From positions 470,894 through 534,893 of the forward strand of contig NZ_FOGP01000001.1 in assembly GCF_900111255.1 (NCBI RefSeq): a stretch of DNA of 64,000 nt, in the 5' to 3' direction. The position numbers and the translations under genes are program-made. This document shows positions 1 to 64,000 of this stretch, one piece after another. Numbering within the stretch: position 1 is the first letter of the stretch; the number at the start of each line of letters is the position of its first letter. The stretch comes from Parafannyhessea umbonata. Lineage in GTDB: Bacteria; Actinomycetota; Coriobacteriia; Coriobacteriales; Atopobiaceae. Below the pieces are notes generated by a model, which was not told the origin of the DNA, ran no database searches, and saw nothing but the letters and a program-made list of their open reading frames with translations.

Positions 1-92
1 CAAAATACCGTAACCCTATCGCATGGTCCTGCAGACCGAGACGCGCGAGGCGATTGGGTTCCACTGGTCGTCTTTCGCGCGAGGCGTTACGA

Positions 93-128
93 AAGAGGCC
101 CGCAGCTCATGTGAGTTGCGGGCCTCTT
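93..128 (-). terminator. Terminator of the ABC exporter operon
   Basis: A long, nearly perfect hairpin lies just past the stop of the ABC transporter gene. The arms begin AAGAGGCCCGCA and pair across a short loop, and on the minus strand the stem is followed by TTTCG. It fits a Rho-independent terminator for the minus-strand operon. The U tract is short. Confidence 0.7.
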
Positions 129-163
129 GGGACGCGGGGCTGGCGCACGAAGGGGGCCTTGGG

Positions 164-2125
164 CTACTCGAGCTCGAAAGCTCCCGTGTAGAGCTGGTAG
201 TACGTTCCGCGCTGGGCGATGAGTTCCTCGTGTGTGCCGCGCTCGATGATGTGGCCGTGGTCAAGGACGATGATCACGTTGGCGTTGCGGACCGTCGAGA
301 GACGGTGGGCGATGACGAACGTGGTGCGTCCCGCCATGAGGGCGTCCATGCCGCGCTGGACGATGGCCTCGGTGCGCGTGTCGATGGAGGAGGTCGCCTC
401 GTCCAGGATCATCGCGGGCGGGTCGGCGACGGCGGCGCGAGCGATGGAGATGAGCTGGCGCTGGCCCTGGGAGAGCGACGCCGCGTTGTCGGTCAGCATC
501 GTGTTGTAGCCTTCGGGCAGGCGCCTGATGAACGAGTCCGCGCCTGCGAGCTTGGCTGCCGCGATGCACTCGCCGTCGGTCGCCTCGAGGCGGCCGTAGC
601 GGATGTTGTCCATGACGGTGCCGGTGAACAGGTTGACATCCTGAAGGACGATGCCCAGGGAGCGACGAAGGTCGGACTTCCTGATCTTGTTGATGTTGAT
701 GCCGTCGTAGCGGATCTTGCCGTCGGCGATGTCGTAGAAGCGGTTGATCAGGTTCGTGATGGTGGTCTTGCCCGCGCCGGTGGCACCGACGAAGGCGACC
801 TTCTGGCCCGGCTTTGCGTAGAGCGTCACGTCGTGCAGGACCGTGTGGTCCGGCGTGTAGCCGAAGTCTACCCCGCGCAGGCGGATGTCGCCCTCGAGGG
901 GATGGAAGGTGAGAGTGCCGTCGTGGTGGGGGTGCTTCCACGCCCAGGTGTCGGTGCGCTCGTCAGACTCGACGTAGTTGCCCTTCTCGTCCTTGCGGAC
1001 GTGGGTGAGCGTGACGTAGCCGTTATCGGCCTCGGGCTCCTCGGCAAGGAGCGTGAAGATGCGCTCTGCGCCTGCGAGGCCCATGACCACGAAGTTGATC
1101 TGCTGGGAGACCTGGCCGATCGACCCGGCAAAGCGCTTGGTGAGGTTGAGGTAGGGGACGACGATGTCGATGGAGAGCGCGAAGCCGCCGATGGAGGGGT
1201 TGGGGATGCCGAGCGCGAGCGAGATGCCGCCCGCAAGGGCGACGAGGACGTAGGCGAGGTTGCCAACGTTGAAGAGCACCGGGCCCAGCGTGTTGCCGTA
1301 GATGTTGGCGTTTCTTGCCGCGACGAAGAGCTCCTCGTTTACCTTGTCGAAGTCCTCGGTCATCTGCTTCTCGTGCGTGAAGACCTTGACGACCTTCTGG
1401 CCGGTCATGGACTCCTCGGCAAAGCCCTCTGCGCGAGCAAGGGTCTTCTGCTGGGCGATGAAGAAGCGCGCCGACCTTCCGCCCATGAAGCGGACGAGCC
1501 AGGCCATGAGGGCGACCATGACCATAACGACGAACGAGAGGGGAATCGAGTACCACAGCATGATGGCGAGGGTCGCTGCCATCTGGAGGAACATGGTCAG
1601 CAGGTTCGGTAGGGCCTGGCTGATGAGCTGCCTCAACGCATCGACGTCGTTGGTGTAGTACGACATGATGTCACCGTGCTTGTTGGTGTCGAAGTAGCGG
1701 ATGGGCAGGTCCTCCATGTGGTCGAACATCTCGTTGCGGACCTTCATGAGGGTGCCCTGGGTGACCATGGCGCCCAGCTGCGTCTGGAGCACGTTGCAGC
1801 TGATCGCGACGACGTAGACCCCGATGAGCGTCGTGACAAGCGGCGCAATCTCTGCAAGGGCGCTGTTCCAGTCGCCGGACTGCCAGTACTTGCCCACGAT
1901 CACGAGCGCCTGCTGCATGAAGATGGAGGGGAGTGACGTAAGAATTGCCGCCGCCACGATGCAGATGACCATGACGGTGGCGTGGACGGGGTAGTACCTG
2001 AAGACCATCTTCAGGACCTTGCCCATGGAGGCCGCCCTCCTGCTCGCGGGCTTTCCTCCCTTACCCTGCTGGGGCCGGGGGGTAGGATTCTGGTTCTTCT
2101 CTGCGTTGGTGGTCTCGTTACTCAT
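164..2125 (-). CDS. ABC exporter half-transporter, subunit B (canonical ATPase site)
   Basis: This 653-residue protein is an ABC multidrug/lipid-type exporter half: an N-terminal six-helix membrane domain (about residues 40-330) followed by an ATPase domain. The ATPase carries Walker A GATGAGKTT, signature LSQGQRQ and Walker B MILDEATSS, so the catalytic glutamate is present. The start at 2125 is chosen because GGAGGAG sits just upstream. A longer open frame exists but its first residues are basic and lack a ribosome site. The start overlaps the stop of the upstream ABC gene by 8 bases (ATGAGTAA), so the two are translationally coupled and should form a heterodimer. The substrate cannot be told from sequence. 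Efflux of a toxic compound is likely given the MarR gene at the head of the operon. Confidence 0.93.
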   Translation of the reverse strand: MSNETTNAEKNQNPTPRPQQGKGGKPASRRAASMGKVLKMVFRYYPVHATVMVICIVAAAILTSLPSIFMQQALVIVGKYWQSGDWNSALAEIAPLVTTLIGVYVVAISCNVLQTQLGAMVTQGTLMKVRNEMFDHMEDLPIRYFDTNKHGDIMSYYTNDVDALRQLISQALPNLLTMFLQMAATLAIMLWYSIPLSFVVMVMVALMAWLVRFMGGRSARFFIAQQKTLARAEGFAEESMTGQKVVKVFTHEKQMTEDFDKVNEELFVAARNANIYGNTLGPVLFNVGNLAYVLVALAGGISLALGIPNPSIGGFALSIDIVVPYLNLTKRFAGSIGQVSQQINFVVMGLAGAERIFTLLAEEPEADNGYVTLTHVRKDEKGNYVESDERTDTWAWKHPHHDGTLTFHPLEGDIRLRGVDFGYTPDHTVLHDVTLYAKPGQKVAFVGATGAGKTTITNLINRFYDIADGKIRYDGININKIRKSDLRRSLGIVLQDVNLFTGTVMDNIRYGRLEATDGECIAAAKLAGADSFIRRLPEGYNTMLTDNAASLSQGQRQLISIARAAVADPPAMILDEATSSIDTRTEAIVQRGMDALMAGRTTFVIAHRLSTVRNANVIIVLDHGHIIERGTHEELIAQRGTYYQLYTGAFELE

Positions 2126-3941
2126 GGGCAATCTCCTCCTTCCCCTGGACGTTCGCTTCGTTGTCGAGCTCACTCATCGTCTCGTCGTGAGACGCCTTGT
2201 TTTGCGTCAGGTAGATGTCGCGGTAGATGGCGTTGGTGCGCAGCAGGTTCTCGGGCGTGTCGACGGCGTCGATACGGCCGTTGTCCATTACCACGATTCG
2301 GTCGGCGTCCTGCACCGAGCTGGTGCGCTGGGCGATGATGATCTTGGTGGTCTCGGGGATGTAGCTGCGGAATCCCGTGCGGATCCTCTTGTCGGTCTTG
2401 GTGTCGACGGCACTCGTGGAGTCGTCCAGGATCAGGATCTTGGGCTTCTTCAGGAGGGCGCGCGCGATGCACAGGCGTTGCTTCTGGCCGCCGGAGACGT
2501 TCGTGCCGCCCTGCTCGATGTAGGTGTCGTACTTTTCGGGCATGAGCTGGATGAACTCGTCTGCCTGGGCAAGCTTGCATGCCTCGACGAGCTCCTCGTC
2601 GGTGGCGTCCTCGTCGCCCCAGCGTAGGTTCTCCTTGATGGTGCCCGAGAAGAGCACGTTGCGCTGGAGGACGACGGCAACCTGGTTGCGCAGGGTGTCG
2701 AGGTCGTACTCGCGCACGTCGTGGCCACCGACCTTGACGGTGCCCTCCGTCGTGTCGTAGAGGCGGCTGATGAGCTGGATGAGGGTCGACTTGGACGAGC
2801 CGGTGCCGCCGATGACGCCGATGACCTCGCCGCTCTTGATGTGCAGGTCGACGTCGTCGAGGGCCATGCGCTCGGCCTTGCTGGAGTACTCGAAGCTTAC
2901 GTGGTCGAAGTCGACGGAGCCGTCGACGACGGTGTAGAGCGGGTTGTCGGGGTTCTTGAGGTCAGGCTGCTCGATGAGGACCTCGCAGATGCGTCGGGCG
3001 CTCTCCTCGGACATGGTCACCATGACGAAAATCATCGAGAACATCATGAGCGAGATGAGCATCGAGAAGCCGTAGGTGATGAGGGCCGACATCTGGCCGA
3101 CGTTCATCAGCTGGCCCTGGGTCGTGACGATCGCCTGGGAGCCGAAGTAGATGACGAAGGCGTAGATGGTGTCGATGGCCAGCGACATGAACGGCATGTT
3201 GAACGCGAGGATGCGCTCGACGTGCACGAAGTCGTGGTAGAGGGAGCCCGAGGCGGCGTTGAACTTCTCCTTCTCGTAATCCTCGCGAACGAACGACTTG
3301 ACAACGCGGATGCCGGAGACGTTCTCCTCGACGGAGTCGTTCAGCTTGTCGTACTTCCTGAAGATGCGGCGGAACATGGGCATGACCTTGAGGGCGATGC
3401 CGAACAGGATCGCGCCCAGAAGCACGGAGACGATCACGTAGACGACGGCCATGGGGCCGCCGGTGACAAATGCCATGGTGATGGCGAAGACGACCATGAG
3501 CGGGGCGCGCAGGGCGACACGGATGATCATCATGTAGGCCATCTGCACGTTGTTGGCGTCCGTCGTGAGCCTCGTAACCAGGGAGCTGGTCGAGAAGCGG
3601 TCGATGTTCGAGAACGAGAAGCGCTGGATGGCCTCGAACATGTCGTGGCGGAGGTTCTTGGCGAAGCCCGTTGCGGCGATGGAACAGGTGATGCCGGCAC
3701 CGGAGCCGCAGGCGAGCGACAGGATCGCCATGCCTATGAGAATCGCGCTGTAGTGCATGATGACGTCCATGCCGCAGCCGGCCTGGAGCTGGTCGATGAG
3801 CTGGGCCGTGATGAACGGCAGGATGCACTCGATGACGACCTCAAGAATGACGAGCACGGGAGTCCAAAGCGACATCTTCTTGTACTCGCGAACGCTCTTG
3901 CCGAGCGTGTGAAAGATTTGCCTGTAGCTTAGTTCTTGCAT
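2118..3941 (-). CDS. ABC exporter half-transporter, subunit A (degenerate ATPase site)
   Basis: This 607-residue membrane-ATPase half-transporter has six predicted helices in the first 320 residues, Walker A GGTGSSKST and signature VSGGQKQ. Its Walker B reads LILDDSTSAVD, with aspartate where the catalytic glutamate should be. Such a degenerate site in one partner is the hallmark of heterodimeric exporters of the TM287/288 and BmrC/BmrD type, and the downstream gene supplies the intact site. The start at 3941 has AAGGAGG upstream and overlaps the end of the marR gene by 13 bases. The operon order is marR, this gene, subunit B. Confidence 0.93.
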   Translation of the reverse strand: MQELSYRQIFHTLGKSVREYKKMSLWTPVLVILEVVIECILPFITAQLIDQLQAGCGMDVIMHYSAILIGMAILSLACGSGAGITCSIAATGFAKNLRHDMFEAIQRFSFSNIDRFSTSSLVTRLTTDANNVQMAYMMIIRVALRAPLMVVFAITMAFVTGGPMAVVYVIVSVLLGAILFGIALKVMPMFRRIFRKYDKLNDSVEENVSGIRVVKSFVREDYEKEKFNAASGSLYHDFVHVERILAFNMPFMSLAIDTIYAFVIYFGSQAIVTTQGQLMNVGQMSALITYGFSMLISLMMFSMIFVMVTMSEESARRICEVLIEQPDLKNPDNPLYTVVDGSVDFDHVSFEYSSKAERMALDDVDLHIKSGEVIGVIGGTGSSKSTLIQLISRLYDTTEGTVKVGGHDVREYDLDTLRNQVAVVLQRNVLFSGTIKENLRWGDEDATDEELVEACKLAQADEFIQLMPEKYDTYIEQGGTNVSGGQKQRLCIARALLKKPKILILDDSTSAVDTKTDKRIRTGFRSYIPETTKIIIAQRTSSVQDADRIVVMDNGRIDAVDTPENLLRTNAIYRDIYLTQNKASHDETMSELDNEANVQGKEEIAHE

Positions 3942-4411
3942 TCGGCCTCCTTCTTCTCCTTTTCGTATTCGCACCAACTCTCGCGCATGCGGTCGAGCAT
4001 GTCGACGAGCCGCACCTTCTCGTCCTGCGACAGGGCCGAGAGGCACTGCTCCTCGAACTTGAGCTGCTCCTCGACGAGCTGCGTCGCCCGAAGCACGCCG
4101 CGCGAGGTGAGGGCAATGTCCATCTGGCGCTTGTCCTGGTCCGAGCGAGTCTTGGTCACAAGGCCCTCTCCCTCGAGCTTGGTCAGCACCTCCGAGAGCG
4201 CCGCCGAGGTCACGTGCGAGCGCTCGAGGAGCTCGCGCTGGGTCAGATGGCCGTCGTGGCAGAGCAGCTTTGCCAGTATGTGCTGCTTGCCACTGCGCCC
4301 ACCGGCGTGCACGTGAATGAAGTGTCCGAAGAAGCCTAAGTCGTGCAGGACACGATGCTCGGGGCTCTTCTCCACCTCCTTAAAGTGCGCGTCTAATTCT
4401 TCCTTGGTCAC
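3929..4411 (-). CDS. MarR-family transcriptional regulator
   Basis: This 160-residue winged-helix protein has a central MarR domain: an LTQRELLERSHVT recognition region and the wing residues TKTRSDQDKRQMDIALTSRG. The GTG start is supported by GGAGGAAGG upstream. It is the first gene of an operon with the two ABC exporter halves. Its promoter region holds three near-identical palindromes, so the simplest reading is an autorepressor that also represses the exporter and releases DNA on binding a ligand. The last 25 residues are rich in lysine and glutamate and overlap the next gene. The ligand is unknown. Confidence 0.92.
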   Translation of the reverse strand: MTKEELDAHFKEVEKSPEHRVLHDLGFFGHFIHVHAGGRSGKQHILAKLLCHDGHLTQRELLERSHVTSAALSEVLTKLEGEGLVTKTRSDQDKRQMDIALTSRGVLRATQLVEEQLKFEEQCLSALSQDEKVRLVDMLDRMRESWCEYEKEKKEAECKN

Positions 4412-4443
4412 GTTGGTCCTTCCTCCGATACATACGATTGAGA

Positions 4444-4472
4444 ATATTAGGCACCTAACGATTTAGTTGCAA
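4444..4472 (-). promoter_or_regulatory. Promoter of the marR-ABC operon
   Basis: Read on the minus strand there is a TTGCAA -35 (4467-4472), exactly 17 bases of spacer and a TAATAT -10 (4444-4449). It lies 33 bases or more upstream of the marR start. One operator palindrome lies across the spacer and the edge of the -10. Confidence 0.7.
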
Positions 4473-4502
4473 GGTACCTAACAAAATTCATAGGTACCTA
4501 AC
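4447..4502. promoter_or_regulatory. Three MarR operator palindromes
   Basis: TTAGGCACCTAA (4447-4458) is a near-perfect palindrome. Two further copies of AGGTACCTAAC begin at 4472 and 4492. The centres are 23 and 20 bases apart, about two helical turns, which would place bound dimers on one face of the DNA. One copy overlaps the -10/spacer and one abuts the -35, as expected for an autorepressor. Confidence 0.7.
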
Positions 4503-4583
4503 AATTTGGGACGGCGGCGGACGAATGTCGGCGTGGACGAGAGGGGCGCACTTGTGTGCGCGTGACGGAGCCGCACTTGGCGG

Positions 4584-4592
4584 TGCTATGCT
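4584..4592 (+). promoter_or_regulatory. Extended -10 promoter for the gtrA-like gene
   Basis: TGCTATGCT is an extended -10 element (TG, one base, TATGCT). It lies 27 bases before the small leader frame at 4619. No good -35 is visible; GTGACG at 4562 is 19 bases away. Confidence 0.45.
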
Positions 4593-4618
4593 GTCTTGCG
4601 TCAAGTAACGGAGGACTT

Positions 4619-4699
4619 GTGCTCGAGACGCTCTCTTACATAGGCGGCAATCGCGGCCCCAGGCCCACGACGCGCATCCTCGTGCAGGGGCGTGCGTAG
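4619..4699 (+). CDS. Possible 26-codon leader peptide upstream of gtrA-like gene
   Basis: A GTG codon with a well-placed GGAGG (4610-4614) opens a 26-codon frame that stops one base before the ATG of the GtrA-like gene, in a different frame. The only clear ribosome site in this leader serves this small frame, not the membrane protein, which suggests translational coupling. The peptide has no recognisable family, and chance cannot be excluded at this length. Confidence 0.35.
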   Translation: MLETLSYIGGNRGPRPTTRILVQGRA

Positions 4700-4700
4700 C

Positions 4701-5366
4701 ATGGCCATCGGCCTAAAGGACAAGCTGAGGCCCCGCTTCCTGCGCTTTGCGGCCTCGTCGCTCATCAGCACGGCCGTCGACCAGGGGCTCGCCTTCGTGC
4801 TCTTCCACTGTCTTGACGGCGCGCTCTTTGGTGCCGATTACCTGAGGATTTTCATCGCGACGCTCGTGGCGCGCGCCTGCTCGGTCACCGTCAACTACGT
4901 CATAAACCAAAAGCGCGTGTTCGCCGAGGGTGCCGGAAGGTCCTCGGTCGTCCCTGCGGCCGCGCTGTCGGTCGAGGATGCCGACGAGGCGGCCGGCATC
5001 GACTTCGATGACATCATCGAGGGTCCCGACGACGCCGTCAGGAACCGCGCGGTCGAGGTTCGTCCCATGCGCGAGAGCCTCCCGCGCTTCCTGCTGCTTG
5101 CGGTGGCCATGCTTTTGCTCTCGAGCGTGGGCGTCTTCGCGGCGCACGTGGCGCTTGGCGTCAACGAGAGCGTGGCCAAGCTCGCCGTCGACTTCCTTCT
5201 GTTCTTCGTTAACTACTACGCGCAGCGCGCCTGGGTGTTTGCCCGTCGCGAGCGCAGGGGCGACAGGCGCCTTGCCCGCCTGCGCATGCGCGTCAGCAAG
5301 GCCCGCACCCGCAGGAGGGTTCGCAAGGGGAGGGGTGCCCGCGCTCGCCTGCGCGGGCGGCGCTAG
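4701..5366 (+). CDS. GtrA-like membrane protein
   Basis: This 221-residue protein has four hydrophobic segments in the GtrA pattern: an FLRFAASSLISTAVDQGLAF-like first helix, NYVINQKRVF closing the second, and NYYAQRAWVF closing the fourth. GtrA proteins are small membrane proteins linked to moving lipid-linked sugars in cell-envelope glycosylation. Between helices 2 and 3 is an acidic loop of about 45 residues (DEAAGIDFDDIIEG region), longer than is usual. The C-terminus is a strongly basic Arg-rich tail of about 35 residues. ATG 4701 is chosen over an in-frame GTG at 4692 because it follows the leader-frame stop. The gene ends flush against the stop of the convergent hydrolase gene. Confidence 0.8.
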   Translation: MAIGLKDKLRPRFLRFAASSLISTAVDQGLAFVLFHCLDGALFGADYLRIFIATLVARACSVTVNYVINQKRVFAEGAGRSSVVPAAALSVEDADEAAGIDFDDIIEGPDDAVRNRAVEVRPMRESLPRFLLLAVAMLLLSSVGVFAAHVALGVNESVAKLAVDFLLFFVNYYAQRAWVFARRERRGDRRLARLRMRVSKARTRRRVRKGRGARARLRGRR

Positions 5367-6236
5367 CTAGTCGTTCGCGCGCCCGATCAGCGCGAGGGCC
5401 TCGTCTGCCACGAGGTCGGGGCACTCCTTGGGCAGCACGTGCCCGCAGCCGGGCACGATCACGAGGCGCGACCCCGAGACCATCGCGTGGATGAGGTCGG
5501 TCTGGGTGCGGTCGATGTCATCGTTCTCGCCGGCCATCACACAGGTGGGGCAGCAGATTCCCTGGAGGCTCTCGGCCTCGATGTGCGGCTCGTTCGCTAT
5601 CAGGCGCAGCAGCTCGGCCGTGCGTCGGGCTTCGGAGGGCGTCGGCGTCAGCAGCTCGCGCTCGACGGGAAGCGCAGAGCCCTCGCCCTTCTCCCACCAG
5701 TCGGCCCAAGACTCGAGCTCGCCCGAGATGCGCTCCACCTCGAAGTCGCCCGAGACGCCCTCGGGCGTGACGTTCGCGCCGATGGAGAGGAGCGACGCCA
5801 CCGCCTCGGGCTGGTCGCGCGCCATCAGCAGGCCCTCGATCGCCCCGTCCGAGAAGCCGATCACGTGCGCCCGCTCGACGCCGAGCTCGCGAAGTGCCCC
5901 CAGGGCGTCGTCGCGCATCAGCTCGTAGCTGAGGGGGGCCGTGCCGCGCGTGGATTTGCCCTGCGCGCGGGAATCGAGCGCGATGGCGGCCCGGCCCGAC
6001 GCGCAGATGCGGTCTATCACCACGCCGAAGATGCCGTGCTCTTCTCCGTTGCCGTGAAGCAGGAGCACGGGCGCTACGCCCTCGGTCCGCGTCTGTGCAA
6101 GGGAAGACCCCCGTGGCGCGTAGACGTACGTCGCGATCTTCGCGCCATCGGGGGTCTCGTGCGTGAGGGCGCGCTCGAGCCTTGCCTCGGGAAGGCGATA
6201 CGGGCTGGGGAAGTGGAGCTGCGGGCGCGTGGCCAT
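5367..6236 (-). CDS. Alpha/beta hydrolase
   Basis: This 289-residue alpha/beta-hydrolase fold protein has the oxyanion region LLLHGNGEEHG, nucleophile elbow GFSDGA (serine in the G-x-S-x-G position), an acid in AGENDDIDR and a histidine in GCGHVLPKE. The catalytic triad is therefore complete. The substrate is not predictable; relatives include esterases, lipases and peptidases. No signal peptide is seen, so it is probably cytosolic. The start has AGGGAGAG upstream. It lies 23 bases downstream of metG on the same strand and is probably cotranscribed with it. Confidence 0.85.
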   Translation of the reverse strand: MATRPQLHFPSPYRLPEARLERALTHETPDGAKIATYVYAPRGSSLAQTRTEGVAPVLLLHGNGEEHGIFGVVIDRICASGRAAIALDSRAQGKSTRGTAPLSYELMRDDALGALRELGVERAHVIGFSDGAIEGLLMARDQPEAVASLLSIGANVTPEGVSGDFEVERISGELESWADWWEKGEGSALPVERELLTPTPSEARRTAELLRLIANEPHIEAESLQGICCPTCVMAGENDDIDRTQTDLIHAMVSGSRLVIVPGCGHVLPKECPDLVADEALALIGRAND

Positions 6237-6259
6237 GTGTCTCTCCCTACGTTTTGTCG

Positions 6260-8314
6260 CTACTTGCCCTTCTTCATCTGGCTGTGGTGCTTCTGGAAGA
6301 AGTCGAAGCGCGGCGGCAGCTCCACCATCTGGTGGGACTCGGGCGTGTCGCCCGCGGCCGCGGCGAGCTCGGCCATCGTGTCGAAGGCGTGGTCCCAGCT
6401 GAAGAAGAGGCCCTCGTCGAAGGCCAGGTAGCGGCAGACGAGCTCGCAGCCCGCGGGAACGGCGGGATGCATCAGCAGCGTGACGGTGCGCAGCGCCTGG
6501 AAGGCGTCGGCCAGGGCCTGCTCGTAGGCGGCGTCGTCGCCCTGTGCGGCCTTGGAGGCGTCGCTCCAGCGCTTGTTGGCGTCGCGTGCGAAGGCGTCGA
6601 CGGCGGCCAGCGCATTGTGCGCGTCGAAGGCGTGGGCGCAGCGCTCGAAGGCAAGCGTGACCTCGTCGCAGGCAGCCTTGACGTCGTCGTGGGCCGTGAC
6701 CGTGGGCAGGTGGCCTTCGCAGACGTTCTGGGCGCCATAGAAGCAGCTGCGCGCCAGGCGGTTGAAGATGTTGGTGAGGAAGGCGCTCTCCTTGAGGGCG
6801 GGGTCGACCACGCGCGGGTCGTCCTTCACCAGGATCTCGACGCCCGTCTTCTTGTCGACGTGGCTCACGGACGTGTCATAGGGCTTGGGCGAGAAGGACA
6901 CGGCCTTCTGGTCGAGGCCCAGGCTCAGCCAGTGGGCACGGAGCTGCTCGGCGGTGTAGTGCTCGAGGAGCTCGCCGGCCATGGGCGGCTTGATCGAGCC
7001 GGAGCTGGAGGCCTTCTTGTTCATGAACAGGATGTGGTAGTTGGCGACGGGGGTGTCCTGCGTGAGGCCCCAGTCGAGCGCGGCCCACATCGCGGGCTGC
7101 GCGATGCAGTAGAAGTAGATGTTGTCCTGACCGATGAACTGGTATACCTTGGCGTCCTTGGAGCACCACCAGTCGCGCCAGTCGTCGGTGGAGTAGCGAC
7201 CGGCGCCGGACTGCTTGTCGGCGTCGAGAACGGTCTGCGTGAAGCTGATGGGCGCCCAGAGGCTCTCGGGCCAGCACCAGACGGTCAACCCGCTGACGTC
7301 CTCCATGTCGGGGGCGGGAACGCCCCACTCGATGTTGCCGGTGATGCGGAAGGGCAAGAGCGTCTTGCCGGTGCGGAAGCGCACGCCGGCGGACTCGAGG
7401 ACGCCGCGTGCCTCGTCGCGGTCCTTCCAGTTGGCGAACTCCACCGAGAACGACTGTTGGCCCTTCTCGGCCTCGCGAAGCGTGTGGGCGGGGAGCTTGC
7501 CCGCGACGGCGTCGAAGGCCTCGCGGAACTTGTTCTGGACGTACATCACGGGGGCGACCAGCGTTTCGCGCACGGTCTTGGTGACGATCGGGCGCACCTG
7601 CTCGTCGACGTCCCACTCGTCCATGAGGGACTTGAGCTCGCCTTCGAAGGCGGGCAGGTCGAAGTACCAGTTGTCGACGGGGCGCAGCTCGGGCGTGGTG
7701 CCGGTCAGCTGCGAGACGGGCGCGATGAGCTCCTCGGGGTCGAACTGGTGGCCCAGATCGCACTCGTCGGCGTAGGCCTTCTCGCTCTTGCAGCCCTTGA
7801 CGGGGCAGCGACCCTTGACCTGGCGGCCGTTGAGGAACTGGCCGGCCTCGACGTCGTAGAACTGTCGAGTCGACATCTTGTGCAGGAAGCCCTTCTGGTG
7901 CAGGCGCTCGATCAGCTCTGAGGTCAGCTTCTTGTGGAAGTCGGAGGCGGGCTCGAGGCCGGATCCGGCGAAGAGGTCGAGGCTGATGCCATAGGCGTCA
8001 AGTGCGGACTTCTGGGCATCGTGGTTCTGCCTCACGTAGTCGACGATGCTGCCCTCGTAGCCCTCGCCCTCGACTTTCTTGCGGTAGCCCTCCATGATGG
8101 GGGAGCCGTAGCAGTCGGTGCCCGAGACGAAGACGACGTTGCCCCTGCCCAGGCGGTCGCGCAGGAAGCGCGCGAAGAAGTCGGCGGGCACGAAGACGCC
8201 GCCGATGTGTCCGAAGTGGAGGTTCTTGTTGCCGTAGGGCATGCCGCCGGTGATGACGGCGCGCTTGGGGAAGTCCGGACGCGTCGCGCCGGAGAGCGTG
8301 GTGGTGTCTGCCAT
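6260..8314 (-). CDS. metG: Methionyl-tRNA synthetase
   Basis: This 684-residue class I synthetase charges tRNA-Met. The HIGH motif is HFGHIGG (residues 33-39). A zinc-knuckle region follows, with cysteines at about 170, 175 and 185. The protein lacks a C-terminal Trbp111-like tRNA-binding domain, and its length comes from an enlarged connective region (about 215-340). The usual KMSKS loop reads KKASSSG (433-439), so the second lysine is replaced by serine. The start at 8314 precedes the first conserved residues; the longer open frame upstream is GC-driven. Its ribosome site is weak (GAGTGAG). I know of no reason to doubt function, but the loop is atypical. Confidence 0.92.
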   Translation of the reverse strand: MADTTTLSGATRPDFPKRAVITGGMPYGNKNLHFGHIGGVFVPADFFARFLRDRLGRGNVVFVSGTDCYGSPIMEGYRKKVEGEGYEGSIVDYVRQNHDAQKSALDAYGISLDLFAGSGLEPASDFHKKLTSELIERLHQKGFLHKMSTRQFYDVEAGQFLNGRQVKGRCPVKGCKSEKAYADECDLGHQFDPEELIAPVSQLTGTTPELRPVDNWYFDLPAFEGELKSLMDEWDVDEQVRPIVTKTVRETLVAPVMYVQNKFREAFDAVAGKLPAHTLREAEKGQQSFSVEFANWKDRDEARGVLESAGVRFRTGKTLLPFRITGNIEWGVPAPDMEDVSGLTVWCWPESLWAPISFTQTVLDADKQSGAGRYSTDDWRDWWCSKDAKVYQFIGQDNIYFYCIAQPAMWAALDWGLTQDTPVANYHILFMNKKASSSGSIKPPMAGELLEHYTAEQLRAHWLSLGLDQKAVSFSPKPYDTSVSHVDKKTGVEILVKDDPRVVDPALKESAFLTNIFNRLARSCFYGAQNVCEGHLPTVTAHDDVKAACDEVTLAFERCAHAFDAHNALAAVDAFARDANKRWSDASKAAQGDDAAYEQALADAFQALRTVTLLMHPAVPAGCELVCRYLAFDEGLFFSWDHAFDTMAELAAAAGDTPESHQMVELPPRFDFFQKHHSQMKKGK

Positions 8315-8522
8315 GTGGCTCACTCGTTCCAATCTTGCTTGAGCTGCGTGTTTCTGGTCCGCGTCGTCCCGGGGCCCCGGCGTGCTGCCTCGGCGGCGGG
8401 CGGCGCGTGAGTATCGTTGGGGATTATCCCACAACGGGCCGGTCGTTTGGGCATCGAGAAGTGCCTACCATCACACCCCCAAGGTCTGCGCCCCGGCGGG
8501 TCGGGCGGGCACCGCCGACCTC

Positions 8523-8531
8523 TGCTATGCT
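8523..8531 (+). promoter_or_regulatory. Extended -10 promoter for the DUF3267 gene
   Basis: TGCTATGCT is the same extended -10 string found upstream of the gtrA-like gene at 4584. It lies about 70 bases before the ATG at 8600. No convincing -35 is seen. Confidence 0.45.
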
Positions 8532-8599
8532 CTGTGTCCGATAGGCTTGGGGTCCGCGCGGGTCGGGCCCGACCAATCTGGCGAGGGGAGGGCCGTCGC

Positions 8600-9178
8600 A
8601 TGAGGCGCCTGCAGGAGATAGACGTGCTTGGGGACGAGGCCACGCAGAGGCGCATGCTCGAGTGGTCCTGGGCCCTCATCGCGCTCGGCGTCGCGGGCGG
8701 CGTGGCCCTGGGCATCGCGGCGGAGCTTGGCGCCTTGGACGCCGAGGCGGTCGACCTGGTCTGGTTCGTCATCCTGGTGGTCGTCACGCTCGTGGCCCTT
8801 CCCGTGCACGAGCTCGTCCACGCGGCTGCCTTCCTGCTGCTGGGAGGTCCTGACGTGAAGGTCGGCTTCGGCTTCACGGACGCGATGCTCTACACCTCGG
8901 CGGACGGGGCGATGCTGCCCCGTGCGCGCTTCGCCATCGTGCTCCTGGCGCCCTCGGTCGCCCTCACGTTCGCCTTCGCCTTGGTCTGCGGTGCGACGAG
9001 GATGCCGCTCATGGCATGGTGGCTCGTCGTCCTCCACATTGCGGGCTGCACGGGAGACCTTGCCCTTGCCGCGGCCGTCCTGGGCACGCCCGGGTGCACT
9101 CACGTGCTGGACACCGACACCGGCATCGTGCTGATGGCCGACGACGGCACGCCGGAGGCCCCTACGGGCAGGGAATGA
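8600..9178 (+). CDS. DUF3267-type membrane zincin-like protein
   Basis: This 192-residue protein has four to five hydrophobic helices. An HELVHAAAF motif (HExxH) sits in the second helix, the hallmark of the DUF3267 family of putative membrane-embedded zinc peptidases. No substrate is known. The ATG at 8600 is preceded by GGGGAGGG; the open frame extends upstream but without membrane or family features. Its end overlaps the 3' end of the truncated sensor-kinase gene by 17 bases in convergent orientation. Confidence 0.75.
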   Translation: MRRLQEIDVLGDEATQRRMLEWSWALIALGVAGGVALGIAAELGALDAEAVDLVWFVILVVVTLVALPVHELVHAAAFLLLGGPDVKVGFGFTDAMLYTSADGAMLPRARFAIVLLAPSVALTFAFALVCGATRMPLMAWWLVVLHIAGCTGDLALAAAVLGTPGCTHVLDTDTGIVLMADDGTPEAPTGRE

Positions 9179-9540
9179 GCGCGTTGAGGTGGAGGACGTC
9201 GTCCTGCGCCAGGTAGGTTAGGGTGCCGCCGTAGCTCTCGACGATCATGCGCATGGACCTCGTCCCGAAGCCGTGGGCGCTGTGGTCGCCCTTGGTCGTC
9301 TGCGGGAGCCCGTCCACCAGGTTGACCTTGCCGTCGAAGTAGTTCTCCACGTGGATCGAGACCATCTGGCCGCGCGTCCGCACGATGAGCGAGATCGACC
9401 TACGCTGGGCGTCTCCCAGACCCTCGACGGCCTCCATTGCGTTGTCGAGGGCGTTGCCGAAGAGCGAGTAGAGGTCCGACGGCCTCATGAAGTCCAGGGC
9501 GGCGCCGTCGGCGATGCAGCTCAAGGTGATGCCGCGTACA
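9162..9540 (-). pseudogene. GHKL sensor histidine kinase, 3' fragment
   Basis: Only the last 110-120 codons of an AgrC/CitA-like GHKL kinase remain. The N-box region is LFGNALDNAMEAVEG, followed by HVENYF and the G-box region AHGFGTRSMRMIVESYGG, ending normally at a TAG. The sensor and dimerisation parts are absent. Upstream of about position 9525 (towards higher coordinates, since the gene is on the minus strand) the sequence becomes antisense of a GH3 glycosidase, although the frame stays open by composition. This is a remnant with no start codon or promoter of its own. Confidence 0.8.
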
Positions 9541-10430
9541 CGACGGCCGAGGTCGCCTCCATCTCGAAGCCCGAGACGAGCGACCCTGACGGCTGGTACG
9601 CACCTGCCTGCGACACGCACCGCTCGCCGTTTGCGGGCCGCAACTTCGAGTACTTCTCGGAGGACCCCGTCCTGGGCGGCAAGATCTGCTCCGCCGAGGT
9701 CTCCGGCGCCGCCTCGAACGGCGTCTATGCCTACGTCAAGCACTTCGCGCTTAACGACCAGGAATCCTATCGCGTTCAGCACCTCATGACCTGGGCTGAC
9801 GAGCAGGTCATGCGCGAGTGCTACCTCCGTCCCTTCGAGATCTGCGCCAAGGAGGCGTCCTACGAGGAGAAGTACATCGCCGACTCCAAGGGAACCGTCG
9901 CCACCCGCACGACGAAGGCGTGTACGGGCATCATGAGCTCGTTCAACTACATCGGCACCGAGTGGACCGGCGGCCGAAAGAGCCTGCTTACCGACGTCCT
10001 GCGCGACGAGTGGGGCTTCGAGGGCATGGTCATCACCGACTTCAACCTCTATGGCTACATGGACAAGATGGCGTCCCTCGCGGCCGGCGGCGATCTGCAG
10101 CTGACCTATTCGGCCATGACCGGCGACATCCAGCGCGCCGGCACCGCGACCGTCGTCTCGCAGCTGCGCCGCTCCATGCACAACGTGCTGTACACGGTCA
10201 CCAACAGCAACGCCATGCAGGGGCTGGTGCCGGGCTCCAAGGTGAAGTACGGAATCGCCCCTTGGCAGTATGGCGTCTACGGCGCGACCGCAGCGCTCGT
10301 CGGCCTTGGCGCGTTCCTGGGCTGGCGCAGCGCCAAGAAGGGGCGTGCGCTCAAGGAGCAGGCCGCCGGCTCCGCCGTGGCCTCCGCGCCGAAGGAGCCT
10401 CGCGACGACGCCGGCGCGCCTGACGAGTAA
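9541..10430 (+). pseudogene. GH3 glycoside hydrolase, 3' fragment with membrane anchor
   Basis: This is the C-terminal part of a family 3 glycosidase. It keeps THRSPFAGRNFEYFSEDP, KHFALNDQE and the nucleophile region GMVITDF, followed by about 100 residues, a hydrophobic helix near GVYGATAALVGLGAFLGW and a charged tail. The barrel is the last domain before the anchor, which matches GH3 enzymes of inverted domain order in which the sandwich domain comes first. The 5' part (sandwich domain and first half of the barrel) is missing. Its break coincides with the break of the kinase fragment on the other strand. No genuine start codon exists, since the open frame simply runs on into the antisense of the kinase. 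Confidence 0.82.
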
Positions 10431-10438
10431 GACCCAGC

Positions 10439-10464
10439 GCACCGGAGCGCCCGCGCTCCGGTGC
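10439..10464 (+). terminator. Hairpin after the GH3 fragment
   Basis: A perfect 12-base inverted repeat (GCACCGGAGCGC and its complement) with a 2-base loop lies 8 bases past the stop. There is no U tract, so termination strength is uncertain. Confidence 0.5.
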
Positions 10465-10505
10465 GAGTATCTTTGTGGTAACAAGCGATTGAAGGGACGG
10501 TTTTG

Positions 10506-13067
10506 GTGTCAACCATCGATGAGCGGGTCGAAGAGGTCCTGGGGAAGATGACGCTCGAGCAGAAGTGCGCACTTCTCTCGGGAAAGACCCCCTTCGGCAC
10601 GCGTGACTTTCCTGACCTTGGCGTACCCGCCATGGAATTCTCGGACGGCCCACACGGCCTTCGCCACCAGAAGGACGGCGCCAACCACCTTGGAATTGGC
10701 GGAAGCGATCCCGCGACCTGCTTCCCCACCGCGGTCACGGTGGCGAGCAGCTGGGACGTCGAGCTGGCCGGCCGCATGGGAGCGGCCCTGGGCGAGGAGG
10801 CCCGCTCCCTGGGGGTGGGCGTCCTGCTGGGTCCCGGCATGTGCATCAAGAGGAGCCCCCTCTGCGGCAGGGACTTCGAGTACTTCTCCGAAGACCCGTA
10901 CCTCTCGGGCAAGATGGCCGCGGGCTTCGTGCGCGGCGTGCAGGAGAAGGGCATCGCCGCCTGCCCCAAGCACTTCGCGGCGAACAGCCAGGAGACGAGG
11001 CGCCAGGCGTCCGACTCCGTCCTCGACGAGCGCACGCTGCGCGAGATCTACCTGCGCGGCTTCGAGATCGCCGTGCGCGAGGGCCGGCCGAAGTCGATCA
11101 TGAGCAGCTACAACCTGATCAACGGTACGTACGCGAGCCAGAACCGCCGCCTTTTGCAGGACGTCCTGCGCGGCGAGTGGGGCTTCGAGGGCGCGACCGT
11201 GACCGACTGGGGCGGCTCCGTCGACCATGTCTCCGGCGTGAAGGCCGGCACCACCTTCGAGATGCCGGCCCCGGGCCTGGACTCGCCGCGTGAGCTCGCC
11301 GAGGCCGTGCGCTCCGGCCGCCTGGACGAGCACTTCGTCGACGCCCGCGCCCGCGAGGCGCTCCACCTTGTCCTGGAGAGCGCCGCGGCCCTCGAGGGGG
11401 CTGACCCCGAGTTTGACCGGGACGCCCACCACGATCTTGCCCGCTGCGTCGCGCGCGAGGGCGTCGTCCTGCTCAAGAACGAGGCTCCGGCAGGGGAGGG
11501 CGATGCGCTCCTGCCGCTGAGGCCGGGCACGCGCGTCGCCCTGGTCGGCGACTTCGCCCAGACGCCGCGCTATCAGGGCGCCGGGTCCTCTTTGGTGGAA
11601 TGCACGCGTCTGGACACGCTGCTGGACGTCGTCGGCGAGCGTGGGGAGCTCGACCTTCTGGGGTTCGAGCCCGGCTTCACCCATGACGGCTCCGATGACG
11701 CGGCCTGCCGTGCGGCGGCCGTGAGCCTCGCGTCGGGCGCCGACGTGTGCGTGGTGTGCCTCGGTCTGGCCGGTGGACAGGAGACCGAGGGTGCGGAGCG
11801 TCGCGACATGCTCCTGCCCCAGGCCCAGGTGGAGCTCCTGCGCGCCGTCCGCTCCTGCTGCGACAGGGTCGTCGTCCTTCTGAGCTGCGGCTGCGTGGTC
11901 GACACCTCCTGGTCCGGTGACTGCGATGCCCTCCTGTACCTGGGGCTTGGCGGTCAGGCGGGCGCCTCGGCCGCCTATGACGTGCTGACGGGCTCTGCCA
12001 ACCCCTGCGGCCACCTTGCCGAGACCTGGCCGCTTTCCCTCGAGGACACGCCGACGGCGGGACGCTATCCCTCCGACGGCGCCACGGCTGAGTACCGCGA
12101 GGGCATCTACGTCGGCTATCGTTACTACCAGAGCGCTCACGTGCCCGTCGCCTTCCCGTTCGGCTTCGGGCTCTCGTACACGAGCTTCGAGCTGTCCTCC
12201 GCCCGAATCGCGCAGTGGGAGCAGGGCCGCCCCGCGCGCATCGAGGTCAACGTCAGGAACACGGGCGACCGTGCGGGAGCGACCGTCGTCCAGGCCTACG
12301 TCGCCAAGCCCGAGCACGAGGTGTTCCGCGCGGAGCAGGAGCTCAAGGGCTTCTCGCGCGTCGAGCTCGAGAAGGGCGAGTCGACCACGGTCGCCATCGA
12401 CCTCGACCCGCGCGCGTTCGAGTACTACAACGTCGGGACCTGCTCCTGGGAGGTCGAGGGCGGACGCTACGAGCTGCGCCTGGGCCTGTCGTGCGAGGAC
12501 GTCCGACAGACGCTGGGCGCGGAGCTCAAGGGGACGGGCGCCCCCAACCCCTACGCCGGCCGCGAGCTCCCGTCGTATGGCTCCGGCTACGTCCACGAGG
12601 TTACCTGCGCCGAGTTCGCCACGCTGCTGGGCCACGCCGCCCCCAACGCGATCGCGCCCCTGGGAAGGAGCACCTGCCTGCGCGACCTCAACCGCTGTCG
12701 CAGCCTCATCCTGCTGTTGGTCTGGCTGGTTCTGGAGGGGCGGCACCGCCAGGGACTGAAGCCCGGAAACTCTCCCGACCTCGACGTCGAGTTTGCCTAC
12801 AACATGCCCCTGCACGCCATCGCCAAGATGGCGCCGCCCGTCACCATGGGCGTCGTCGACGCCATCGTTCGCGAGGCGAGGGGCTATGGCCTGGTCGGCT
12901 TCGTGCCGGCGCTGGCGATCGCGCTTCTCGCCCACGGGGGCTTCGGTGCCTTCGCGGTGGTCTGGCTCGCCTGGGTGCTCGTGCCGCTCCTCGGCGCGCT
13001 GCTCGTCGGCGCGCTGCGCAACGTCACTTTTGCACGTAAGCTGAACCTGCACGGAAAGGCGGAATAA
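10506..13067 (+). CDS. Membrane-anchored GH3 beta-glucosidase
   Basis: This 853-residue family 3 glycosidase is in canonical domain order. The barrel begins TLEQKCALLSG and carries GRDFEYFSEDP, KHFAANSQE and the nucleophile Asp234 in TVTDWGGS. An alpha/beta sandwich follows, then a fibronectin III-like domain starting near PFGFGLSYTSFEL. After about residue 700 comes an added segment ending in one or two long hydrophobic helices (about 795-840). I see no N-terminal signal peptide, so the catalytic part is probably cytosolic and tethered to the membrane. GTG 10506 lies 9 bases after AAGGG; the preceding TTG is an alternative. It probably forms an operon with the next gene. Activity on beta-glucosides is inferred from the family. 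Confidence 0.9.
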   Translation: MSTIDERVEEVLGKMTLEQKCALLSGKTPFGTRDFPDLGVPAMEFSDGPHGLRHQKDGANHLGIGGSDPATCFPTAVTVASSWDVELAGRMGAALGEEARSLGVGVLLGPGMCIKRSPLCGRDFEYFSEDPYLSGKMAAGFVRGVQEKGIAACPKHFAANSQETRRQASDSVLDERTLREIYLRGFEIAVREGRPKSIMSSYNLINGTYASQNRRLLQDVLRGEWGFEGATVTDWGGSVDHVSGVKAGTTFEMPAPGLDSPRELAEAVRSGRLDEHFVDARAREALHLVLESAAALEGADPEFDRDAHHDLARCVAREGVVLLKNEAPAGEGDALLPLRPGTRVALVGDFAQTPRYQGAGSSLVECTRLDTLLDVVGERGELDLLGFEPGFTHDGSDDAACRAAAVSLASGADVCVVCLGLAGGQETEGAERRDMLLPQAQVELLRAVRSCCDRVVVLLSCGCVVDTSWSGDCDALLYLGLGGQAGASAAYDVLTGSANPCGHLAETWPLSLEDTPTAGRYPSDGATAEYREGIYVGYRYYQSAHVPVAFPFGFGLSYTSFELSSARIAQWEQGRPARIEVNVRNTGDRAGATVVQAYVAKPEHEVFRAEQELKGFSRVELEKGESTTVAIDLDPRAFEYYNVGTCSWEVEGGRYELRLGLSCEDVRQTLGAELKGTGAPNPYAGRELPSYGSGYVHEVTCAEFATLLGHAAPNAIAPLGRSTCLRDLNRCRSLILLLVWLVLEGRHRQGLKPGNSPDLDVEFAYNMPLHAIAKMAPPVTMGVVDAIVREARGYGLVGFVPALAIALLAHGGFGAFAVVWLAWVLVPLLGALLVGALRNVTFARKLNLHGKAE

Positions 13068-13070
13068 CTC

Positions 13071-13592
13071 ATGTCGTTTAGGGACTGGACCGAGCGCCAC
13101 CAGGCGCTCTGGGAGTTCATCAAGTTCAACGTGCTCTCCAACGTGTCGACCGCGACGCGCTTCGTCTTCACGTGGCTGGGCACTGCGGTGCTCATCGGCG
13201 GCCTGGGGCTCACGAGTCCCTTCCGCTTCCTGATCTTCGACTACACCGGCGCCGGCTCGAACGGCGTGGGCGGCTTTGCGACCTTCCTGGTCGCCGAGGT
13301 CATGGCTCAGGTCGTTAACTTCTTCGTGCAGATGAAGTGGGTCTTCAAGTCGGACGCCGACTTCGGGAAGGCCGCTCCGAAGTTCGCCGTGCTTGCGGTG
13401 CTGATCGTCATCGTCAACCTGATTCTGCCCGGGCACGTGACCAGCCTCTGCCAGGACCTGTGGGGGATGGACGCGGGTCTGGCCGGAACGGTCGCGTCCG
13501 TGGTCAACACGTTGCTCGCCGTCGTGGTGAGCTTCCCGCTTCTGAAGTTCTGGATCACGCCTGGCAAGAAGGACGTGGATCCGAAGGAGTAG
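13071..13592 (+). CDS. GtrA-like membrane protein
   Basis: This 173-residue protein has four predicted helices and GtrA-type features: an initial KFNVLSNVSTATRF segment and NFFVQMKWVFKSD at the end of the second helix. It begins 3 bases after the GH3 stop and uses a ribosome site inside that gene, so the two are coupled. A GtrA-like partner for a membrane-anchored glycosidase suggests a role in envelope or lipid-linked sugar handling, but this is inference. The C-terminal tail is lysine-rich. Confidence 0.7.
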   Translation: MSFRDWTERHQALWEFIKFNVLSNVSTATRFVFTWLGTAVLIGGLGLTSPFRFLIFDYTGAGSNGVGGFATFLVAEVMAQVVNFFVQMKWVFKSDADFGKAAPKFAVLAVLIVIVNLILPGHVTSLCQDLWGMDAGLAGTVASVVNTLLAVVVSFPLLKFWITPGKKDVDPKE

Positions 13593-13640
13593 GGGGTCGT
13601 CCGACCGTCGGGCTGCCGTGACGGATCGCGCATGGTCAGA

Positions 13641-13682
13641 AGCGTGGCGCCGCAGCTGGGGTTCCGGCCGCGGCGCCACGCT
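13641..13682. terminator. Bidirectional terminator hairpin
   Basis: A perfect 13-base inverted repeat (AGCGTGGCGCCGC and its complement, loop of 16 bases) lies between the convergent GtrA-like gene and the GH1 pseudogene. It is followed by CTTCTC on the plus strand and TTCTG on the minus strand. Confidence 0.6.
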
Positions 13683-13727
13683 CTTCTCGGTGGGGCTCGT
13701 GACGTGTGAGCGGCGTGGGCGCTCGAG

Positions 13728-14689
<962 letters not shown>

Positions 14690-14896
14690 TCATGTTCCAT
14701 AATCGACAAGACCCCCTCGCCTCAACGTCTTTGAATATATGCGAAATGCAACGAAACGGAGCGCTATGGTTAATTTAACGGCGTGCAGGACGAATAGGCG
14801 AGCGGTTGGTGATACGCTGCTGCTGAAACAACCTGAAACGATTTGGCGTTTCTTGCTGAGGTGCGTGTCATTGCTAGCCCCGGCGGGAGGAGGCTC

Positions 14897-15868
14897 ATGC
14901 CACGAAGCGAGGAGCACGACAAGACGGGGTGGGGGCCGAGGGGCGCGGGAAACCCCGGAGGTGCCGAACGCCCGACGGGCGGGCTGGTCGACGAGGTCCG
15001 TCGCGTCTCGCAGGGACGTTCCGGGTCGAAGAAGTCGATCGCCCAGTTCCTCCTGAACGAGGGGTCCGGTGTCTCGAGCCTCGCCATGGGAGAGGTGGCG
15101 CAGCTCAGCTTCACCTCGAAGCCCTCTCTGGTGCGCTTTGCGCAGGCGTTGGGCTTTTCGGGCTGGACCGACTTCAGCGAGGCGTTCGCGCAGGAGGCTC
15201 GCGACCACGAGGAGGCGAGCTCCATCTGGCCCAACGTAGACCCGAACTTCCCCTTCAAGGGGGACACGAGCGCCACCGGTACGGTGCGCGCCATTGCCTC
15301 CCTGGAGCAGCAGGCCATCTACGAGGCCTCCCAGAGCCTCGACGTCGCGACGCTGGACGAGGCGGCGCGGTACGTGCTGGAAGCTGACGACGTCGCGTTC
15401 TTCGGCATCGAGCAGAACTACTTCCAGGGCCAGCTCTTCGCCTACAAACTGAGGCAGATCGGCATCGACTGCGTCGTTCCGCGCAGGGAGGAGGCCCCCT
15501 TGGTGGCCAAGGGGCTGGGTCCCGGCGGCTGTGCCGTGATCGTCTCGTACTCCGGCCTGAGCAACCAGAGGCCGCCCTCGTCCTACGTCGAGGACCTGCG
15601 CGAGCGCCACGTCCCGACCATCGGCGTCACGAACTCCGGCAACAACTGGCTGCGGCGCAACGTCGACTGTGCGCTGACCTTCCGGCCCCGGGAGCACTTC
15701 GTGAGCAAGATCGCCAGCTTCTACGGCGAGCGTGCCACCAACCTGGTGCTCGACGCGCTGTTCTCGCGCTGCTTTGCCGCGCACTATGACGCCAACGTGC
15801 GACGGAAGCTCTCGAAGGTGGTTGCGATCGAGCGCAAGCTCCAGGTGAAGGACGTGCTGCCGGAGTAG
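14897..15868 (+). CDS. RpiR/MurR-family transcriptional regulator
   Basis: This 323-residue regulator has an N-terminal RpiR helix-turn-helix (about residues 30-105, with KSIAQFLLNEGSGVSSLAMGEVA then TSKPSLVRFAQALGFSGW) and a C-terminal SIS sugar-phosphate-binding domain (about 135-270, including IVSYSGLSNQ and IGVTNSGNN). Such proteins sense phosphosugars and control sugar-phosphate catabolism. ATG 14897 has GGGAGGAGG upstream; the first 30 residues are Gly/Arg-rich and poorly conserved. It lies divergent to the GH1 pseudogene and 129 bases upstream of the intact GH1, which are its likely targets. Confidence 0.9.
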   Translation: MPRSEEHDKTGWGPRGAGNPGGAERPTGGLVDEVRRVSQGRSGSKKSIAQFLLNEGSGVSSLAMGEVAQLSFTSKPSLVRFAQALGFSGWTDFSEAFAQEARDHEEASSIWPNVDPNFPFKGDTSATGTVRAIASLEQQAIYEASQSLDVATLDEAARYVLEADDVAFFGIEQNYFQGQLFAYKLRQIGIDCVVPRREEAPLVAKGLGPGGCAVIVSYSGLSNQRPPSSYVEDLRERHVPTIGVTNSGNNWLRRNVDCALTFRPREHFVSKIASFYGERATNLVLDALFSRCFAAHYDANVRRKLSKVVAIERKLQVKDVLPE

Positions 15869-17440
<1,572 letters not shown>

Positions 17441-17639
17441 CTCGGGCCAAAGCAAAGAGTGACGACGGGCGTCCCCTCGCATTGGAGGACACCCCCCTGT
17501 GCCGCCGCGTCTCTCTCGCCCGGCGCCCGCTGCGTGCCGGCGAGCGTAGACATATTCGACTTTTTCTCCCACGCGTCCCGCGCCCATGGCAGAATAGGGA
17601 TGCCTAAGACACAAATGTTGATAAATCGGAGAATCGTCG

Positions 17640-19676
17640 ATGGGCCTTCGCGAACTCATAGGGGAGAAGTCTCCCGACAGCATGCTCGTCCGCAGGGACG
17701 CCAGCGCACTCCTGCACGGCGCCGTGCGCGTCGAGTCGGAGCAGGGCGGCTGGTGCCGGCCGTGGCGCCTCTCGGCAGAGCAGATGCGCGCCCTCGGCAG
17801 CTGCCAGGCGTGGCACCCGGGGCTCTTCCGCCAGATGGGCCGCGCCACCTCGGGCATCTGCGTCGAGTTCACCACCGACTCCTCCGAGGTCGCCCTCGAG
17901 GTCAAGCCTGATGCGGAGCCTACGGGCACGCGTGCCGTCCTCGACTACGTCGACGGCAGGGGAGAGGGGCGCGCCCTCCCGCACGACGGGCTGTCCTGCG
18001 ACGTGGACGGCCGTCACCTCGCAGCCCGCCTTCCCCGGGAGGGCGACGGCTACGTGGTCTTCGACCTCGACGATCCTGAAGCTGCCCCGCTCGGCGGCAT
18101 CATGCAGCTTCCCGGCATGGGCGAGACGCACCACGTGCGCATCTGGCTTCCCTGCCTGAGGGGCTGTGCCGTGCGCTCCGTCGTGGGCAACGGGTCGATC
18201 ATCGAACCCGTCGCCCAGAGGGAGCAGCTCCTGGTGCTGGGCGACTCCATCGCGCAGGGCTTCGTCTGCGACGACCCCGCGCTGGGCTGGCCGTCGCTGC
18301 TCGCGCAGAGGCTGGGGCTCGACCTGGTCAACCAGGGCATCGGTGGCCAGGTGTTCCAGCCCGGCTCGCTCTTCGGGCTCGCCCGCTCCATCAGCCCCGT
18401 CCGCATCGTGGTCGAGCTGGGTGCGAACTACCGCTACGAGCCCTGCCGCGAGCGCCTGGTCTCGCGTGACATCCGCAGCTACCTGCTGGAGCTCTCCCGC
18501 CTGTGGCCGGAGGTTCCCACCTACGTGCTCACGCCGCTCTGGCACGACGAGGCCGCCTATCCCTCGCACCGCCTGAGCTGCTACTCGAGCGTCGGCGTGT
18601 TCCTCAGCGCGCACACTGCGCCCCACGACCAGATGACGCTCGTCGACGGCGCGCGCCTGCTCGACCCCAAGTCCACGCTTATGGCCGACGGCTTCGAGCA
18701 CCCGAACCCCGAGGGCTCGGCCCAGATTGCCGAGCGTCTATACCTATGCATGTGCGCGCACCGCGGCAGCGACGAGGGGCGGCGCGCCCGCGCGCTCGAG
18801 ATCCTCGCTGGCGCGCCGCGAAGGGCGTTCCCCGCGCTCGAGCTCGCGCGCCGCGGCAAGGGTGACATCGTGCTGGCCCAGGACGGCTGCGTCCTCATGA
18901 GGGACGCCGGCGGCATGCAGCTGCTCTGGGCCGACGACCAGAAGGTGGGCGCGGCAGTGGTCAAGGCCCTGGTCGAGCCCGGCGTCGTCGACGTCCTCGA
19001 GCCCTCCCTCGTGCGCGAGGTCGAGCTCGCGCACGGGCTCACCAAGGTCGTCCCGTACCACCTTGCCCTCTGGGAGAAGAACGAGGCCGTCGCGCCCTCC
19101 CTGTTCGACCTGGCTCCGACGGCGCCCGCAGCCCCGGGTCCGCGCGCCAAGGCCTCCGGCAAGGCCCGGGTGAAGTTCGCACGGGACGAGGGCGTCCGCC
19201 GCGAGATCCGGCCCCTCGACCGCAGCTTCGCGACGGCCATCCGCGACCGCTACGAGAACTCCTCCTACCTGAGCGACGCCGACCTTTCTCGCATGCTCGA
19301 CGAGGGGCGCTTCCTGGGCGCCTTCGAGCTGCGCAAGGGAGAGGGGGGAGAGGTTGCCGAGCTCGTGGGCTTCGTCGGCGAGCATGACGTCGGCTCCATT
19401 GGCATGCTTACGGTCTTTCCCGACCACCGTCGCCAGGGATGGGGCGAGGCGCTCGAGGTCGCCAAGATCAACCAGGTGCTCGACCGCGGAGACGTGCCCT
19501 GGTGCGAGGTCTATCCCGACCACCGTGCCTCCGTCAGGCTGCAGAAGAAGCTCGGCTTCAAGGTCACTCCCTCCAACGAGCAGTGCTTCCTCTTGGCGTC
19601 CGAGCCCGAGCCGCCGCGCGGGAGCGTGCCGACCTTCCTGATGGGCACCGCCCCGTCCGGGGGCTCCGCCCGCTAG
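17640..19676 (+). CDS. SGNH hydrolase fused to GNAT acetyltransferase
   Basis: This 678-residue fusion has three parts. Residues 1-190 are a beta-rich lead-in domain. Residues 195-375 are an SGNH hydrolase with the nucleophile block VLGDSIAQGF (Ser203), Gly236, the ELGANYRYE block (Asn263) and DGFEH (Asp350, His354). Residues 385-490 resemble the N-terminal half of two-domain GNAT proteins. A Pro/Ala linker leads to residues 515-655, a GNAT domain with the acetyl-CoA loop RRQGWG (597-602). SGNH enzymes remove acyl groups and GNAT enzymes add them, so it could edit acyl groups on one ligand; that is inference. GGAG precedes the ATG. It is a single gene with a terminator behind it. Confidence 0.85.
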   Translation: MGLRELIGEKSPDSMLVRRDASALLHGAVRVESEQGGWCRPWRLSAEQMRALGSCQAWHPGLFRQMGRATSGICVEFTTDSSEVALEVKPDAEPTGTRAVLDYVDGRGEGRALPHDGLSCDVDGRHLAARLPREGDGYVVFDLDDPEAAPLGGIMQLPGMGETHHVRIWLPCLRGCAVRSVVGNGSIIEPVAQREQLLVLGDSIAQGFVCDDPALGWPSLLAQRLGLDLVNQGIGGQVFQPGSLFGLARSISPVRIVVELGANYRYEPCRERLVSRDIRSYLLELSRLWPEVPTYVLTPLWHDEAAYPSHRLSCYSSVGVFLSAHTAPHDQMTLVDGARLLDPKSTLMADGFEHPNPEGSAQIAERLYLCMCAHRGSDEGRRARALEILAGAPRRAFPALELARRGKGDIVLAQDGCVLMRDAGGMQLLWADDQKVGAAVVKALVEPGVVDVLEPSLVREVELAHGLTKVVPYHLALWEKNEAVAPSLFDLAPTAPAAPGPRAKASGKARVKFARDEGVRREIRPLDRSFATAIRDRYENSSYLSDADLSRMLDEGRFLGAFELRKGEGGEVAELVGFVGEHDVGSIGMLTVFPDHRRQGWGEALEVAKINQVLDRGDVPWCEVYPDHRASVRLQKKLGFKVTPSNEQCFLLASEPEPPRGSVPTFLMGTAPSGGSAR

Positions 19677-19730
19677 CGCCGTCCCGACCGGGACGTGGGA
19701 CCGCATCGGGGGCAAATCATCGTTGGGCCC

Positions 19731-19761
19731 GCCCCGTGCGCATTGTCCGCACGGGGCTTTT
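19731..19761 (+). terminator. Rho-independent terminator
   Basis: GCCCCGTGCG pairs perfectly with CGCACGGGGC across a 7-base loop, followed by TTTT. It closes the SGNH-GNAT gene. Confidence 0.85.
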
Positions 19762-19815
19762 GCGTCCGCGCCATGGTGTAGGCTAGCGATGAAAACACTT
19801 CGAGAAAGGCCTCAC

Positions 19816-21063
19816 ATGTCACAGAGCTTTGCCCCGCGCTCGGCCAATGAGCTCGCGCCCCACCTGACGGGCATGCTCACCCCCGAGTGCGACGAGCGCG
19901 TCCGCGCGCTGCGCAGCGAGGGTCGCATGAGCCCGTATGCCTGCAAGAATTCGGCGGTCATCCGCCGCGACGTCGCCGAGAGGGATCGCGACACCTCGAT
20001 TCGCCCCGCCTTCGTCCGCGACTGCGAGAAGATCCTCCATACCCCCGCCTATAACCGTCTCAACGGAAAGACCCAGGTCTTCTCGTTCAGAGCCAACGAC
20101 GACCTCACACGCAGGGGACTTCACGAGCAGCTCGTCAGCCGCGTGGCGCGCGACATCGGGGCCGCGCTCGGCCTCAACCTCGACCTCATCGACGCCATCG
20201 CCCTGGGCCACGATGTGGGCCACACGCCCTTCGGCCACGCGGGCGAGCGCTTCCTCAACGACGTGTTCCACGAGCGCACCGGGCGCTGGTTCTTCCACAA
20301 CGTCCAGTCCGTCCGCGCGCTCGACGTGCTCTACGGACGCAACATCTCGCTCCAGACACTCGACGGCGTCATCTGCCACAACGGCGAGTTCGAGCAGCAG
20401 CGCTTCGAGACCAGCGGCCTCAACGACTTCGACACCTTCGATCGCGTGGTCGCCGGCTGTTGGGAGTCCGGCGCCGAGGCCATCAGGAGGCTCAGGCCGA
20501 TGACGCTCGAGGGCTGCGTCGTCAGGATCTCCGACATCATCGCCTACGTTGGCAAGGACCGTCAGGACGCCATCCGGGCTCACCTGGTCGACGAGGACGC
20601 CTTCGACGACGGCCTGGGTGGGGCTTACAACGCCTGGGCGCTCTCGGCGTTCTCGGCCGACGTCGTCCAGAACAGCTTCGGCAAGCCGCGCATCGAGATG
20701 AGCGAGGAGGGCTTTGGCGAGCTCGCCCGCGCCAAGCGCGAGAACTACCAGAAGATCTACGGTTCCAGCGAGGTCGACGGTGACTTCTCGGGCCCCGTGC
20801 GCGAGCTCTTCTCGGCGTTGTACCAGAGCTCGCTCGACGACCTCCGGGAGGGTAGGGAGGAGGCCCCGGTCTTCCGTCACCACGTTCTGCCCGTCGAGCG
20901 CCACCTCTCGTACTACGGCCGTTCGTACGAGGTCGAGGACGACCCCGATCAGGTGGTCGTGGACTACATCGCCGCCATGAGCGACGATTACTTCGTCGCC
21001 GCCTGCGAGAGGCTTTTCCCCCAGGCGCGCGAAATCTTCCCGCAGCGCAGCTATTTCGGTTAG
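19816..21063 (+). CDS. dgt: dGTPase-like deoxynucleotide triphosphohydrolase
   Basis: This 415-residue HD-superfamily enzyme hydrolyses dGTP (or other dNTPs) to the nucleoside and triphosphate. The metal site is visible: the histidine in RGLHEQLVSRVA, the HD pair in ALGHDVGHTPFGHAGE, and a later aspartate in RISDIIAYVGKD. The start is placed at ATG 19816 with AAAGG upstream; in-frame upstream codons run into the terminator of the preceding gene. It overlaps the ribosome site of rarA, so the two form a unit. Confidence 0.9.
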   Translation: MSQSFAPRSANELAPHLTGMLTPECDERVRALRSEGRMSPYACKNSAVIRRDVAERDRDTSIRPAFVRDCEKILHTPAYNRLNGKTQVFSFRANDDLTRRGLHEQLVSRVARDIGAALGLNLDLIDAIALGHDVGHTPFGHAGERFLNDVFHERTGRWFFHNVQSVRALDVLYGRNISLQTLDGVICHNGEFEQQRFETSGLNDFDTFDRVVAGCWESGAEAIRRLRPMTLEGCVVRISDIIAYVGKDRQDAIRAHLVDEDAFDDGLGGAYNAWALSAFSADVVQNSFGKPRIEMSEEGFGELARAKRENYQKIYGSSEVDGDFSGPVRELFSALYQSSLDDLREGREEAPVFRHHVLPVERHLSYYGRSYEVEDDPDQVVVDYIAAMSDDYFVAACERLFPQAREIFPQRSYFG

Positions 21064-21071
21064 GAGCATCC

Positions 21072-22475
21072 ATGGACACTCTTTTCTCTGAGGTAGAGCG
21101 CTACAAGCGCAAGCTCAACGCGCCGCTGGCCGTCCGCATGAGGCCTCGCACGCTCGAGGAGTACGTGGGACAGGAGAAGGCCGTGGGGCCCGGCTCGTGG
21201 CTGCGTCGCGCGATAGAGCACGACACGCTGTCGTCGGTCCTTCTCTATGGACCTGCGGGAACGGGTAAGACGACGCTCGCGCGAATCATCGCCAACACCA
21301 CCCACGCCGAGTTCGTCGAGGTTTCCGCCGTCACGGGAACCGTGAAGGACCTGCGGCAGGCCACCGAGGCCGCGGAGTCGCGCCTGCTCACCACGGGCCG
21401 GCGCACCATCCTGTTCGTGGACGAGATCCACCGCTTCAACCGCTCCCAGCAGGACGCACTCCTGCATGCGGTCGAGGACCGCGTGGTCATCCTCGTGGGC
21501 GCCACGACCGAGAACCCGTACTTCGAGGTCAACCAGGCGCTCATCTCGCGCTCGCGCGTCGTCGAGCTGGGGCCTCTCGACGACGAGTCCATCCGCACGC
21601 TCGTGCGCCGCGCGCTGGGCGACGAGTTTGGCCTCGCCGGGCGCTTCGTGCTCGAGGACGACGCGCTCGAGGCCATCGTCACGCTCTCGGGCGGCGACGG
21701 CCGTGCCGCGCTCACCTCGCTCGAGCTCGCGAGCCAGATGGCCCTTCCCGTCGAGGGGGATTCCGACGCGACTGATGGTTCCGGGGAGGGAGAGGACGAG
21801 GCGAGTGCGCCCCTCACCATTACGGCCGAGCACGTCCTCGAGGCGAACCCGCGCCACGGGCTGGCCTACGACAAGTCGGGTGACATGCACTACGACATCA
21901 TCTCGGCGTTCATCAAGTCCATGCGAGGAAGCGACCCCGACGCCACGCTGTACTGGCTCGCTCGCATGATCGACGCCGGCGAGGACCCAAAGTACATCGC
22001 CCGCCGCATCATGATTCACGCCTCCGAGGACGTGGGCAATGCCGACCCGCAGGCCCTGCTGGTCGCGGAGGCCGCGTTCAAGTCCGCCGAGGTGATTGGC
22101 TACCCGGAGTGCCGCATCAACCTTGCCCAGGCGGCGCTCTACATCGCGCTCGCCCCAAAGTCCCACGCCGCCGAGGCCGGCATCGACTCGGCCCTGGCCG
22201 AGGTCCGGAAGGGACCGCGCCGCGAGGTTCCCAGCTACCTGCGCGACCGCACGCGTCCGGGCTCCGAGGACTACGGCGAGTACCTCTATCCCCACGACTA
22301 CCCCCTGGGCTGGGTCGAGCAGCGCTATCTGCCCGAGGGCCTCGAGCGCGGCGCGTTCTACAAGCCCAGTCCCCGTGGCTGGGAGTCTTGGAGGGTCGAG
22401 TCCACGGCGCGCGACCGTGCGGAGTTCGCCGACGCCGGCGGCGACGCGTCGGGCAAACCAGGCGCGAATGGGTAG
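21072..22475 (+). CDS. rarA: Replication-associated recombination protein RarA (MgsA)
   Basis: This 467-residue AAA+ ATPase of the RarA/MgsA/WRNIP1 family acts at stalled replication forks. Walker A is YGPAGTGKTTLA, Walker B FVDEIHRFN, and sensor 1 GATTENPYFEVN. The C-terminal tetramerisation region includes YDKSGDMHYDIISAFIKSMRGSD. Length is normal. An acidic insert lies at about residues 230-255. AGGAG overlaps the stop codon of dgt, indicating coupling. Confidence 0.95.
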   Translation: MDTLFSEVERYKRKLNAPLAVRMRPRTLEEYVGQEKAVGPGSWLRRAIEHDTLSSVLLYGPAGTGKTTLARIIANTTHAEFVEVSAVTGTVKDLRQATEAAESRLLTTGRRTILFVDEIHRFNRSQQDALLHAVEDRVVILVGATTENPYFEVNQALISRSRVVELGPLDDESIRTLVRRALGDEFGLAGRFVLEDDALEAIVTLSGGDGRAALTSLELASQMALPVEGDSDATDGSGEGEDEASAPLTITAEHVLEANPRHGLAYDKSGDMHYDIISAFIKSMRGSDPDATLYWLARMIDAGEDPKYIARRIMIHASEDVGNADPQALLVAEAAFKSAEVIGYPECRINLAQAALYIALAPKSHAAEAGIDSALAEVRKGPRREVPSYLRDRTRPGSEDYGEYLYPHDYPLGWVEQRYLPEGLERGAFYKPSPRGWESWRVESTARDRAEFADAGGDASGKPGANG

Positions 22476-22546
22476 AATGGCATACGTCACCTAGGCGCGG
22501 CGCCGCGTGCGCTGCGCCGACAACGTTTGAGAAGGGCAGAACTACG

Positions 22547-23095
22547 ATGAATCTAGATCCGCTGACTATCCTTTTGATGGTGCTCGTCGTGGTCGCAGTT
22601 TGGGCCGTGGTTGAGCTCGCCCTCACCATTCGCAAGGCGCGCAGCTCGGTTGACGAGATCACGCGGACCGCAAACGACACCATCGAGCAGGTGCAGCCCA
22701 TCATCTCGAAGCTCGACGGGGCCATGGACGACCTCCAGCCGGCCCTCAAGCAGGCCGACCCGCTCGTCGCCAAGGTCGACGTCGCCCTTGACGGGGCCAG
22801 CGTGAGCATCAGCCAGCTCAACGAGATTCTCGCCGACGTCTCCTCCGTCTCCGGCACCGCCGCGGGCGTGACCGAGACGGTGAGCCAGGTTGCGAGCTCG
22901 GCTGCGAGCTCTGTGAGCAACATGGTCAACAAGATCACCGGCAAGGAGCCGGCTGACGCGCAGCGCCAGATCGAGGGCGCGTCCGCCCCGCAGCTCGAGG
23001 GCAAGCCCAAGCACGCGGCCCCCGAGTCCCCCGCATACGTCACCTACGCCCCGGTCAAGGCCGAGGAGGAAACGAACGAGAAGGACGAGGACTAA
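22547..23095 (+). CDS. DUF948 membrane protein
   Basis: This 182-residue protein has one N-terminal membrane helix (about residues 5-25) followed by a long heptad-patterned region (SSVDEITRTANDTIEQVQP...), typical of DUF948/YtxG-like proteins. The C-terminal third is charged and disordered. ATG 22547 follows GAAGGG; a larger frame in the same phase upstream is antisense-like and lacks family features. The protein heads a close-packed unit with the anti-sigma-like and sigma genes, a pairing also seen for general-stress proteins. Its exact role is unknown. Confidence 0.8.
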   Translation: MNLDPLTILLMVLVVVAVWAVVELALTIRKARSSVDEITRTANDTIEQVQPIISKLDGAMDDLQPALKQADPLVAKVDVALDGASVSISQLNEILADVSSVSGTAAGVTETVSQVASSAASSVSNMVNKITGKEPADAQRQIEGASAPQLEGKPKHAAPESPAYVTYAPVKAEEETNEKDED

Positions 23096-23099
23096 CAGC

Positions 23100-23468
23100 A
23101 TGCAGAACCAGATCGTCAGCCTCAGCGTTCCGGCCGAGGCGAAGTACGCCCGGCTTGTCCGAATGACGGCCGCCAACCTCGGCGTCCTGTGCGGCCTCAG
23201 CGTCGACGACGTCGAGGACCTCAGGATGATCGCCGAGGAGGGCTTCGTCTACGGATGCTCCACGCGTCCCGAGTCCCTCGAGGTGTCATTTGCCATCGCC
23301 GACGGCGTCATCTCGATCGACCTGCCCCTGGGTGACGGGGAGGTCGACGAGGGCAGCGAGGACCTGAGCCTTGTCGAGCTCCTTCTCGGTGCCGTGTGCG
23401 ACGAGTTCCTCGTGACCGACGAGGGAGTCCTTCACCTTACGAAGCAGATTGGCGATGTTCATGCCTAG
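23100..23468 (+). CDS. RsbW-like anti-sigma factor, degenerate ATP site
   Basis: This 122-residue protein has the size and pattern of a GHKL anti-sigma factor: an N-terminal strand with PAEAKYARLVRMTAANLG, then DDVEDLRMIAEEG where the N-box lies, and a final LHLTKQI strand. The N-box asparagine is replaced (EEGFVYGC), and the glycine-rich G-box is replaced by an acidic leucine run (EDLSLVELLLGAV). Kinase activity therefore looks lost. The gene begins 4 bases after the DUF948 gene and overlaps the next, a SigB/F-type sigma, so holding that sigma factor is the most likely job. Confidence 0.75.
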   Translation: MQNQIVSLSVPAEAKYARLVRMTAANLGVLCGLSVDDVEDLRMIAEEGFVYGCSTRPESLEVSFAIADGVISIDLPLGDGEVDEGSEDLSLVELLLGAVCDEFLVTDEGVLHLTKQIGDVHA

Positions 23469-24291
23469 CGAAGAGTCCGCAGCGGAAAAGTCGCCGCGCA
23501 GGCGCCTCTCCTCTCGGATGCCCAAGGGAAGGCTCGCCTGGGACAAGGACAGGACCAGGGAGCTCTTCAGGCGTTTCAAGGAGGAGGGCGACGAGGACGC
23601 ACGCGAGCAGCTCATCATGAGCCACCTGAACCTCGTGCGCTTCCTTGCGTCAAAGTTCAAGAACAGGGGGGAACCCCTCGACGACCTCGTGCAGGTCGGC
23701 ACGATCGGCCTGATCAAAGCCATCGACCGCTTCGACACCACGCGAGGCCTCGAGTTCACCACGTTTGCCACGCCCACCATCATGGGGGAGATCAAGCGTC
23801 ACTTCCGCGACAAGGGCTGGTCCGTTCGCGTACCGCGCCGCCTGCAGGAATTGTCCAGCAAGGTCAACCAGGTGACCGACGAGCTCACCAAGGACCTCCA
23901 GCGCTCTCCCTCCGTCGAGGAGATCGCCGAGGCCCTCGACTCCAACGTCGACGAGGTCCTCGAGGCCATGGAGTCCTCGAGCGCATACAGCTCGGTCCCG
24001 CTCGAGGCGGGCGGCCAGGGCGACGACGAGGCCCCGTCGGTCATCGACCACTACGTGACCGAGGACGAGGACCTTGCGGCCTCCGATGACCGCATGGTCC
24101 TCGAGGAGACCATCAGGGACTTCTCCCCGCGCGAGCAGGAGATCATCCGCATGCGCTTCCTCGAGGGGATGACCCAGGTCGAGATCGCCAAGAAGCTCGG
24201 CATCTCCCAGGTCCAGGTCTCGAGGCTCCTGCGCAGGACGCTCCAGAAGGTCCAGGAAAAGATCGATCCCGACGGAATCATGGGAAAGTAG
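23461..24291 (+). CDS. RNA polymerase sigma factor, SigB/SigF/SigG family
   Basis: This 276-residue sigma-70 family member has region 2 (DAREQLIMSHLNLVRFLASKF then DDLVQVGTIGLIKAIDRFD), region 3 (PRRLQELSSKVNQVTDELTKDLQRSP) and region 4 (REQEIIRMRFLEGMTQVEIAKKLGISQVQVSRL). The pattern is that of general-stress/sporulation sigma factors. The start is uncertain between ATG 23455 and ATG 23461; both overlap the end of the RsbW-like gene and have poor ribosome sites. Translational coupling would keep sigma and anti-sigma balanced. No RsbV-like antagonist is in the window. Confidence 0.9.
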   Translation: MPSEESAAEKSPRRRLSSRMPKGRLAWDKDRTRELFRRFKEEGDEDAREQLIMSHLNLVRFLASKFKNRGEPLDDLVQVGTIGLIKAIDRFDTTRGLEFTTFATPTIMGEIKRHFRDKGWSVRVPRRLQELSSKVNQVTDELTKDLQRSPSVEEIAEALDSNVDEVLEAMESSSAYSSVPLEAGGQGDDEAPSVIDHYVTEDEDLAASDDRMVLEETIRDFSPREQEIIRMRFLEGMTQVEIAKKLGISQVQVSRLLRRTLQKVQEKIDPDGIMGK

Positions 24292-24295
24292 GGGC

Positions 24296-25636
24296 ATGGA
24301 CGAGAAGCGCGACCGCTCCGAGCGCACGGAGAAGACCAAGTACCTGGCCATGCGCAGCTGGGCCCTCATCGGCGTCGCCGCCGTGTTCGTGCTCGTCGTC
24401 CTGGCCCTCGGGCTCATATGGCCGGCCGTTGAGCTCCTTCTCGTCGGCGTGCTGCTCGGCTTCATCTGCAGCCCCATCACCAACTGGCTCGACGACAGGG
24501 GAGTGGGCCGCGGGGTCGCGGCCCTCATCGCCCTTCTCGTCGTGCTCCTGGTGACCTCCGCCGTGGTCGTGCTCCTGGTGCCGCCCTTCGTCGCGCAGCT
24601 CGTCGAGGTGCTGCAGTTGGTGCCGAGTTACGTCACGCAGGCGCGCGACGCCATCAACGAGTTTTGGGCGAGCCTGGGCGACCTCCGCACCGCCGAGGTC
24701 CAGTACTTCGTCAACCAGGCAGTCGGGACCCTTTCCGACGTAGGCCTGCGGTCCGCGTCCCAGCTTGCCAAGACGCTCTCGGACGGCGTCATGACCAGCG
24801 CGGCGTCTTTCGTCAGCGGCCTTGTCACGTTCTCGCTGGGGGTCATCGTCGCCTACTGGCTCGCCAAGGACTATCCCGTCATAGTGCGCGAGCTCGTGAC
24901 CATCGCCGGCCCTCAGAGGGGTGGCGACCTGTCGGTCCTGCTGGCCGTCATGAGCCGTTCGATGGGCGGTTACATGCGCGGCATCGTCATCACTTCGCTG
25001 GCCTGTGGGGCCCTCTCGTTCGTTGCGTTCGCCCTCATTGGCCATCCCTACGCCGGCCTCATGGCGATCGTGGCGCTGCTACTGCACTTCATCCCCGTCA
25101 TCGGCTCGTGGCTGGCCCTCGCCATCGCCTCGCTGCTGGCCCTCTTCGTGAGCCCCGTGCTCGCGCTCGAGACCCTCGTTGCCGCCCTTGTCATCCAGAA
25201 CCTGACCGACAACGTGATCTCTCCCCTCGTCATGCAGTCGGCGGTCAAGGTCCACCCCGCGCTCTCCCTCGTCGGCCTCATCGTGGGCAACGCCCTCGGC
25301 GGCATCCTGGGTATGGCCATCGCGATTCCCATGACGGCGGCGCTGCGCAGCGTCTTCGTCTACTACTTCGAGTCCAAGAGCGGCCGCCAGCTCGTCTCCT
25401 ACGACGGCGCGCTATTCAGGAGCACGCCGTTCCACGACGAACTGGGCAACGTCGAGCCGGTCTACGACGCGCTGGACGACGACAAGTTCTTCCAGAACAC
25501 GCGTCTGGTCGACCCCTCCGACGCCAACCTGCACCCCGTCGCGGCCCAGAGGCCCGAGGGGGCGCATCCGAGCCTGGGCGAGACTCTGGTCCTTTCCCTG
25601 CACGACGTGGTGAGCAGAGGGGACCCCGACGACTAG
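24296..25636 (+). CDS. AI-2E/PerM-family membrane transporter
   Basis: This 446-residue polytopic protein of the AI-2 exporter-like (PerM, formerly UPF0118) family has a first hydrophobic pair, a long periplasmic helix region (about 100-170) and a C-terminal four-helix bundle including HFIPVIGSWLAL and QNLTDNVISPLVMQ, which are family hallmarks. Substrates differ among members (autoinducer-2, ions), so none is claimed. The last 90 residues form an acidic cytosolic tail. It starts 4 bases after the sigma gene and is in the same transcription unit. Confidence 0.88.
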   Translation: MDEKRDRSERTEKTKYLAMRSWALIGVAAVFVLVVLALGLIWPAVELLLVGVLLGFICSPITNWLDDRGVGRGVAALIALLVVLLVTSAVVVLLVPPFVAQLVEVLQLVPSYVTQARDAINEFWASLGDLRTAEVQYFVNQAVGTLSDVGLRSASQLAKTLSDGVMTSAASFVSGLVTFSLGVIVAYWLAKDYPVIVRELVTIAGPQRGGDLSVLLAVMSRSMGGYMRGIVITSLACGALSFVAFALIGHPYAGLMAIVALLLHFIPVIGSWLALAIASLLALFVSPVLALETLVAALVIQNLTDNVISPLVMQSAVKVHPALSLVGLIVGNALGGILGMAIAIPMTAALRSVFVYYFESKSGRQLVSYDGALFRSTPFHDELGNVEPVYDALDDDKFFQNTRLVDPSDANLHPVAAQRPEGAHPSLGETLVLSLHDVVSRGDPDD

Positions 25637-25695
25637 GCCGCGCCGCGCACCCCGCATTATTTAATTGGAGAAGCTCGACTTATGGGCAATTGAGC

Positions 25696-25724
25696 TTACG
25701 CATGCACGCGGCCACACGTATGAT
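25696..25724 (+). promoter_or_regulatory. Probable alaS promoter
   Basis: TTACGC, 17 bases, TATGAT lies about 42 bases upstream of the alaS start. The -10 is good and the -35 is weak. A TTGAGC at 25690 is too distant (23-base spacer) for a standard promoter. Confidence 0.45.
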
Positions 25725-25766
25725 GTTTAGCGCAAGTGCGCCATCAGGCAGACTACAAGGAGAATC

Positions 25767-28415
25767 ATGAGCACGACTGACTACAAGACGATGACTACCG
25801 CGGAGATCCGCGCTGACTTCCTTCACTTCTTCGAGGAGAAGGGCTGCAAGCTCTACGCCTCGTCCTCCCTCATCCCCGAGGACCCATCCCTGCTTCTTGC
25901 CAACGCCGGCATGAACCAGTTCAAGGAGTACTACCAGGGCACCAAGACCATGAGGGAGATCGGCGCAACCTCCTGCCAGAAGTGCCTGCGCACCAACGAC
26001 ATCGACAACATCGGCGACGCGCGCCACCTCTCCTTCTTCGAGATGCTCGGCAACTTCTCCTTCGGCGGCTACAGCAAGGCCGACGCCATCGCCTGGGCGT
26101 ACGAGTTCATCACGAGCCCCGAGCACCTCGGCCTGCCCAAGGACCGCCTGTACATGACGGTCTACGAGAACGACGACGAGGCTATCGAGCTGTGGCACAG
26201 CCACGGCGTCGAGTACGACCACATCTCCCGCCTGGGCGAGGAGGACAACTTCTGGGCAGCCGGCCCCACCGGCCCCTGCGGCCCCTGCTCCGAGATCTAC
26301 TTCGACCAGGGCCCCGAGTTCGAGGGTGACGCCCCCGGCGACGACGGAGACCGATACCTCGAGTTCTGGAACCTCGTCTTCACGCAGTACGACCGCCAGG
26401 AGGACGGCTCCATGCCGGACCTCCCGCACCGCAACATCGACACCGGCATGGGTCTCGAGCGCATTGCGGCCATCATGCAGCACAAGGGCTCCAACTACGA
26501 GGGCGACGTCATGCGCTCCCTCATCTCCCTAGGCGAGAAGCTCTCGGGCGTCGAGTACCACGCCTCGAGCGACAGCACCGACAAGAGCCTTCGCATCCTG
26601 GCCGACCACTCCCGCGCGGTCACGTTCATGATTGGCGACGGCATCCTTCCCTCCAACGAGGGTCGCGGCTACGTCCTGCGCCGCCTGCTCCGTCGCGCCG
26701 TCTACCACGGACGCCTTCTGGGCATCCAGGGTGCCTTCCTGACCACCTACGCCCACGAGGTCACCGAGGTCCTGGGCGACCAGTACACCGCTCTGGTCGA
26801 GAACCAGTCCCTCATCGATGGCATCATCTCCGCGGAGGAGAGCCGCTTCGGCGCCACGCTCAACGCGGGCGAGAACATGCTCGATGCCGAGCTCGACAAG
26901 CTCGGCGAGGGCGCAACGCTCTCCGGCGAGGTCGCCTTCAAGCTCCACGACACCTACGGCTTCCCCATCGACCTGACGCGCGAGATCGCCGAGGCCGCCG
27001 GCCACTGCGTTGACATGGACGCCTTCGACCAGGCCATGACCGAGCAGAAGGAGCGTGCGCGTCAGAGCGCCAACCGCGACGCCTGGGGCAAGGCCAACAA
27101 CGTGTGGGCGGCCCTCTCCGACAAGCTCGCCTCGACCGAGTTCTGCGGCTATGACTCCGACGACGTCGATGGCTGCAAGGTCGTCGCGCTGGTCGTCGAC
27201 GGCGTCGAGGCCGAGCGCGTCGAGGCCGGTCAGAAGGTCGAGGTCGTGCTCGACAAGACCAGCTTCTACGGCGAGATGGGCGGCCAGGTGGGCGACACCG
27301 GCACCCTCGCGGCCGACGGTGCCAAGCTCCGCGTGCTCGACGCCAAGATGCGCGAGGGCGGCTTCGTGGCCCATGAGGCAGAGGTCACCGAGGGCAGCCT
27401 CGCCCTCGGCGACGTCGTGAGCGCCTCGGTCGACCACGGCCGCCGCGAGCTCATCCGCCGCAACCACACCGCGACCCACCTGCTCGACGCCGCCCTCAAG
27501 GCCGTCCTGGGCGACCACGTCAAGCAGGCCGGCTCCCTGGTCACCTCCGAGCGCCTCCGCTTCGACTTCACGCACTTCGAGGCTGTCACGCCCGAGGAGG
27601 TCGCCCGCGTCGAGGGCATGGTCAACGCCCACATCTTCGCGGCCGAGCCAATCGTGACCAAGGTCATGGGCATCGAGGAGGCCAAGGCCTCCGGCGCGGT
27701 CGCCCTCTTCGGCGAGAAGTATGGTGACACCGTCCGCGTGGTCTCCACCGGCGACGGCGACGCGCCCTTCTCGCGCGAGCTCTGCGGTGGCACCCATGCC
27801 CGCAATACCGCCGAGCTCGGATTCTTCAAGATTGTCTCCGAGAGCTCCGTCGGCTCCAACGCCCGTCGCATCGAGGCCGTCACCGCCGCCGGCGCAATCC
27901 AGTACGTCGACGAGCGCCTCGCCCAGATGGACGAGGTCGCTGCGGCCCTCAAGTGCCGTCCGGCCGATGTGCTCGAGCGCGTCGAGCAGCTGAAGGACGA
28001 GAAGTCCGCTGTCGAGAAGAAGCTCAAGGCCGCAATGGTCGGCGGCTCCTCCAACCAGGTCGCCGACGCCGTCTCCGGCGCCGTCGACATGGGCTCCTAC
28101 AAGCTGGTCGTCGCCAAGCTCCAAGGCATCGGCGGCAAGGACCTGCGCAACGTCTGGGACACCGTCCGTGACAAGATCCAGGACGAGTGCGCGGTCGTCA
28201 TCGCGTCCGACGCTGACGGCAAGGTCGGCCTGCTTGCGGCAGCCACCGACGGCGCCGTGAGCGCGGGCTTCTCGGCCGGTTCCGTCATCAAGGAGATTTC
28301 CGGCCTGGTCGGTGGCCGTGGTGGCGGCAGACCCAACATGGCCCAGGCCGGCGGACAGGACGCCTCCGGCATCGACGCCGCCCTCGACGCGGCCAAGAAG
28401 CTGCTGGGAGCCTAG
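25767..28415 (+). CDS. alaS: Alanyl-tRNA synthetase
   Basis: This 882-residue class II synthetase is of full length. The aminoacylation domain holds CLRTNDIDNIGDARHLSFFEM and the class II motif GLERIAAIMQ. The editing domain has the zinc-type HTATHLLDAAL (HxxxH) and CGGTHARNTAELG (C, H) motifs. The C-Ala region ends in GGRGGGRPNMAQAGG. AAGGAG is well placed before the ATG. It leads an apparent unit alaS-ruvX-mltG-yqeG, the arrangement also usual in other Gram-positive bacteria. Confidence 0.97.
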   Translation: MSTTDYKTMTTAEIRADFLHFFEEKGCKLYASSSLIPEDPSLLLANAGMNQFKEYYQGTKTMREIGATSCQKCLRTNDIDNIGDARHLSFFEMLGNFSFGGYSKADAIAWAYEFITSPEHLGLPKDRLYMTVYENDDEAIELWHSHGVEYDHISRLGEEDNFWAAGPTGPCGPCSEIYFDQGPEFEGDAPGDDGDRYLEFWNLVFTQYDRQEDGSMPDLPHRNIDTGMGLERIAAIMQHKGSNYEGDVMRSLISLGEKLSGVEYHASSDSTDKSLRILADHSRAVTFMIGDGILPSNEGRGYVLRRLLRRAVYHGRLLGIQGAFLTTYAHEVTEVLGDQYTALVENQSLIDGIISAEESRFGATLNAGENMLDAELDKLGEGATLSGEVAFKLHDTYGFPIDLTREIAEAAGHCVDMDAFDQAMTEQKERARQSANRDAWGKANNVWAALSDKLASTEFCGYDSDDVDGCKVVALVVDGVEAERVEAGQKVEVVLDKTSFYGEMGGQVGDTGTLAADGAKLRVLDAKMREGGFVAHEAEVTEGSLALGDVVSASVDHGRRELIRRNHTATHLLDAALKAVLGDHVKQAGSLVTSERLRFDFTHFEAVTPEEVARVEGMVNAHIFAAEPIVTKVMGIEEAKASGAVALFGEKYGDTVRVVSTGDGDAPFSRELCGGTHARNTAELGFFKIVSESSVGSNARRIEAVTAAGAIQYVDERLAQMDEVAAALKCRPADVLERVEQLKDEKSAVEKKLKAAMVGGSSNQVADAVSGAVDMGSYKLVVAKLQGIGGKDLRNVWDTVRDKIQDECAVVIASDADGKVGLLAAATDGAVSAGFSAGSVIKEISGLVGGRGGGRPNMAQAGGQDASGIDAALDAAKKLLGA

Positions 28416-28420
28416 TCCAG

Positions 28421-28834
28421 GTGAGGGCCCTCGCTCTTGACATAGGGGACGCGCGCATCGGGATCGCCGCGAGCGATCTGTCCGGCACGCTTGCGTCCCC
28501 GGTGAAGGTTCTGCCGGCGCAGGAGGTCCTCTCCTGCGCCCGCTCCTTTAGGTACATCGTCGAGGACTACGAGCCCGACGTGCTCGTCTGCGGCCGCCCA
28601 AAGACCCTCTCGGGCGAGGACGGCCCGCAGGCCCAGAAGGTTATGGAGCAGGGGCGCAAGATCGGAGAGACCCTCGGTCTTCCCGTCGAGTTCGTTGACG
28701 AGCGACTCTCGTCACAGGAGGCCAAGCGCATCCTGCGCGAGGAGGGATACAGCGAGAAGAGCATGCGAGGCCGGGTCGACATGATCGCGGCGTCGCTCTT
28801 CCTCCAGGCCTGGCTGGACGCTCACAAGGAGTAG
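28421..28834 (+). CDS. ruvX: Holliday junction resolvase-like protein YqgF/RuvX
   Basis: This 137-residue RNase H-fold protein has the YqgF signature ALDIGDARIGIAASD, VCGRPKTLSGEDGPQA and FVDERLSSQEA, with acidic metal ligands preserved. In bacteria this family is linked to 5' processing of pre-16S rRNA and, less certainly, junction resolution. The GTG start follows GGGAG inside the alaS end region. It sits between alaS and mltG, its common neighbours. Confidence 0.93.
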   Translation: MRALALDIGDARIGIAASDLSGTLASPVKVLPAQEVLSCARSFRYIVEDYEPDVLVCGRPKTLSGEDGPQAQKVMEQGRKIGETLGLPVEFVDERLSSQEAKRILREEGYSEKSMRGRVDMIAASLFLQAWLDAHKE

Positions 28835-28843
28835 GGGAGACGA

Positions 28844-30193
28844 ATGGCTGACAAACCAACACGCAGGGCCGCGCACTTCGCGGGCGTGGCGCCCACCCCC
28901 AGGCGCGAGCACGCCACCGCCAAGGCCTCCAAGCCCGCGGGTGGCGCCAAGGGCGCCCCCGCCCGCAAGGCCGCGGGCAATCGTAAGGCCGCGGACGCCC
29001 GCAAGGAGCGCCGCCAGCCCGTATCGCGCACGGGTGCCCAGAAGCCACACGCGGCCAGGGGCGTCTCGTCCCACAGCGCGCGTACCACCTCCCGAACGAA
29101 CCGCGGGCAGCGCGGCCAACAGCGTCGCTGCGGGCGCAGGTCGTGCCTTCCCCTCGCCGGCATCGCCCTTGTCCTTCTCGCCCTCTCTCTGGTCGTCTTC
29201 GTCCTGCCCCGCCTGGGACGGGAGCAGGATTCCGCCTCGTCGGGCGTGAGCCAGGGTGACTACGTGAGCGTCACCATCCCCGAGGGCTCGGGCGCCAACG
29301 CCATCGCCAAGATCCTGCTCGAGGCCGGCGTCATCGACGACAAGAAGGTCTTCCTCGAGGAGGTTGATTCCCAGCGGGCCGAGTCCAATATGAAGCCCGG
29401 CACGTACAAGCTCATGGCGGGCGGAAACATCTCGGGCATCGTGAGGCAGCTCTGCGAGGGTCCCAACTCCGACGAGGGCAGGCTCACCGTGGCAGAGGGG
29501 CTAACCGTCGCCAAGACCGCCGAGGCCGTCCAGAAGCAGCTGGGCATCAGTTCCGATGAGTTCCTGGCGCAGGCCAAGGCCTCCAACTACGTGGACGACT
29601 ACCCGTTCCTCTCCGAGGCGCAGGACGACTCGCTCGAGGGCTTCCTGTACCCCAAGACCTACGACTTCAGCGGCAAGGACGTCTCGGCCGACTCTGTCAT
29701 CCGGGCCATGCTCGACCAGTACAAGGCTGAGGTCCACTCCCTCAACATGAGCGATGCCGCGGCCTCGCTCAGCAGTAGCTACGGCGTGACCGTGAGCGAC
29801 TACGACGTGCTCAAGGTGGCGTCGATCATCGAGCGCGAAGCCGTCACCAGCGACGACCGCCCGCTCGTCTCGTCGGTCATCTACAACCGCCTCAAGGCGG
29901 ACATGAGCCTCCAGAGCGACGCGACCATGGGCTACGTCACCGGCGGAGACGTGACGGCCGACGACCTCAAGGTCGACAGTCCCTACAACACCTATCTGCA
30001 CAAGGGGCTCACTCCAACGCCCATCTGCAGCCCGAGCCTCGACTCGATCCAGGCGGCCCTGGCGCCGAGTCCGACCAACTACTACTACTTCCTCATCATC
30101 GAGAACGGCTCCTACTCCAACCACACGTTCTCCGAGACGTACGATCAGCATCAGGAGGCCATCGCCAAGGCGCAGGCCGACCAGGGGGTCTAA
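28844..30193 (+). CDS. mltG: Endolytic transglycosylase MltG
   Basis: This 449-residue membrane-anchored peptidoglycan lytic transglycosylase cuts nascent glycan strands. The first 100 residues are a basic, Ala/Lys/Arg-rich cytosolic tail, longer than in enterobacterial MltG. A single membrane helix lies at about 100-124. The extracellular part holds a LysM-like segment and the YceG domain with the catalytic Glu330 in VASIIEREAV, followed by SSVIYNRL and PSPTNYYYF. It is cotranscribed with ruvX, and the stop directly abuts the next ATG. Confidence 0.93.
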   Translation: MADKPTRRAAHFAGVAPTPRREHATAKASKPAGGAKGAPARKAAGNRKAADARKERRQPVSRTGAQKPHAARGVSSHSARTTSRTNRGQRGQQRRCGRRSCLPLAGIALVLLALSLVVFVLPRLGREQDSASSGVSQGDYVSVTIPEGSGANAIAKILLEAGVIDDKKVFLEEVDSQRAESNMKPGTYKLMAGGNISGIVRQLCEGPNSDEGRLTVAEGLTVAKTAEAVQKQLGISSDEFLAQAKASNYVDDYPFLSEAQDDSLEGFLYPKTYDFSGKDVSADSVIRAMLDQYKAEVHSLNMSDAAASLSSSYGVTVSDYDVLKVASIIEREAVTSDDRPLVSSVIYNRLKADMSLQSDATMGYVTGGDVTADDLKVDSPYNTYLHKGLTPTPICSPSLDSIQAALAPSPTNYYYFLIIENGSYSNHTFSETYDQHQEAIAKAQADQGV

Positions 30194-30703
30194 ATGGGAC
30201 TGTTTGACGCGTGGCGATACTTCGAGAGCATTGACCAGATTCCCATCGAAGACCTCGTCAGGGGAGAAGTGCGCTGCGTCCTCCTGGACCGCGACAACAC
30301 CTGCGTCCCTCGCGACGCCAAGGTCGCGCCGCCCGAGATCGCTCGCTGGCTCGAGGACGTGCGCGCCCGGGGCATCAAGACCTGCATCGTTTCGAACAAC
30401 TTCCACTCGAGCCAGGTCGAGCGCTCCGCCCGCGAGCTGGGCTGCGAGGTCGTCCACCATGCGATGAAGCCCGCCCCCTTCGCGGTGAGACGCGCGCTAG
30501 AGCTCGAGCGCTGCGACGCCGCGCACGCGATTCTCGTGGGCGATCAGGTGTTCACCGACGTCGTGGCCGGAAACGCCGCCGGTGTCCGCACGGTACTGGT
30601 GAGGCCCCAGTCGAGGCGCGACCTCTGGTACACCCACATCATGAGGCTTGGCGAGAACCTCGTCCTGAGGGGGAAGACCTACGAGGGCATCCCTCGCGCA
30701 TAG
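30194..30703 (+). CDS. YqeG-family HAD phosphatase
   Basis: This 169-residue HAD-superfamily protein is of the YqeG IIIA type. Motif I is LLDRDNTCVPRD, motif II is in CIVSNNF, and the final acidic motif is VGDQVFTDVVAGN. Relatives dephosphorylate phosphatidylglycerophosphate or act on small phosphates; the substrate here is not known. The ATG directly follows the mltG stop, and the aroK-type gene begins 73 bases later behind its own promoter. Confidence 0.88.
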   Translation: MGLFDAWRYFESIDQIPIEDLVRGEVRCVLLDRDNTCVPRDAKVAPPEIARWLEDVRARGIKTCIVSNNFHSSQVERSARELGCEVVHHAMKPAPFAVRRALELERCDAAHAILVGDQVFTDVVAGNAAGVRTVLVRPQSRRDLWYTHIMRLGENLVLRGKTYEGIPRA

Positions 30704-30728
30704 CGGTCCCGTGTCCTTCTGCCGTTGA

Positions 30729-30737
30729 TGGTAGAAT
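30729..30737 (+). promoter_or_regulatory. Extended -10 promoter of aroK
   Basis: TGGTAGAAT is an extended -10 (TG, one base, TAGAAT) about 40 bases before the aroK ATG. The -35 region is poor, as expected when the TG motif compensates. Confidence 0.5.
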
Positions 30738-30776
30738 TTGGGCGAACACTCGATTGTCTGTACGGAGTCTTTGCTC

Positions 30777-31325
30777 ATGAACACTGCAACGCCAGGGTAC
30801 GTGGTCCACGAGGGCTGCGACCATATCTTCTTTGTCGGCTTTCTCGGGGCGGGAAAGTCGACCCTCGCGCGTAACCTCGGGGGACTGTTCAATCGCGACT
30901 TCGTCGACACGGATCGCATGGTGGAGCGCATCATGGGCAAGACCGTGTGCGAGGTCTTCGAGCAGGACGGCGAGGAGGCGTTTCGCAGGGGCGAGGCGCA
31001 GGCCCTGCGCAAGCTCAGGGATCGAAAGTCTCTCCTAGTGAGCTGTGGTGGCGGCATCGTCGAGGGTGCGGAGAGCTGCACCCTGATGCACGAGATGGGC
31101 ACCGTGGTCTTCCTGGACGGCGACGTCGAGGACTCCCTGCGGCAGATCCAGCACCCTGAGCTTAGACCCGACTTCGTTTCGGCCGACTGCGCGCGTCGCC
31201 TCTACGCGTACCGCAGGCCGCTCTACGAGCGCGAGTGCGACCTTTCCATTGATATCAGGGGCAAGTCGTTTGACCAAGTTATGACCGAGGCAGGGCAGCT
31301 GCTTTGGGAGAAGGGACTTCTATGA
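30777..31325 (+). CDS. aroK: Shikimate kinase
   Basis: This 182-residue P-loop kinase phosphorylates shikimate in aromatic amino-acid synthesis. The Walker A motif is GFLGAGKST (21-29), the substrate-binding DTD is at 44-46, and the GGG of SCGGGIVEG is at 91-93. ATG 30777 lies 10 bases after CGGAG. It overlaps the start of the AroB-like gene by ATGA. Its own motifs are intact, in contrast to its partner's. Confidence 0.92.
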   Translation: MNTATPGYVVHEGCDHIFFVGFLGAGKSTLARNLGGLFNRDFVDTDRMVERIMGKTVCEVFEQDGEEAFRRGEAQALRKLRDRKSLLVSCGGGIVEGAESCTLMHEMGTVVFLDGDVEDSLRQIQHPELRPDFVSADCARRLYAYRRPLYERECDLSIDIRGKSFDQVMTEAGQLLWEKGLL

Positions 31326-32443
31326 GCGAGGAAGAGGGCCTCGAGGCGCAGGTCACGAGGCAGTGGGTTTCGGCGCCGGGCGGATCATGCGACGTCCGCA
31401 TGGGACACGGAGTGGTGGAGACCTGCGGGTCGATCCTGCGCACGGCAGTCGGCAAGCCGCGCGTAGCCGCGCTCCTGTGCGAGGATGGCGTCTCCGAAGA
31501 GCGTCGCGAGCTGCTCCGCCGGGAGCTGACTGACGCGGGCTTCGCGGTCGAGGCGCGCCTGCTCGCGGCGGGTGCCAACGCCAGGACGCTCGACTTCGTC
31601 TCCGAGCTCATGGTTTGGTTGGGCGAGAAGGGCGTTACTTCCGACGACCTCGTCGTGGCCATCGGAGGCGTCGACAGCCTCAGCTGCGCGGCCCAGGCCT
31701 GCTCTCTGTGGTGCGCCGGCGTGCCCCTCGCCGCCATCCCCGTCGACCTCGACGCCATGGTGGAGGTGGCCGTCACGCCGCGCGGCATCGCTGTTGGGGA
31801 AAGCGACGACATGGCACGCTCCAACGCATTCTGCCGCTACCTGCTCTGCGATCCCGACCTCATGGAGTGCGGCCTCTCGGACGAGCGCACGCGCCTTGCG
31901 CTCGCGCTCATGGCCTCCTCTGCCACGGCTGAGAACGAGAAGTCCTTCTCGCGTCTCTGGGACAGGGCGCCCGAGATCATGGAGGGCGACGTCGACGTCC
32001 TGATGGAGCAGGCGGTCGACACGCTCAAGACCCGTGGGCGCCTCGTCTCGTCGACCGCGCTTGCGGTCAAGCAGTCAGTCACCTACGGCCGCGACTTTGT
32101 GCGTGGCCTTAGGCCCTTGCTTGACGACGGCGTCAGCGTCGCCGACCTGATGGCCGAGGGCCTGCGGTTCGCCGCGCGCCTCTCGTGCGGCATGGGGAAG
32201 CTCTCGGTGGATGACGTCCTTACTCAGGACGAGCTCCTCGACAGGCTCGGCTTCGGCTTCGTGGAGGCCTCCGTCGAGCCCGAGCGGGTCATCAAGTCGC
32301 TCAAGGGCGACCAGTTCAAGCGCTCGAACCGATTCTTCGTCGCGGTGCCTCAGGCCATCGGCCGCGTGCGCCTCGCGTCTGCAGACGATGAACTTTTGAA
32401 TGAGCACGTCTCTGCATGGTGTGAGGCCCACCGCGCGGACTAA
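31322..32443 (+). CDS. 3-dehydroquinate synthase-like protein lacking catalytic residues
   Basis: This 373-residue protein follows the AroB fold from end to end, with an NAD-domain strand pattern near VVAIGG, a GLSDERTRLALA helix and a late LKGDQFKRSNRFFVAVPQAIG segment. The active-site signatures are gone. The GGGVVGD loop reads IGGVDSL, the substrate loop TTLLAQVDSSVGGK is replaced by IPVDLDAMVEVAVTPRG, and the zinc ligands of NxGHTFGHAxE are replaced by TYGRDFVRGLR, with no histidine in either place. It overlaps aroK by 4 bases. It is unlikely to make dehydroquinate. A structural or regulatory partner of shikimate kinase, or a changed reaction, are the alternatives. Confidence 0.78.
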   Translation: MSEEEGLEAQVTRQWVSAPGGSCDVRMGHGVVETCGSILRTAVGKPRVAALLCEDGVSEERRELLRRELTDAGFAVEARLLAAGANARTLDFVSELMVWLGEKGVTSDDLVVAIGGVDSLSCAAQACSLWCAGVPLAAIPVDLDAMVEVAVTPRGIAVGESDDMARSNAFCRYLLCDPDLMECGLSDERTRLALALMASSATAENEKSFSRLWDRAPEIMEGDVDVLMEQAVDTLKTRGRLVSSTALAVKQSVTYGRDFVRGLRPLLDDGVSVADLMAEGLRFAARLSCGMGKLSVDDVLTQDELLDRLGFGFVEASVEPERVIKSLKGDQFKRSNRFFVAVPQAIGRVRLASADDELLNEHVSAWCEAHRAD

Positions 32444-32488
32444 CCTATATGAGGCTCAATACGACCTAGAGAATCGAGGTATTTAGAC

Positions 32489-33613
32489 ATGGCTGATGCT
32501 GCAGCTTGCGCGGCTCGCGTCGAGAGGTTCCGCTCCCTCATGGAGGAGAGGGGCTACGACGCCGCCATCCTGAGGAACAACCCTGACCTTCGCTGGCTCA
32601 CTGGAGCCGAGCGCACCTTCGACGACGAGGTGGCCCACACGGCGTTCATCACCAGGGACGGGCTCTGGCTCCACACCGATTCCCGCTACTTCGGCACCTT
32701 CGTCGACCGCCTTGGCGAGAATACGCCCTGGAAGCTTGACATGGAGATCGTTGACCCCGCCTCCTGGGCGGCCGAGCGCGTCAGCAAGACGCGCTCTCGC
32801 GTCGTCGCCATCGAGGACACCATGGACCTTGCCTTCTTCGACGCCCTGGGCGTCGAGCTCGCAAAGGGCTCGGTCGCCTGCCTCCTCCCGCGCATGCATG
32901 GCGACATCGCTTCGCTTCGCATCGTCAAGGACTCCGAAGAGATCGAGCTGATGCGCCACGCGCAGACCATCACCGACGCAGCCTTCGAGCACATCTGCGG
33001 CTTCATCAAGCCGGGCGTGACCGAGATGGAGATCAAAGTCGAGCTCGAGAACTACATGTTCCAGCACGGTGCCGACTCGCTTGCCTTCGGCACCATCATC
33101 GCGAGCGGCCCCAACGGCGCCAACCCCCATGCGCAGCCTGGCGAGCGCAAGGTCCAGAAGGGCGACATGATCGTCATGGACTACGGCGCGGGCTATCACG
33201 ACTACCGATCGGACATGACCAGGACCGTCTGCCTTGGCGAGCCGACTGAGGAGCAGCGCAAGGTCTATGAGATTGTCCGCGGCGTCAACGAGGCCTGCGC
33301 CAAGGCCGCCGTTCCCGGCTGCAAGGGCAAGGACATCCACAACCTTGCTGTTCGCCTCATCACCGAGGCAGGCTACGGCGACTACTTCAAGCATGGCCTA
33401 GGTCACGGCGTCGGCCTCGAGATCCACGAGAAGCCCTTCTTCGGCCGCAACTATGACAGGGAGATTCCCGTGGGCGCCGTCATCACCGACGAGCCCGGCA
33501 TCTACCTGCCCGGCAACTTCGGCGTTCGCCTCGAGGACTTCGGCGTCATGGGGGAGGACGGCTATCACCCCTTCACGCAGTCGTCCCACGAGCTGAGGGT
33601 GATTCCCTGCTAG
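32489..33613 (+). CDS. Xaa-Pro aminopeptidase, M24B family
   Basis: This 374-residue metallopeptidase removes N-terminal residues before proline. An N-terminal creatinase-like domain (1-130) is followed by the pita-bread domain with the metal ligands: two aspartates in MDYGAGYHDYRSDMTRT, histidine in HGLGHGVGLEIHE, and glutamates in TDEPGIYL and VRLEDF. All five are present. The ribosome site is GAGG, 9 bases before the ATG. It stands after the aroK unit, 45 bases on, with a strong terminator behind it. Confidence 0.93.
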   Translation: MADAAACAARVERFRSLMEERGYDAAILRNNPDLRWLTGAERTFDDEVAHTAFITRDGLWLHTDSRYFGTFVDRLGENTPWKLDMEIVDPASWAAERVSKTRSRVVAIEDTMDLAFFDALGVELAKGSVACLLPRMHGDIASLRIVKDSEEIELMRHAQTITDAAFEHICGFIKPGVTEMEIKVELENYMFQHGADSLAFGTIIASGPNGANPHAQPGERKVQKGDMIVMDYGAGYHDYRSDMTRTVCLGEPTEEQRKVYEIVRGVNEACAKAAVPGCKGKDIHNLAVRLITEAGYGDYFKHGLGHGVGLEIHEKPFFGRNYDREIPVGAVITDEPGIYLPGNFGVRLEDFGVMGEDGYHPFTQSSHELRVIPC

Positions 33614-33659
33614 TCCACGATTTAGAACAAGTAGTATCGGCTGTTTTGTCAAATGCCTA

Positions 33660-33687
33660 ATCGGTCGGCGCTTGCCGGCCGATTTTT
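33660..33687 (+). terminator. Rho-independent terminator
   Basis: ATCGGTCGGC and GCCGGCCGAT pair (one G-T pair) across a GCTT loop and are followed by TTTTT. It ends the aminopeptidase transcript. Confidence 0.9.
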
Positions 33688-34043
33688 CATGTTCCGATCG
33701 TCCTGGAGATGTCGACTAGCGCTTGGGCGCGAAAGGTGACCAAAGAAAAACAAAATATGACCAAAGCGAAACGAATTGGTAAGCACTTTGACAGAGTTAT
33801 CGGTGCGCCCGTTTCAGGAAATGGCTGTCAAAACTAGCGAAATGACGCAAACAATCAGTATGAATTCGCAGGTAGAACACTGATATGTAGGAAATGGCGA
33901 GATGATGTGTAGCATTTATCGGCAAATGGGCCTATAATTCAGAACCTGTGGAGCAACGATGAAGGAACTGCGCAGACGGCGTGAACGTCATTCATCACAC
34001 CACGGTTCTGTAGGAAGCAGAAGGATGCAAAGGAGGAAGTTGG
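33688..34043 (+). promoter_or_regulatory. Control region of the mannose-family PTS operon
   Basis: This is about 356 bases without a convincing gene, clearly more AT-rich than its surroundings. It holds a direct repeat TGACCAAAG (33737-33745 and 33758-33766, 21 bases apart), a second direct repeat AGGAAATGGC (33816-33825 and 33889-33898), and a TATAAT -10 at 33933-33938. In the transcribed leader, GAACC-TGTGG near 33942 can pair with CCAC-GGTTC near 34003. I saw no sigma-54 (-24/-12) promoter. The ribosome site AAAGGAGG precedes manX. Confidence 0.6.
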
Positions 34044-35030
34044 ATGGTCAATATTGTCCTTGCAAGCCACGGTAAATTCGCCGAGGGCATCATGGAATCG
34101 GGCAGCATGATCTTCGGACCGCAGGAAAACGTTGCGGCCGTCGTTCTGACGCCTGACATGGGTCCCGACGACATGCACCAGAAGCTGCTTGACGCGATCG
34201 CCACCTTCGATGATCAGGAGCACACCCTGTTCCTGGTCGACCTGTGGGGAGGTACTCCCTTCAACCAGGTCTCCCGTCTCATCAGCGAAGAGGGGCATGA
34301 CGACTGGGTAGCCATCACCGGCCTCAGCCTTCCCATGCTCGTCACCGCCTACGGCTCCCGCATGGGCGCCGACACGGCGAGGGCTGTTATGGAGGAGGTC
34401 TACCCCGAGGCACGCGCTGGCGTGAAGGTGAAGCCCGAAGAGCTTCAGCCCGCCGACGCCGCCGCACCCGCAACTGCCGCAACTGCCGCAGCACCCGTTG
34501 GCGCCATTCCCGAGGGCACCGTTCTCGGCGATGGCCACATCAAGTATGCGTACGTCCGTATCGACACCCGTCTTCTCCATGGTCAGGTCGCGACCGCATG
34601 GACCAAGCAGGTCTCGCCGGATCGCATTCTCGTCGTCTCCGACGGCGTCTCCCACGACGAGCTCCGCAAGAACATGATCGTTCAGGCGGCTCCTCCTGGA
34701 GTCAAGGTCCACGTCATCCCCATCGCCAAGCTCGTCGAGGTTGACAAGGACCCGCGCTTTGGCGCGACGAAGGCCATGGTTCTCTTTGAGAATCCTCAGG
34801 ACCTCCTGCGTGCAGAGGAGGGTGGCGTCGAGTTCGACAAGGTCTGCATCGGCTCCATGGCTCACTCTGCCGGCAAGACTGTCATCAACCAGGCCATCGC
34901 CTGCGACGAGGAGGACGTCAAGACCCTCGAGGCGATTCGTGCCAAGGGCACTGACTTCTATGTCCAGAAGGTCCCGTCCGATCACGTCGACGACATCTGG
35001 GCCCTTCTCAAAGAAAAGAACATGGCCTAA
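34044..35030 (+). CDS. manX: PTS mannose-family EIIAB protein
   Basis: This 328-residue fusion carries the two cytosolic phosphotransfer domains of a mannose-class PTS. EIIA (1-130) has the phospho-histidine His9 in LASHGKFAEG. An Ala/Pro/Thr linker follows (about 135-155), then EIIB (165-328) with phospho-histidine His179 in RIDTRLLHGQV. Phosphate passes from HPr to His9, to His179, to the sugar. It is followed by the IIC and IID genes. Substrates of this class include mannose, glucose and amino sugars; the exact one is not predictable. Confidence 0.95.
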   Translation: MVNIVLASHGKFAEGIMESGSMIFGPQENVAAVVLTPDMGPDDMHQKLLDAIATFDDQEHTLFLVDLWGGTPFNQVSRLISEEGHDDWVAITGLSLPMLVTAYGSRMGADTARAVMEEVYPEARAGVKVKPEELQPADAAAPATAATAAAPVGAIPEGTVLGDGHIKYAYVRIDTRLLHGQVATAWTKQVSPDRILVVSDGVSHDELRKNMIVQAAPPGVKVHVIPIAKLVEVDKDPRFGATKAMVLFENPQDLLRAEEGGVEFDKVCIGSMAHSAGKTVINQAIACDEEDVKTLEAIRAKGTDFYVQKVPSDHVDDIWALLKEKNMA

Positions 35031-35059
35031 AGGCCTCGATAGAAAGAAGGAGGGAATTC

Positions 35060-35875
35060 ATGTCGGCACTTACGATTCTTCTGATCGTTATCGTTGCTTT
35101 CCTGGCTGGTATGGAAGGCATTCTCGACGAGTTCCAGTTCCATCAGCCGCTTGTTGCCTGCACCCTTATCGGTCTGGTCAGCGGCCACCCGCAGGAGGGC
35201 ATCATCCTCGGCGGCTCCCTTCAGATGATCGCCCTCGGCTGGGCGAACATCGGCGCCGCCGTCGCCCCTGACGCGGCTCTCGCGTCCGTGGCCTCCGCAA
35301 TCCTCATGGTCATCGCTCTCGACGGTGGCGCTACCGACACCGTCGCCGCGATCAACACCTCAATTGCCGTGGCAGTTCCTCTGTCCGTCGCGGGCCTGTT
35401 CCTGACCATGATCTGCCGCACCATCGCAATTCCGATGGTCCACGCCATGGATGCCGCCGCCTCCAAGGCTGACTTCCGCGGCATCGAGGTCTGGCAGGTT
35501 CTCGCGATCTGCCTCCAGGGCGTCCGCATCGCCATTCCGGCCGCGGCCCTCTGCTTCATCCCTGCCGAGTCGGTCACCGCAGTCCTGAACTCGATGCCCG
35601 CATGGCTCTCCGGCGGCATGGCCGTCGGCGGCGGCATGGTCGCTGCAGTCGGTTACGCAATGGTCATCAATATGATGGCCACCAAGGAGACCTGGCCGTT
35701 CTTCGTCCTCGGCTTCGTCCTGGCTGCCCTCTCTGAGCTCACGCTCATCGCCCTCGGCGCCATTGGCGTCTCCCTCGCCCTCATCTACCTCGGTCTCAAG
35801 GAGCTTGCGACCGCAGGCGGCGGCGCTGCCGGCTCCGGCGACCCGCTGGGCGACATCCTGAATGACTACGAGTAG
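35060..35875 (+). CDS. manY: PTS mannose-family EIIC permease
   Basis: This 271-residue polytopic membrane protein is of the EIIC-Man family. It shows GMEGILDEFQFHQPLVACTL in the first helices, GGSLQMIALGWANIGAAVAPDAALASV, and a C-terminal helical bundle. Together with IID it forms the sugar channel. The ribosome site AAGGAGGG lies before the ATG, 29 bases after manX. The last 20 residues form a Gly-rich, acidic tail. Confidence 0.95.
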   Translation: MSALTILLIVIVAFLAGMEGILDEFQFHQPLVACTLIGLVSGHPQEGIILGGSLQMIALGWANIGAAVAPDAALASVASAILMVIALDGGATDTVAAINTSIAVAVPLSVAGLFLTMICRTIAIPMVHAMDAAASKADFRGIEVWQVLAICLQGVRIAIPAAALCFIPAESVTAVLNSMPAWLSGGMAVGGGMVAAVGYAMVINMMATKETWPFFVLGFVLAALSELTLIALGAIGVSLALIYLGLKELATAGGGAAGSGDPLGDILNDYE

Positions 35876-35892
35876 GAAGGGGAGTGAACACA

Positions 35893-36813
35893 ATGGCAGA
35901 AGAGAAGATCACTCTTTCTAAGAAGGATCGTCAGGCGGTCGCTTGGCGCCACCAGTTCCTGCAGGGCTCTTGGAACTACGAGCGTATGCAGAACGGCGGT
36001 TGGTGCTATGCCATGGTCCCCGCCATCAAGAAGCTCTACTCCACCAAGGAGGAGCAGGCTGCTGCTCTCGAGCGTCACATGGAGTTCTACAACACGCACC
36101 CGTACGTGTCCGCCCCCGTCATCGGCGTCACCCTCGCACTCGAGGAGGATCGCGCCAACGGCGAGAAGATCGACGATGCCGCCATTCAGGGCGTCAAGGT
36201 CGGCATGATGGGTCCGCTCGCCGGCGTCGGCGACCCCGTCTTCTGGTTTACCATCCGCCCAATCCTCGGCGCGCTCGGCGCGTCCATGGCCCTCTCGGGC
36301 AACATCCTCGGCCCCATCCTGTTCTTCGTCCTCTGGAACGTCATCCGCATGGCCTTCCTCTGGTACACGCAGGAGTTCGGCTACAAGGTCGGAACCGAGA
36401 TCACCAAGGACCTCTCCGGCGGCCTGCTGGGCAAGATCACCGAGGGTGCCTCCATCCTTGGTATGTTCATCATCGGCTCGCTGGTCGAGCGCTGGGTCTC
36501 GATTTCCTTCACCCCGGTCGTCTCCACCGTCACGCAGTCCAAGGGTGCCTACATCGACTGGTCCAGCCTTCCCAGTGGCGCCGAGGGCATCAAGAGCGCC
36601 CTCGAGCAGTATGCCTCCTTGGGTGCCAACGGCTTGAACGTCGAGAAGGTCACCACGCTCCAGCAGAACCTCGACGCCCTGATTCCGGGTCTTGCCGCAG
36701 TCGCTCTCACGCTTCTGTGCTGCAAGCTCCTGAAGAAGAAGGTTTCCCCGATCGCCATCATCCTCGCGCTCTTCGCGGTTGGCATCATCGGTCGTCTCCT
36801 CAACTTCATGTAA
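35893..36813 (+). CDS. manZ: PTS mannose-family EIID permease
   Basis: This 306-residue protein is the second membrane subunit of the mannose-class PTS. An amphipathic N-terminal domain includes FLQGSWNYERMQNGGWCYAM, and GVKVGMMGPLAGVGDPVFW is the family hallmark. C-terminal helices follow. ATG 35893 lies 9 bases after GGAAGGGGAG; an in-frame GTG at 35884 overlaps that ribosome site and is less likely. It is cotranscribed with manX and manY. Confidence 0.95.
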   Translation: MAEEKITLSKKDRQAVAWRHQFLQGSWNYERMQNGGWCYAMVPAIKKLYSTKEEQAAALERHMEFYNTHPYVSAPVIGVTLALEEDRANGEKIDDAAIQGVKVGMMGPLAGVGDPVFWFTIRPILGALGASMALSGNILGPILFFVLWNVIRMAFLWYTQEFGYKVGTEITKDLSGGLLGKITEGASILGMFIIGSLVERWVSISFTPVVSTVTQSKGAYIDWSSLPSGAEGIKSALEQYASLGANGLNVEKVTTLQQNLDALIPGLAAVALTLLCCKLLKKKVSPIAIILALFAVGIIGRLLNFM

Positions 36814-36859
36814 GGAGTCGTGCGCTGGCAGCTTCTGGCCTGCCGTGCTAGACGCATCT

Positions 36860-36915
36860 GGTCGCGCCCTGTACGCTTGAAAGTGCATCCGCACCCTCAA
36901 CGTCGGGGCGCGACC
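36860..36915 (+). terminator. Large two-tier hairpin between manZ and manO
   Basis: A perfect 10-base inverted repeat (GGTCGCGCCC and GGGCGCGACC) encloses 36 bases that contain a smaller GTGC/GCAC hairpin, and is followed by TTTCT. It could partly terminate the PTS transcript so that manO is made at a lower level. The manO ribosome site begins 16 bases further on. Confidence 0.55.
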
Positions 36916-36946
36916 TTTCTGATTGGATCCGAGGAGTTTTCGCATC

Positions 36947-37324
36947 ATGGCAATCTCAATGAACAACAGCGTCGACATGACCATCAAGGCGACGTCGTTT
37001 CACGGTCTCACGAGCTACGGCGACATGATGGTCGGCAACAAGGCCGTGGAGTTCTACAACGAGCGCAACCCTGAGGACTACATCCAGATTCCCTGGGAGG
37101 AGATCGACCACGTGGCCGCCTCGGTCATGTTCGGCGGCGCCCGCATCGCCCGCTTTGCGATCTTCACCAAGCAAAACGGGCACTTCTCGTTCTCCACGAG
37201 GGACAACAAGAAGATCCTGCGAGCCATGAGGGAGTACGTCCCCGAGGACAGACTCGTGAAGTCTCCCACTTTCTTTCAGGTACTCGGCCTGGGCGTGAAG
37301 CGTCTTCTACACCTTGGGGCGTAG
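36947..37324 (+). CDS. manO: DUF956 family protein (ManO-like)
   Basis: This 125-residue DUF956 protein shows TSFHGLTSYGDMMVGNKAVEFYN then IQIPWEEIDHVAASVMFGG and RFAIFTKQNGHFSFSTRD. The family is found almost only next to mannose-class PTS genes and is thought to influence their expression or activity; the mechanism is not established. GAGGAG precedes the ATG at 36947. It is separated from manZ by a large hairpin and followed by a strong terminator. Confidence 0.88.
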   Translation: MAISMNNSVDMTIKATSFHGLTSYGDMMVGNKAVEFYNERNPEDYIQIPWEEIDHVAASVMFGGARIARFAIFTKQNGHFSFSTRDNKKILRAMREYVPEDRLVKSPTFFQVLGLGVKRLLHLGA

Positions 37325-37365
37325 CACCTTCCGCGTGCCCTGCCCCGACAACGCCCTGCCTTGCT

Positions 37366-37390
37366 GCCCCGACTCAGCCGGGGCTTTTTT
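37366..37390 (+). terminator. Rho-independent terminator after manO
   Basis: GCCCCG, a 7-base loop, CGGGGC, then TTTTTT. This is the strongest simple terminator in the window and marks the end of the PTS operon. Confidence 0.92.
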
Positions 37391-37474
37391 CGTGCGTGCC
37401 CATGGCAATGCAGCGGCCGAGCTGTTGCCTCTGTGAATCCGAGCCACGGCGCATTGCATTTGCGTGCGCATGGC

Positions 37475-37480
37475 TATAAT
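37475..37480 (+). promoter_or_regulatory. -10 element of efp
   Basis: A consensus TATAAT lies about 65 bases before the efp start. The best -35 is TTGCAT at 37454, with a 15-base spacer. Confidence 0.55.
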
Positions 37481-37544
37481 TCTTCTCTGTATGTGATTTT
37501 TGCATCCGTGTTTTCGCGGACGTTATCGAGAAAGCGAGCTTTCA

Positions 37545-38108
37545 GTGGCATCTCTGAGCATCAACGACCTCAAGGTCGGCCTCGGCGTCAACATCAAGGG
37601 CAAGGACTGTGTCATCCTCGAGGCACAGCATGTCAAGCCTGGCAAGGGCAACACCTACGTTCGCACCAAGTACCGTGACATCCGCACCGGTCGCGTGAAC
37701 GAGGAGAACTTCCAGCAGTCTGCCAAGTTCGAGAGCGTCAACATGCAGACGCGCGAGATGCAGTACCTCTACGCTGACGGCGAGACCTACTGGTTCATGG
37801 ACATGAACACCTACGAGCAGATTCCCGTCGAGGACTCCCTCATCGGCGAGAACGACAAGTTCCTGAAGGAGAACGACGTCTGCCTTCTCCAGTATGCCAA
37901 CGACGTTCTCTACGCGGTCCAGCCGCCCACCTTCATCGAGGTCGAGATCACCGAGACCGATCCCGGCTTCAAGGGCGACACCGTCCAGGGCGGCACCAAG
38001 CCCGCGACCATCGAGACCGGTGCCACCATCCAGGTTCCCATGTACCTGAACCAGGGCGAGATCATCAAGGTCGATACGCGTGACGGCAAGTTCGTCTCCC
38101 GCGTCTAG
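37545..38108 (+). CDS. efp: Translation elongation factor P
   Basis: This 187-residue, three-domain EF-P relieves ribosome stalling at polyproline. Domain I carries the tip loop KPGKGN, where Lys34 corresponds to the residue modified in many bacteria. Whether it is modified here is unknown, and no modification gene is in the window. The GTG start at 37545 gives the usual length; the frame continues upstream without conservation. It is a single-gene unit between a consensus -10 and a GC hairpin. Confidence 0.95.
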   Translation: MASLSINDLKVGLGVNIKGKDCVILEAQHVKPGKGNTYVRTKYRDIRTGRVNEENFQQSAKFESVNMQTREMQYLYADGETYWFMDMNTYEQIPVEDSLIGENDKFLKENDVCLLQYANDVLYAVQPPTFIEVEITETDPGFKGDTVQGGTKPATIETGATIQVPMYLNQGEIIKVDTRDGKFVSRV

Positions 38109-38128
38109 GGACTGGCACATTGACTGCA

Positions 38129-38162
38129 GGGGCCCGCGAGCGCAGCTGCGTTGGCGGGCCCC
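38129..38162 (+). terminator. Hairpin terminator after efp
   Basis: GGGGCCCGC and GCGGGCCCC pair perfectly around a 16-base loop, followed by TTCGT. The U tract is weak. Confidence 0.65.
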
Positions 38163-38183
38163 TTCGTGCCAAAGGCGACAGTG

Positions 38184-38212
38184 ATGACGCCCCTCTCCCA
38201 AAGGCTATACTT
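38184..38212 (+). promoter_or_regulatory. Promoter of the asp23-nusB-xseB-tlyA unit
   Basis: ATGACG, a 17-base spacer and TATACT form a good sigma-70-type promoter about 60 bases upstream of the Asp23 gene. Confidence 0.6.
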
Positions 38213-38272
38213 GAGCACGAAGACCTGCGGCCGGCTTGGCCTCAGGTCGGGTTACTTCGAAAGGACCTTCAC

Positions 38273-38635
38273 ATGAGCGAAAGCGAGCTCTTCATAGCGG
38301 GAATCGGCGTCTCCAAGAGCGTCGTCTCTACCATCGTCACCCTTGCGGCCGAGAAGGTCGAGGGCGTCGTCCGCGTCGGCGGCAACGACATCGCCTCCAA
38401 TCTCGTGTCCGTATTCACGAGTCGTGCGGTTCCGCCCGAGGCAACCGTCGAGTCCGAGGTGGTCGACGGCGAGCTTAAGGTCGCCGTCCATCTTGCCGTG
38501 TTCTACGGCTATCCGTTCACCAAGCTTGCGGCGTCCGTTCGCGCCGCCATCGCGACCGCGATTCGCGAGCAGGTCGGCGTCGAGGTCGGCTCGGTGGACA
38601 TCTGCATCGATTCACTCGTTTTCCCCAAGGAGTAG
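38273..38635 (+). CDS. Asp23/Gls24 family envelope stress protein
   Basis: This 120-residue Asp23/Gls24 domain protein shows FIAGIGVSKSVVSTIVTLAAEKVEGVVRVGG and a C-terminal AIREQVGVEVGSVDICIDSLVF. In Firmicutes such proteins sit at the membrane and affect envelope stress; here the gene is fixed just upstream of nusB, a common position. AAAGGA lies before the ATG. The stop is 6 bases from the nusB GTG. Confidence 0.9.
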   Translation: MSESELFIAGIGVSKSVVSTIVTLAAEKVEGVVRVGGNDIASNLVSVFTSRAVPPEATVESEVVDGELKVAVHLAVFYGYPFTKLAASVRAAIATAIREQVGVEVGSVDICIDSLVFPKE

Positions 38636-38641
38636 AGGGCA

Positions 38642-39196
38642 GTGTCTGATACAACTCACTTCGGCGGGCGCACCCTTGCCCGCAGCCAGGCCCTTCAGGT
38701 TCTCTTCCAGGCCGAGGCAACCAACAGGACCGTCTTCGAGGTTCTCGAGGGCGACTACGCGCTCTCGCAGGGCCCGCTTGACCCGTTCGGCGAGATGCTT
38801 GCCCGCGGTACCGACGACATGCGAAGCGACCTCGACGCCATCATCGCAGAGCACTCCGTCAACTGGAGCGTCTCGCGCATGCCGAAGGTCGACCGCAACC
38901 TGCTGAGGCTCGCCCTCTACGAGATGCTCGAGGTCGACGAGGTCGCCATCCCCATCACCATCGACGAGTCCGTCGAGCTCGCCAAGGCCTACGGCTCTGA
39001 CGAGTCCTCCCGCTTCATCAACGGCCTCCTGGGCAAGGTGGCCCGCAAGCTCGAGGCCGGAGACGACGTCGTGGCGGAGGCCCGCGAGGCCGTCCGCGTC
39101 CGTGACGACCTCAAGGCCGCGGCCCAGCAGCCGAACGATGACTACGAGTACGCCGGCTCCGAAGAGCCCGACGACGGAGAGCAGGACGGCGAGTAG
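38642..39196 (+). CDS. nusB: Transcription antitermination protein NusB
   Basis: This 184-residue protein is of the NusB RNA-binding fold used in rRNA antitermination. Conserved parts are TLARSQALQVLFQAEATN near the start and VDRNLLRLALYEML, PITIDESVELAKAYG and RFINGLLGKVAR at the end of the core. The last 40 residues form an acidic tail beyond the normal domain. It uses a GTG start and is tightly packed between asp23 and xseB. Confidence 0.93.
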   Translation: MSDTTHFGGRTLARSQALQVLFQAEATNRTVFEVLEGDYALSQGPLDPFGEMLARGTDDMRSDLDAIIAEHSVNWSVSRMPKVDRNLLRLALYEMLEVDEVAIPITIDESVELAKAYGSDESSRFINGLLGKVARKLEAGDDVVAEAREAVRVRDDLKAAAQQPNDDYEYAGSEEPDDGEQDGE

Positions 39197-39198
39197 CG

Positions 39199-39522
39199 AT
39201 GGCAAAGCCCAACATCGCGCAGTACAAGACGTTTGACGATATCACTGGCCGCCTGGACCAGATCGTCGACGCGGTACGCGACAAGGAGACCTCGCTCGAG
39301 CGCTCGCTGGACCTTTTTGATGAGGCCATCGCGCTGGGGTCTAAGGCCGTTGACATGGTCGACACCACCGACTTCACCCCCGAGGAGGAGGCGCGCCTGC
39401 GCGAGAAGGAGTCCGCCAAGGCCGAAGCCGAGAAGGGCGATGCGCCTTCCGCCTCAGACGGCTCCGACGACGAGGGGGCAGACGAGGCTCCTGTCGCTTC
39501 CCAGGGGGGCGAGGAGGCGTAG
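39199..39522 (+). CDS. xseB: Exodeoxyribonuclease VII small subunit
   Basis: This 107-residue protein is the small subunit of the nuclease that degrades single-stranded DNA. The family core is in the first 70 residues (YKTFDDITGRLDQIVDAVRDKETSLERSLDLFDEAIALG). The remaining 35 residues are an acidic, disordered tail absent from most XseB proteins. The large subunit xseA, often adjacent, is not in this window. The stop is one base from the tlyA GTG. Confidence 0.9.
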   Translation: MAKPNIAQYKTFDDITGRLDQIVDAVRDKETSLERSLDLFDEAIALGSKAVDMVDTTDFTPEEEARLREKESAKAEAEKGDAPSASDGSDDEGADEAPVASQGGEEA

Positions 39523-39523
39523 C

Positions 39524-40336
39524 GTGGCCAGGCCCAAGAAACATAGACTGGATGAGGAGCTCGTTTCACGCGGGCTCTTTTCCTCTCGCGACGACGCGAT
39601 GCGAGCCGTGCTTGCCGGTGAGGTTTCGACCTCGGGCCGCAGGATGGAGAGCCCGGGCGAGCAGGTAAGGCCCGGGATCGAGCTTCACGTAAAGGGGCGC
39701 CTGCCATACGTGGGGCGTGGTGGCCTCAAGCTCGAGCGCGGCCTCGACTCGTTCGGCGTCGACCCCACGGGGATGTCCTGCCTCGACGTGGGCTGCTCCA
39801 CCGGGGGCTTTACCGACTGCCTGCTCAAGCGCGGCGCGGCATCCGTCCTGTCGGTCGACGTGGGCTACGCGCAGTTCGACTGGAGCCTGCGCGAGGACCC
39901 GCGCGTCGACCTGCGCGAGCGAACCAACATGGTCGACCTGCCCGACGACGACAATCGCTCGACCATCGACCTTGCGGTCTGCGACGTCTCGTTCACCTCG
40001 GTCAAGACCGTGCTTCCGGCCGTCGTCGAGCTGCTGCGCGGCAACGGGCGGTTCCTCACCCTGGTCAAGCCTCAGTTCGAGGCTGCCCGCGACGAGGTGG
40101 GCGAGGGCGGCGTGGTGAGCGATCCCGCCGTCCACCTGCGCGCGCTCGAGGACGTGGCACTTGCCTTTGAGTCAAGGGGCCTTGGGGTGCTGGGCGCGTG
40201 CCAAAGCCCCATTCACGGGCACAAGGGCAATGTCGAGTTCCTGCTCCTGGGTCAGCGCGGCTCCAGGGCAGACCGCGCCCTGGACTATCGGTCAGTCGTG
40301 GCCGACGGTGCGGTTGAGCTCGCCGGCGCGCTCTAG
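39524..40336 (+). CDS. tlyA: TlyA family rRNA methyltransferase/hemolysin-like protein
   Basis: This 270-residue protein has an N-terminal S4 RNA-binding domain (RLDEELVSRGLFSSRDDAMRA...) and an FtsJ/RrmJ-type methyltransferase with the SAM loop DVGCSTGGFTDCLLKRGA and KPQFE. TlyA proteins 2'-O-methylate rRNA in mycobacteria, which gives capreomycin sensitivity; whether both subunits are targets here is unknown. GTG 39524 follows GAGGAGG. It is in the asp23-nusB-xseB unit. Confidence 0.92.
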   Translation: MARPKKHRLDEELVSRGLFSSRDDAMRAVLAGEVSTSGRRMESPGEQVRPGIELHVKGRLPYVGRGGLKLERGLDSFGVDPTGMSCLDVGCSTGGFTDCLLKRGAASVLSVDVGYAQFDWSLREDPRVDLRERTNMVDLPDDDNRSTIDLAVCDVSFTSVKTVLPAVVELLRGNGRFLTLVKPQFEAARDEVGEGGVVSDPAVHLRALEDVALAFESRGLGVLGACQSPIHGHKGNVEFLLLGQRGSRADRALDYRSVVADGAVELAGAL

Positions 40337-40422
40337 GCACTTCTTCGAGAAATACTTGCGCAAGCCTGCCGCGTCGTTCGGCGCCGCGGCACGCCCGCGA
40401 GCGTCCCTCCCACCCGGTCGGG

Positions 40423-40431
40423 TGCTACACT
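40423..40431 (+). promoter_or_regulatory. Extended -10 promoter of nadK-recN
   Basis: TGCTACACT (TG, one base, TACACT) lies 37 bases before the nadK GTG. It matches the extended -10 form seen at 4584, 8523 and 30729. Confidence 0.5.
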
Positions 40432-40467
40432 CGATGGGACTATCTGACTTCATCGGGGGAGGGCGGC

Positions 40468-41322
40468 GTGAAGGTACTTCTGGTTCCCAACTATTCTCGC
40501 GAGGATGCGGTCGAGAGCGCGCGGTCCTTGTCACGGTGGCTTGAGGACGAGCGCGTCGAGGTCCAGTGGGCCCACGACAAGAAGCTCTTTCCCAACAAGG
40601 TCGTGGACACGACCGGCGTCGGTCTTGTCGTCTCCTTCGGCGGGGACGGCACGCTCCTGCGTGCCGCCAGGATCGTGGGCTACAACGAGATTCCCGTCAT
40701 CGGCATCTCCTACGGGCACCTGGGCTTTCTGACGAGCGGTGGCCCCATGGACGTCAAGTACCTCGTCGCCGAGGCCCTCTCGGGCAACCTTCACGCCTCG
40801 AGGCGAGCCACCCTGGACGTCTCGGTCGATCTGGAAGACGAGCTCGGCAACATCAGGACCGAGCGCCGCTTTGCCCTGAACGACCTCTCGCTCACGCATG
40901 GCATCAAGGGCGACATGATCGTCTTCGACGTGTCCGTCTCGGGCCACCACATCGACACCCTCCGCGCCGACGGCTTCGTGGTCTCGACCGCCACGGGCTC
41001 GACGGGCTACGCTCTCTCGGCCGGCGGCCCCATCGTTTCTCCTGACTACGGAGGCATGGTCTGCGTTCCCGTCGCCCCGCACACGATCCTGGCGCGCGCG
41101 TTTCTGACCTCGCCCTCTGACGTCGTCGAGATTGCGATCAACCCCGAGCGCAAGTCCGAGCGGCTCTTCTTTGCCGATGGCCAGCTCGTGGGAGGGGAGG
41201 GGCTCGTCGCCCAGCGCGCGACCGTGCGCCGCGGCCCAGGTGACCTCATCCTTCTTGACCGCAACTCCAAGAGCTTCTATCAGTCCGTTTCTCGTGTCTT
41301 CTACGGAAGGGCCGGAGAGTAG
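40468..41322 (+). CDS. nadK: NAD kinase
   Basis: This 284-residue enzyme phosphorylates NAD to NADP. The catalytic loop SFGGDGTLLRAAR, the LNDLSLTHG substrate segment and the glycine-rich STATGSTGYALSAGGP are all present. The GTG start has GGGGGAGGG upstream. The stop is 6 bases from recN. The tlyA-nadK-recN order is common in actinobacteria and Firmicutes. Confidence 0.95.
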   Translation: MKVLLVPNYSREDAVESARSLSRWLEDERVEVQWAHDKKLFPNKVVDTTGVGLVVSFGGDGTLLRAARIVGYNEIPVIGISYGHLGFLTSGGPMDVKYLVAEALSGNLHASRRATLDVSVDLEDELGNIRTERRFALNDLSLTHGIKGDMIVFDVSVSGHHIDTLRADGFVVSTATGSTGYALSAGGPIVSPDYGGMVCVPVAPHTILARAFLTSPSDVVEIAINPERKSERLFFADGQLVGGEGLVAQRATVRRGPGDLILLDRNSKSFYQSVSRVFYGRAGE

Positions 41323-41328
41323 CAACGC

Positions 41329-42963
41329 ATGATTGACGAACTTCACGTACAGGACGTCGCGCTCATCCGCGAGGCGTCCATCATCCCCGCGCGCGGCCTT
41401 ACGGTGCTGACCGGAGAGACCGGAACCGGAAAGTCCGCGCTCCTCTCGTCAGTCAAGCTGCTGATGGGAGAGCGCGCCGACGCCTCTGCCGTGCGCGAGG
41501 GGGCAGACGCCCTGTGCGTGGAGGGTCGGTTCTTCGAGCCTGGGGGAGATCCCGACGGGACCGTCGTGCGTCGTCGCGTGGAGGCCGCGGGTCGCGGACG
41601 CGTCGAGGTTGACGGGCACATGGCATCAGTGCGCGAGCTCGCCGAGGGGCCGGGAGCGACCATCGACCTGTGCGGCCAGCACGAGCACCAGCGTCTGCTG
41701 CAGGGCTCGACTCACGTCCAGATGCTGGACGCCTGGGTGGGCGATGCCGCCCAGGAGGCACTCAAGGCATACCGGAACGCCCTCGACGCCGCCCGCGATG
41801 CGCAGAGCGAGCTCGAGCGGAAGGTGGAGATGAGCCGCTCGGCCGGCGAGAGGCTCGAGGAGGCGGAGTTCGTCCTCAGGCGCATCGACGAGGTCGGGCC
41901 TGCGGAGGGCGAGTACGAGGAGCTCGAGCAGACGCTTCCCAAGGCGGAGCACGCCGAGTCGCTCATGCGCTCGGCCACTGAGGCGCGCGAGGCCATGTCC
42001 GGCGACGGGGGCGCGGAGGACGTCCTGTCCTCCGTCGTCTCGGACCTCAGGGGAGCCGCGCGAAACGACGAGCGCCTGGGCGCGCTGGCAGACCGCGTCG
42101 AGAGCTCGCTCATCGACCTGGAGGACGTCTCGGCGGAGCTTCGCGACTACGCCGAGGCGATGGACTTCGACGGCGACAGGCTCGCTCAGATGCAGGAGAG
42201 GATGGGCGAGCTGCAGGGGCTCCTGCGCAGCTATGGCCCGCGCATGCAGGACGTGCTCGAGAGGCGCGCCAAGGCAGCAGAGCTCGTGAGCGCGGCCCAC
42301 GACGGCGACGCGGTCGTGCGCGCTGCGCAGGAGACGCTCGACGCCGCCGAGGCCGAGCTGCGCGCGAGGGCCGACGAGCTCGACGCCGTCAGGCGAGAGG
42401 CCGCCCCCAAGCTTGCCGCCGCCATTACCGACCAGATGGCGTTCCTCCAGATGGGCTCCGCCTCGCTCGAGCTCGGCTTCGAGCGGCTCGACCGCGCCCA
42501 GTGGACGAGCGTCGGCCCCAGCAGGGTCGAGATGACCTATCGTCCCGCCGCGGGCCTGAGCGCAAGGCCCCTCAGGCGCATCGCGTCGGGCGGCGAAGTC
42601 TCTCGCGTGATGCTCGCGTGCAAGGTCGTGCTGGGCGACGCCGACGGCACCGACACCCTGGTGTTCGATGAGGTCGACGCCGGCGTGGGAGGTGCGACGG
42701 CCGTGGCACTGGCGCAGGTCCTCGCGCGGCTCGCGCAGACGCACCAGGTCATCGTCGTCACGCACTTGGCCCAGGTGGCCGTGGTCGCGCAGAAGCACTA
42801 CCTGGTGAGCAAGCGCGGCGACGAAGTGCCCGAGACAACGATCGAGGAGATCGGGGGAGAGGAGCGCGTGGCCGAGATAGCCCGCATGCTCTCGGGCGAC
42901 CAGACGCAGGCCTCCCTTGACCATGCCCGCGAGATGCTCTCGGGGGCATCCCCCACCAGCTAG
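41329..42963 (+). CDS. recN: DNA repair protein RecN
   Basis: This 544-residue SMC-like ATPase acts in double-strand break repair. Walker A is GETGTGKSALL near the N-terminus. A coiled-coil region spans about 140-370 with a central hinge. The C-terminal half holds the signature RIASGGEVSRVMLA and Walker B TLVFDEVDAGVGG. It is of normal length. It follows nadK and ends before a small GC hairpin. Confidence 0.95.
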   Translation: MIDELHVQDVALIREASIIPARGLTVLTGETGTGKSALLSSVKLLMGERADASAVREGADALCVEGRFFEPGGDPDGTVVRRRVEAAGRGRVEVDGHMASVRELAEGPGATIDLCGQHEHQRLLQGSTHVQMLDAWVGDAAQEALKAYRNALDAARDAQSELERKVEMSRSAGERLEEAEFVLRRIDEVGPAEGEYEELEQTLPKAEHAESLMRSATEAREAMSGDGGAEDVLSSVVSDLRGAARNDERLGALADRVESSLIDLEDVSAELRDYAEAMDFDGDRLAQMQERMGELQGLLRSYGPRMQDVLERRAKAAELVSAAHDGDAVVRAAQETLDAAEAELRARADELDAVRREAAPKLAAAITDQMAFLQMGSASLELGFERLDRAQWTSVGPSRVEMTYRPAAGLSARPLRRIASGGEVSRVMLACKVVLGDADGTDTLVFDEVDAGVGGATAVALAQVLARLAQTHQVIVVTHLAQVAVVAQKHYLVSKRGDEVPETTIEEIGGEERVAEIARMLSGDQTQASLDHAREMLSGASPTS

Positions 42964-42969
42964 CGTGGC

Positions 42970-42994
42970 GGCGGGTCCTCCTTGCCCCGCCTTT
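42970..42994 (+). terminator. Terminator after recN
   Basis: GGCGGG and CCCGCC pair around a 10-base loop and are followed by TTTG. The stem is short. Confidence 0.5.
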
Positions 42995-43098
42995 GTGCCG
43001 TCGTGTGGAGCCGGTCGCCAGTTGACCACTGGCGTGTGTTCAAGCCATTTTTTTCTAAAACTTTCGCGCTGAGAAAAAACCGGGGCGCCCTTGGGTTG

Positions 43099-43138
43099 TA
43101 GGATGAAATCCCGTAGAGAAGAGGAATTTTTTTACGGG
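43099..43138 (+). promoter_or_regulatory. pyrG leader with poly-T hairpin
   Basis: A possible -10 TAGGAT (43099-43104) is followed by CCCGTA (43110-43115) and TACGGG (43133-43138), which can pair with a loop containing a run of seven T. The pyrG ribosome region GGGAAGG overlaps the right arm. In Gram-positive bacteria pyrG leaders are often controlled by CTP level; this arrangement is suggestive but not the classical attenuator. Confidence 0.35.
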
Positions 43139-43149
43139 AAGGTCCCAAC

Positions 43150-44796
43150 ATGACCAAGCACATCTTTGTTACCGGCGGCGTCGTTTCATCCCTGGGAAAG
43201 GGTATCACCGCCGCGTCGCTCGGCAGGCTTCTGAAGGCACGTGGCTACAAGGTCATGATGCAGAAGGCCGATCCCTACCTGAACGTTGACCCCGGCACCA
43301 TGAGCCCCTTCCAGCACGGTGAGGTCTTCGTCACCGAGGATGGCAAGGAGACCGACCTCGACCTGGGCCACTACGAGCGCTTCATCGACGAGAACCTCAC
43401 CCGAAACTCCAACTTCACCACCGGCCTGATCTACCAGTCGCTCATCTCGCGCGAGCGCGCCGGAGACTTCCTGGGCGGCACCGTCCAGGTCATCCCGCAC
43501 GTGACCAACGAGATCAAGAGCCGCTTCCTGCGCATCGAGGAGCAGACCGACGCCGACGTCGTCATCACCGAGCTCGGCGGCACCATCGGCGACATCGAGG
43601 GCCAGTCGTTCGTCGAGGCCATCCGCCAGTTCCGCAAGGAGAAGGGCCTGGGCGAGACGCTCGTCATCCACTGCTCGCTGGTTCCCTACATCGCTGCTGC
43701 GCACGAGGTCAAGACCAAGCCGACCCAGCATTCCGTCAAGGAGCTCCGCTCGATGGGCATCCAGCCCGACTTCATCGTGTGCCGCTCCGACCACGAGGTC
43801 GACGCGGACATCCGCGCCAAGATCGCCCACTTCTGCGACGTCGACGAGGGCTGCGTGTTCGAGAACTCCGACTGCGCCTCTATCTACGACGTCCCCATGC
43901 ACCTCGCCGAGCAGGATTTCGACGGCAAGGTCCTCGACAGGCTCGGTCTCGAGCGCCGCGAGCGCGACATGAGCGCCTGGGTCTCCTTCACCGATCGCAT
44001 GCACGCCGCGAACAAGAAGGCTGACACGACCGAGATCAAGGTCGTCGGCAAGTACACGCAGCTTCCCGACGCCTACCTCTCCGTCATCGAGGCACTCCAC
44101 CACTCCGGCGTCCACTACGGCCGCCACGTCAAGATCACGCTGATCGACGGCGAGGAGCTCACGGCCGAGAACGTCGACGAGATGCTCGACGGTGCCGACG
44201 GCATCCTGGTTCCCGGCGGCTTCGGCCAGCGCGGCGTCGAGGGCAAAATTCTTGCGGCCCAGAAGGCCCGCGTCGAGAAAATTCCCTACCTGGGCGTCTG
44301 CCTCGGCCTTCAGGTGGCCGTCTCGGAGTTCGCGCGTGACGTCGCGGGCATGCCCGGCGCCAACTCCACCGAGTTCGTTCCCGGCTGCAGCTATCCCGTG
44401 ATCGACCTCATGCCCGACCAGGAGGACGTGACCGAGAAGGGCGGCACCATGCGACTTGGCGCCTATCCCTGCAAGGTTGCCCCCAACACGCTTGCGGCCG
44501 AGGCCTACGGCGAGGAGCTCATCTACGAGCGCCATCGTCACCGCTACGAGGTCAACAACGCATTCCGTCAGCAGCTGATCGACTCCGGCCTCGTCATCTC
44601 GGGCCTCTCTCCCGACGACCGCCTCGTCGAGATGGTCGAGCTTCCCGAGGACGTCCACCCCTGGTTCGTCGCCAGCCAGGCGCACCCCGAGTTTAAGAGC
44701 CGTCCGACCAACCCGGCCCCTCTTTTCCGCGAGTTCGTCCGCGCCTCCATCGCCCGCCACGAGGGCGTCGACCGTCACGAGATCTGCGCTGACTAA
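43150..44796 (+). CDS. pyrG: CTP synthase
   Basis: This 548-residue enzyme converts UTP to CTP. The N-terminal synthase domain carries FVTGGVVSSLGKGITAASLG (P-loop) and the UTP-site DPYLNVDPGTMSPFQHGEVFV. The C-terminal glutaminase domain has the nucleophile cysteine in GVCLGLQ and the late His/Glu pair in HPEFKSRP. It is full length and shows no defect. It stands alone between recN and the xer gene. Confidence 0.97.
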   Translation: MTKHIFVTGGVVSSLGKGITAASLGRLLKARGYKVMMQKADPYLNVDPGTMSPFQHGEVFVTEDGKETDLDLGHYERFIDENLTRNSNFTTGLIYQSLISRERAGDFLGGTVQVIPHVTNEIKSRFLRIEEQTDADVVITELGGTIGDIEGQSFVEAIRQFRKEKGLGETLVIHCSLVPYIAAAHEVKTKPTQHSVKELRSMGIQPDFIVCRSDHEVDADIRAKIAHFCDVDEGCVFENSDCASIYDVPMHLAEQDFDGKVLDRLGLERRERDMSAWVSFTDRMHAANKKADTTEIKVVGKYTQLPDAYLSVIEALHHSGVHYGRHVKITLIDGEELTAENVDEMLDGADGILVPGGFGQRGVEGKILAAQKARVEKIPYLGVCLGLQVAVSEFARDVAGMPGANSTEFVPGCSYPVIDLMPDQEDVTEKGGTMRLGAYPCKVAPNTLAAEAYGEELIYERHRHRYEVNNAFRQQLIDSGLVISGLSPDDRLVEMVELPEDVHPWFVASQAHPEFKSRPTNPAPLFREFVRASIARHEGVDRHEICAD

Positions 44797-44900
44797 GGCT
44801 TTTCACACATCGTCCTGACGTGCGTCTATTCGGCCGATCCGCAGCTTCGGGCATGGGATGCGGCGCATCGAGGCGAACCCATTTGAGCTAAGCTGTTCTT

Positions 44901-44930
44901 GCGGGCGGCGCGCGCGGCGCGGCGCCCGCA
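44901..44930 (+). terminator. GC hairpin between pyrG and xer
   Basis: GCGGGCG and CGCCCGC enclose a GC-only loop with further internal pairing, followed by ATTCCTTT. It may end pyrG transcripts 105 bases past the stop. Confidence 0.45.
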
Positions 44931-44999
44931 TTCCTTTACGCACGTCGGCTGTCCCCGGACGTCGGCGTCTTCAACGAAGCGATGGCGGGGAGGCCCACG

Positions 45000-45977
45000 A
45001 TGAACCTGACACAGGCCCTCGAGGAGTACCTGGGCTACCTTGCCGTCGAGCGTGGCAGCGCCGAGAACACCATCGAGTCCTATGGTCGGGACCTCCGGCG
45101 CTACGTGGCATTTCTGTCCGACCGGGGCATCGAGGCCGTGGACGGGCCGCAGCGCATGGACATCGAGGAGCACCTTGCGGCGTTGCAGGACCTGGGGCTC
45201 GCGCCCGCCTCGGTGCAGCGAGCCGCCTCGGCGATCAAGGGCTTCCACCGCTTCATGGTCGGCGAGCAGATTTGCGAGAGCCATCCCGCCGCGGACGTCA
45301 TGCTCCCGAAGAAGCCCGACCGCCTTCCGGACGTCCTCTCGCACGAGCAGGTGTTCGCGCTTCTGGACGAGCCCTTCAGGCCGGAGCTCGAGCCGAGCCC
45401 GCGCACCCTCAAGAGCGGCAAGGTCGATGTGAGGGGTCAGGCCTGCTTCCATCGCGACAAGGCTATCCTCGAGGTTCTGTACGGCTGCGGCCTGCGCGTG
45501 AGCGAACTGTGCGGCCTCGACCTGCGAGACGTTGTGTTCGAGCAGGAAGTCGTCCGCGTTATGGGCAAGGGGCTGAAGGAGCGCGTCGTCCCCATTCTGG
45601 GCACGGCGGCCGCGGCGCTCAGGGCCTACCTGGACGACTGGCGCCCGATCCTGTCGGGTTCCGGCCGCGAGAACTCGGCGGTCTTCCTGAACGTCCGCGG
45701 CGGCCGCATCACGCGCCAGGCGGTCCACGGCATCTGCGAGACCTATGGGGGCATCGTGGGCATCAAGGGGTTGCATCCCCACACGCTGCGGCATACGTAC
45801 GCCACCCACATGCTCGAGGGTGGCATGGACCTCAGGACCGTGCAGGAGCTGCTGGGCCATGCGAGCATCTCGACCACGCAGCTCTACACCCACGTCGACC
45901 GCACGCACGTGCGCATGGCCTACCTCCAGGCCCATCCCCGCGCCAGGACGGGCGCGTCGCGCTTCGAAGAAGACTGA
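45000..45977 (+). CDS. xerD: Tyrosine site-specific recombinase, XerC/XerD type
   Basis: This 325-residue recombinase probably resolves chromosome dimers at dif. An N-terminal SAM-like core-binding domain (1-105) is followed by the catalytic domain with Arg166 (GLRVSEL), Lys190, His261-x-x-Arg264 (HTLRHTYATHML), His287 (LLGHASISTT) and Tyr296. All six active residues are present. A 25-residue insert (about 128-152) before the first catalytic helix is unusual. ATG 45000 has GGGGAGG upstream; ATG 44982 does not. XerC and XerD cannot be told apart from sequence here. Confidence 0.92.
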   Translation: MNLTQALEEYLGYLAVERGSAENTIESYGRDLRRYVAFLSDRGIEAVDGPQRMDIEEHLAALQDLGLAPASVQRAASAIKGFHRFMVGEQICESHPAADVMLPKKPDRLPDVLSHEQVFALLDEPFRPELEPSPRTLKSGKVDVRGQACFHRDKAILEVLYGCGLRVSELCGLDLRDVVFEQEVVRVMGKGLKERVVPILGTAAAALRAYLDDWRPILSGSGRENSAVFLNVRGGRITRQAVHGICETYGGIVGIKGLHPHTLRHTYATHMLEGGMDLRTVQELLGHASISTTQLYTHVDRTHVRMAYLQAHPRARTGASRFEED

Positions 45978-46014
45978 CGCCTTGGCCGCGGCGCGTCTCG
46001 TGCCGCATCCCATT

Positions 46015-46123
46015 GGCCACGCAGCCTCCCACACACCCGTGGGACGGCCTGACACCGTCCGTGGGAGGGTCCCCCACCGGCGTGGGACGATGTCCCACCA
46101 ACCGTGGGATGGCCCCACACCGT
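46015..46123. repeat. Four-copy 22-bp palindromic tandem repeat
   Basis: Four tandem units start at 46037, 46059, 46080 and 46102 (periods 22, 21, 22), with a half unit before the first. Each begins (C/G)CGTGGGA and ends in a CCCAC/ACACC-type block, so each can fold into a small hairpin: GTGGGA-CGATG-TCCCAC in unit 3 is perfect. Units 1 and 4 agree at 19 of 22 bases. It lies between the xer gene and the mraZ promoter and codes for nothing recognisable. Confidence 0.8.
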
Positions 46124-46410
46124 CGTCTGGGCGACGCACTCGAGCGGCTCGAACTTTGGGGCCCATGGCGGAAAAGGTTGCCCTAGAGGGGAGGAACGCG
46201 TGTTTCTCGACACCTCGCAATAATGTGTCAGCGCAATATAAATGCAGGTAAATGGCTGTATCGTAAGCGGCGCGAACGACCAGTGGGAGCGCTTCATATT
46301 CCCGTCACATTAGCGTACGGCACGGGTGCGAAAAGCTTCCTGCGGTTTGTGTTGCAGAACGCTTGTTCTTACAACATGTAGTGCCTAATTCCCCATTGGC
46401 CACCACTCGG
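46124..46410. other. Intergenic stretch upstream of mraZ without recognised genes
   Basis: About 290 bases lie between the palindromic repeat and the mraZ operator region. Composition turns AT-richer after 46200. I find no gene, RNA fold or strong terminator. Together with the repeat and the operator region it makes a 559-base gap, the longest in the window. Confidence 0.5.
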
Positions 46411-46470
46411 GTGTCGTTTGGAGCCGCCTGGTGTCAGAAAGTGTCGGAAAGTGTTGCATGGTGTCGCAAT
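46411..46470 (+). promoter_or_regulatory. Phased GTGTC repeats, candidate MraZ operator
   Basis: The blocks starting at 46411, 46431, 46441, 46451 and 46461 begin GTGTC, GTGTC, GTGTC, GTGTT and GTGTC, in exact 10-base phase with one position (46421) skipped. The block consensus is GTGTCnnAAn. The repeats cover the -35 of the mraZ promoter. E. coli MraZ binds three TGGGN direct repeats in the same 10-base phase, so an MraZ operator with a changed core is the natural reading. Confidence 0.75.
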
Positions 46471-46482
46471 TGAACGTATAGT
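46454..46482 (+). promoter_or_regulatory. Promoter of the dcw cluster
   Basis: TTGCAT (46454-46459), a spacer of exactly 17 bases and TATAGT (46477-46482). Transcription would start about 46489, some 48 bases before mraZ. The -35 lies inside the fourth GTGT repeat. Confidence 0.8.
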
Positions 46483-46536
46483 TCTAGTCACGCACTGAGG
46501 GGATATGGCTCCCTGGTAGTTGAGAGGGGAGGGTCA

Positions 46537-46965
46537 ATGTATCTGACTGGCACGTTCAAGCACAACCTTGACGCCAAGCAGCGCATTACCCTGCCGGCTC
46601 CGTTCCGCAAGGAGTTCAACGAGAAGGTCGTCCTCATTCCCGTCAGTGGCAAGATCTACGGCTTTACTCCCGAGGGCCACAGGGAGTGGGTGGAGAGCTT
46701 CTTCGCAGAGGGCTTCGATCCTCGCAACAAGAACCATGTGAAGCTTCGCCGCGCGCTCACCTCGATGGCCTTCACTGTTGAGCTCGACTCTGCCGGAAGG
46801 ATTGCCCTTGGCAAGCTCGGCGCAGAGACGATCGGCAAGTGCGGGATCGAGCGTGAGGTCACCGTCCTGGGTAACGTGGACCACTTCGAGATCTGGGACT
46901 CTGCTCGCTACGAGCAGGAGATGAGCGAGGTCGCCGATGACCTCGAGGACCTGATGTTCGGTTAG
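46537..46965 (+). CDS. mraZ: Transcriptional regulator MraZ
   Basis: This 142-residue protein has two SpoVT/AbrB-like swapped-hairpin domains, the first beginning FKHNLDAKQRITLPAPFRKEF and the second SAGRIALGKLGAETIG. MraZ forms ring oligomers and represses its own dcw promoter in E. coli and other bacteria. The ribosome site GAGGGGAGGG is strong. It heads the division and cell-wall cluster, and its candidate operator lies directly upstream. Confidence 0.95.
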   Translation: MYLTGTFKHNLDAKQRITLPAPFRKEFNEKVVLIPVSGKIYGFTPEGHREWVESFFAEGFDPRNKNHVKLRRALTSMAFTVELDSAGRIALGKLGAETIGKCGIEREVTVLGNVDHFEIWDSARYEQEMSEVADDLEDLMFG

Positions 46966-46974
46966 AGCGGGGGA

Positions 46975-47958
46975 GTGAGCAACTTGACAGGAGAATATCG
47001 GCACATACCCGTGATGATCAACGAGGTCTTGGCCGAGCTTGACCCCAAACCAGGCGAGGTAGTCTGCGACTGCACTCTTGGTGGGGCCGGGCACTCGGTC
47101 GAGATGGCCAAGCGAATCCAGCCTGATGGCCTCTCGCTTGGCATCGATCAGGACGACATGGCCCTCGCCGCAGCCTCCGAGCGCTTCGAGCGCGAGGTCC
47201 CTGGGGCGGAGCACAGGTTCCTCAAGGGCAACTTCGGCTCCCTCGACGAGCTTCTCGTCCAGGCCGAGGTCCCAGGAGTCGATTGCTTCCTGTTCGACAT
47301 CGGAGTCTCTTCTCCTCAGCTTGACATCCCAGAAAGGGGCTTCTCGTACCACGAGGACGCTCCGCTTGACATGCGTATGGATCCGGGGAACAACACCCAA
47401 ACCGCAGCCGAGGTCATTAACAACTACAACGAAGCCGACCTCACCCGGATTCTGCGCGTCTATGGGGACGAGAAGTTCGCGTCACGCATTGCCCGCCAGA
47501 TCGTGCGAACGCGCGAGAAGGCGCCGATCGAGACCACACTCCAGCTGGTCGAGGTCATCAAGGCCGGCATCCCGGCTGCGGGCAGGCGACACGGTGGGCA
47601 TCCGGCGCGCAAGACCTTCCAGGCCCTGCGCATCGAGGTCAACCACGAGCTCGACGTCCTCGACCAGGGCCTCAGGGCTGCGATTCGCTGGGCGAACCCC
47701 GGTGGCCGCATCTGCGTGATCTCGTATCACTCGCTCGAGGACAGGATCGTCAAGCACGTCTTCTCGGAGATGTCGCAGGGTTGCGTCTGCCCGCCGGACC
47801 TTCCGGTGTGCGTATGCGGTCACGTGCCGATAGTCGACGTCAAGACACGCAAGCCCCTCGTCGCCAGCGACGAGGAGGTGGGCCTCAACCCAAGGGCCCG
47901 AAGCGCGCTCATGAGGGTCGCGGTGAAGCGCGACGTCTCGCAAGAGGGCGCAAACTAG
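46975..47958 (+). CDS. rsmH: 16S rRNA m4C1402 methyltransferase RsmH
   Basis: This 327-residue SAM-dependent enzyme methylates N4 of C1402 in 16S rRNA. It shows EYRHIPVMINEVL, the SAM loop DCTLGGAGHS, FDIGVSSPQLDIPERGFSY and RKTFQALRIEVNHEL. A cysteine-rich insert QGCVCPPDLPVCVCGHVP near the end is found in many Gram-positive members. The start is GTG 46975 or, better spaced from the GGGGGAG ribosome site, TTG 46984; the difference is three residues. It is the usual neighbour of mraZ. Confidence 0.95.
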   Translation: MSNLTGEYRHIPVMINEVLAELDPKPGEVVCDCTLGGAGHSVEMAKRIQPDGLSLGIDQDDMALAAASERFEREVPGAEHRFLKGNFGSLDELLVQAEVPGVDCFLFDIGVSSPQLDIPERGFSYHEDAPLDMRMDPGNNTQTAAEVINNYNEADLTRILRVYGDEKFASRIARQIVRTREKAPIETTLQLVEVIKAGIPAAGRRHGGHPARKTFQALRIEVNHELDVLDQGLRAAIRWANPGGRICVISYHSLEDRIVKHVFSEMSQGCVCPPDLPVCVCGHVPIVDVKTRKPLVASDEEVGLNPRARSALMRVAVKRDVSQEGAN

Positions 47959-48052
47959 GCTCCACCGGCCCTCGGGCCGTGGACATACAACATAAATGAA
48001 GCAGTACGTACTACAAACGCAGCTCAAACGTACTACTACCACACCACAAGGA

Positions 48053-48070
48053 GCCACCGCACGCGGTGGC
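48053..48070 (+). promoter_or_regulatory. Hairpin in the ftsL leader
   Basis: GCCACCGC and GCGGTGGC form a perfect 8-bp stem with a 2-base loop in the 138-base gap between rsmH and ftsL. Upstream, ACGTACTAC is repeated at 48006 and 48028 (22 bases apart). The gap is long for this otherwise tight operon, so it may hold a processing or control site. Confidence 0.4.
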
Positions 48071-48096
48071 CCTTCCAGTCAACGGGGGAGTTCACC

Positions 48097-48624
48097 ATGT
48101 ACCAGGGTTCCGAGGCCTACAGCCTCTACGGCGTCGCGGGGGAGCGTGAGCAGGAAGTCCATCGCCACGCACCATTTGGCGTCGTCACTGGTGGCGGGCT
48201 TGACGCAAAGGTTCGCCAGGGCATCTCGCACGTGTTCTTCTCCCGTTTCGTCCTTGTCATGGCGGCCGTGGCCGTTTTCGTGTGCTGCGGTGTCGTGCGC
48301 GTCGCCCTCTCCGCGACGACCGTCGTCCAGATGCAGCAGACGGCCTCCCTCAGGCAGGACATCGCCTCCGCCCAGTCGACGAACAAGGACCTCCAGGCCG
48401 AGCGCTCCGTGCTCTCCAGCTCCTCACGCATCGACCACATCGCCGGCCAGTGCTATGGCATGGTTCGCGCCGACTCCTGCGAGACGCTCACGATTGGCTC
48501 CCCCGCGGCTGGCTCCCAGGCCTCCCTTGCAAGCTCCTCCGCCCAGGACGCCTCTGCCCCCGCGTCTTCTGCAGATGCTGCGCAGAGTTCCAACGCTGGG
48601 GGCTCGGCAAGCATGCAGTCGTAA
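48097..48624 (+). CDS. ftsL: FtsL-like cell-division protein
   Basis: This 175-residue bitopic protein has a cytosolic tail of 45 residues, a membrane helix at about 46-70, a short coiled coil (TASLRQDIASAQSTNKDLQAERSVL, about 78-105), and a Ser/Ala-rich tail. Family similarity is low, as is typical of FtsL. The call rests on topology and on its place between rsmH and ftsI. It would bridge the FtsQ and FtsI/FtsW complexes at the septum. Confidence 0.7.
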   Translation: MYQGSEAYSLYGVAGEREQEVHRHAPFGVVTGGGLDAKVRQGISHVFFSRFVLVMAAVAVFVCCGVVRVALSATTVVQMQQTASLRQDIASAQSTNKDLQAERSVLSSSSRIDHIAGQCYGMVRADSCETLTIGSPAAGSQASLASSSAQDASAPASSADAAQSSNAGGSASMQS

Positions 48625-48635
48625 ACTCTTGAGTT

Positions 48636-50408
48636 GTGAGATATCATTCAGACAATAGGCGCCGTGGGCGCAACCAGATGCGTGGGGCTTCGTATGACGA
48701 GGCCTCACGTTTGCGTAGACGCGCAAACAGCGTTCCGCCACGCGACTTTGACCAGTGCATCAAGATCCTCGGCTGCATTCTTCTGCTTGTCCTCTCGTTC
48801 GTCGTGGGCAAGCTGATCTACCTCCAGGTGGTCACTGCGAGCTCGCTTTCGGCAGAGGCCCAGCAGAGCCGCAGCAATGCCATCGTGCTGCAGGCGAAGC
48901 GCGGCACCATCTATGACCGCAACGGCAACGTGCTCGCGATGAGCAAGGAGTGTGCCACGTTCTACTGCAACCCCGAGGAGGTCGACGACCCCAACGGCGC
49001 CGGCGACGTCTTCGAGGAGGTCCTGGGCGGCGAGTCCAAAAACTACGTCAGCAGGATGAGGGTTCAGGGCACGTTCTCGTACATCAGTCGCCAGGTCGAC
49101 TCCGACGACGCCGACGAGATAGAGCAGAAGCTCAAGGAGAAGGGCATCAAGGGCATCTATCGCCTGAAGGACTCCAAGCGCGTCTATCCCTACGGCGCGA
49201 TCGGAAGCCAGGTGCTCGGCATCGTCGGCATCGACGGCGACGGCCTGACCGGTCTCGAGTACTACTACAACGACATCCTCAAGGGCAAGAACGGAACCAT
49301 GTACCTCGAGACGGGGCAGGGCGGCACGCCGATCGCGGGCGGTCACTCCGAGGTTGACGAGGCGCGGGACGGCACTGACATCGTCATCTCGCTCGACATC
49401 GACATCCAGCGTGTCGCCGAGGAGACCATCGTCAAGGGCACCGAGCAGTACAAGGCCGACTCCGGCTCGGTCATGGTGACCGATCCCACCACCGGCGAGA
49501 TTCTGGCGGCCTGCTCGACGCCCCTGTTCGACGTTACCGACACGTCCACGATCGAGGAGGGCGCGACCTCACTCAAGCTCGTCTCGTCGTCCTACGAGCC
49601 CGGCTCGATCTTCAAGGTGCTCACGGCCGCCATAGGCCTGGAGAGCGGCTCGGTCAGTCCCATGGACACGTTCTCGGTTCCCGGCGGCGTCAGGGTCGGC
49701 GACGACATCGTGCGCGACGACGATGGTCGAACCGAGACCATGACCATGGACCTGAGAGAGATACTTCGCAGGTCCTCGAACACCGGCATAGCCCTGGTCA
49801 CGCAGAACGAGATCGGCGAGACGAACTTCGCCAACGGCGTCTCGGCCTTCCAGATCGGCCAAGCCACGGGAATCGACTTCCCTGGCGAGGTCCAGGGCAT
49901 GGTCAAGCAGCTTAACCAGTACGACGGAGCGAGCATCGGCGCCATGTCGTTCGGACAGTCGCTCGCCATCCCGCTCGTCCAGATGGTGAAGGCGGTCGGC
50001 TCCATTGCCAATGACGGCACCCTGGTCACGCCGCACTTCCTCGTCAGCAAGGGCGGCGAGGAGGTCACCTGGGACCCCGTGGGCACTTCCGTTTCGAAGG
50101 AGACCGCCGACGCCGTGACCGACATGATGCGCACCGTCGTCCAGTCGGGCACCGCAACCGCTGCCCAGGTCAAGGGCTACGACATCGCTGGCAAGACCGG
50201 TACCGGCGAGCAGGCCGACGAGAACGGCTACATCGAGTACAAGTACGTCTCGTCGCTCATCGGCTTTGCGCCGGCGGATAACCCCAAGGTGCTCGTCTAC
50301 GTTGGCCTGAACGGCACCCCGTACCTCGCGTCGAGCTCGTCTGCCCCGCTCTTCTCGACTATCATGAGTGAGGCCCTCTCTGACATGGGTGTTGAGCCCA
50401 GCTCGTAA
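48636..50408 (+). CDS. ftsI: Septal penicillin-binding protein (FtsI/PBP2-type transpeptidase)
   Basis: This 590-residue class B PBP crosslinks septal peptidoglycan. A membrane helix lies at about 43-65. The pedestal domain begins QAKRGTIYDRNGNVLAMS. The transpeptidase domain has Ser324-x-x-Lys (PGSIFK), the SSN motif at 380-382 and KTGTG beginning at Lys520. The start is not certain: GTG 48636 has no clear ribosome site, and ATG 48678 would shorten it by 14 residues. No PASTA domain is present, unlike many Gram-positive PBPs of this kind. Confidence 0.93.
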   Translation: MRYHSDNRRRGRNQMRGASYDEASRLRRRANSVPPRDFDQCIKILGCILLLVLSFVVGKLIYLQVVTASSLSAEAQQSRSNAIVLQAKRGTIYDRNGNVLAMSKECATFYCNPEEVDDPNGAGDVFEEVLGGESKNYVSRMRVQGTFSYISRQVDSDDADEIEQKLKEKGIKGIYRLKDSKRVYPYGAIGSQVLGIVGIDGDGLTGLEYYYNDILKGKNGTMYLETGQGGTPIAGGHSEVDEARDGTDIVISLDIDIQRVAEETIVKGTEQYKADSGSVMVTDPTTGEILAACSTPLFDVTDTSTIEEGATSLKLVSSSYEPGSIFKVLTAAIGLESGSVSPMDTFSVPGGVRVGDDIVRDDDGRTETMTMDLREILRRSSNTGIALVTQNEIGETNFANGVSAFQIGQATGIDFPGEVQGMVKQLNQYDGASIGAMSFGQSLAIPLVQMVKAVGSIANDGTLVTPHFLVSKGGEEVTWDPVGTSVSKETADAVTDMMRTVVQSGTATAAQVKGYDIAGKTGTGEQADENGYIEYKYVSSLIGFAPADNPKVLVYVGLNGTPYLASSSSAPLFSTIMSEALSDMGVEPSS

Positions 50409-50458
50409 GCTCGGAGCGAAAACGCTGCTCCGTTGGATTTTTGGATAGAGGCTATTTC

Positions 50459-51904
50459 ATGTTTGACATCTCAGTCAGCGACATCGTGGCCGCAACGGGC
50501 GCCCAGGCGCTCGCCTGCGCGGACGGTCGCGTGGCAACCAACGTCGCGACCGACTCGCGCCAGGTGGGCGAGGGCACGGTCTTCGTGTGCTTCCGCGGCG
50601 AGCGCGTCGACGGCAACCGCTTCGCCCCTCAGGCCGTCGAGGCCGGAGCGGTCGCGGTCGTCGTGACCGCGGAGCCCTCCCCGGAGCTCCTCTCCCTGGC
50701 ACGCGAGAAGGGCTCCTGTGTCCTGCGCGCCGAGGGCGACGACCCCGAGGAGTTCATGCTGAGGCTCGCCGGCCTCTGGCGCGGGCGCAACCCGCAGTGG
50801 AAGGTCGTCGGCGTGACGGGCTCGGTGGGTAAGACCACGACTAAGGATATGCTGGCCCAGGGCCTCTCCGCGCGCTACCGCACCCACGCTACTGCCGGCA
50901 ACTTCAACAACCTGATCGGCCTGCCGCTGACCATCCTCGGCGCCGAGGCGACCGACGAGGTCGTCGTGGCCGAGATGGGCATGAACCACAAGGGCGAGCT
51001 CTCGCGCCTGACCGCCTGCGCCCGCCCGGACGTCGCCGTCATCACCAACGTCGGCACGAGCCACATCGGCCTGCTCGGCTCTCGCGAGAACATCGCCCGC
51101 GCCAAGGCCGAGATCATCGAGGGCATGCGCCCGAGCTCGGACGGGGACGTCACACGCTCGCTCCTGGTCATGACCTCGGACAACGACTTTGCGGACTTCA
51201 TCGACGACGGCTTCGCGAAGCCGGCCGGCGTCGAGACCCAGAGGGTGGGCTTCTCGCCTGACGACGACGTCAGGGCCGAGGGCCTTGCGCTCGACGAGGA
51301 GGGCCTTCCCACGCTTGGCCTCGTCTTCTCGGACGGCCAGAGCCTGAGCGTCAGCCTGAACGTTCCCGGTCGCCACGTCGTGAGCGACTTCCTGCTCGCC
51401 ATGGCCATCTGCGACCGCCTGGGCGTCGACCGCCGCGCGGCGGCGCTTGCCATCGCGACCATGCCGCAGACGCACATGCGCCTCGAGGTGGTCACCGCCG
51501 AGGGCAAGCCCCGCATGATCGACGACTCGTACAACGCCAGCCCCAGCTCCATCGCGGCGGCGCTCGACGTGCTGTGCTCGATGTCCTGCGAGGGCAGGCG
51601 CGTCGCCATCCTGGGCGAGGTTGGAGAGCTGGGCGACGAGGCCGCCCGTCTCCACGGCTACATCGGCGCGTATGCCGCGGCAAAGCCCCTCGACCTCCTG
51701 GTCTGGGTGGGCGAGAAGGACATCCGCCACGCCGTCGAGGCCGCCCGCACCATGGGCTTCTCGGAGGACAGGCTCGAGGTCGTCTCTGACGTCAACGAGG
51801 CGCTCCGCGTCATCGCTCCCATCCTGCGCGAGGACGACCTCGTGCTCGTGAAGGCATCGCGCTCCGCCGGCCTTGACGCGTTCGTGAAAGGGGTGCTTGC
51901 CTAA
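50459..51904 (+). CDS. murF: UDP-MurNAc-tripeptide--D-Ala-D-Ala ligase MurF
   Basis: This 481-residue Mur ligase adds D-Ala-D-Ala to the nucleotide precursor. It shows the N-terminal substrate domain (TDSRQVGEGTVFVCFRGERVDG), P-loop GSVGKTTTKDML, AEMGMNHKGELSRL and the C-terminal DDSYNASPSS. The ATG follows AGAGGC. It directly follows ftsI, where murE would be expected first, and overlaps mraY by one base. Confidence 0.95.
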   Translation: MFDISVSDIVAATGAQALACADGRVATNVATDSRQVGEGTVFVCFRGERVDGNRFAPQAVEAGAVAVVVTAEPSPELLSLAREKGSCVLRAEGDDPEEFMLRLAGLWRGRNPQWKVVGVTGSVGKTTTKDMLAQGLSARYRTHATAGNFNNLIGLPLTILGAEATDEVVVAEMGMNHKGELSRLTACARPDVAVITNVGTSHIGLLGSRENIARAKAEIIEGMRPSSDGDVTRSLLVMTSDNDFADFIDDGFAKPAGVETQRVGFSPDDDVRAEGLALDEEGLPTLGLVFSDGQSLSVSLNVPGRHVVSDFLLAMAICDRLGVDRRAAALAIATMPQTHMRLEVVTAEGKPRMIDDSYNASPSSIAAALDVLCSMSCEGRRVAILGEVGELGDEAARLHGYIGAYAAAKPLDLLVWVGEKDIRHAVEAARTMGFSEDRLEVVSDVNEALRVIAPILREDDLVLVKASRSAGLDAFVKGVLA

Positions 51905-52935
51905 TGTTCGGCAACCCAAGCTATCCTACCTACCAGGTGTTCCTTGCCGCCGCCATCGCCGGCGTGCTGACCGCGTTTTTGATGACGCCCTTCATCAAGC
52001 TGATGCGCCACGAGGGCGTCGGCCAGCAGATCCGCGCCGACGGCCCCCAGCGCCACCTGATCAAGCAGGGCACGCCCACCATGGGCGGCGTCGTGTTCCT
52101 TCTCGCCGTCCTCATCACCTGCTTCCTGCAGGCAAGCTGGACGGTCGACTTGACGCTCGCCGTCATCGCGACCTACCTCACCGGCTCGCTCGGCCTTCTG
52201 GACGACATCGAGTCCGTTGCCCACAAGCGCTCGCTGGGCCTCACGCCCTCCCAGAAGATGATCGGCCTCATCCTGATCTCCGTCGTCTTCGGCGTTCTGG
52301 CGGTCAGCCTCTGCGGAATCCGTCCGACGGTCGAGTTTCCCGGCGGCTTCACCATCGACCTGGGCGTCCTCACTACGACCTTCACGGCCATGGGGACCAT
52401 CTTCTACGTGCCCTGGCTCTACATCTTCTTCGTGTTCCTGCTCATGGCGGGCCTCTCCAACGCCGTCAACCTGACCGACGGCCTCGACGGCCTCGCGGGC
52501 GGCTGCACGCTCGTCGTGATGATGGCCATGGCCATGGTCGCCTTCCGCTACAACGAGGTCAACCTGGCCGTGTTTGCCGCCTCGATCGCGGGTGCGCTGG
52601 TCGGCTTCCTTTGGCACAACTGCTACCCCGCGTCCATCTTCATGGGCGACACGGGCTCGCTCGCGCTGGGCGCGGCGTTCGCCGCCCTCGCGGTCCTCAC
52701 CAAGACCGAGGTGACGTCACTTCTCATGGGAGGCCTGTTCATCTGCGAGGCGCTTTCCGTCATCATCCAGGTCATCAGCTTCAAGGCGACGGGCAAGCGC
52801 GTCTTCCTGATGGCTCCCATCCACCACCACTTCGAGAAGAAGGGCTGGAGCGAGACCAAGGTCGTCATCCGCTTCTGGATCGTCTCCGCTGCATTTGCGG
52901 CACTTGGCTTCGCACTGTACTTCCAACTGAGCTAG
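51904..52935 (+). CDS. mraY: Phospho-MurNAc-pentapeptide transferase MraY
   Basis: This 343-residue integral membrane enzyme makes lipid I from the UDP-linked precursor and undecaprenyl phosphate. About ten helices are predicted. Catalytic motifs are the Asp pair in LLDDIESVAHKRSLGL, NLTDGLDGLAGG and HHHFEKKGWSE. The ATG overlaps the murF stop by one base (TAATG). Confidence 0.96.
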   Translation: MFGNPSYPTYQVFLAAAIAGVLTAFLMTPFIKLMRHEGVGQQIRADGPQRHLIKQGTPTMGGVVFLLAVLITCFLQASWTVDLTLAVIATYLTGSLGLLDDIESVAHKRSLGLTPSQKMIGLILISVVFGVLAVSLCGIRPTVEFPGGFTIDLGVLTTTFTAMGTIFYVPWLYIFFVFLLMAGLSNAVNLTDGLDGLAGGCTLVVMMAMAMVAFRYNEVNLAVFAASIAGALVGFLWHNCYPASIFMGDTGSLALGAAFAALAVLTKTEVTSLLMGGLFICEALSVIIQVISFKATGKRVFLMAPIHHHFEKKGWSETKVVIRFWIVSAAFAALGFALYFQLS

Positions 52936-52945
52936 GAGGCTCGTT

Positions 52946-54370
52946 TTGACGCTCGCACGCACTGCGGAAAACCTGGGGGATGTCCTGGTGCTCGGACTGG
53001 GCAAGACCGGCGTGGACGTGGCCCGCTACCTGTTGGGCCTCGGCGACCGCGTCGGCTCGGTCACCGTCTACGGAGGATCCGCGTCAACCGAGGGAGACGC
53101 CTCCCGCGAGCTCGAGTCCCTGGGCGGCCGCGTCGTCCTGGGCAGCGAGGACGTCGAGGGGAGCTACGACCTCGCTATCGCAAGCCCCGGCATATCCGAG
53201 TTCTGCCCCTTCTTCCTTTCTGCTCGTGACCATGCGCGAGAGATCATCGGCGAGCCCGAGTTCGCCTGGCGCGAGAGTCCCCGCGACTGGGTCGCCATCA
53301 CGGGGTCGAACGGCAAGACCACCACGACCTCGCTGACCACCGCGCTTCTGCATGCCGCTGGGCGTCAGGCCGTCGCCGTTGGCAACATCGGCAACCTCTG
53401 CACTGACGAGGTCTCCGGGCGAGTCGATGGCGAGTGGTTCGTCGCCGAGCTCTCCAGCTTCCAGCTTGCGACCACCAGGCTCCTGCACCCCCGCGTCGCG
53501 GCGCTCCTGAACGTCACTCCGGACCATGTCGAGTGGCACGGCTCGCTCGAGGCCTACGCCCAGGCAAAGGAGAAGATCTTCCAGAACCTCGACGGGGGGG
53601 ACCTTGCGGTCCTGTACCAGGACGACGAGTACTGCCGCGGCGTCGCCGCGCGTCTCGCCACGCGCGGCGTCCGTACGCTCATGGTCAGCGCCACGGTCGA
53701 GCCCGAGGGACCGGACGCGGCCTTCGTCCGCGACGGCGTCCTCGTCGTGCGCCTCGCGGGCCGCGAGAGCGAGCTCTCTCGCGTGGAGGACCTCACCCTC
53801 AAGGGGACCCACAACGTGGTGAACGCGCTCTTCTCGTGCGCCATGGCTCTCGAGCTGGGCTGTGATGCGCGCGAACTCACCGATGCGCTCCAGGGCTTCC
53901 AGGCGCTCGAGCACCGCAACGAGCCCGTCGCCACCGTCGACGGGGTCCTCTACGTCAACGACTCCAAGGCGACCAACACCGACTCCGTCGAGAAGGCCCT
54001 CGTCGCCTATGAGGCGGGCCACGTCATCGTGCTTCTGGGCGGCCACGACAAGGGGACGGACCTTGCCTCGCTCTCCAGGCTGGTTGCGCGCCACTGCAAG
54101 GCGGCCGTGTGCTTTGGCGCTGCCGGCGAGAGAATCGCGCGCGCCGTCGAGGACGCGGCGGTCCTTGAGTCCTCCAACCTCGCCGTCATTCGTGCCCCGC
54201 ACCTGCGCGAGGCGTTCGACGCGGCCCATGAGGCCGCCCGCGAGGGCGATGTCGTGCTCCTCTCGCCCGCCTGCTCCTCGTTTGACGAGTTCCGCAACAT
54301 GGCCGAGCGCGGCCGGGTCTTCAAGGGCCTCGTAGCCGGGCTATCGGACTCCGACAAGGCGGAGCTGTAA
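52946..54370 (+). CDS. murD: UDP-MurNAc-L-Ala--D-Glu ligase MurD
   Basis: This 474-residue Mur ligase adds D-glutamate. It has the Rossmann-like N-terminus VLGLGKTGVDVARYL, P-loop GSNGKTTTTSL, LNVTPDHVEWHGS and VNDSKATNTDSV. The TTG start at 52946 is supported by AGGAGG 7 bases upstream. It is followed without a gap by ftsW. Confidence 0.95.
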   Translation: MTLARTAENLGDVLVLGLGKTGVDVARYLLGLGDRVGSVTVYGGSASTEGDASRELESLGGRVVLGSEDVEGSYDLAIASPGISEFCPFFLSARDHAREIIGEPEFAWRESPRDWVAITGSNGKTTTTSLTTALLHAAGRQAVAVGNIGNLCTDEVSGRVDGEWFVAELSSFQLATTRLLHPRVAALLNVTPDHVEWHGSLEAYAQAKEKIFQNLDGGDLAVLYQDDEYCRGVAARLATRGVRTLMVSATVEPEGPDAAFVRDGVLVVRLAGRESELSRVEDLTLKGTHNVVNALFSCAMALELGCDARELTDALQGFQALEHRNEPVATVDGVLYVNDSKATNTDSVEKALVAYEAGHVIVLLGGHDKGTDLASLSRLVARHCKAAVCFGAAGERIARAVEDAAVLESSNLAVIRAPHLREAFDAAHEAAREGDVVLLSPACSSFDEFRNMAERGRVFKGLVAGLSDSDKAEL

Positions 54371-56065
54371 ATGGGTGCCCCCGTCTCGCGCATCGGCAGG
54401 AGGCGCCGCGCGGAATCGCGTCCGCAGGAGCGCACGCTCTTCGGCACGCCCGCGCGCTTCATGGTGCCGCGCCTGGTATTCATCGGGGCCGTTGCGGCGC
54501 TCGTGGGCTTCGGCCTACTCATGATCTTCTCGTCGTCCTCCATTACCGCGCTCACTACGGCGGAGGGTGGGTATGACCCCGCGCACTACCTGCAGCGCCA
54601 GGCAGTCTTCGTCATCGTCGGCCTGGGGCTCGCGAGCATTGCGGCCCTGGTGGACTATCGCTCCATCGTCGGGCGTGGCCTCCCGTTCCTCATGCTTGGG
54701 TCCATTTTCCTGCTCCTTCTTGTCTTTTTGCCATCGGCCGGACAGGACGCCTACGGCGCGACGCGATGGATCAGCGTCGGCGGCTTCTCGCTACAGCCCT
54801 CCGAGTTCGCGAAGGCCACCGTCGTCATCGCCGGCGCGGTCCTCATCACCCAGTACTCCCGCGACCGCTTCGCGGACGCGGGGCGTGCCCGCATGGTTGG
54901 AGGGCTGGGCCTTGTGGTGCCGTTCGTCCTCATCCTCCTGCAGCCCGACAAGGGCACGGTCATGATCTGCGTGGCCACGCTCCTGGCGATGTGTCTGCTC
55001 GGCGGCGTCCCGGCGAAGTTCATCATCGGCCTTCTTTTTGCTGGCATCGCCGGCTTCCTGTTCATCTCGCTCAAGGATGACTACTCGCGCCAGCGCATCG
55101 TCACCTTGTTTAACCCGTGGGCAGACCGTTACAACACCGGCTACCAGCTGATCCAGGGCTTCTATGCGTTTGGGTCGGGCGGGCTGTTCGGCGTGGGCAT
55201 CGGCATGTCCAAGCAGAAGTACGGCTTTCTTCCCATGGCCTACAACGACTTCATCTTCGCCGTCATCGGAGAGGAGTGCGGGCTGGTGGGGACCTTGGGC
55301 ATGATCTGCGCGTTCATGGTCCTGCTCTGGGCGGGATTCCGCATCGCGCGCTACGCCCCCGACCTCACGGGCACTCTCGTCGCGGCGGGATGCACCACGA
55401 TGCTCATCGTCCAGATGCTGCTGAACGTGTCGGGCGTCCTGGGCGTGTTCCCGCTCTCGGGCAAGCCCATCCCGTTCATCTCGTACGGTGGCTCCTCGGT
55501 CATCGCCAGCCTGCTGCTCGCCGGCCTGGTGGTCAACGTCTCGCTGCGCTCGACGCTGCCCGATACCGAGCACGACGCGCGCCGCCGCAGCTTCGCGCTG
55601 CGCCAGGGCCAGGACGACTACGACTGCGACGGCGCCACCTCCGACGAGCGCTCCGACGGCTTCTCGCACGCGGGTCGCCCCACGCCCCGCAGCGCCCGCG
55701 GGCACTCCCTGCTGCAGACCTCCTTCGAGGCCCCGCGCCACTCCTTTACCGTACTGGGCGGTGGGCGAGAAGGCCACGCCGACTCGGTCGAGCGCCGCGA
55801 GCGTCCCGGCAGGCGCGAGGCCTATCGCGAGGGCATGGCCGCGCGAGGAACCGAGCGTGCGAACAGCCCGGAGGCGCTCAGACGAGAGCGTGAAGAGCGT
55901 GCGAGGTCCAAGGGCGCAAGGTATACTACCGACCGAAACGGTCGCAGGCGCATAGACCTTGGCCCCTCTGCCGGCGACCGCCTGAGGAAAGATGATTCAA
56001 GGCCCGAGGTCCGCGGGACCAACTATGACCTCGGGGACAGAAGGAGTGGTAGGCGTGGCAGATAG
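54371..56065 (+). CDS. ftsW: Septal peptidoglycan polymerase FtsW with long basic tail
   Basis: This 564-residue SEDS glycosyltransferase polymerises septal glycan together with FtsI. Ten helices lie in residues 30-395, with GATRWISVGGFSLQPSEFAK, the GEECGLVG segment and GKPIPFISYGGSS as family signatures. The last 170 residues are a hydrophilic Arg-rich cytosolic tail with no known domain. This tail makes the protein much longer than the roughly 400 residues usual for FtsW. The ATG directly abuts the murD stop. A TATACT at 55922, inside the tail, could serve murG. Confidence 0.93.
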   Translation: MGAPVSRIGRRRRAESRPQERTLFGTPARFMVPRLVFIGAVAALVGFGLLMIFSSSSITALTTAEGGYDPAHYLQRQAVFVIVGLGLASIAALVDYRSIVGRGLPFLMLGSIFLLLLVFLPSAGQDAYGATRWISVGGFSLQPSEFAKATVVIAGAVLITQYSRDRFADAGRARMVGGLGLVVPFVLILLQPDKGTVMICVATLLAMCLLGGVPAKFIIGLLFAGIAGFLFISLKDDYSRQRIVTLFNPWADRYNTGYQLIQGFYAFGSGGLFGVGIGMSKQKYGFLPMAYNDFIFAVIGEECGLVGTLGMICAFMVLLWAGFRIARYAPDLTGTLVAAGCTTMLIVQMLLNVSGVLGVFPLSGKPIPFISYGGSSVIASLLLAGLVVNVSLRSTLPDTEHDARRRSFALRQGQDDYDCDGATSDERSDGFSHAGRPTPRSARGHSLLQTSFEAPRHSFTVLGGGREGHADSVERRERPGRREAYREGMAARGTERANSPEALRREREERARSKGARYTTDRNGRRRIDLGPSAGDRLRKDDSRPEVRGTNYDLGDRRSGRRGR

Positions 56066-57185
56066 GCTCAAGGTCGCAATCGCGGCGGGAGGAACGGCGG
56101 GTCACATCAACCCGGCGCTCGCGCTCGCGGAGGAGCTTGCGGACCGCGGTCACGAGGTTCACTTCTACGGACAACCCACGCGCCTCGAGGCGACGCTGGT
56201 CCCACAGGCCGGTTTCCCGTTCAGCCCCATCGACGTCAAGGGCTTCGATCGCTCTCGCCCCTGGACGCTCATACAGGCGCTCGTCAAGATGAAGCGTGCC
56301 GAGCGCACGCTTGGCGCCGACTTCGCCCAGAGCGGCAGGCCGGACGTCGCAATCGGCTTTGGCGCCTACATCGAGCTCCCGCTCATCAACTGGTGCCACT
56401 CGCACGGCGTGCCCGCGCTCGTACACGAGCAGAACTCCGTGCCCGGCCTCGCCAACAAGACCTCTGCGGGAAAGGTCCGCAGCGTCTGCGTTTCGCTCCC
56501 CGTCGCCATCGACGCGTTCCGCGACCGCGTGAGCGCTGGCACGCAGATCATCGTCACCGGCAACCCGGTCCGCCGCAGCGTCATCGAGGCGGAGCGCTCC
56601 CGCGGCCGCGCCTCCCTCGGCATCCCCGAGGACGCCACCATGCTGCTGGTGTTCGGCGGATCGCTCGGCGCGCGCCACCTCAACCAGGTCGTTGCGGGCC
56701 TGAAGGAGCAGCTGCTCTCGCGTGACGACCTCTACGTGGTCCACTCAACCGGCAAGGGCGAGTACGACTCCGTCGTCGAGCAGCTCGCGCTCGGCGAACA
56801 GGAGGCGCGCCGATGGCGCGTCATGCCCTACATCGACAACATGGGAGAAGTGCTTGCCGCCGCGGACCTCGTGCTGTCGCGCTCGGGCGCTTCCTCCGTC
56901 GCTGAGATTGCGGCGCTTGCGATTCCCAGCATGCTGGTCCCGTACCCGCTGGCCACCGCCGATCACCAGACCACGAACGCCCGCTACCTGGTGGACGCCG
57001 GCGCGGCCGTCATGATGGCGGACGACCGCATCGACGAGCCTGAGTTCGCCAAGAGCCTCTTCTCGCTCATCGACGAGCCTGATCGACGCCGCGCTATGTC
57101 CGATGCGGCGCGTGGCCTGGGGCAGGACAAGGCGGCCAGCGCACTCGCAGACCAAGTGGAGAGTGCCGCCTCGCTCAGGGCATAG
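56055..57185 (+). CDS. murG: UDP-GlcNAc--lipid I transferase MurG
   Basis: This 376-residue GT28 enzyme adds GlcNAc to lipid I, giving lipid II. It shows the first glycine loop AGGTAGHINPALALA, HEQNSVPG, the second glycine loop FGGSLGARHLN and SRSGASSVAEIAAL. The GTG at 56055 lies 8 bases after AGAAGGAG and overlaps the ftsW end by 11 bases; the open frame begins earlier but within ftsW. Confidence 0.95.
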   Translation: MADRLKVAIAAGGTAGHINPALALAEELADRGHEVHFYGQPTRLEATLVPQAGFPFSPIDVKGFDRSRPWTLIQALVKMKRAERTLGADFAQSGRPDVAIGFGAYIELPLINWCHSHGVPALVHEQNSVPGLANKTSAGKVRSVCVSLPVAIDAFRDRVSAGTQIIVTGNPVRRSVIEAERSRGRASLGIPEDATMLLVFGGSLGARHLNQVVAGLKEQLLSRDDLYVVHSTGKGEYDSVVEQLALGEQEARRWRVMPYIDNMGEVLAAADLVLSRSGASSVAEIAALAIPSMLVPYPLATADHQTTNARYLVDAGAAVMMADDRIDEPEFAKSLFSLIDEPDRRRAMSDAARGLGQDKAASALADQVESAASLRA

Positions 57186-57209
57186 CTCCCACGTTCTTGT
57201 ACAGTAGTG

Positions 57210-57234
57210 GGGAGCCCGCGCGACGCGGGCTCCC
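57210..57234 (+). promoter_or_regulatory. Perfect hairpin upstream of murC
   Basis: GGGAGCCCGCG and CGCGGGCTCCC (11 bp, loop CGA) lie between murG and murC. There is no U tract. TACAGT just upstream could be a -10, which would place the stem at the very 5' end of a murC transcript. A terminator, a stabilising 5' stem and a processing site are all possible. Confidence 0.45.
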
Positions 57235-57257
57235 TAGCGTTGCATAGAGAGGCTTTC

Positions 57258-58679
57258 ATGACTGAGACCATGGTTCCGGCGCACGTCGAGCGCGCCCACT
57301 TCATCGGTATCGGCGGCGCCGGCATGAGCGGCATCGCCCTTGTCCTTCACGAGCGAGGCTGCAAGGTGAGCGGCTCCGACCTCAAGGAGTCGCGCTACGC
57401 CCGCGACCTCGAGGAGGCCGGCGTCGAGGTTCACCTGGGCCACCAGGCGTCCACCATCGACGATGTTGCCCCCGACGTCGTCGTGACCTCCTCGGCCATC
57501 CCCGAGACCAACCCCGAGGTCATCCGAGCGCGAGAGCTGGGCATCCCCGTCTGGCCCCGAGCGAAGATGCTCTCGTACCTCTCCCTTGACGCGACCACGG
57601 TCGCCGTTGCCGGCACGCACGGCAAGACCACGACGTCCTCGATGGTCGCCAGCATGCTCGACCACCTGGGCATGGACCCCTCCTTCCTCATCGGCGGCAT
57701 CGTCGAGGAGTACGGTACCAACGGCCGCGACGGCAGGGGAGGCTATTTCGTCTGCGAGGCCGACGAGTCCGACGGCTCCTTCCTCTATCTCGACCCCGAC
57801 GTCGTGGTGGTTACCAACATCGAGGCTGACCACCTCGACCACTACGGCACCCTGGAGAACATCGAGAAGACCTTCTGCAAGTTCATGGACCTTGTCGGTG
57901 ACGCGGGCACCATCGTGATCAACGGCGACGTGAGGCACTACGTCGAGCTCGCCCAGTCCACCGGCCGCAAGGTTGTGACCTACGGCTTCGACGAGAGCTG
58001 CGACTACGTCTGCCTCCCCGAGGACTCCCACCACAAGCTCGAGAGTCACTTCGGCGTGCGCACCCCCTCCGGAGACGTCGTGCGCGTTACCATCCACGCC
58101 AATCCCGGTAGGCACAACATGTCCAACGCCACGGCGGCCATCGCCGTGTCTGAGGCCCTCGGCTGCGACGTGGCCAAGGCCGCGGCCGCGCTTTCGACCT
58201 TCAAGGGCGCGCACCGTCGCTTCACCCACGTCGGCGACATCGACGGCATCACCGTCGTGGACGATTACGGCCACCATCCCACCGAGATTGCGGCGACCCT
58301 CGCCGCGGCCAAGGACCTGGACTTTGACCGCATCGTCTGCGTCTTCCAGCCGCATCGCTACTCTCGCACGCAGTCTCTGGCCGACCAGTTCGCCACCGCT
58401 TTCGACGACGCCGACGTGCTCGTCGTTACCGAGGTCTTCTCGGCTGGCGAGACGCCCATCCCCGGCGTCACCGGCAAGACCGTCTCGAGCAAGGTCCAGG
58501 AGGCCGGCTCCGTCGGCGACGTGTGCTTCATCGCCAAGCGCAAGGACCTCGTCCAGCACCTGGTCGAGACCTGCCGCCCCGGCGACCTCCTGATTACCCA
58601 GGGCGCCGGCGACGTCACCGCCATCGGTCCCATGTTCATCGCCGCAAAGCGCGAGCTCGATGAGAACCCCGAGGCCTAA
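57258..58679 (+). CDS. murC: UDP-MurNAc--L-Ala ligase MurC
   Basis: This 473-residue Mur ligase adds the first stem residue. It has the N-terminal HFIGIGGAGMSGIALVL, P-loop AGTHGKTTTSSMVA, DESDGSFL and DDYGHHPTEIAATL with VFQPHRYSRT. The start at ATG 57258 has AGAGAGG upstream. The stop overlaps the murB start by one base. Confidence 0.96.
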   Translation: MTETMVPAHVERAHFIGIGGAGMSGIALVLHERGCKVSGSDLKESRYARDLEEAGVEVHLGHQASTIDDVAPDVVVTSSAIPETNPEVIRARELGIPVWPRAKMLSYLSLDATTVAVAGTHGKTTTSSMVASMLDHLGMDPSFLIGGIVEEYGTNGRDGRGGYFVCEADESDGSFLYLDPDVVVVTNIEADHLDHYGTLENIEKTFCKFMDLVGDAGTIVINGDVRHYVELAQSTGRKVVTYGFDESCDYVCLPEDSHHKLESHFGVRTPSGDVVRVTIHANPGRHNMSNATAAIAVSEALGCDVAKAAAALSTFKGAHRRFTHVGDIDGITVVDDYGHHPTEIAATLAAAKDLDFDRIVCVFQPHRYSRTQSLADQFATAFDDADVLVVTEVFSAGETPIPGVTGKTVSSKVQEAGSVGDVCFIAKRKDLVQHLVETCRPGDLLITQGAGDVTAIGPMFIAAKRELDENPEA

Positions 58680-59599
58680 TGAGCGTCTTCAACGCATACA
58701 TGGCGCTCTCCGGCGCCTTCGAGGCTGACGTCCTGAGGGACGAGCGCCTGTCGCACCACACGACCTACCGCATCGGCGGCCCGGCCGCGCTCATGGTGAC
58801 CGCACACAGCTACAAGGCACTTCTCAAGACCATCGACATCCTCCGGAAGGAGGGCGTCGAGTGGGTCGTCATGGGGCGCGGCTCCAACATCCTCGTCGCC
58901 GACGAGGGCTACGACGGCTGCGTCATCAAGCTCGGCAAGGAGTTCTCGCGCATCTCGTTCGAGGGAGATACGGTCTCGGCCGGCGGCGGCGCAATCCTCT
59001 CCAAGCTCGTGAGCGAGACCATCTCGCACTCGCTCTCCGGTCTCGAGTTCTGCGTGGGCATCCCCGGCACTGTGGGCGGTGCCGTCTCGATGGACGCTGG
59101 AACCCGCCACGACTGGATCGGATCGCGCGTGCACCACGTCGTCACGCTCAGGCCCCAGGGCGGTCTGCAGCGCTACGAGGCGAGCGACATCGAGTGGGGC
59201 TATCGCTGGTGCTCCATCCCCACCGACGAGATCATCCTCGAGGCGACCTTCCAGCTGACCCCCGCCGAGAAGCGTCGCATCACCGACGAGATGGAGCGCC
59301 TCATCTCGCGCAGGCGCAGCCGCCAGCCCATGGGAAAGCCCTCCTGCGGCTCAGTCTTCAAGAACCCCGGCGACCGCTCCGTCGGCCAGCTCATCGACTC
59401 CTGCGGCCTCAAGGGCTACCGCGTTGGCAACGCCGAGGTCTCCACACAGCACGCGAACTTCATCGTCAACCTGGGCGGCGCCAGCGCCTCCGACGTCATC
59501 GCCGTCATGGGCCACGTGCATGACACGGTCTTGGAGAAGTACTCAATCAACCTCCAGCCCGAGGTAAAGTGCCTCGGTTTCGACAAGCGAAGGGCGTAG
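58679..59599 (+). CDS. murB: UDP-N-acetylenolpyruvoylglucosamine reductase MurB
   Basis: This 306-residue FAD enzyme reduces the enolpyruvyl group to give UDP-MurNAc. It shows HHTTYRIGGPAALM, GRGSNILVADEGYDG, GIPGTVGGAVSMDAG and the proton-donor serine in SCGSVFKNPGD, all typical of the Gram-positive (type II) form. The murC-murB-ftsQ order resembles Firmicutes more than most actinobacteria. It is coupled to murC through TAATG. Confidence 0.95.
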   Translation: MSVFNAYMALSGAFEADVLRDERLSHHTTYRIGGPAALMVTAHSYKALLKTIDILRKEGVEWVVMGRGSNILVADEGYDGCVIKLGKEFSRISFEGDTVSAGGGAILSKLVSETISHSLSGLEFCVGIPGTVGGAVSMDAGTRHDWIGSRVHHVVTLRPQGGLQRYEASDIEWGYRWCSIPTDEIILEATFQLTPAEKRRITDEMERLISRRRSRQPMGKPSCGSVFKNPGDRSVGQLIDSCGLKGYRVGNAEVSTQHANFIVNLGGASASDVIAVMGHVHDTVLEKYSINLQPEVKCLGFDKRRA

Positions 59600-59608
59600 G
59601 CCCCAACG

Positions 59609-60937
59609 ATGGCAACGAGGAGGCCCACAAAGCGAAACGCCCCCAAGGGAACCCCGCGCCCCGGCGGAGCGGTCCCCAGGCGGGGCATGGCAGCGCGTTC
59701 TGCGAAGCCCCGTCCCAGCGTCCTGGGCGGCGGCTCGTCGGGTGCTGCTCGCGCCCAGAGACGTGCCGTGGCGGTCCCGCAGAGGGGCGTGCGCGCCGGC
59801 GTGGGCCGTCCCGTCGCGGCCGGCCGCAAGGTCGCCAAGGTGGCGACCGTCAGGGCGGCCGCGAGCGCGAAGGCCACGGACTTCTCGCCCAGGCTGCCGC
59901 ATTTCGGCAAGAGGGCCAAGGACAAGGCCGGCGCCCCCTCCGAGACCCCTGCGCCTCGCACGCGCAAGGGGAGCGCCGAGAGCACGCAGGTCGCCGGTCG
60001 CGTGCGCATCGCGATCATCGTTGGCATCGTCGTCGCGGCGATCCTCCTTGTGGTCCTTCTGGGCTACCTCCTGCTCTCGTACACGCCCGCCTTCACCATC
60101 ACTCACGTGAGGGCCCAGGGCACCGAGCACGTGAGCGCCGAGAACGTCGAGAAGCTCGCGGGACTGCCCGAGGGCTCGACGCTGCTCAACCTCGACGAGG
60201 ACGCCGTCGTCAAGAACCTGCGCAAGAACCCCTGGGTAGGCAACGTCACCTTCGAGAAGCAGTTCCCGGACTCCCTCAACATCGTGGTGGAGGAGCGCAG
60301 GGCTGACGCGCTCGTGGTCATGAGCACCGGTGACGTCGCCTGGTACCTCAGTTCCGACAACACGTGGATCGAGCCGGTCACCATACAGGTGGCCGAGGGG
60401 CAGTCTCGCGACTCGGTCGCCTTGGCCATGGCCCAGCAGGCGGGGGCCGTGCTCGTCACCGACGTGCCCTCCACGGTGAGCCCCGTTGCCGGCTCCACTG
60501 CGACCGACGACGTCCTGAAGGCCGTTGAGAGCTATCGCAACGAGCTCGGGCAGGACATCTCGAGCCAGATCGTAAGCTTCTCGGCATCGAGCCTCGAGGG
60601 CATCAGGTGCACGCTCTCGAGCGGCGTCGAGATCGCCCTGGGGTCGCCCTCGAACATCTCGTCAAAGGAGAGCGTGATCAAGGAGATCCTTGACCAGTAC
60701 GCCGGCAAGATTACCTACATCAACGTCCGCGTGCCCTCCAAGCCCTCCTTCCGCAAGGTTGACTCGGACTACGTTGGGCAGGGCAGCGGCACGTCCGGCA
60801 CCGACTACGCCTACGGCGACCCGAGCGCCTCGTCGTCGGCCGCCGCATCCTCGGGGATCGCCGGCGAATCCAGGGGGTCCGGACAGACGTCCGCCGACGG
60901 CGACTCCACCTCGGGAGACGGAACGGACGGAACCTAA
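59609..60937 (+). CDS. ftsQ: Cell-division protein FtsQ/DivIB
   Basis: This 442-residue bitopic protein has a basic, Ala/Arg/Pro-rich cytosolic tail of about 130 residues, a membrane helix at about 133-157, then a POTRA domain (FTITHVRAQGTEHVSAENVEKLAGL) and the FtsQ/DivIB domain with NPWVGNVTFEKQFPDSLNIVVEERR. The C-terminal 55 residues are Ser/Gly-rich and disordered. Both tails are longer than usual. It recruits FtsL and FtsI/W. ftsA is absent after it, as in other actinobacteria. Confidence 0.9.
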   Translation: MATRRPTKRNAPKGTPRPGGAVPRRGMAARSAKPRPSVLGGGSSGAARAQRRAVAVPQRGVRAGVGRPVAAGRKVAKVATVRAAASAKATDFSPRLPHFGKRAKDKAGAPSETPAPRTRKGSAESTQVAGRVRIAIIVGIVVAAILLVVLLGYLLLSYTPAFTITHVRAQGTEHVSAENVEKLAGLPEGSTLLNLDEDAVVKNLRKNPWVGNVTFEKQFPDSLNIVVEERRADALVVMSTGDVAWYLSSDNTWIEPVTIQVAEGQSRDSVALAMAQQAGAVLVTDVPSTVSPVAGSTATDDVLKAVESYRNELGQDISSQIVSFSASSLEGIRCTLSSGVEIALGSPSNISSKESVIKEILDQYAGKITYINVRVPSKPSFRKVDSDYVGQGSGTSGTDYAYGDPSASSSAAASSGIAGESRGSGQTSADGDSTSGDGTDGT

Positions 60938-61016
60938 GGCTCAGGTTAGGGTCGACATTGTTTTCGCAGGTGGAACGCGCCTTCTATCTTTGTAATTCAC
61001 ATTTCACACAAATCTG

Positions 61017-61049
61017 TTGACGTGCAACCTTCAAGTGTGCAAATATACG
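61017..61049 (+). promoter_or_regulatory. Probable ftsZ promoter
   Basis: TTGACG (61017-61022) is followed by an AT-rich AAATATACG stretch at 61041-61049. The best -10 (AAATAT or AATATA) gives an 18-19 base spacer; TATACG would be 21. The 200-base gap also holds the perfect palindrome GGCATATGCC (61063-61072), a possible operator just downstream of the start site. Confidence 0.5.
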
Positions 61050-61268
61050 TCGCTTTGAGATGGGCATATGCCTATACCTGAGGTTTAGGGTTTTTCAGAG
61101 CCTGACGACACCAGTGAGACAACGAACAGAAACGAACCTATGGATACGAAGCGCAACAAGCAGAAGGAAGTCGTGGAGCAGGCCGAGATGACTATCGACG
61201 GCGTCCAGACTGCGCCCGTGAGGGAAGAGGCGAGCGCACCCAAGTCCGCCGCCAAGCGAGGAGGAACC

Positions 61269-62393
61269 ATGATCGACAACGACATTTCGAGCAACTACCT
61301 TGCCGTCATCAAGGTCGTAGGCGTTGGCGGAGGCGGAACGAACGCTGTCAACCGCATGATCGAGGAGGGCATCCGCGGCGTCGAGTTCGTGGCCATCAAC
61401 ACCGACGCGCAGGCACTTGCCATCTCCGATGCCGACATCAAGGTCCACATCGGCGCGGACATCACCCGCGGCCTGGGCGCGGGCGCCAACCCCGAGGTCG
61501 GCGCAGAGGCGGCCGAGGACTCTCATGACGAGATCAAGCAGGCCCTTGCCGGCGCTGACATGGTCTTCATCACGGCGGGCGAGGGCGGCGGCACCGGCAC
61601 CGGTGCGGCTCCCGTTGTGGCCGACATCGCCAAGAACGACGTGGGTGCCCTCACCGTCGGCGTCGTGACCAAGCCCTTCACCTTCGAGGGCCGTCCCCGC
61701 ACCAACCGCGCCCAGGACGGCATCCAGACGCTGTCCGACAACGTCGACGCGCTGATCGTCATCCCGAACGACCGCCTGCTCGATCTCTCCGAGAAGAAGA
61801 CCTCCTTCCTCGAGGCCTTCCGCATGGCTGACGACGTCCTGTGCCAGGGCACCCAGGGCATTACCGACCTGATTACGGTCCCCGGCCTGATCAACCTCGA
61901 CTTCGCTGACGTCTGCACCATCATGCGCGGCGCCGGAACCGCAATGATGGGCGTCGGCCTCGCCTCTGGCGACACCCGCGCCTCCGACGCCGCCGCCGAG
62001 GCCATCTCGAGCCCGCTGCTCGAGACCTCCATCGACGGTGCCACGCGCGTCCTTCTGTCCATCGCGGGCAACAAGGACCTGGGCATTCAGGAGATCAACG
62101 ACGCTGCCGACCTCGTTGCGCAGAACGTCGACCCCGACGCGAACATCATCTTCGGCACCGTTGTCGACGAGAGCCTGGGCGACCAGGTTCGCGTCACGGT
62201 CATCGCGACCGGCTTTAACGACGGCAACGTGCAGCAGCCGCTCCCCACGCTGAACCTGGGCAGCAGCTCCCGCCCCTCCAGCCGTCCCGCGCCCGCTCCC
62301 ACGGCGCCGTCTGCCCCCGCGCCCCACAGCTCGGGCTCCAACAACGACAAGGAGTTCGACATCCCCGAGTTCCTCAAGCACAGCCGTCTCTAG
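61269..62393 (+). CDS. ftsZ: Cell-division GTPase FtsZ
   Basis: This 374-residue tubulin-like GTPase forms the Z ring. It shows [13 protein letters not shown], the tubulin signature [14 protein letters not shown] and the catalytic loop [12 protein letters not shown] Pro/Ser/Ala linker (about 330-360) leads to the C-terminal peptide [11 protein letters not shown], which binds partners such as SepF. The start at 61269 is chosen because AGCGAGGAGGAACC, the strongest ribosome site here, precedes it. The frame is open to an ATG at 61140 and would add 43 coding-like residues, but without a ribosome site. Confidence 0.95.
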
Positions 62394-62401
62394 GGACGAT
62401 T

Positions 62402-63256
62402 GTGGCGGGGCTTGACAGATACGAATCCTGCGGCGTGACCCTGCTGGGCGACCTTTCTCGCCCGTGCGGGGTCACGTTCGCATTTACCGAGCGTACCGGT
62501 GGCGTCTCGAAGGGGCAGTTCTCTTCGCTCAACCTGGGCGACGCCTGCGGAGACGACCCCGCTGACGTGGCCGAGAACCGTCGCAGGCTGCTTTGCGCGG
62601 TCGGCGCCGGGGGACTCCTTGGCAGGCTGGTCAACCCCAGGCAGGTCCACGGCGACCGCATCGTGAGCGTCACGTCGGCCTCCGACGAGGCCGTTGAGCG
62701 TTCGCGGCTTGAGGCTCGCGAGGGTGCCGATGCCGTCGTGTGCACCGTCGCCGACGTGCCGGTGCTCCTGTGCTTTGCCGACTGCGTCCCGGTTGTCGTG
62801 GCCCAGCCCGGCGGATTCGCCGTCGCCCATTCCGGATGGCGTGGCACCATCGCCCGCATCGCCGCAAAGGCGACGCTCGAGCTCTCGCGCGTGACCGGTT
62901 CCGACCCGGCTGCGTCCGTGGCCTACATTGGCCCGCACATCGCGGGGGAGGACTACGAGGTCTCCGAGGAGCTCCTGACTCGCTTCGTCGACGAGTTCGG
63001 CGAGAAGGTCGCGCTGCCCGGACGGCGGCTCGACCTTGCCTGCGCCATCGGGCTGGCCCTGGCTGATGTCGGGGTTGATCCGCAAAACGTCGTGGACTCC
63101 AGGGTCTCGACCCCTCGCTCCACCGACAGGTTCTACTCGTACCGCGCCGAGGGCGGCTCGTGCGGCCGGCATGGCGCCATCGCGCTCATGCGCGGAGACG
63201 GCTCCGATACCGGTGCCGTCACAACCAACATCTTTTGGGAAGGTGACCACTTGTGA
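62402..63256 (+). CDS. pgeF: Peptidoglycan editing factor PgeF (YfiH/laccase-domain family)
   Basis: This 284-residue DUF152 protein has a copper/zinc-type site with histidine in NPRQVHGD, cysteine in CFADCVPV and histidine in AHSGWRGT. E. coli YfiH removes wrongly added L-Ser from UDP-MurNAc, and relatives act as purine nucleoside phosphorylases; both roles are possible. Position between ftsZ and yggS is standard in Gram-positive dcw clusters. The GTG start has AGGGA upstream, 8 bases after the ftsZ stop. Confidence 0.92.
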   Translation: MAGLDRYESCGVTLLGDLSRPCGVTFAFTERTGGVSKGQFSSLNLGDACGDDPADVAENRRRLLCAVGAGGLLGRLVNPRQVHGDRIVSVTSASDEAVERSRLEAREGADAVVCTVADVPVLLCFADCVPVVVAQPGGFAVAHSGWRGTIARIAAKATLELSRVTGSDPAASVAYIGPHIAGEDYEVSEELLTRFVDEFGEKVALPGRRLDLACAIGLALADVGVDPQNVVDSRVSTPRSTDRFYSYRAEGGSCGRHGAIALMRGDGSDTGAVTTNIFWEGDHL

Positions 63257-63990
63257 CTGATGAGGAGCGCGAGGGATATCTCGAATTCCTGACGTCACGC
63301 CGCGCGCGGATTCTGGCGCGCATCGAGGAGGCTGCTCGCGTCTCTGGGCGCGGCGCCGATCAGGTGGAGGCCATCGCGGTCTCCAAGACCGTGGGGGTGG
63401 ACGAGGTGGTGCTCGCCTGGCGGGCCGGATGGCGTGCCTTCGGTGAGAACCGTCCCCAGGAGCTCGTGCGCAAGCTCGCGGGCATCGAGAGCCATCCCGA
63501 GATGGACGGCGTCCGCTTCGACATGATCGGCAACCTGCAGACGAACAAGATCAACCAGGTCCTTGGCAGGGTGTCGCTGATTCACTCCGTCTCGTCCGCG
63601 CACCTGGCGAAGGCCATCTCGAAGCGCGCCGAGGTTCGCGGCCATAGCGAGCGCGTCCTGCTCGAGGTCAACGTCTCGGGCGAGGAGTCCAAGTCGGGCT
63701 TCACCCCCGAGGAGGTTCATAGCGAGATGGATGACCTTCTTGGCATGGGCGGCATCGAGATCTGCGGCCTCATGACCATGGCCCCCGCCAACGACCCCGA
63801 CGCCGCTCGCAGAACGTTTTCGGGTCTGCGCGAACTTCGGGAGCAGCTGAGCTCGGAGAGCGGCCTCGGTCTTGCTACACTTTCCTGCGGAATGAGTGAT
63901 GATTTCGCCATCGCGGTGGAGGAGGGCTCTACCCTCGTTAGGCTTGGTAGAACGGTTTTCGATCCCAACCACGACCTCGTGACGGAATAA
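63253..63990 (+). CDS. YggS-family pyridoxal-phosphate homeostasis protein
   Basis: This 245-residue single-domain PLP-binding barrel protein has the PLP lysine in EAIAVSKTVGVDEVV, then FGENRPQEL, FDMIGNLQTNKINQVL and a C-terminal LSCGMSDDFAIAVEEGSTLVRLGRTVF. The family keeps cellular PLP in balance and has no known substrate turnover. Its GTG overlaps the pgeF stop (GTGA). In actinobacteria sepF usually follows; it would begin beyond the end of the window. Confidence 0.94.
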   Translation: MTDEEREGYLEFLTSRRARILARIEEAARVSGRGADQVEAIAVSKTVGVDEVVLAWRAGWRAFGENRPQELVRKLAGIESHPEMDGVRFDMIGNLQTNKINQVLGRVSLIHSVSSAHLAKAISKRAEVRGHSERVLLEVNVSGEESKSGFTPEEVHSEMDDLLGMGGIEICGLMTMAPANDPDAARRTFSGLRELREQLSSESGLGLATLSCGMSDDFAIAVEEGSTLVRLGRTVFDPNHDLVTE

Positions 63991-64000
63991 TAGGACGATT

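Follow-up and report, generated by a model that had tools for sequence, protein, structure and literature searches.

Enzymes with the SGNH fold are most often hydrolases. In FkbH-type glyceryl transferase/phosphatases a HAD phosphatase core is combined with SGNH-like and GNAT-like regions in a single polypeptide. SsfX3, a GDSL (salicylyl) acyltransferase of a tetracycline antibiotic pathway, is a transferase and not an esterase, and the CE2 carbohydrate esterases act on polysaccharides. In SGNH-AT3 proteins of the OatA type the SGNH domain shares its chain with an acyl-transferring domain, the membrane AT3 domain (PMC9487903). The double-GNAT fold is composed of two GNAT domains, of which typically one is active (PMC12219266, PMC12509317); the catalytic pair in GLYAT is Glu226-His263 (PMC12509317). 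The initial annotation of the locus described here knew of no system in which SGNH and GNAT are joined, and this agrees with the literature searched (on SGNH with GNAT, GDSL with MazG, and SsfX3), which contained nothing relevant and no description of an SGNH-GNAT architecture.

The sequence analyzed is a 64,000 nt stretch of Parafannyhessea umbonata DNA (the window). The open reading frame at positions 17640–19676 (+) is a single uninterrupted gene of 678 codons without an internal stop. The start codon, ATG at position 17640, is preceded by GGAGAA at a distance of about 8 nt, and the stop codon is TAG at positions 19674–19676. The features of the gene and its downstream region are:

17640..19676, plus strand: SGNH-GNAT fusion gene, 678 codons (open frame, Pfam matches, orthologues of the same layout)
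17640..18767, plus strand: SsfX3-like half, residues 1–376, with a beta-sandwich (about 17–190) and the SGNH domain (about 194–376) (predicted model against 3skv, Lipase_GDSL_2, conservation)
18768..19085, plus strand: predicted degenerate first half of the double-GNAT module, residues 377–482 (predicted model against 7pk1 and 1sqh, free-standing counterparts)
19086..19187, plus strand: poorly ordered linker, residues about 483–516 (pLDDT below 50 for 482–512)
19188..19610, plus strand: catalytic GNAT half, residues 517–657, with the acetyl-CoA loop R597-G602 and the conserved E581-H582 (FR47 and Acetyltransf_1, conservation)
19731..19757, plus strand: intrinsic terminator-like hairpin in the gap between the fusion gene and dgt, a 10-pair stem with 9 G-C pairs, then TTTT
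19790..21063, plus strand: dgt-like gene, a conserved neighbor (named by reading the sequence; family synteny)
21072..22475, plus strand: rarA/mgsA-like AAA ATPase gene, a conserved neighbor (named by reading the sequence; synteny)

Three Pfam domain models score above their curated cut-offs: Lipase_GDSL_2 at residues 199–360 (3.7e-12, 47.5 bits, cut-off 32.9), and FR47 (4e-09, 36.8, cut-off 22.1) and Acetyltransf_1 (7.6e-06, 26.6, cut-off 20.7), both within residues 554–643. The SGNH residues that had been described as intact are in place, i.e. G201-D202-S203, G236, G261-A-N263 and D350-G-F-E-H354. The protein belongs to the SGNH/GDSL superfamily by its Pfam match and by the Ser, Gly, Asn and Asp-x-x-x-His of blocks I, II, III and V. 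Over 95 aligned SGNH rows S203 is kept in 94%, G236 in 89%, N263 in 95%, D350 in 93% and H354 in 94%. Ser203 is replaced by Glu, Gly or Ala in six rows (L060, L064, L065, L137, L138 and L140), and three of these (L064, L065, L138) retain a GNAT with an intact loop. Thus hydrolysis is not always required.

The GNAT half is assigned to its superfamily by the Pfam models and by the acetyl-CoA loop R597-R-Q-G-W-G602, which fits R/Q-x-x-G-x-G/A. This loop is intact, as first read, and is also intact in 62 of 67 GNAT rows. E581 is kept in 59 and H582 in 56 of the 67 rows, and the two residues are candidates for the GNAT acid-base role.

An AlphaFold2 model was built on the sequences of the P. umbonata protein and of five relatives (mean pLDDT 77.9, pTM 0.79); the linker at 482–512 (pLDDT below 50), the C-terminal tail and the loop 234–242 are poorly defined in it. 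Residues 7–376 of the model align to SsfX3 (3skv) with Z 30.0 and rmsd 3.2 over 323 aligned residues. SsfX3 is the top structural match across both subdomains, with a beta-sandwich N-terminal domain packed on the SGNH domain, and is also matched by profile at 1.2e-4. The GAV, GWLxPxR, WLPxL and GDSIxxG blocks are common to both proteins, however the identity is 19% and SsfX3 has no GNAT half. The same residues match the uncharacterised 4lhs (Z 25.7) and the CE2 esterases 2wao, 2wab, 3u37 and 4xvh (Z about 18–22, with 2wab and 2wao at 22). These share the two-domain fold with SGNH, but at 12–17% identity and without a GNAT. Unlike the CE2 enzymes with their polysaccharide substrates, the fusion protein looks cytosolic, as direct reading of its N-terminal sequence reveals no obvious signal peptide or membrane segment.

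Residues 368–656 align to bovine glycine N-acyltransferase (GLYAT, 7pk1) with Z 21.0 and rmsd 3.1 over 250 aligned residues, and to 1sqh with Z 20.9; 1sqh is also matched by profile at 1.7e-5, and the fold matches include mycothiol synthase. This part of the model displays the double-GNAT fold. The likeness to GLYAT and 1sqh is at the fold level (12–13% identity), and the fusion protein differs from them in having an SGNH half attached. The initial annotation had placed a possible pseudo-GNAT half at residues 385–490. The structure prediction bears this out: in the model, residues 377–482 form the first, degenerate domain of a single double-GNAT module. Free-standing versions of the module occur in Subdoligranulum (229 aa) and in a relative that belongs to a different family within the order (253 aa). 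No AT3 model is found in the Pfam scan of the fusion protein, whose partner domain is a soluble GNAT in contrast to the membrane AT3 domain of OatA-type proteins, and unlike the FkbH-type proteins it shows no HAD match in that scan. The fusion protein is an unusual architecture of known parts.

Atopobiaceae is a family of gut and mouth bacteria. A match to the fusion protein is present in 135 of 140 Atopobiaceae genomes, where some matches are to a MazG-fused paralogue only, as in G001, which belongs to the same genus as the window. Named genomes with a match include Olsenella phocaeensis and Parafannyhessea umbonata, the latter in Atopobiaceae. The protein is thus kept in some form by nearly every genome of the family, and no described function was found for it. 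Outside this family, the genomes searched from the order have at most the GNAT part, and rarely. With a profile of the SGNH half, relatives are detected in other parts of the phylum; the few frames read there end with the SGNH domain. Therefore, among the genomes searched, the SGNH-GNAT fusion is seen only in Atopobiaceae. Phage and plasmid collections gave no full-length match.

SGNH and GNAT are fused in 64 of 95 surveyed Atopobiaceae SGNH loci, across many genera and mostly beside dgt. A frameshift or sequencing artefact joining two genes, which had been considered at the outset, is ruled out by this recurrence of the same layout. By class, 34 loci have the fusion, 30 have the fusion with an adjoining ATP-grasp-like gene, 13 have SGNH and a separate ATP-grasp, 13 have SGNH alone, three have SGNH, GNAT and ATP-grasp all separate, and two have SGNH fused to ATP-grasp; these counts are approximate, as the survey includes a few repeat fetches of one genome and the SGNH-only rows include a few draft-bin loci with stops or diverged tails (L117, L134, L135). 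SGNH is found without a detectable GNAT in several genera (G010, G012, G016, G020, G029, G036), so that the SGNH role does not depend on the GNAT. The SGNH-only proteins of genus g9 (L098, L103, L108, L112, L116, L120) have a basic tail, around PSSVGKRRK, and end in a short LPLD/LPFE-like motif.

Separate neighboring genes, regarded in the initial annotation as a possible argument against a functional link, do occur in three loci. SGNH and GNAT are 13 bp apart in L049 and are neighbors in L059. In L106/L165, SGNH (6311–7690), ATP-grasp (4834–6309) and GNAT (4075–4833) lie head to tail with no real gap, a tight three-gene row that argues for a functional link and not against one. In a quick tree built from the SGNH half, at least 12 changes between the fused and unfused states are needed, a figure that may be inflated by weakly supported branches and misread draft genes. 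The recurrent, reversible fusions point to a small set of partners: double-GNAT, ATP-grasp and MazG.

Over much of the family the gene order is SGNH(-GNAT), dgt, rarA and further housekeeping genes to alaS, with names assigned by reading. The dgt-like gene of P. umbonata probably starts at or after position 19790, downstream of the hairpin. Terminator-like sites in the region number two, versus 0.9 expected in shuffles. A gap of 200 bases separates the fusion gene from the upstream GH1 gene. Given the hairpin at 19731–19757, the fusion gene is probably transcribed alone in P. umbonata. An operon with dgt is not supported there, as the terminator-like hairpin separates the two genes.

The sugar substrate suggested in the initial annotation finds nothing specific in its favor. 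A glycoside-linked function was considered from the upstream GH1, RpiR and GH3 genes and rejected; these genes are outside the conserved neighborhood, and among relatives GH1 is upstream of the SGNH gene in L040 only. The upstream region also has gene remnants. Positions 13734–14626 (−) are a decayed second GH1 copy whose pieces, in three frames, are 48–64% identical to the intact GH1 at 15908–17440. A GH3 N-terminal domain fragment in a shortened frame is at 9603–10103 (+) and is 39% identical to the intact GH3 at 10503–13067.

The explanation tentatively preferred, with a likelihood somewhat short of even, is a cytosolic two-enzyme protein typical of Atopobiaceae, in which the serine site takes off (or transfers) an O-acyl group while the GNAT half N-acylates an amine, perhaps as two steps on related metabolites. 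In the SsfX3-type half Ser203, with Asp350-His354 and an oxyanion hole of Gly236 and Asn263, would form an acyl-enzyme and thereby free a small metabolite of an O-linked acyl group. The double-GNAT half, its first domain degenerate and its second active, would acylate an amine using acetyl-CoA. The fusion would most likely hold two steps on related small metabolites together, with the GNAT as a separable accessory and the SGNH as the better kept part. Activity of both halves in P. umbonata, hydrolysis rather than transfer by the SGNH half, acetyl as the acyl group and a shared metabolite are inferences.

The persistence of the fusion, and the continued proximity of the separated genes in L049 and L106, make a single substrate plausible. 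Shared action of the halves is not obligatory, as SGNH-only genera exist. The acyl exchange or editing first proposed is supported only in part: both domains are complete, but the SGNH half persists without a GNAT and the six rows noted above have no Ser nucleophile. If both halves share one compound, the protein would be a soluble single-chain O-/N-acyl enzyme, distinct from the membrane AT3-SGNH route.

It is also possible, but rather unlikely, that the protein is made of two acyl transferases, the SGNH half O-acylating from acyl-CoA or another donor as SsfX3 does and the GNAT N-acylating, at two sites of one molecule. The rank of SsfX3 as top structural match and its profile match are consistent with this, and the distant relatives read in the phylum are unfused proteins of the same kind. 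However, CE2 esterases at Z up to about 22 and 4lhs are matched too, so that the fold does not tell hydrolase from transferase, and the P. umbonata genome has no biosynthetic cluster around the gene.

Domain shuffling or co-expression without coupled chemistry, where an SGNH domain readily joins a neighboring gene and the parts stay independent, is judged unlikely, and a little more so than two transferases. Besides GNAT, the same SGNH family is fused to ATP-grasp in two genera (L054, L055), each with a free GNAT far off in the same genome, and, as a paralogue, to MazG, a house-cleaning enzyme. The SGNH half of this paralogue (P0003) is 29–34% identical (MazG 1.1e-31, Lipase_GDSL_2 2.9e-18). 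Several Atopobiaceae carry it (L066:7285–9444, L067–L074), close to genes resembling mfd, divIC and ppx, and the MazG-fused paralogues are one clade on the quick SGNH-half tree. It is absent from the P. umbonata genome, whose MazG frame, about 298 aa long, has no SGNH part. The ATP-grasp also adjoins dgt in genomes without SGNH from another family of the order (L150, L152, L153), thus its adjacency to SGNH is partly an inherited position. The occurrence of SGNH alone in some genera fits independent parts too. Against this, most genera retain the SGNH-GNAT fusion, and where the genes are separate they are still adjacent in L049 and L106.

A wider proposal is quite improbable, namely that these proteins form an Atopobiaceae-specific cytosolic acyl-editing module, with SGNH tied to the double-GNAT, to a gamma-glutamyl-cysteine-linked ATP-grasp ligase and, via the paralogue, to MazG, in an undescribed proofreading or small-molecule pathway that would swap O-acyl for N-acyl.

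The ATP-grasp-like protein (P0002) is a weak assignment, as its Pfam GSP_synth match (0.002) is below the cut-off. A profile search of PDB gave no significant match, and a model from two sequences (pLDDT 39.8) was set aside. Among 149 Coriobacteriia genomes ATP-grasp and the GCS2 glutamate-cysteine ligase are both present in 35, singly present in 10 and 2, and both absent in 102 (Fisher p 1e-22, from counts that ignore shared ancestry). In L164 (4759–7381) the ATP-grasp directly follows GCS2. From this pattern the ATP-grasp-like protein is a candidate, non-orthologous enzyme for the second step of a Coriobacteriia thiol pathway akin to that of glutathione.

Least probable of all, and by a reading that draws on this co-occurrence, on SGNH fused to or beside ATP-grasp in many genera and on the mycothiol synthase fold match, is a gamma-glutamyl-cysteine thiol metabolism in which the ATP-grasp would extend gamma-Glu-Cys, the double-GNAT would N-acetylate like mycothiol synthase and the SGNH would be a (thio)esterase; in all six genomes tested from the large genus g4 the ATP-grasp occurs without GCS2, and neither gene is found in the P. 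umbonata genome, so that the link cannot explain the fusion protein there.

Divergent ATP-grasp-like proteins are encoded at L043:9540–10916 and L164:4759–7381. In genus g9 the ATP-grasp-like protein at L035:7404–8774, on the contig of L039 and beside an SGNH-only gene, has GITTGG where a relative has ELNTDG, and on this substitution it may be inactive.
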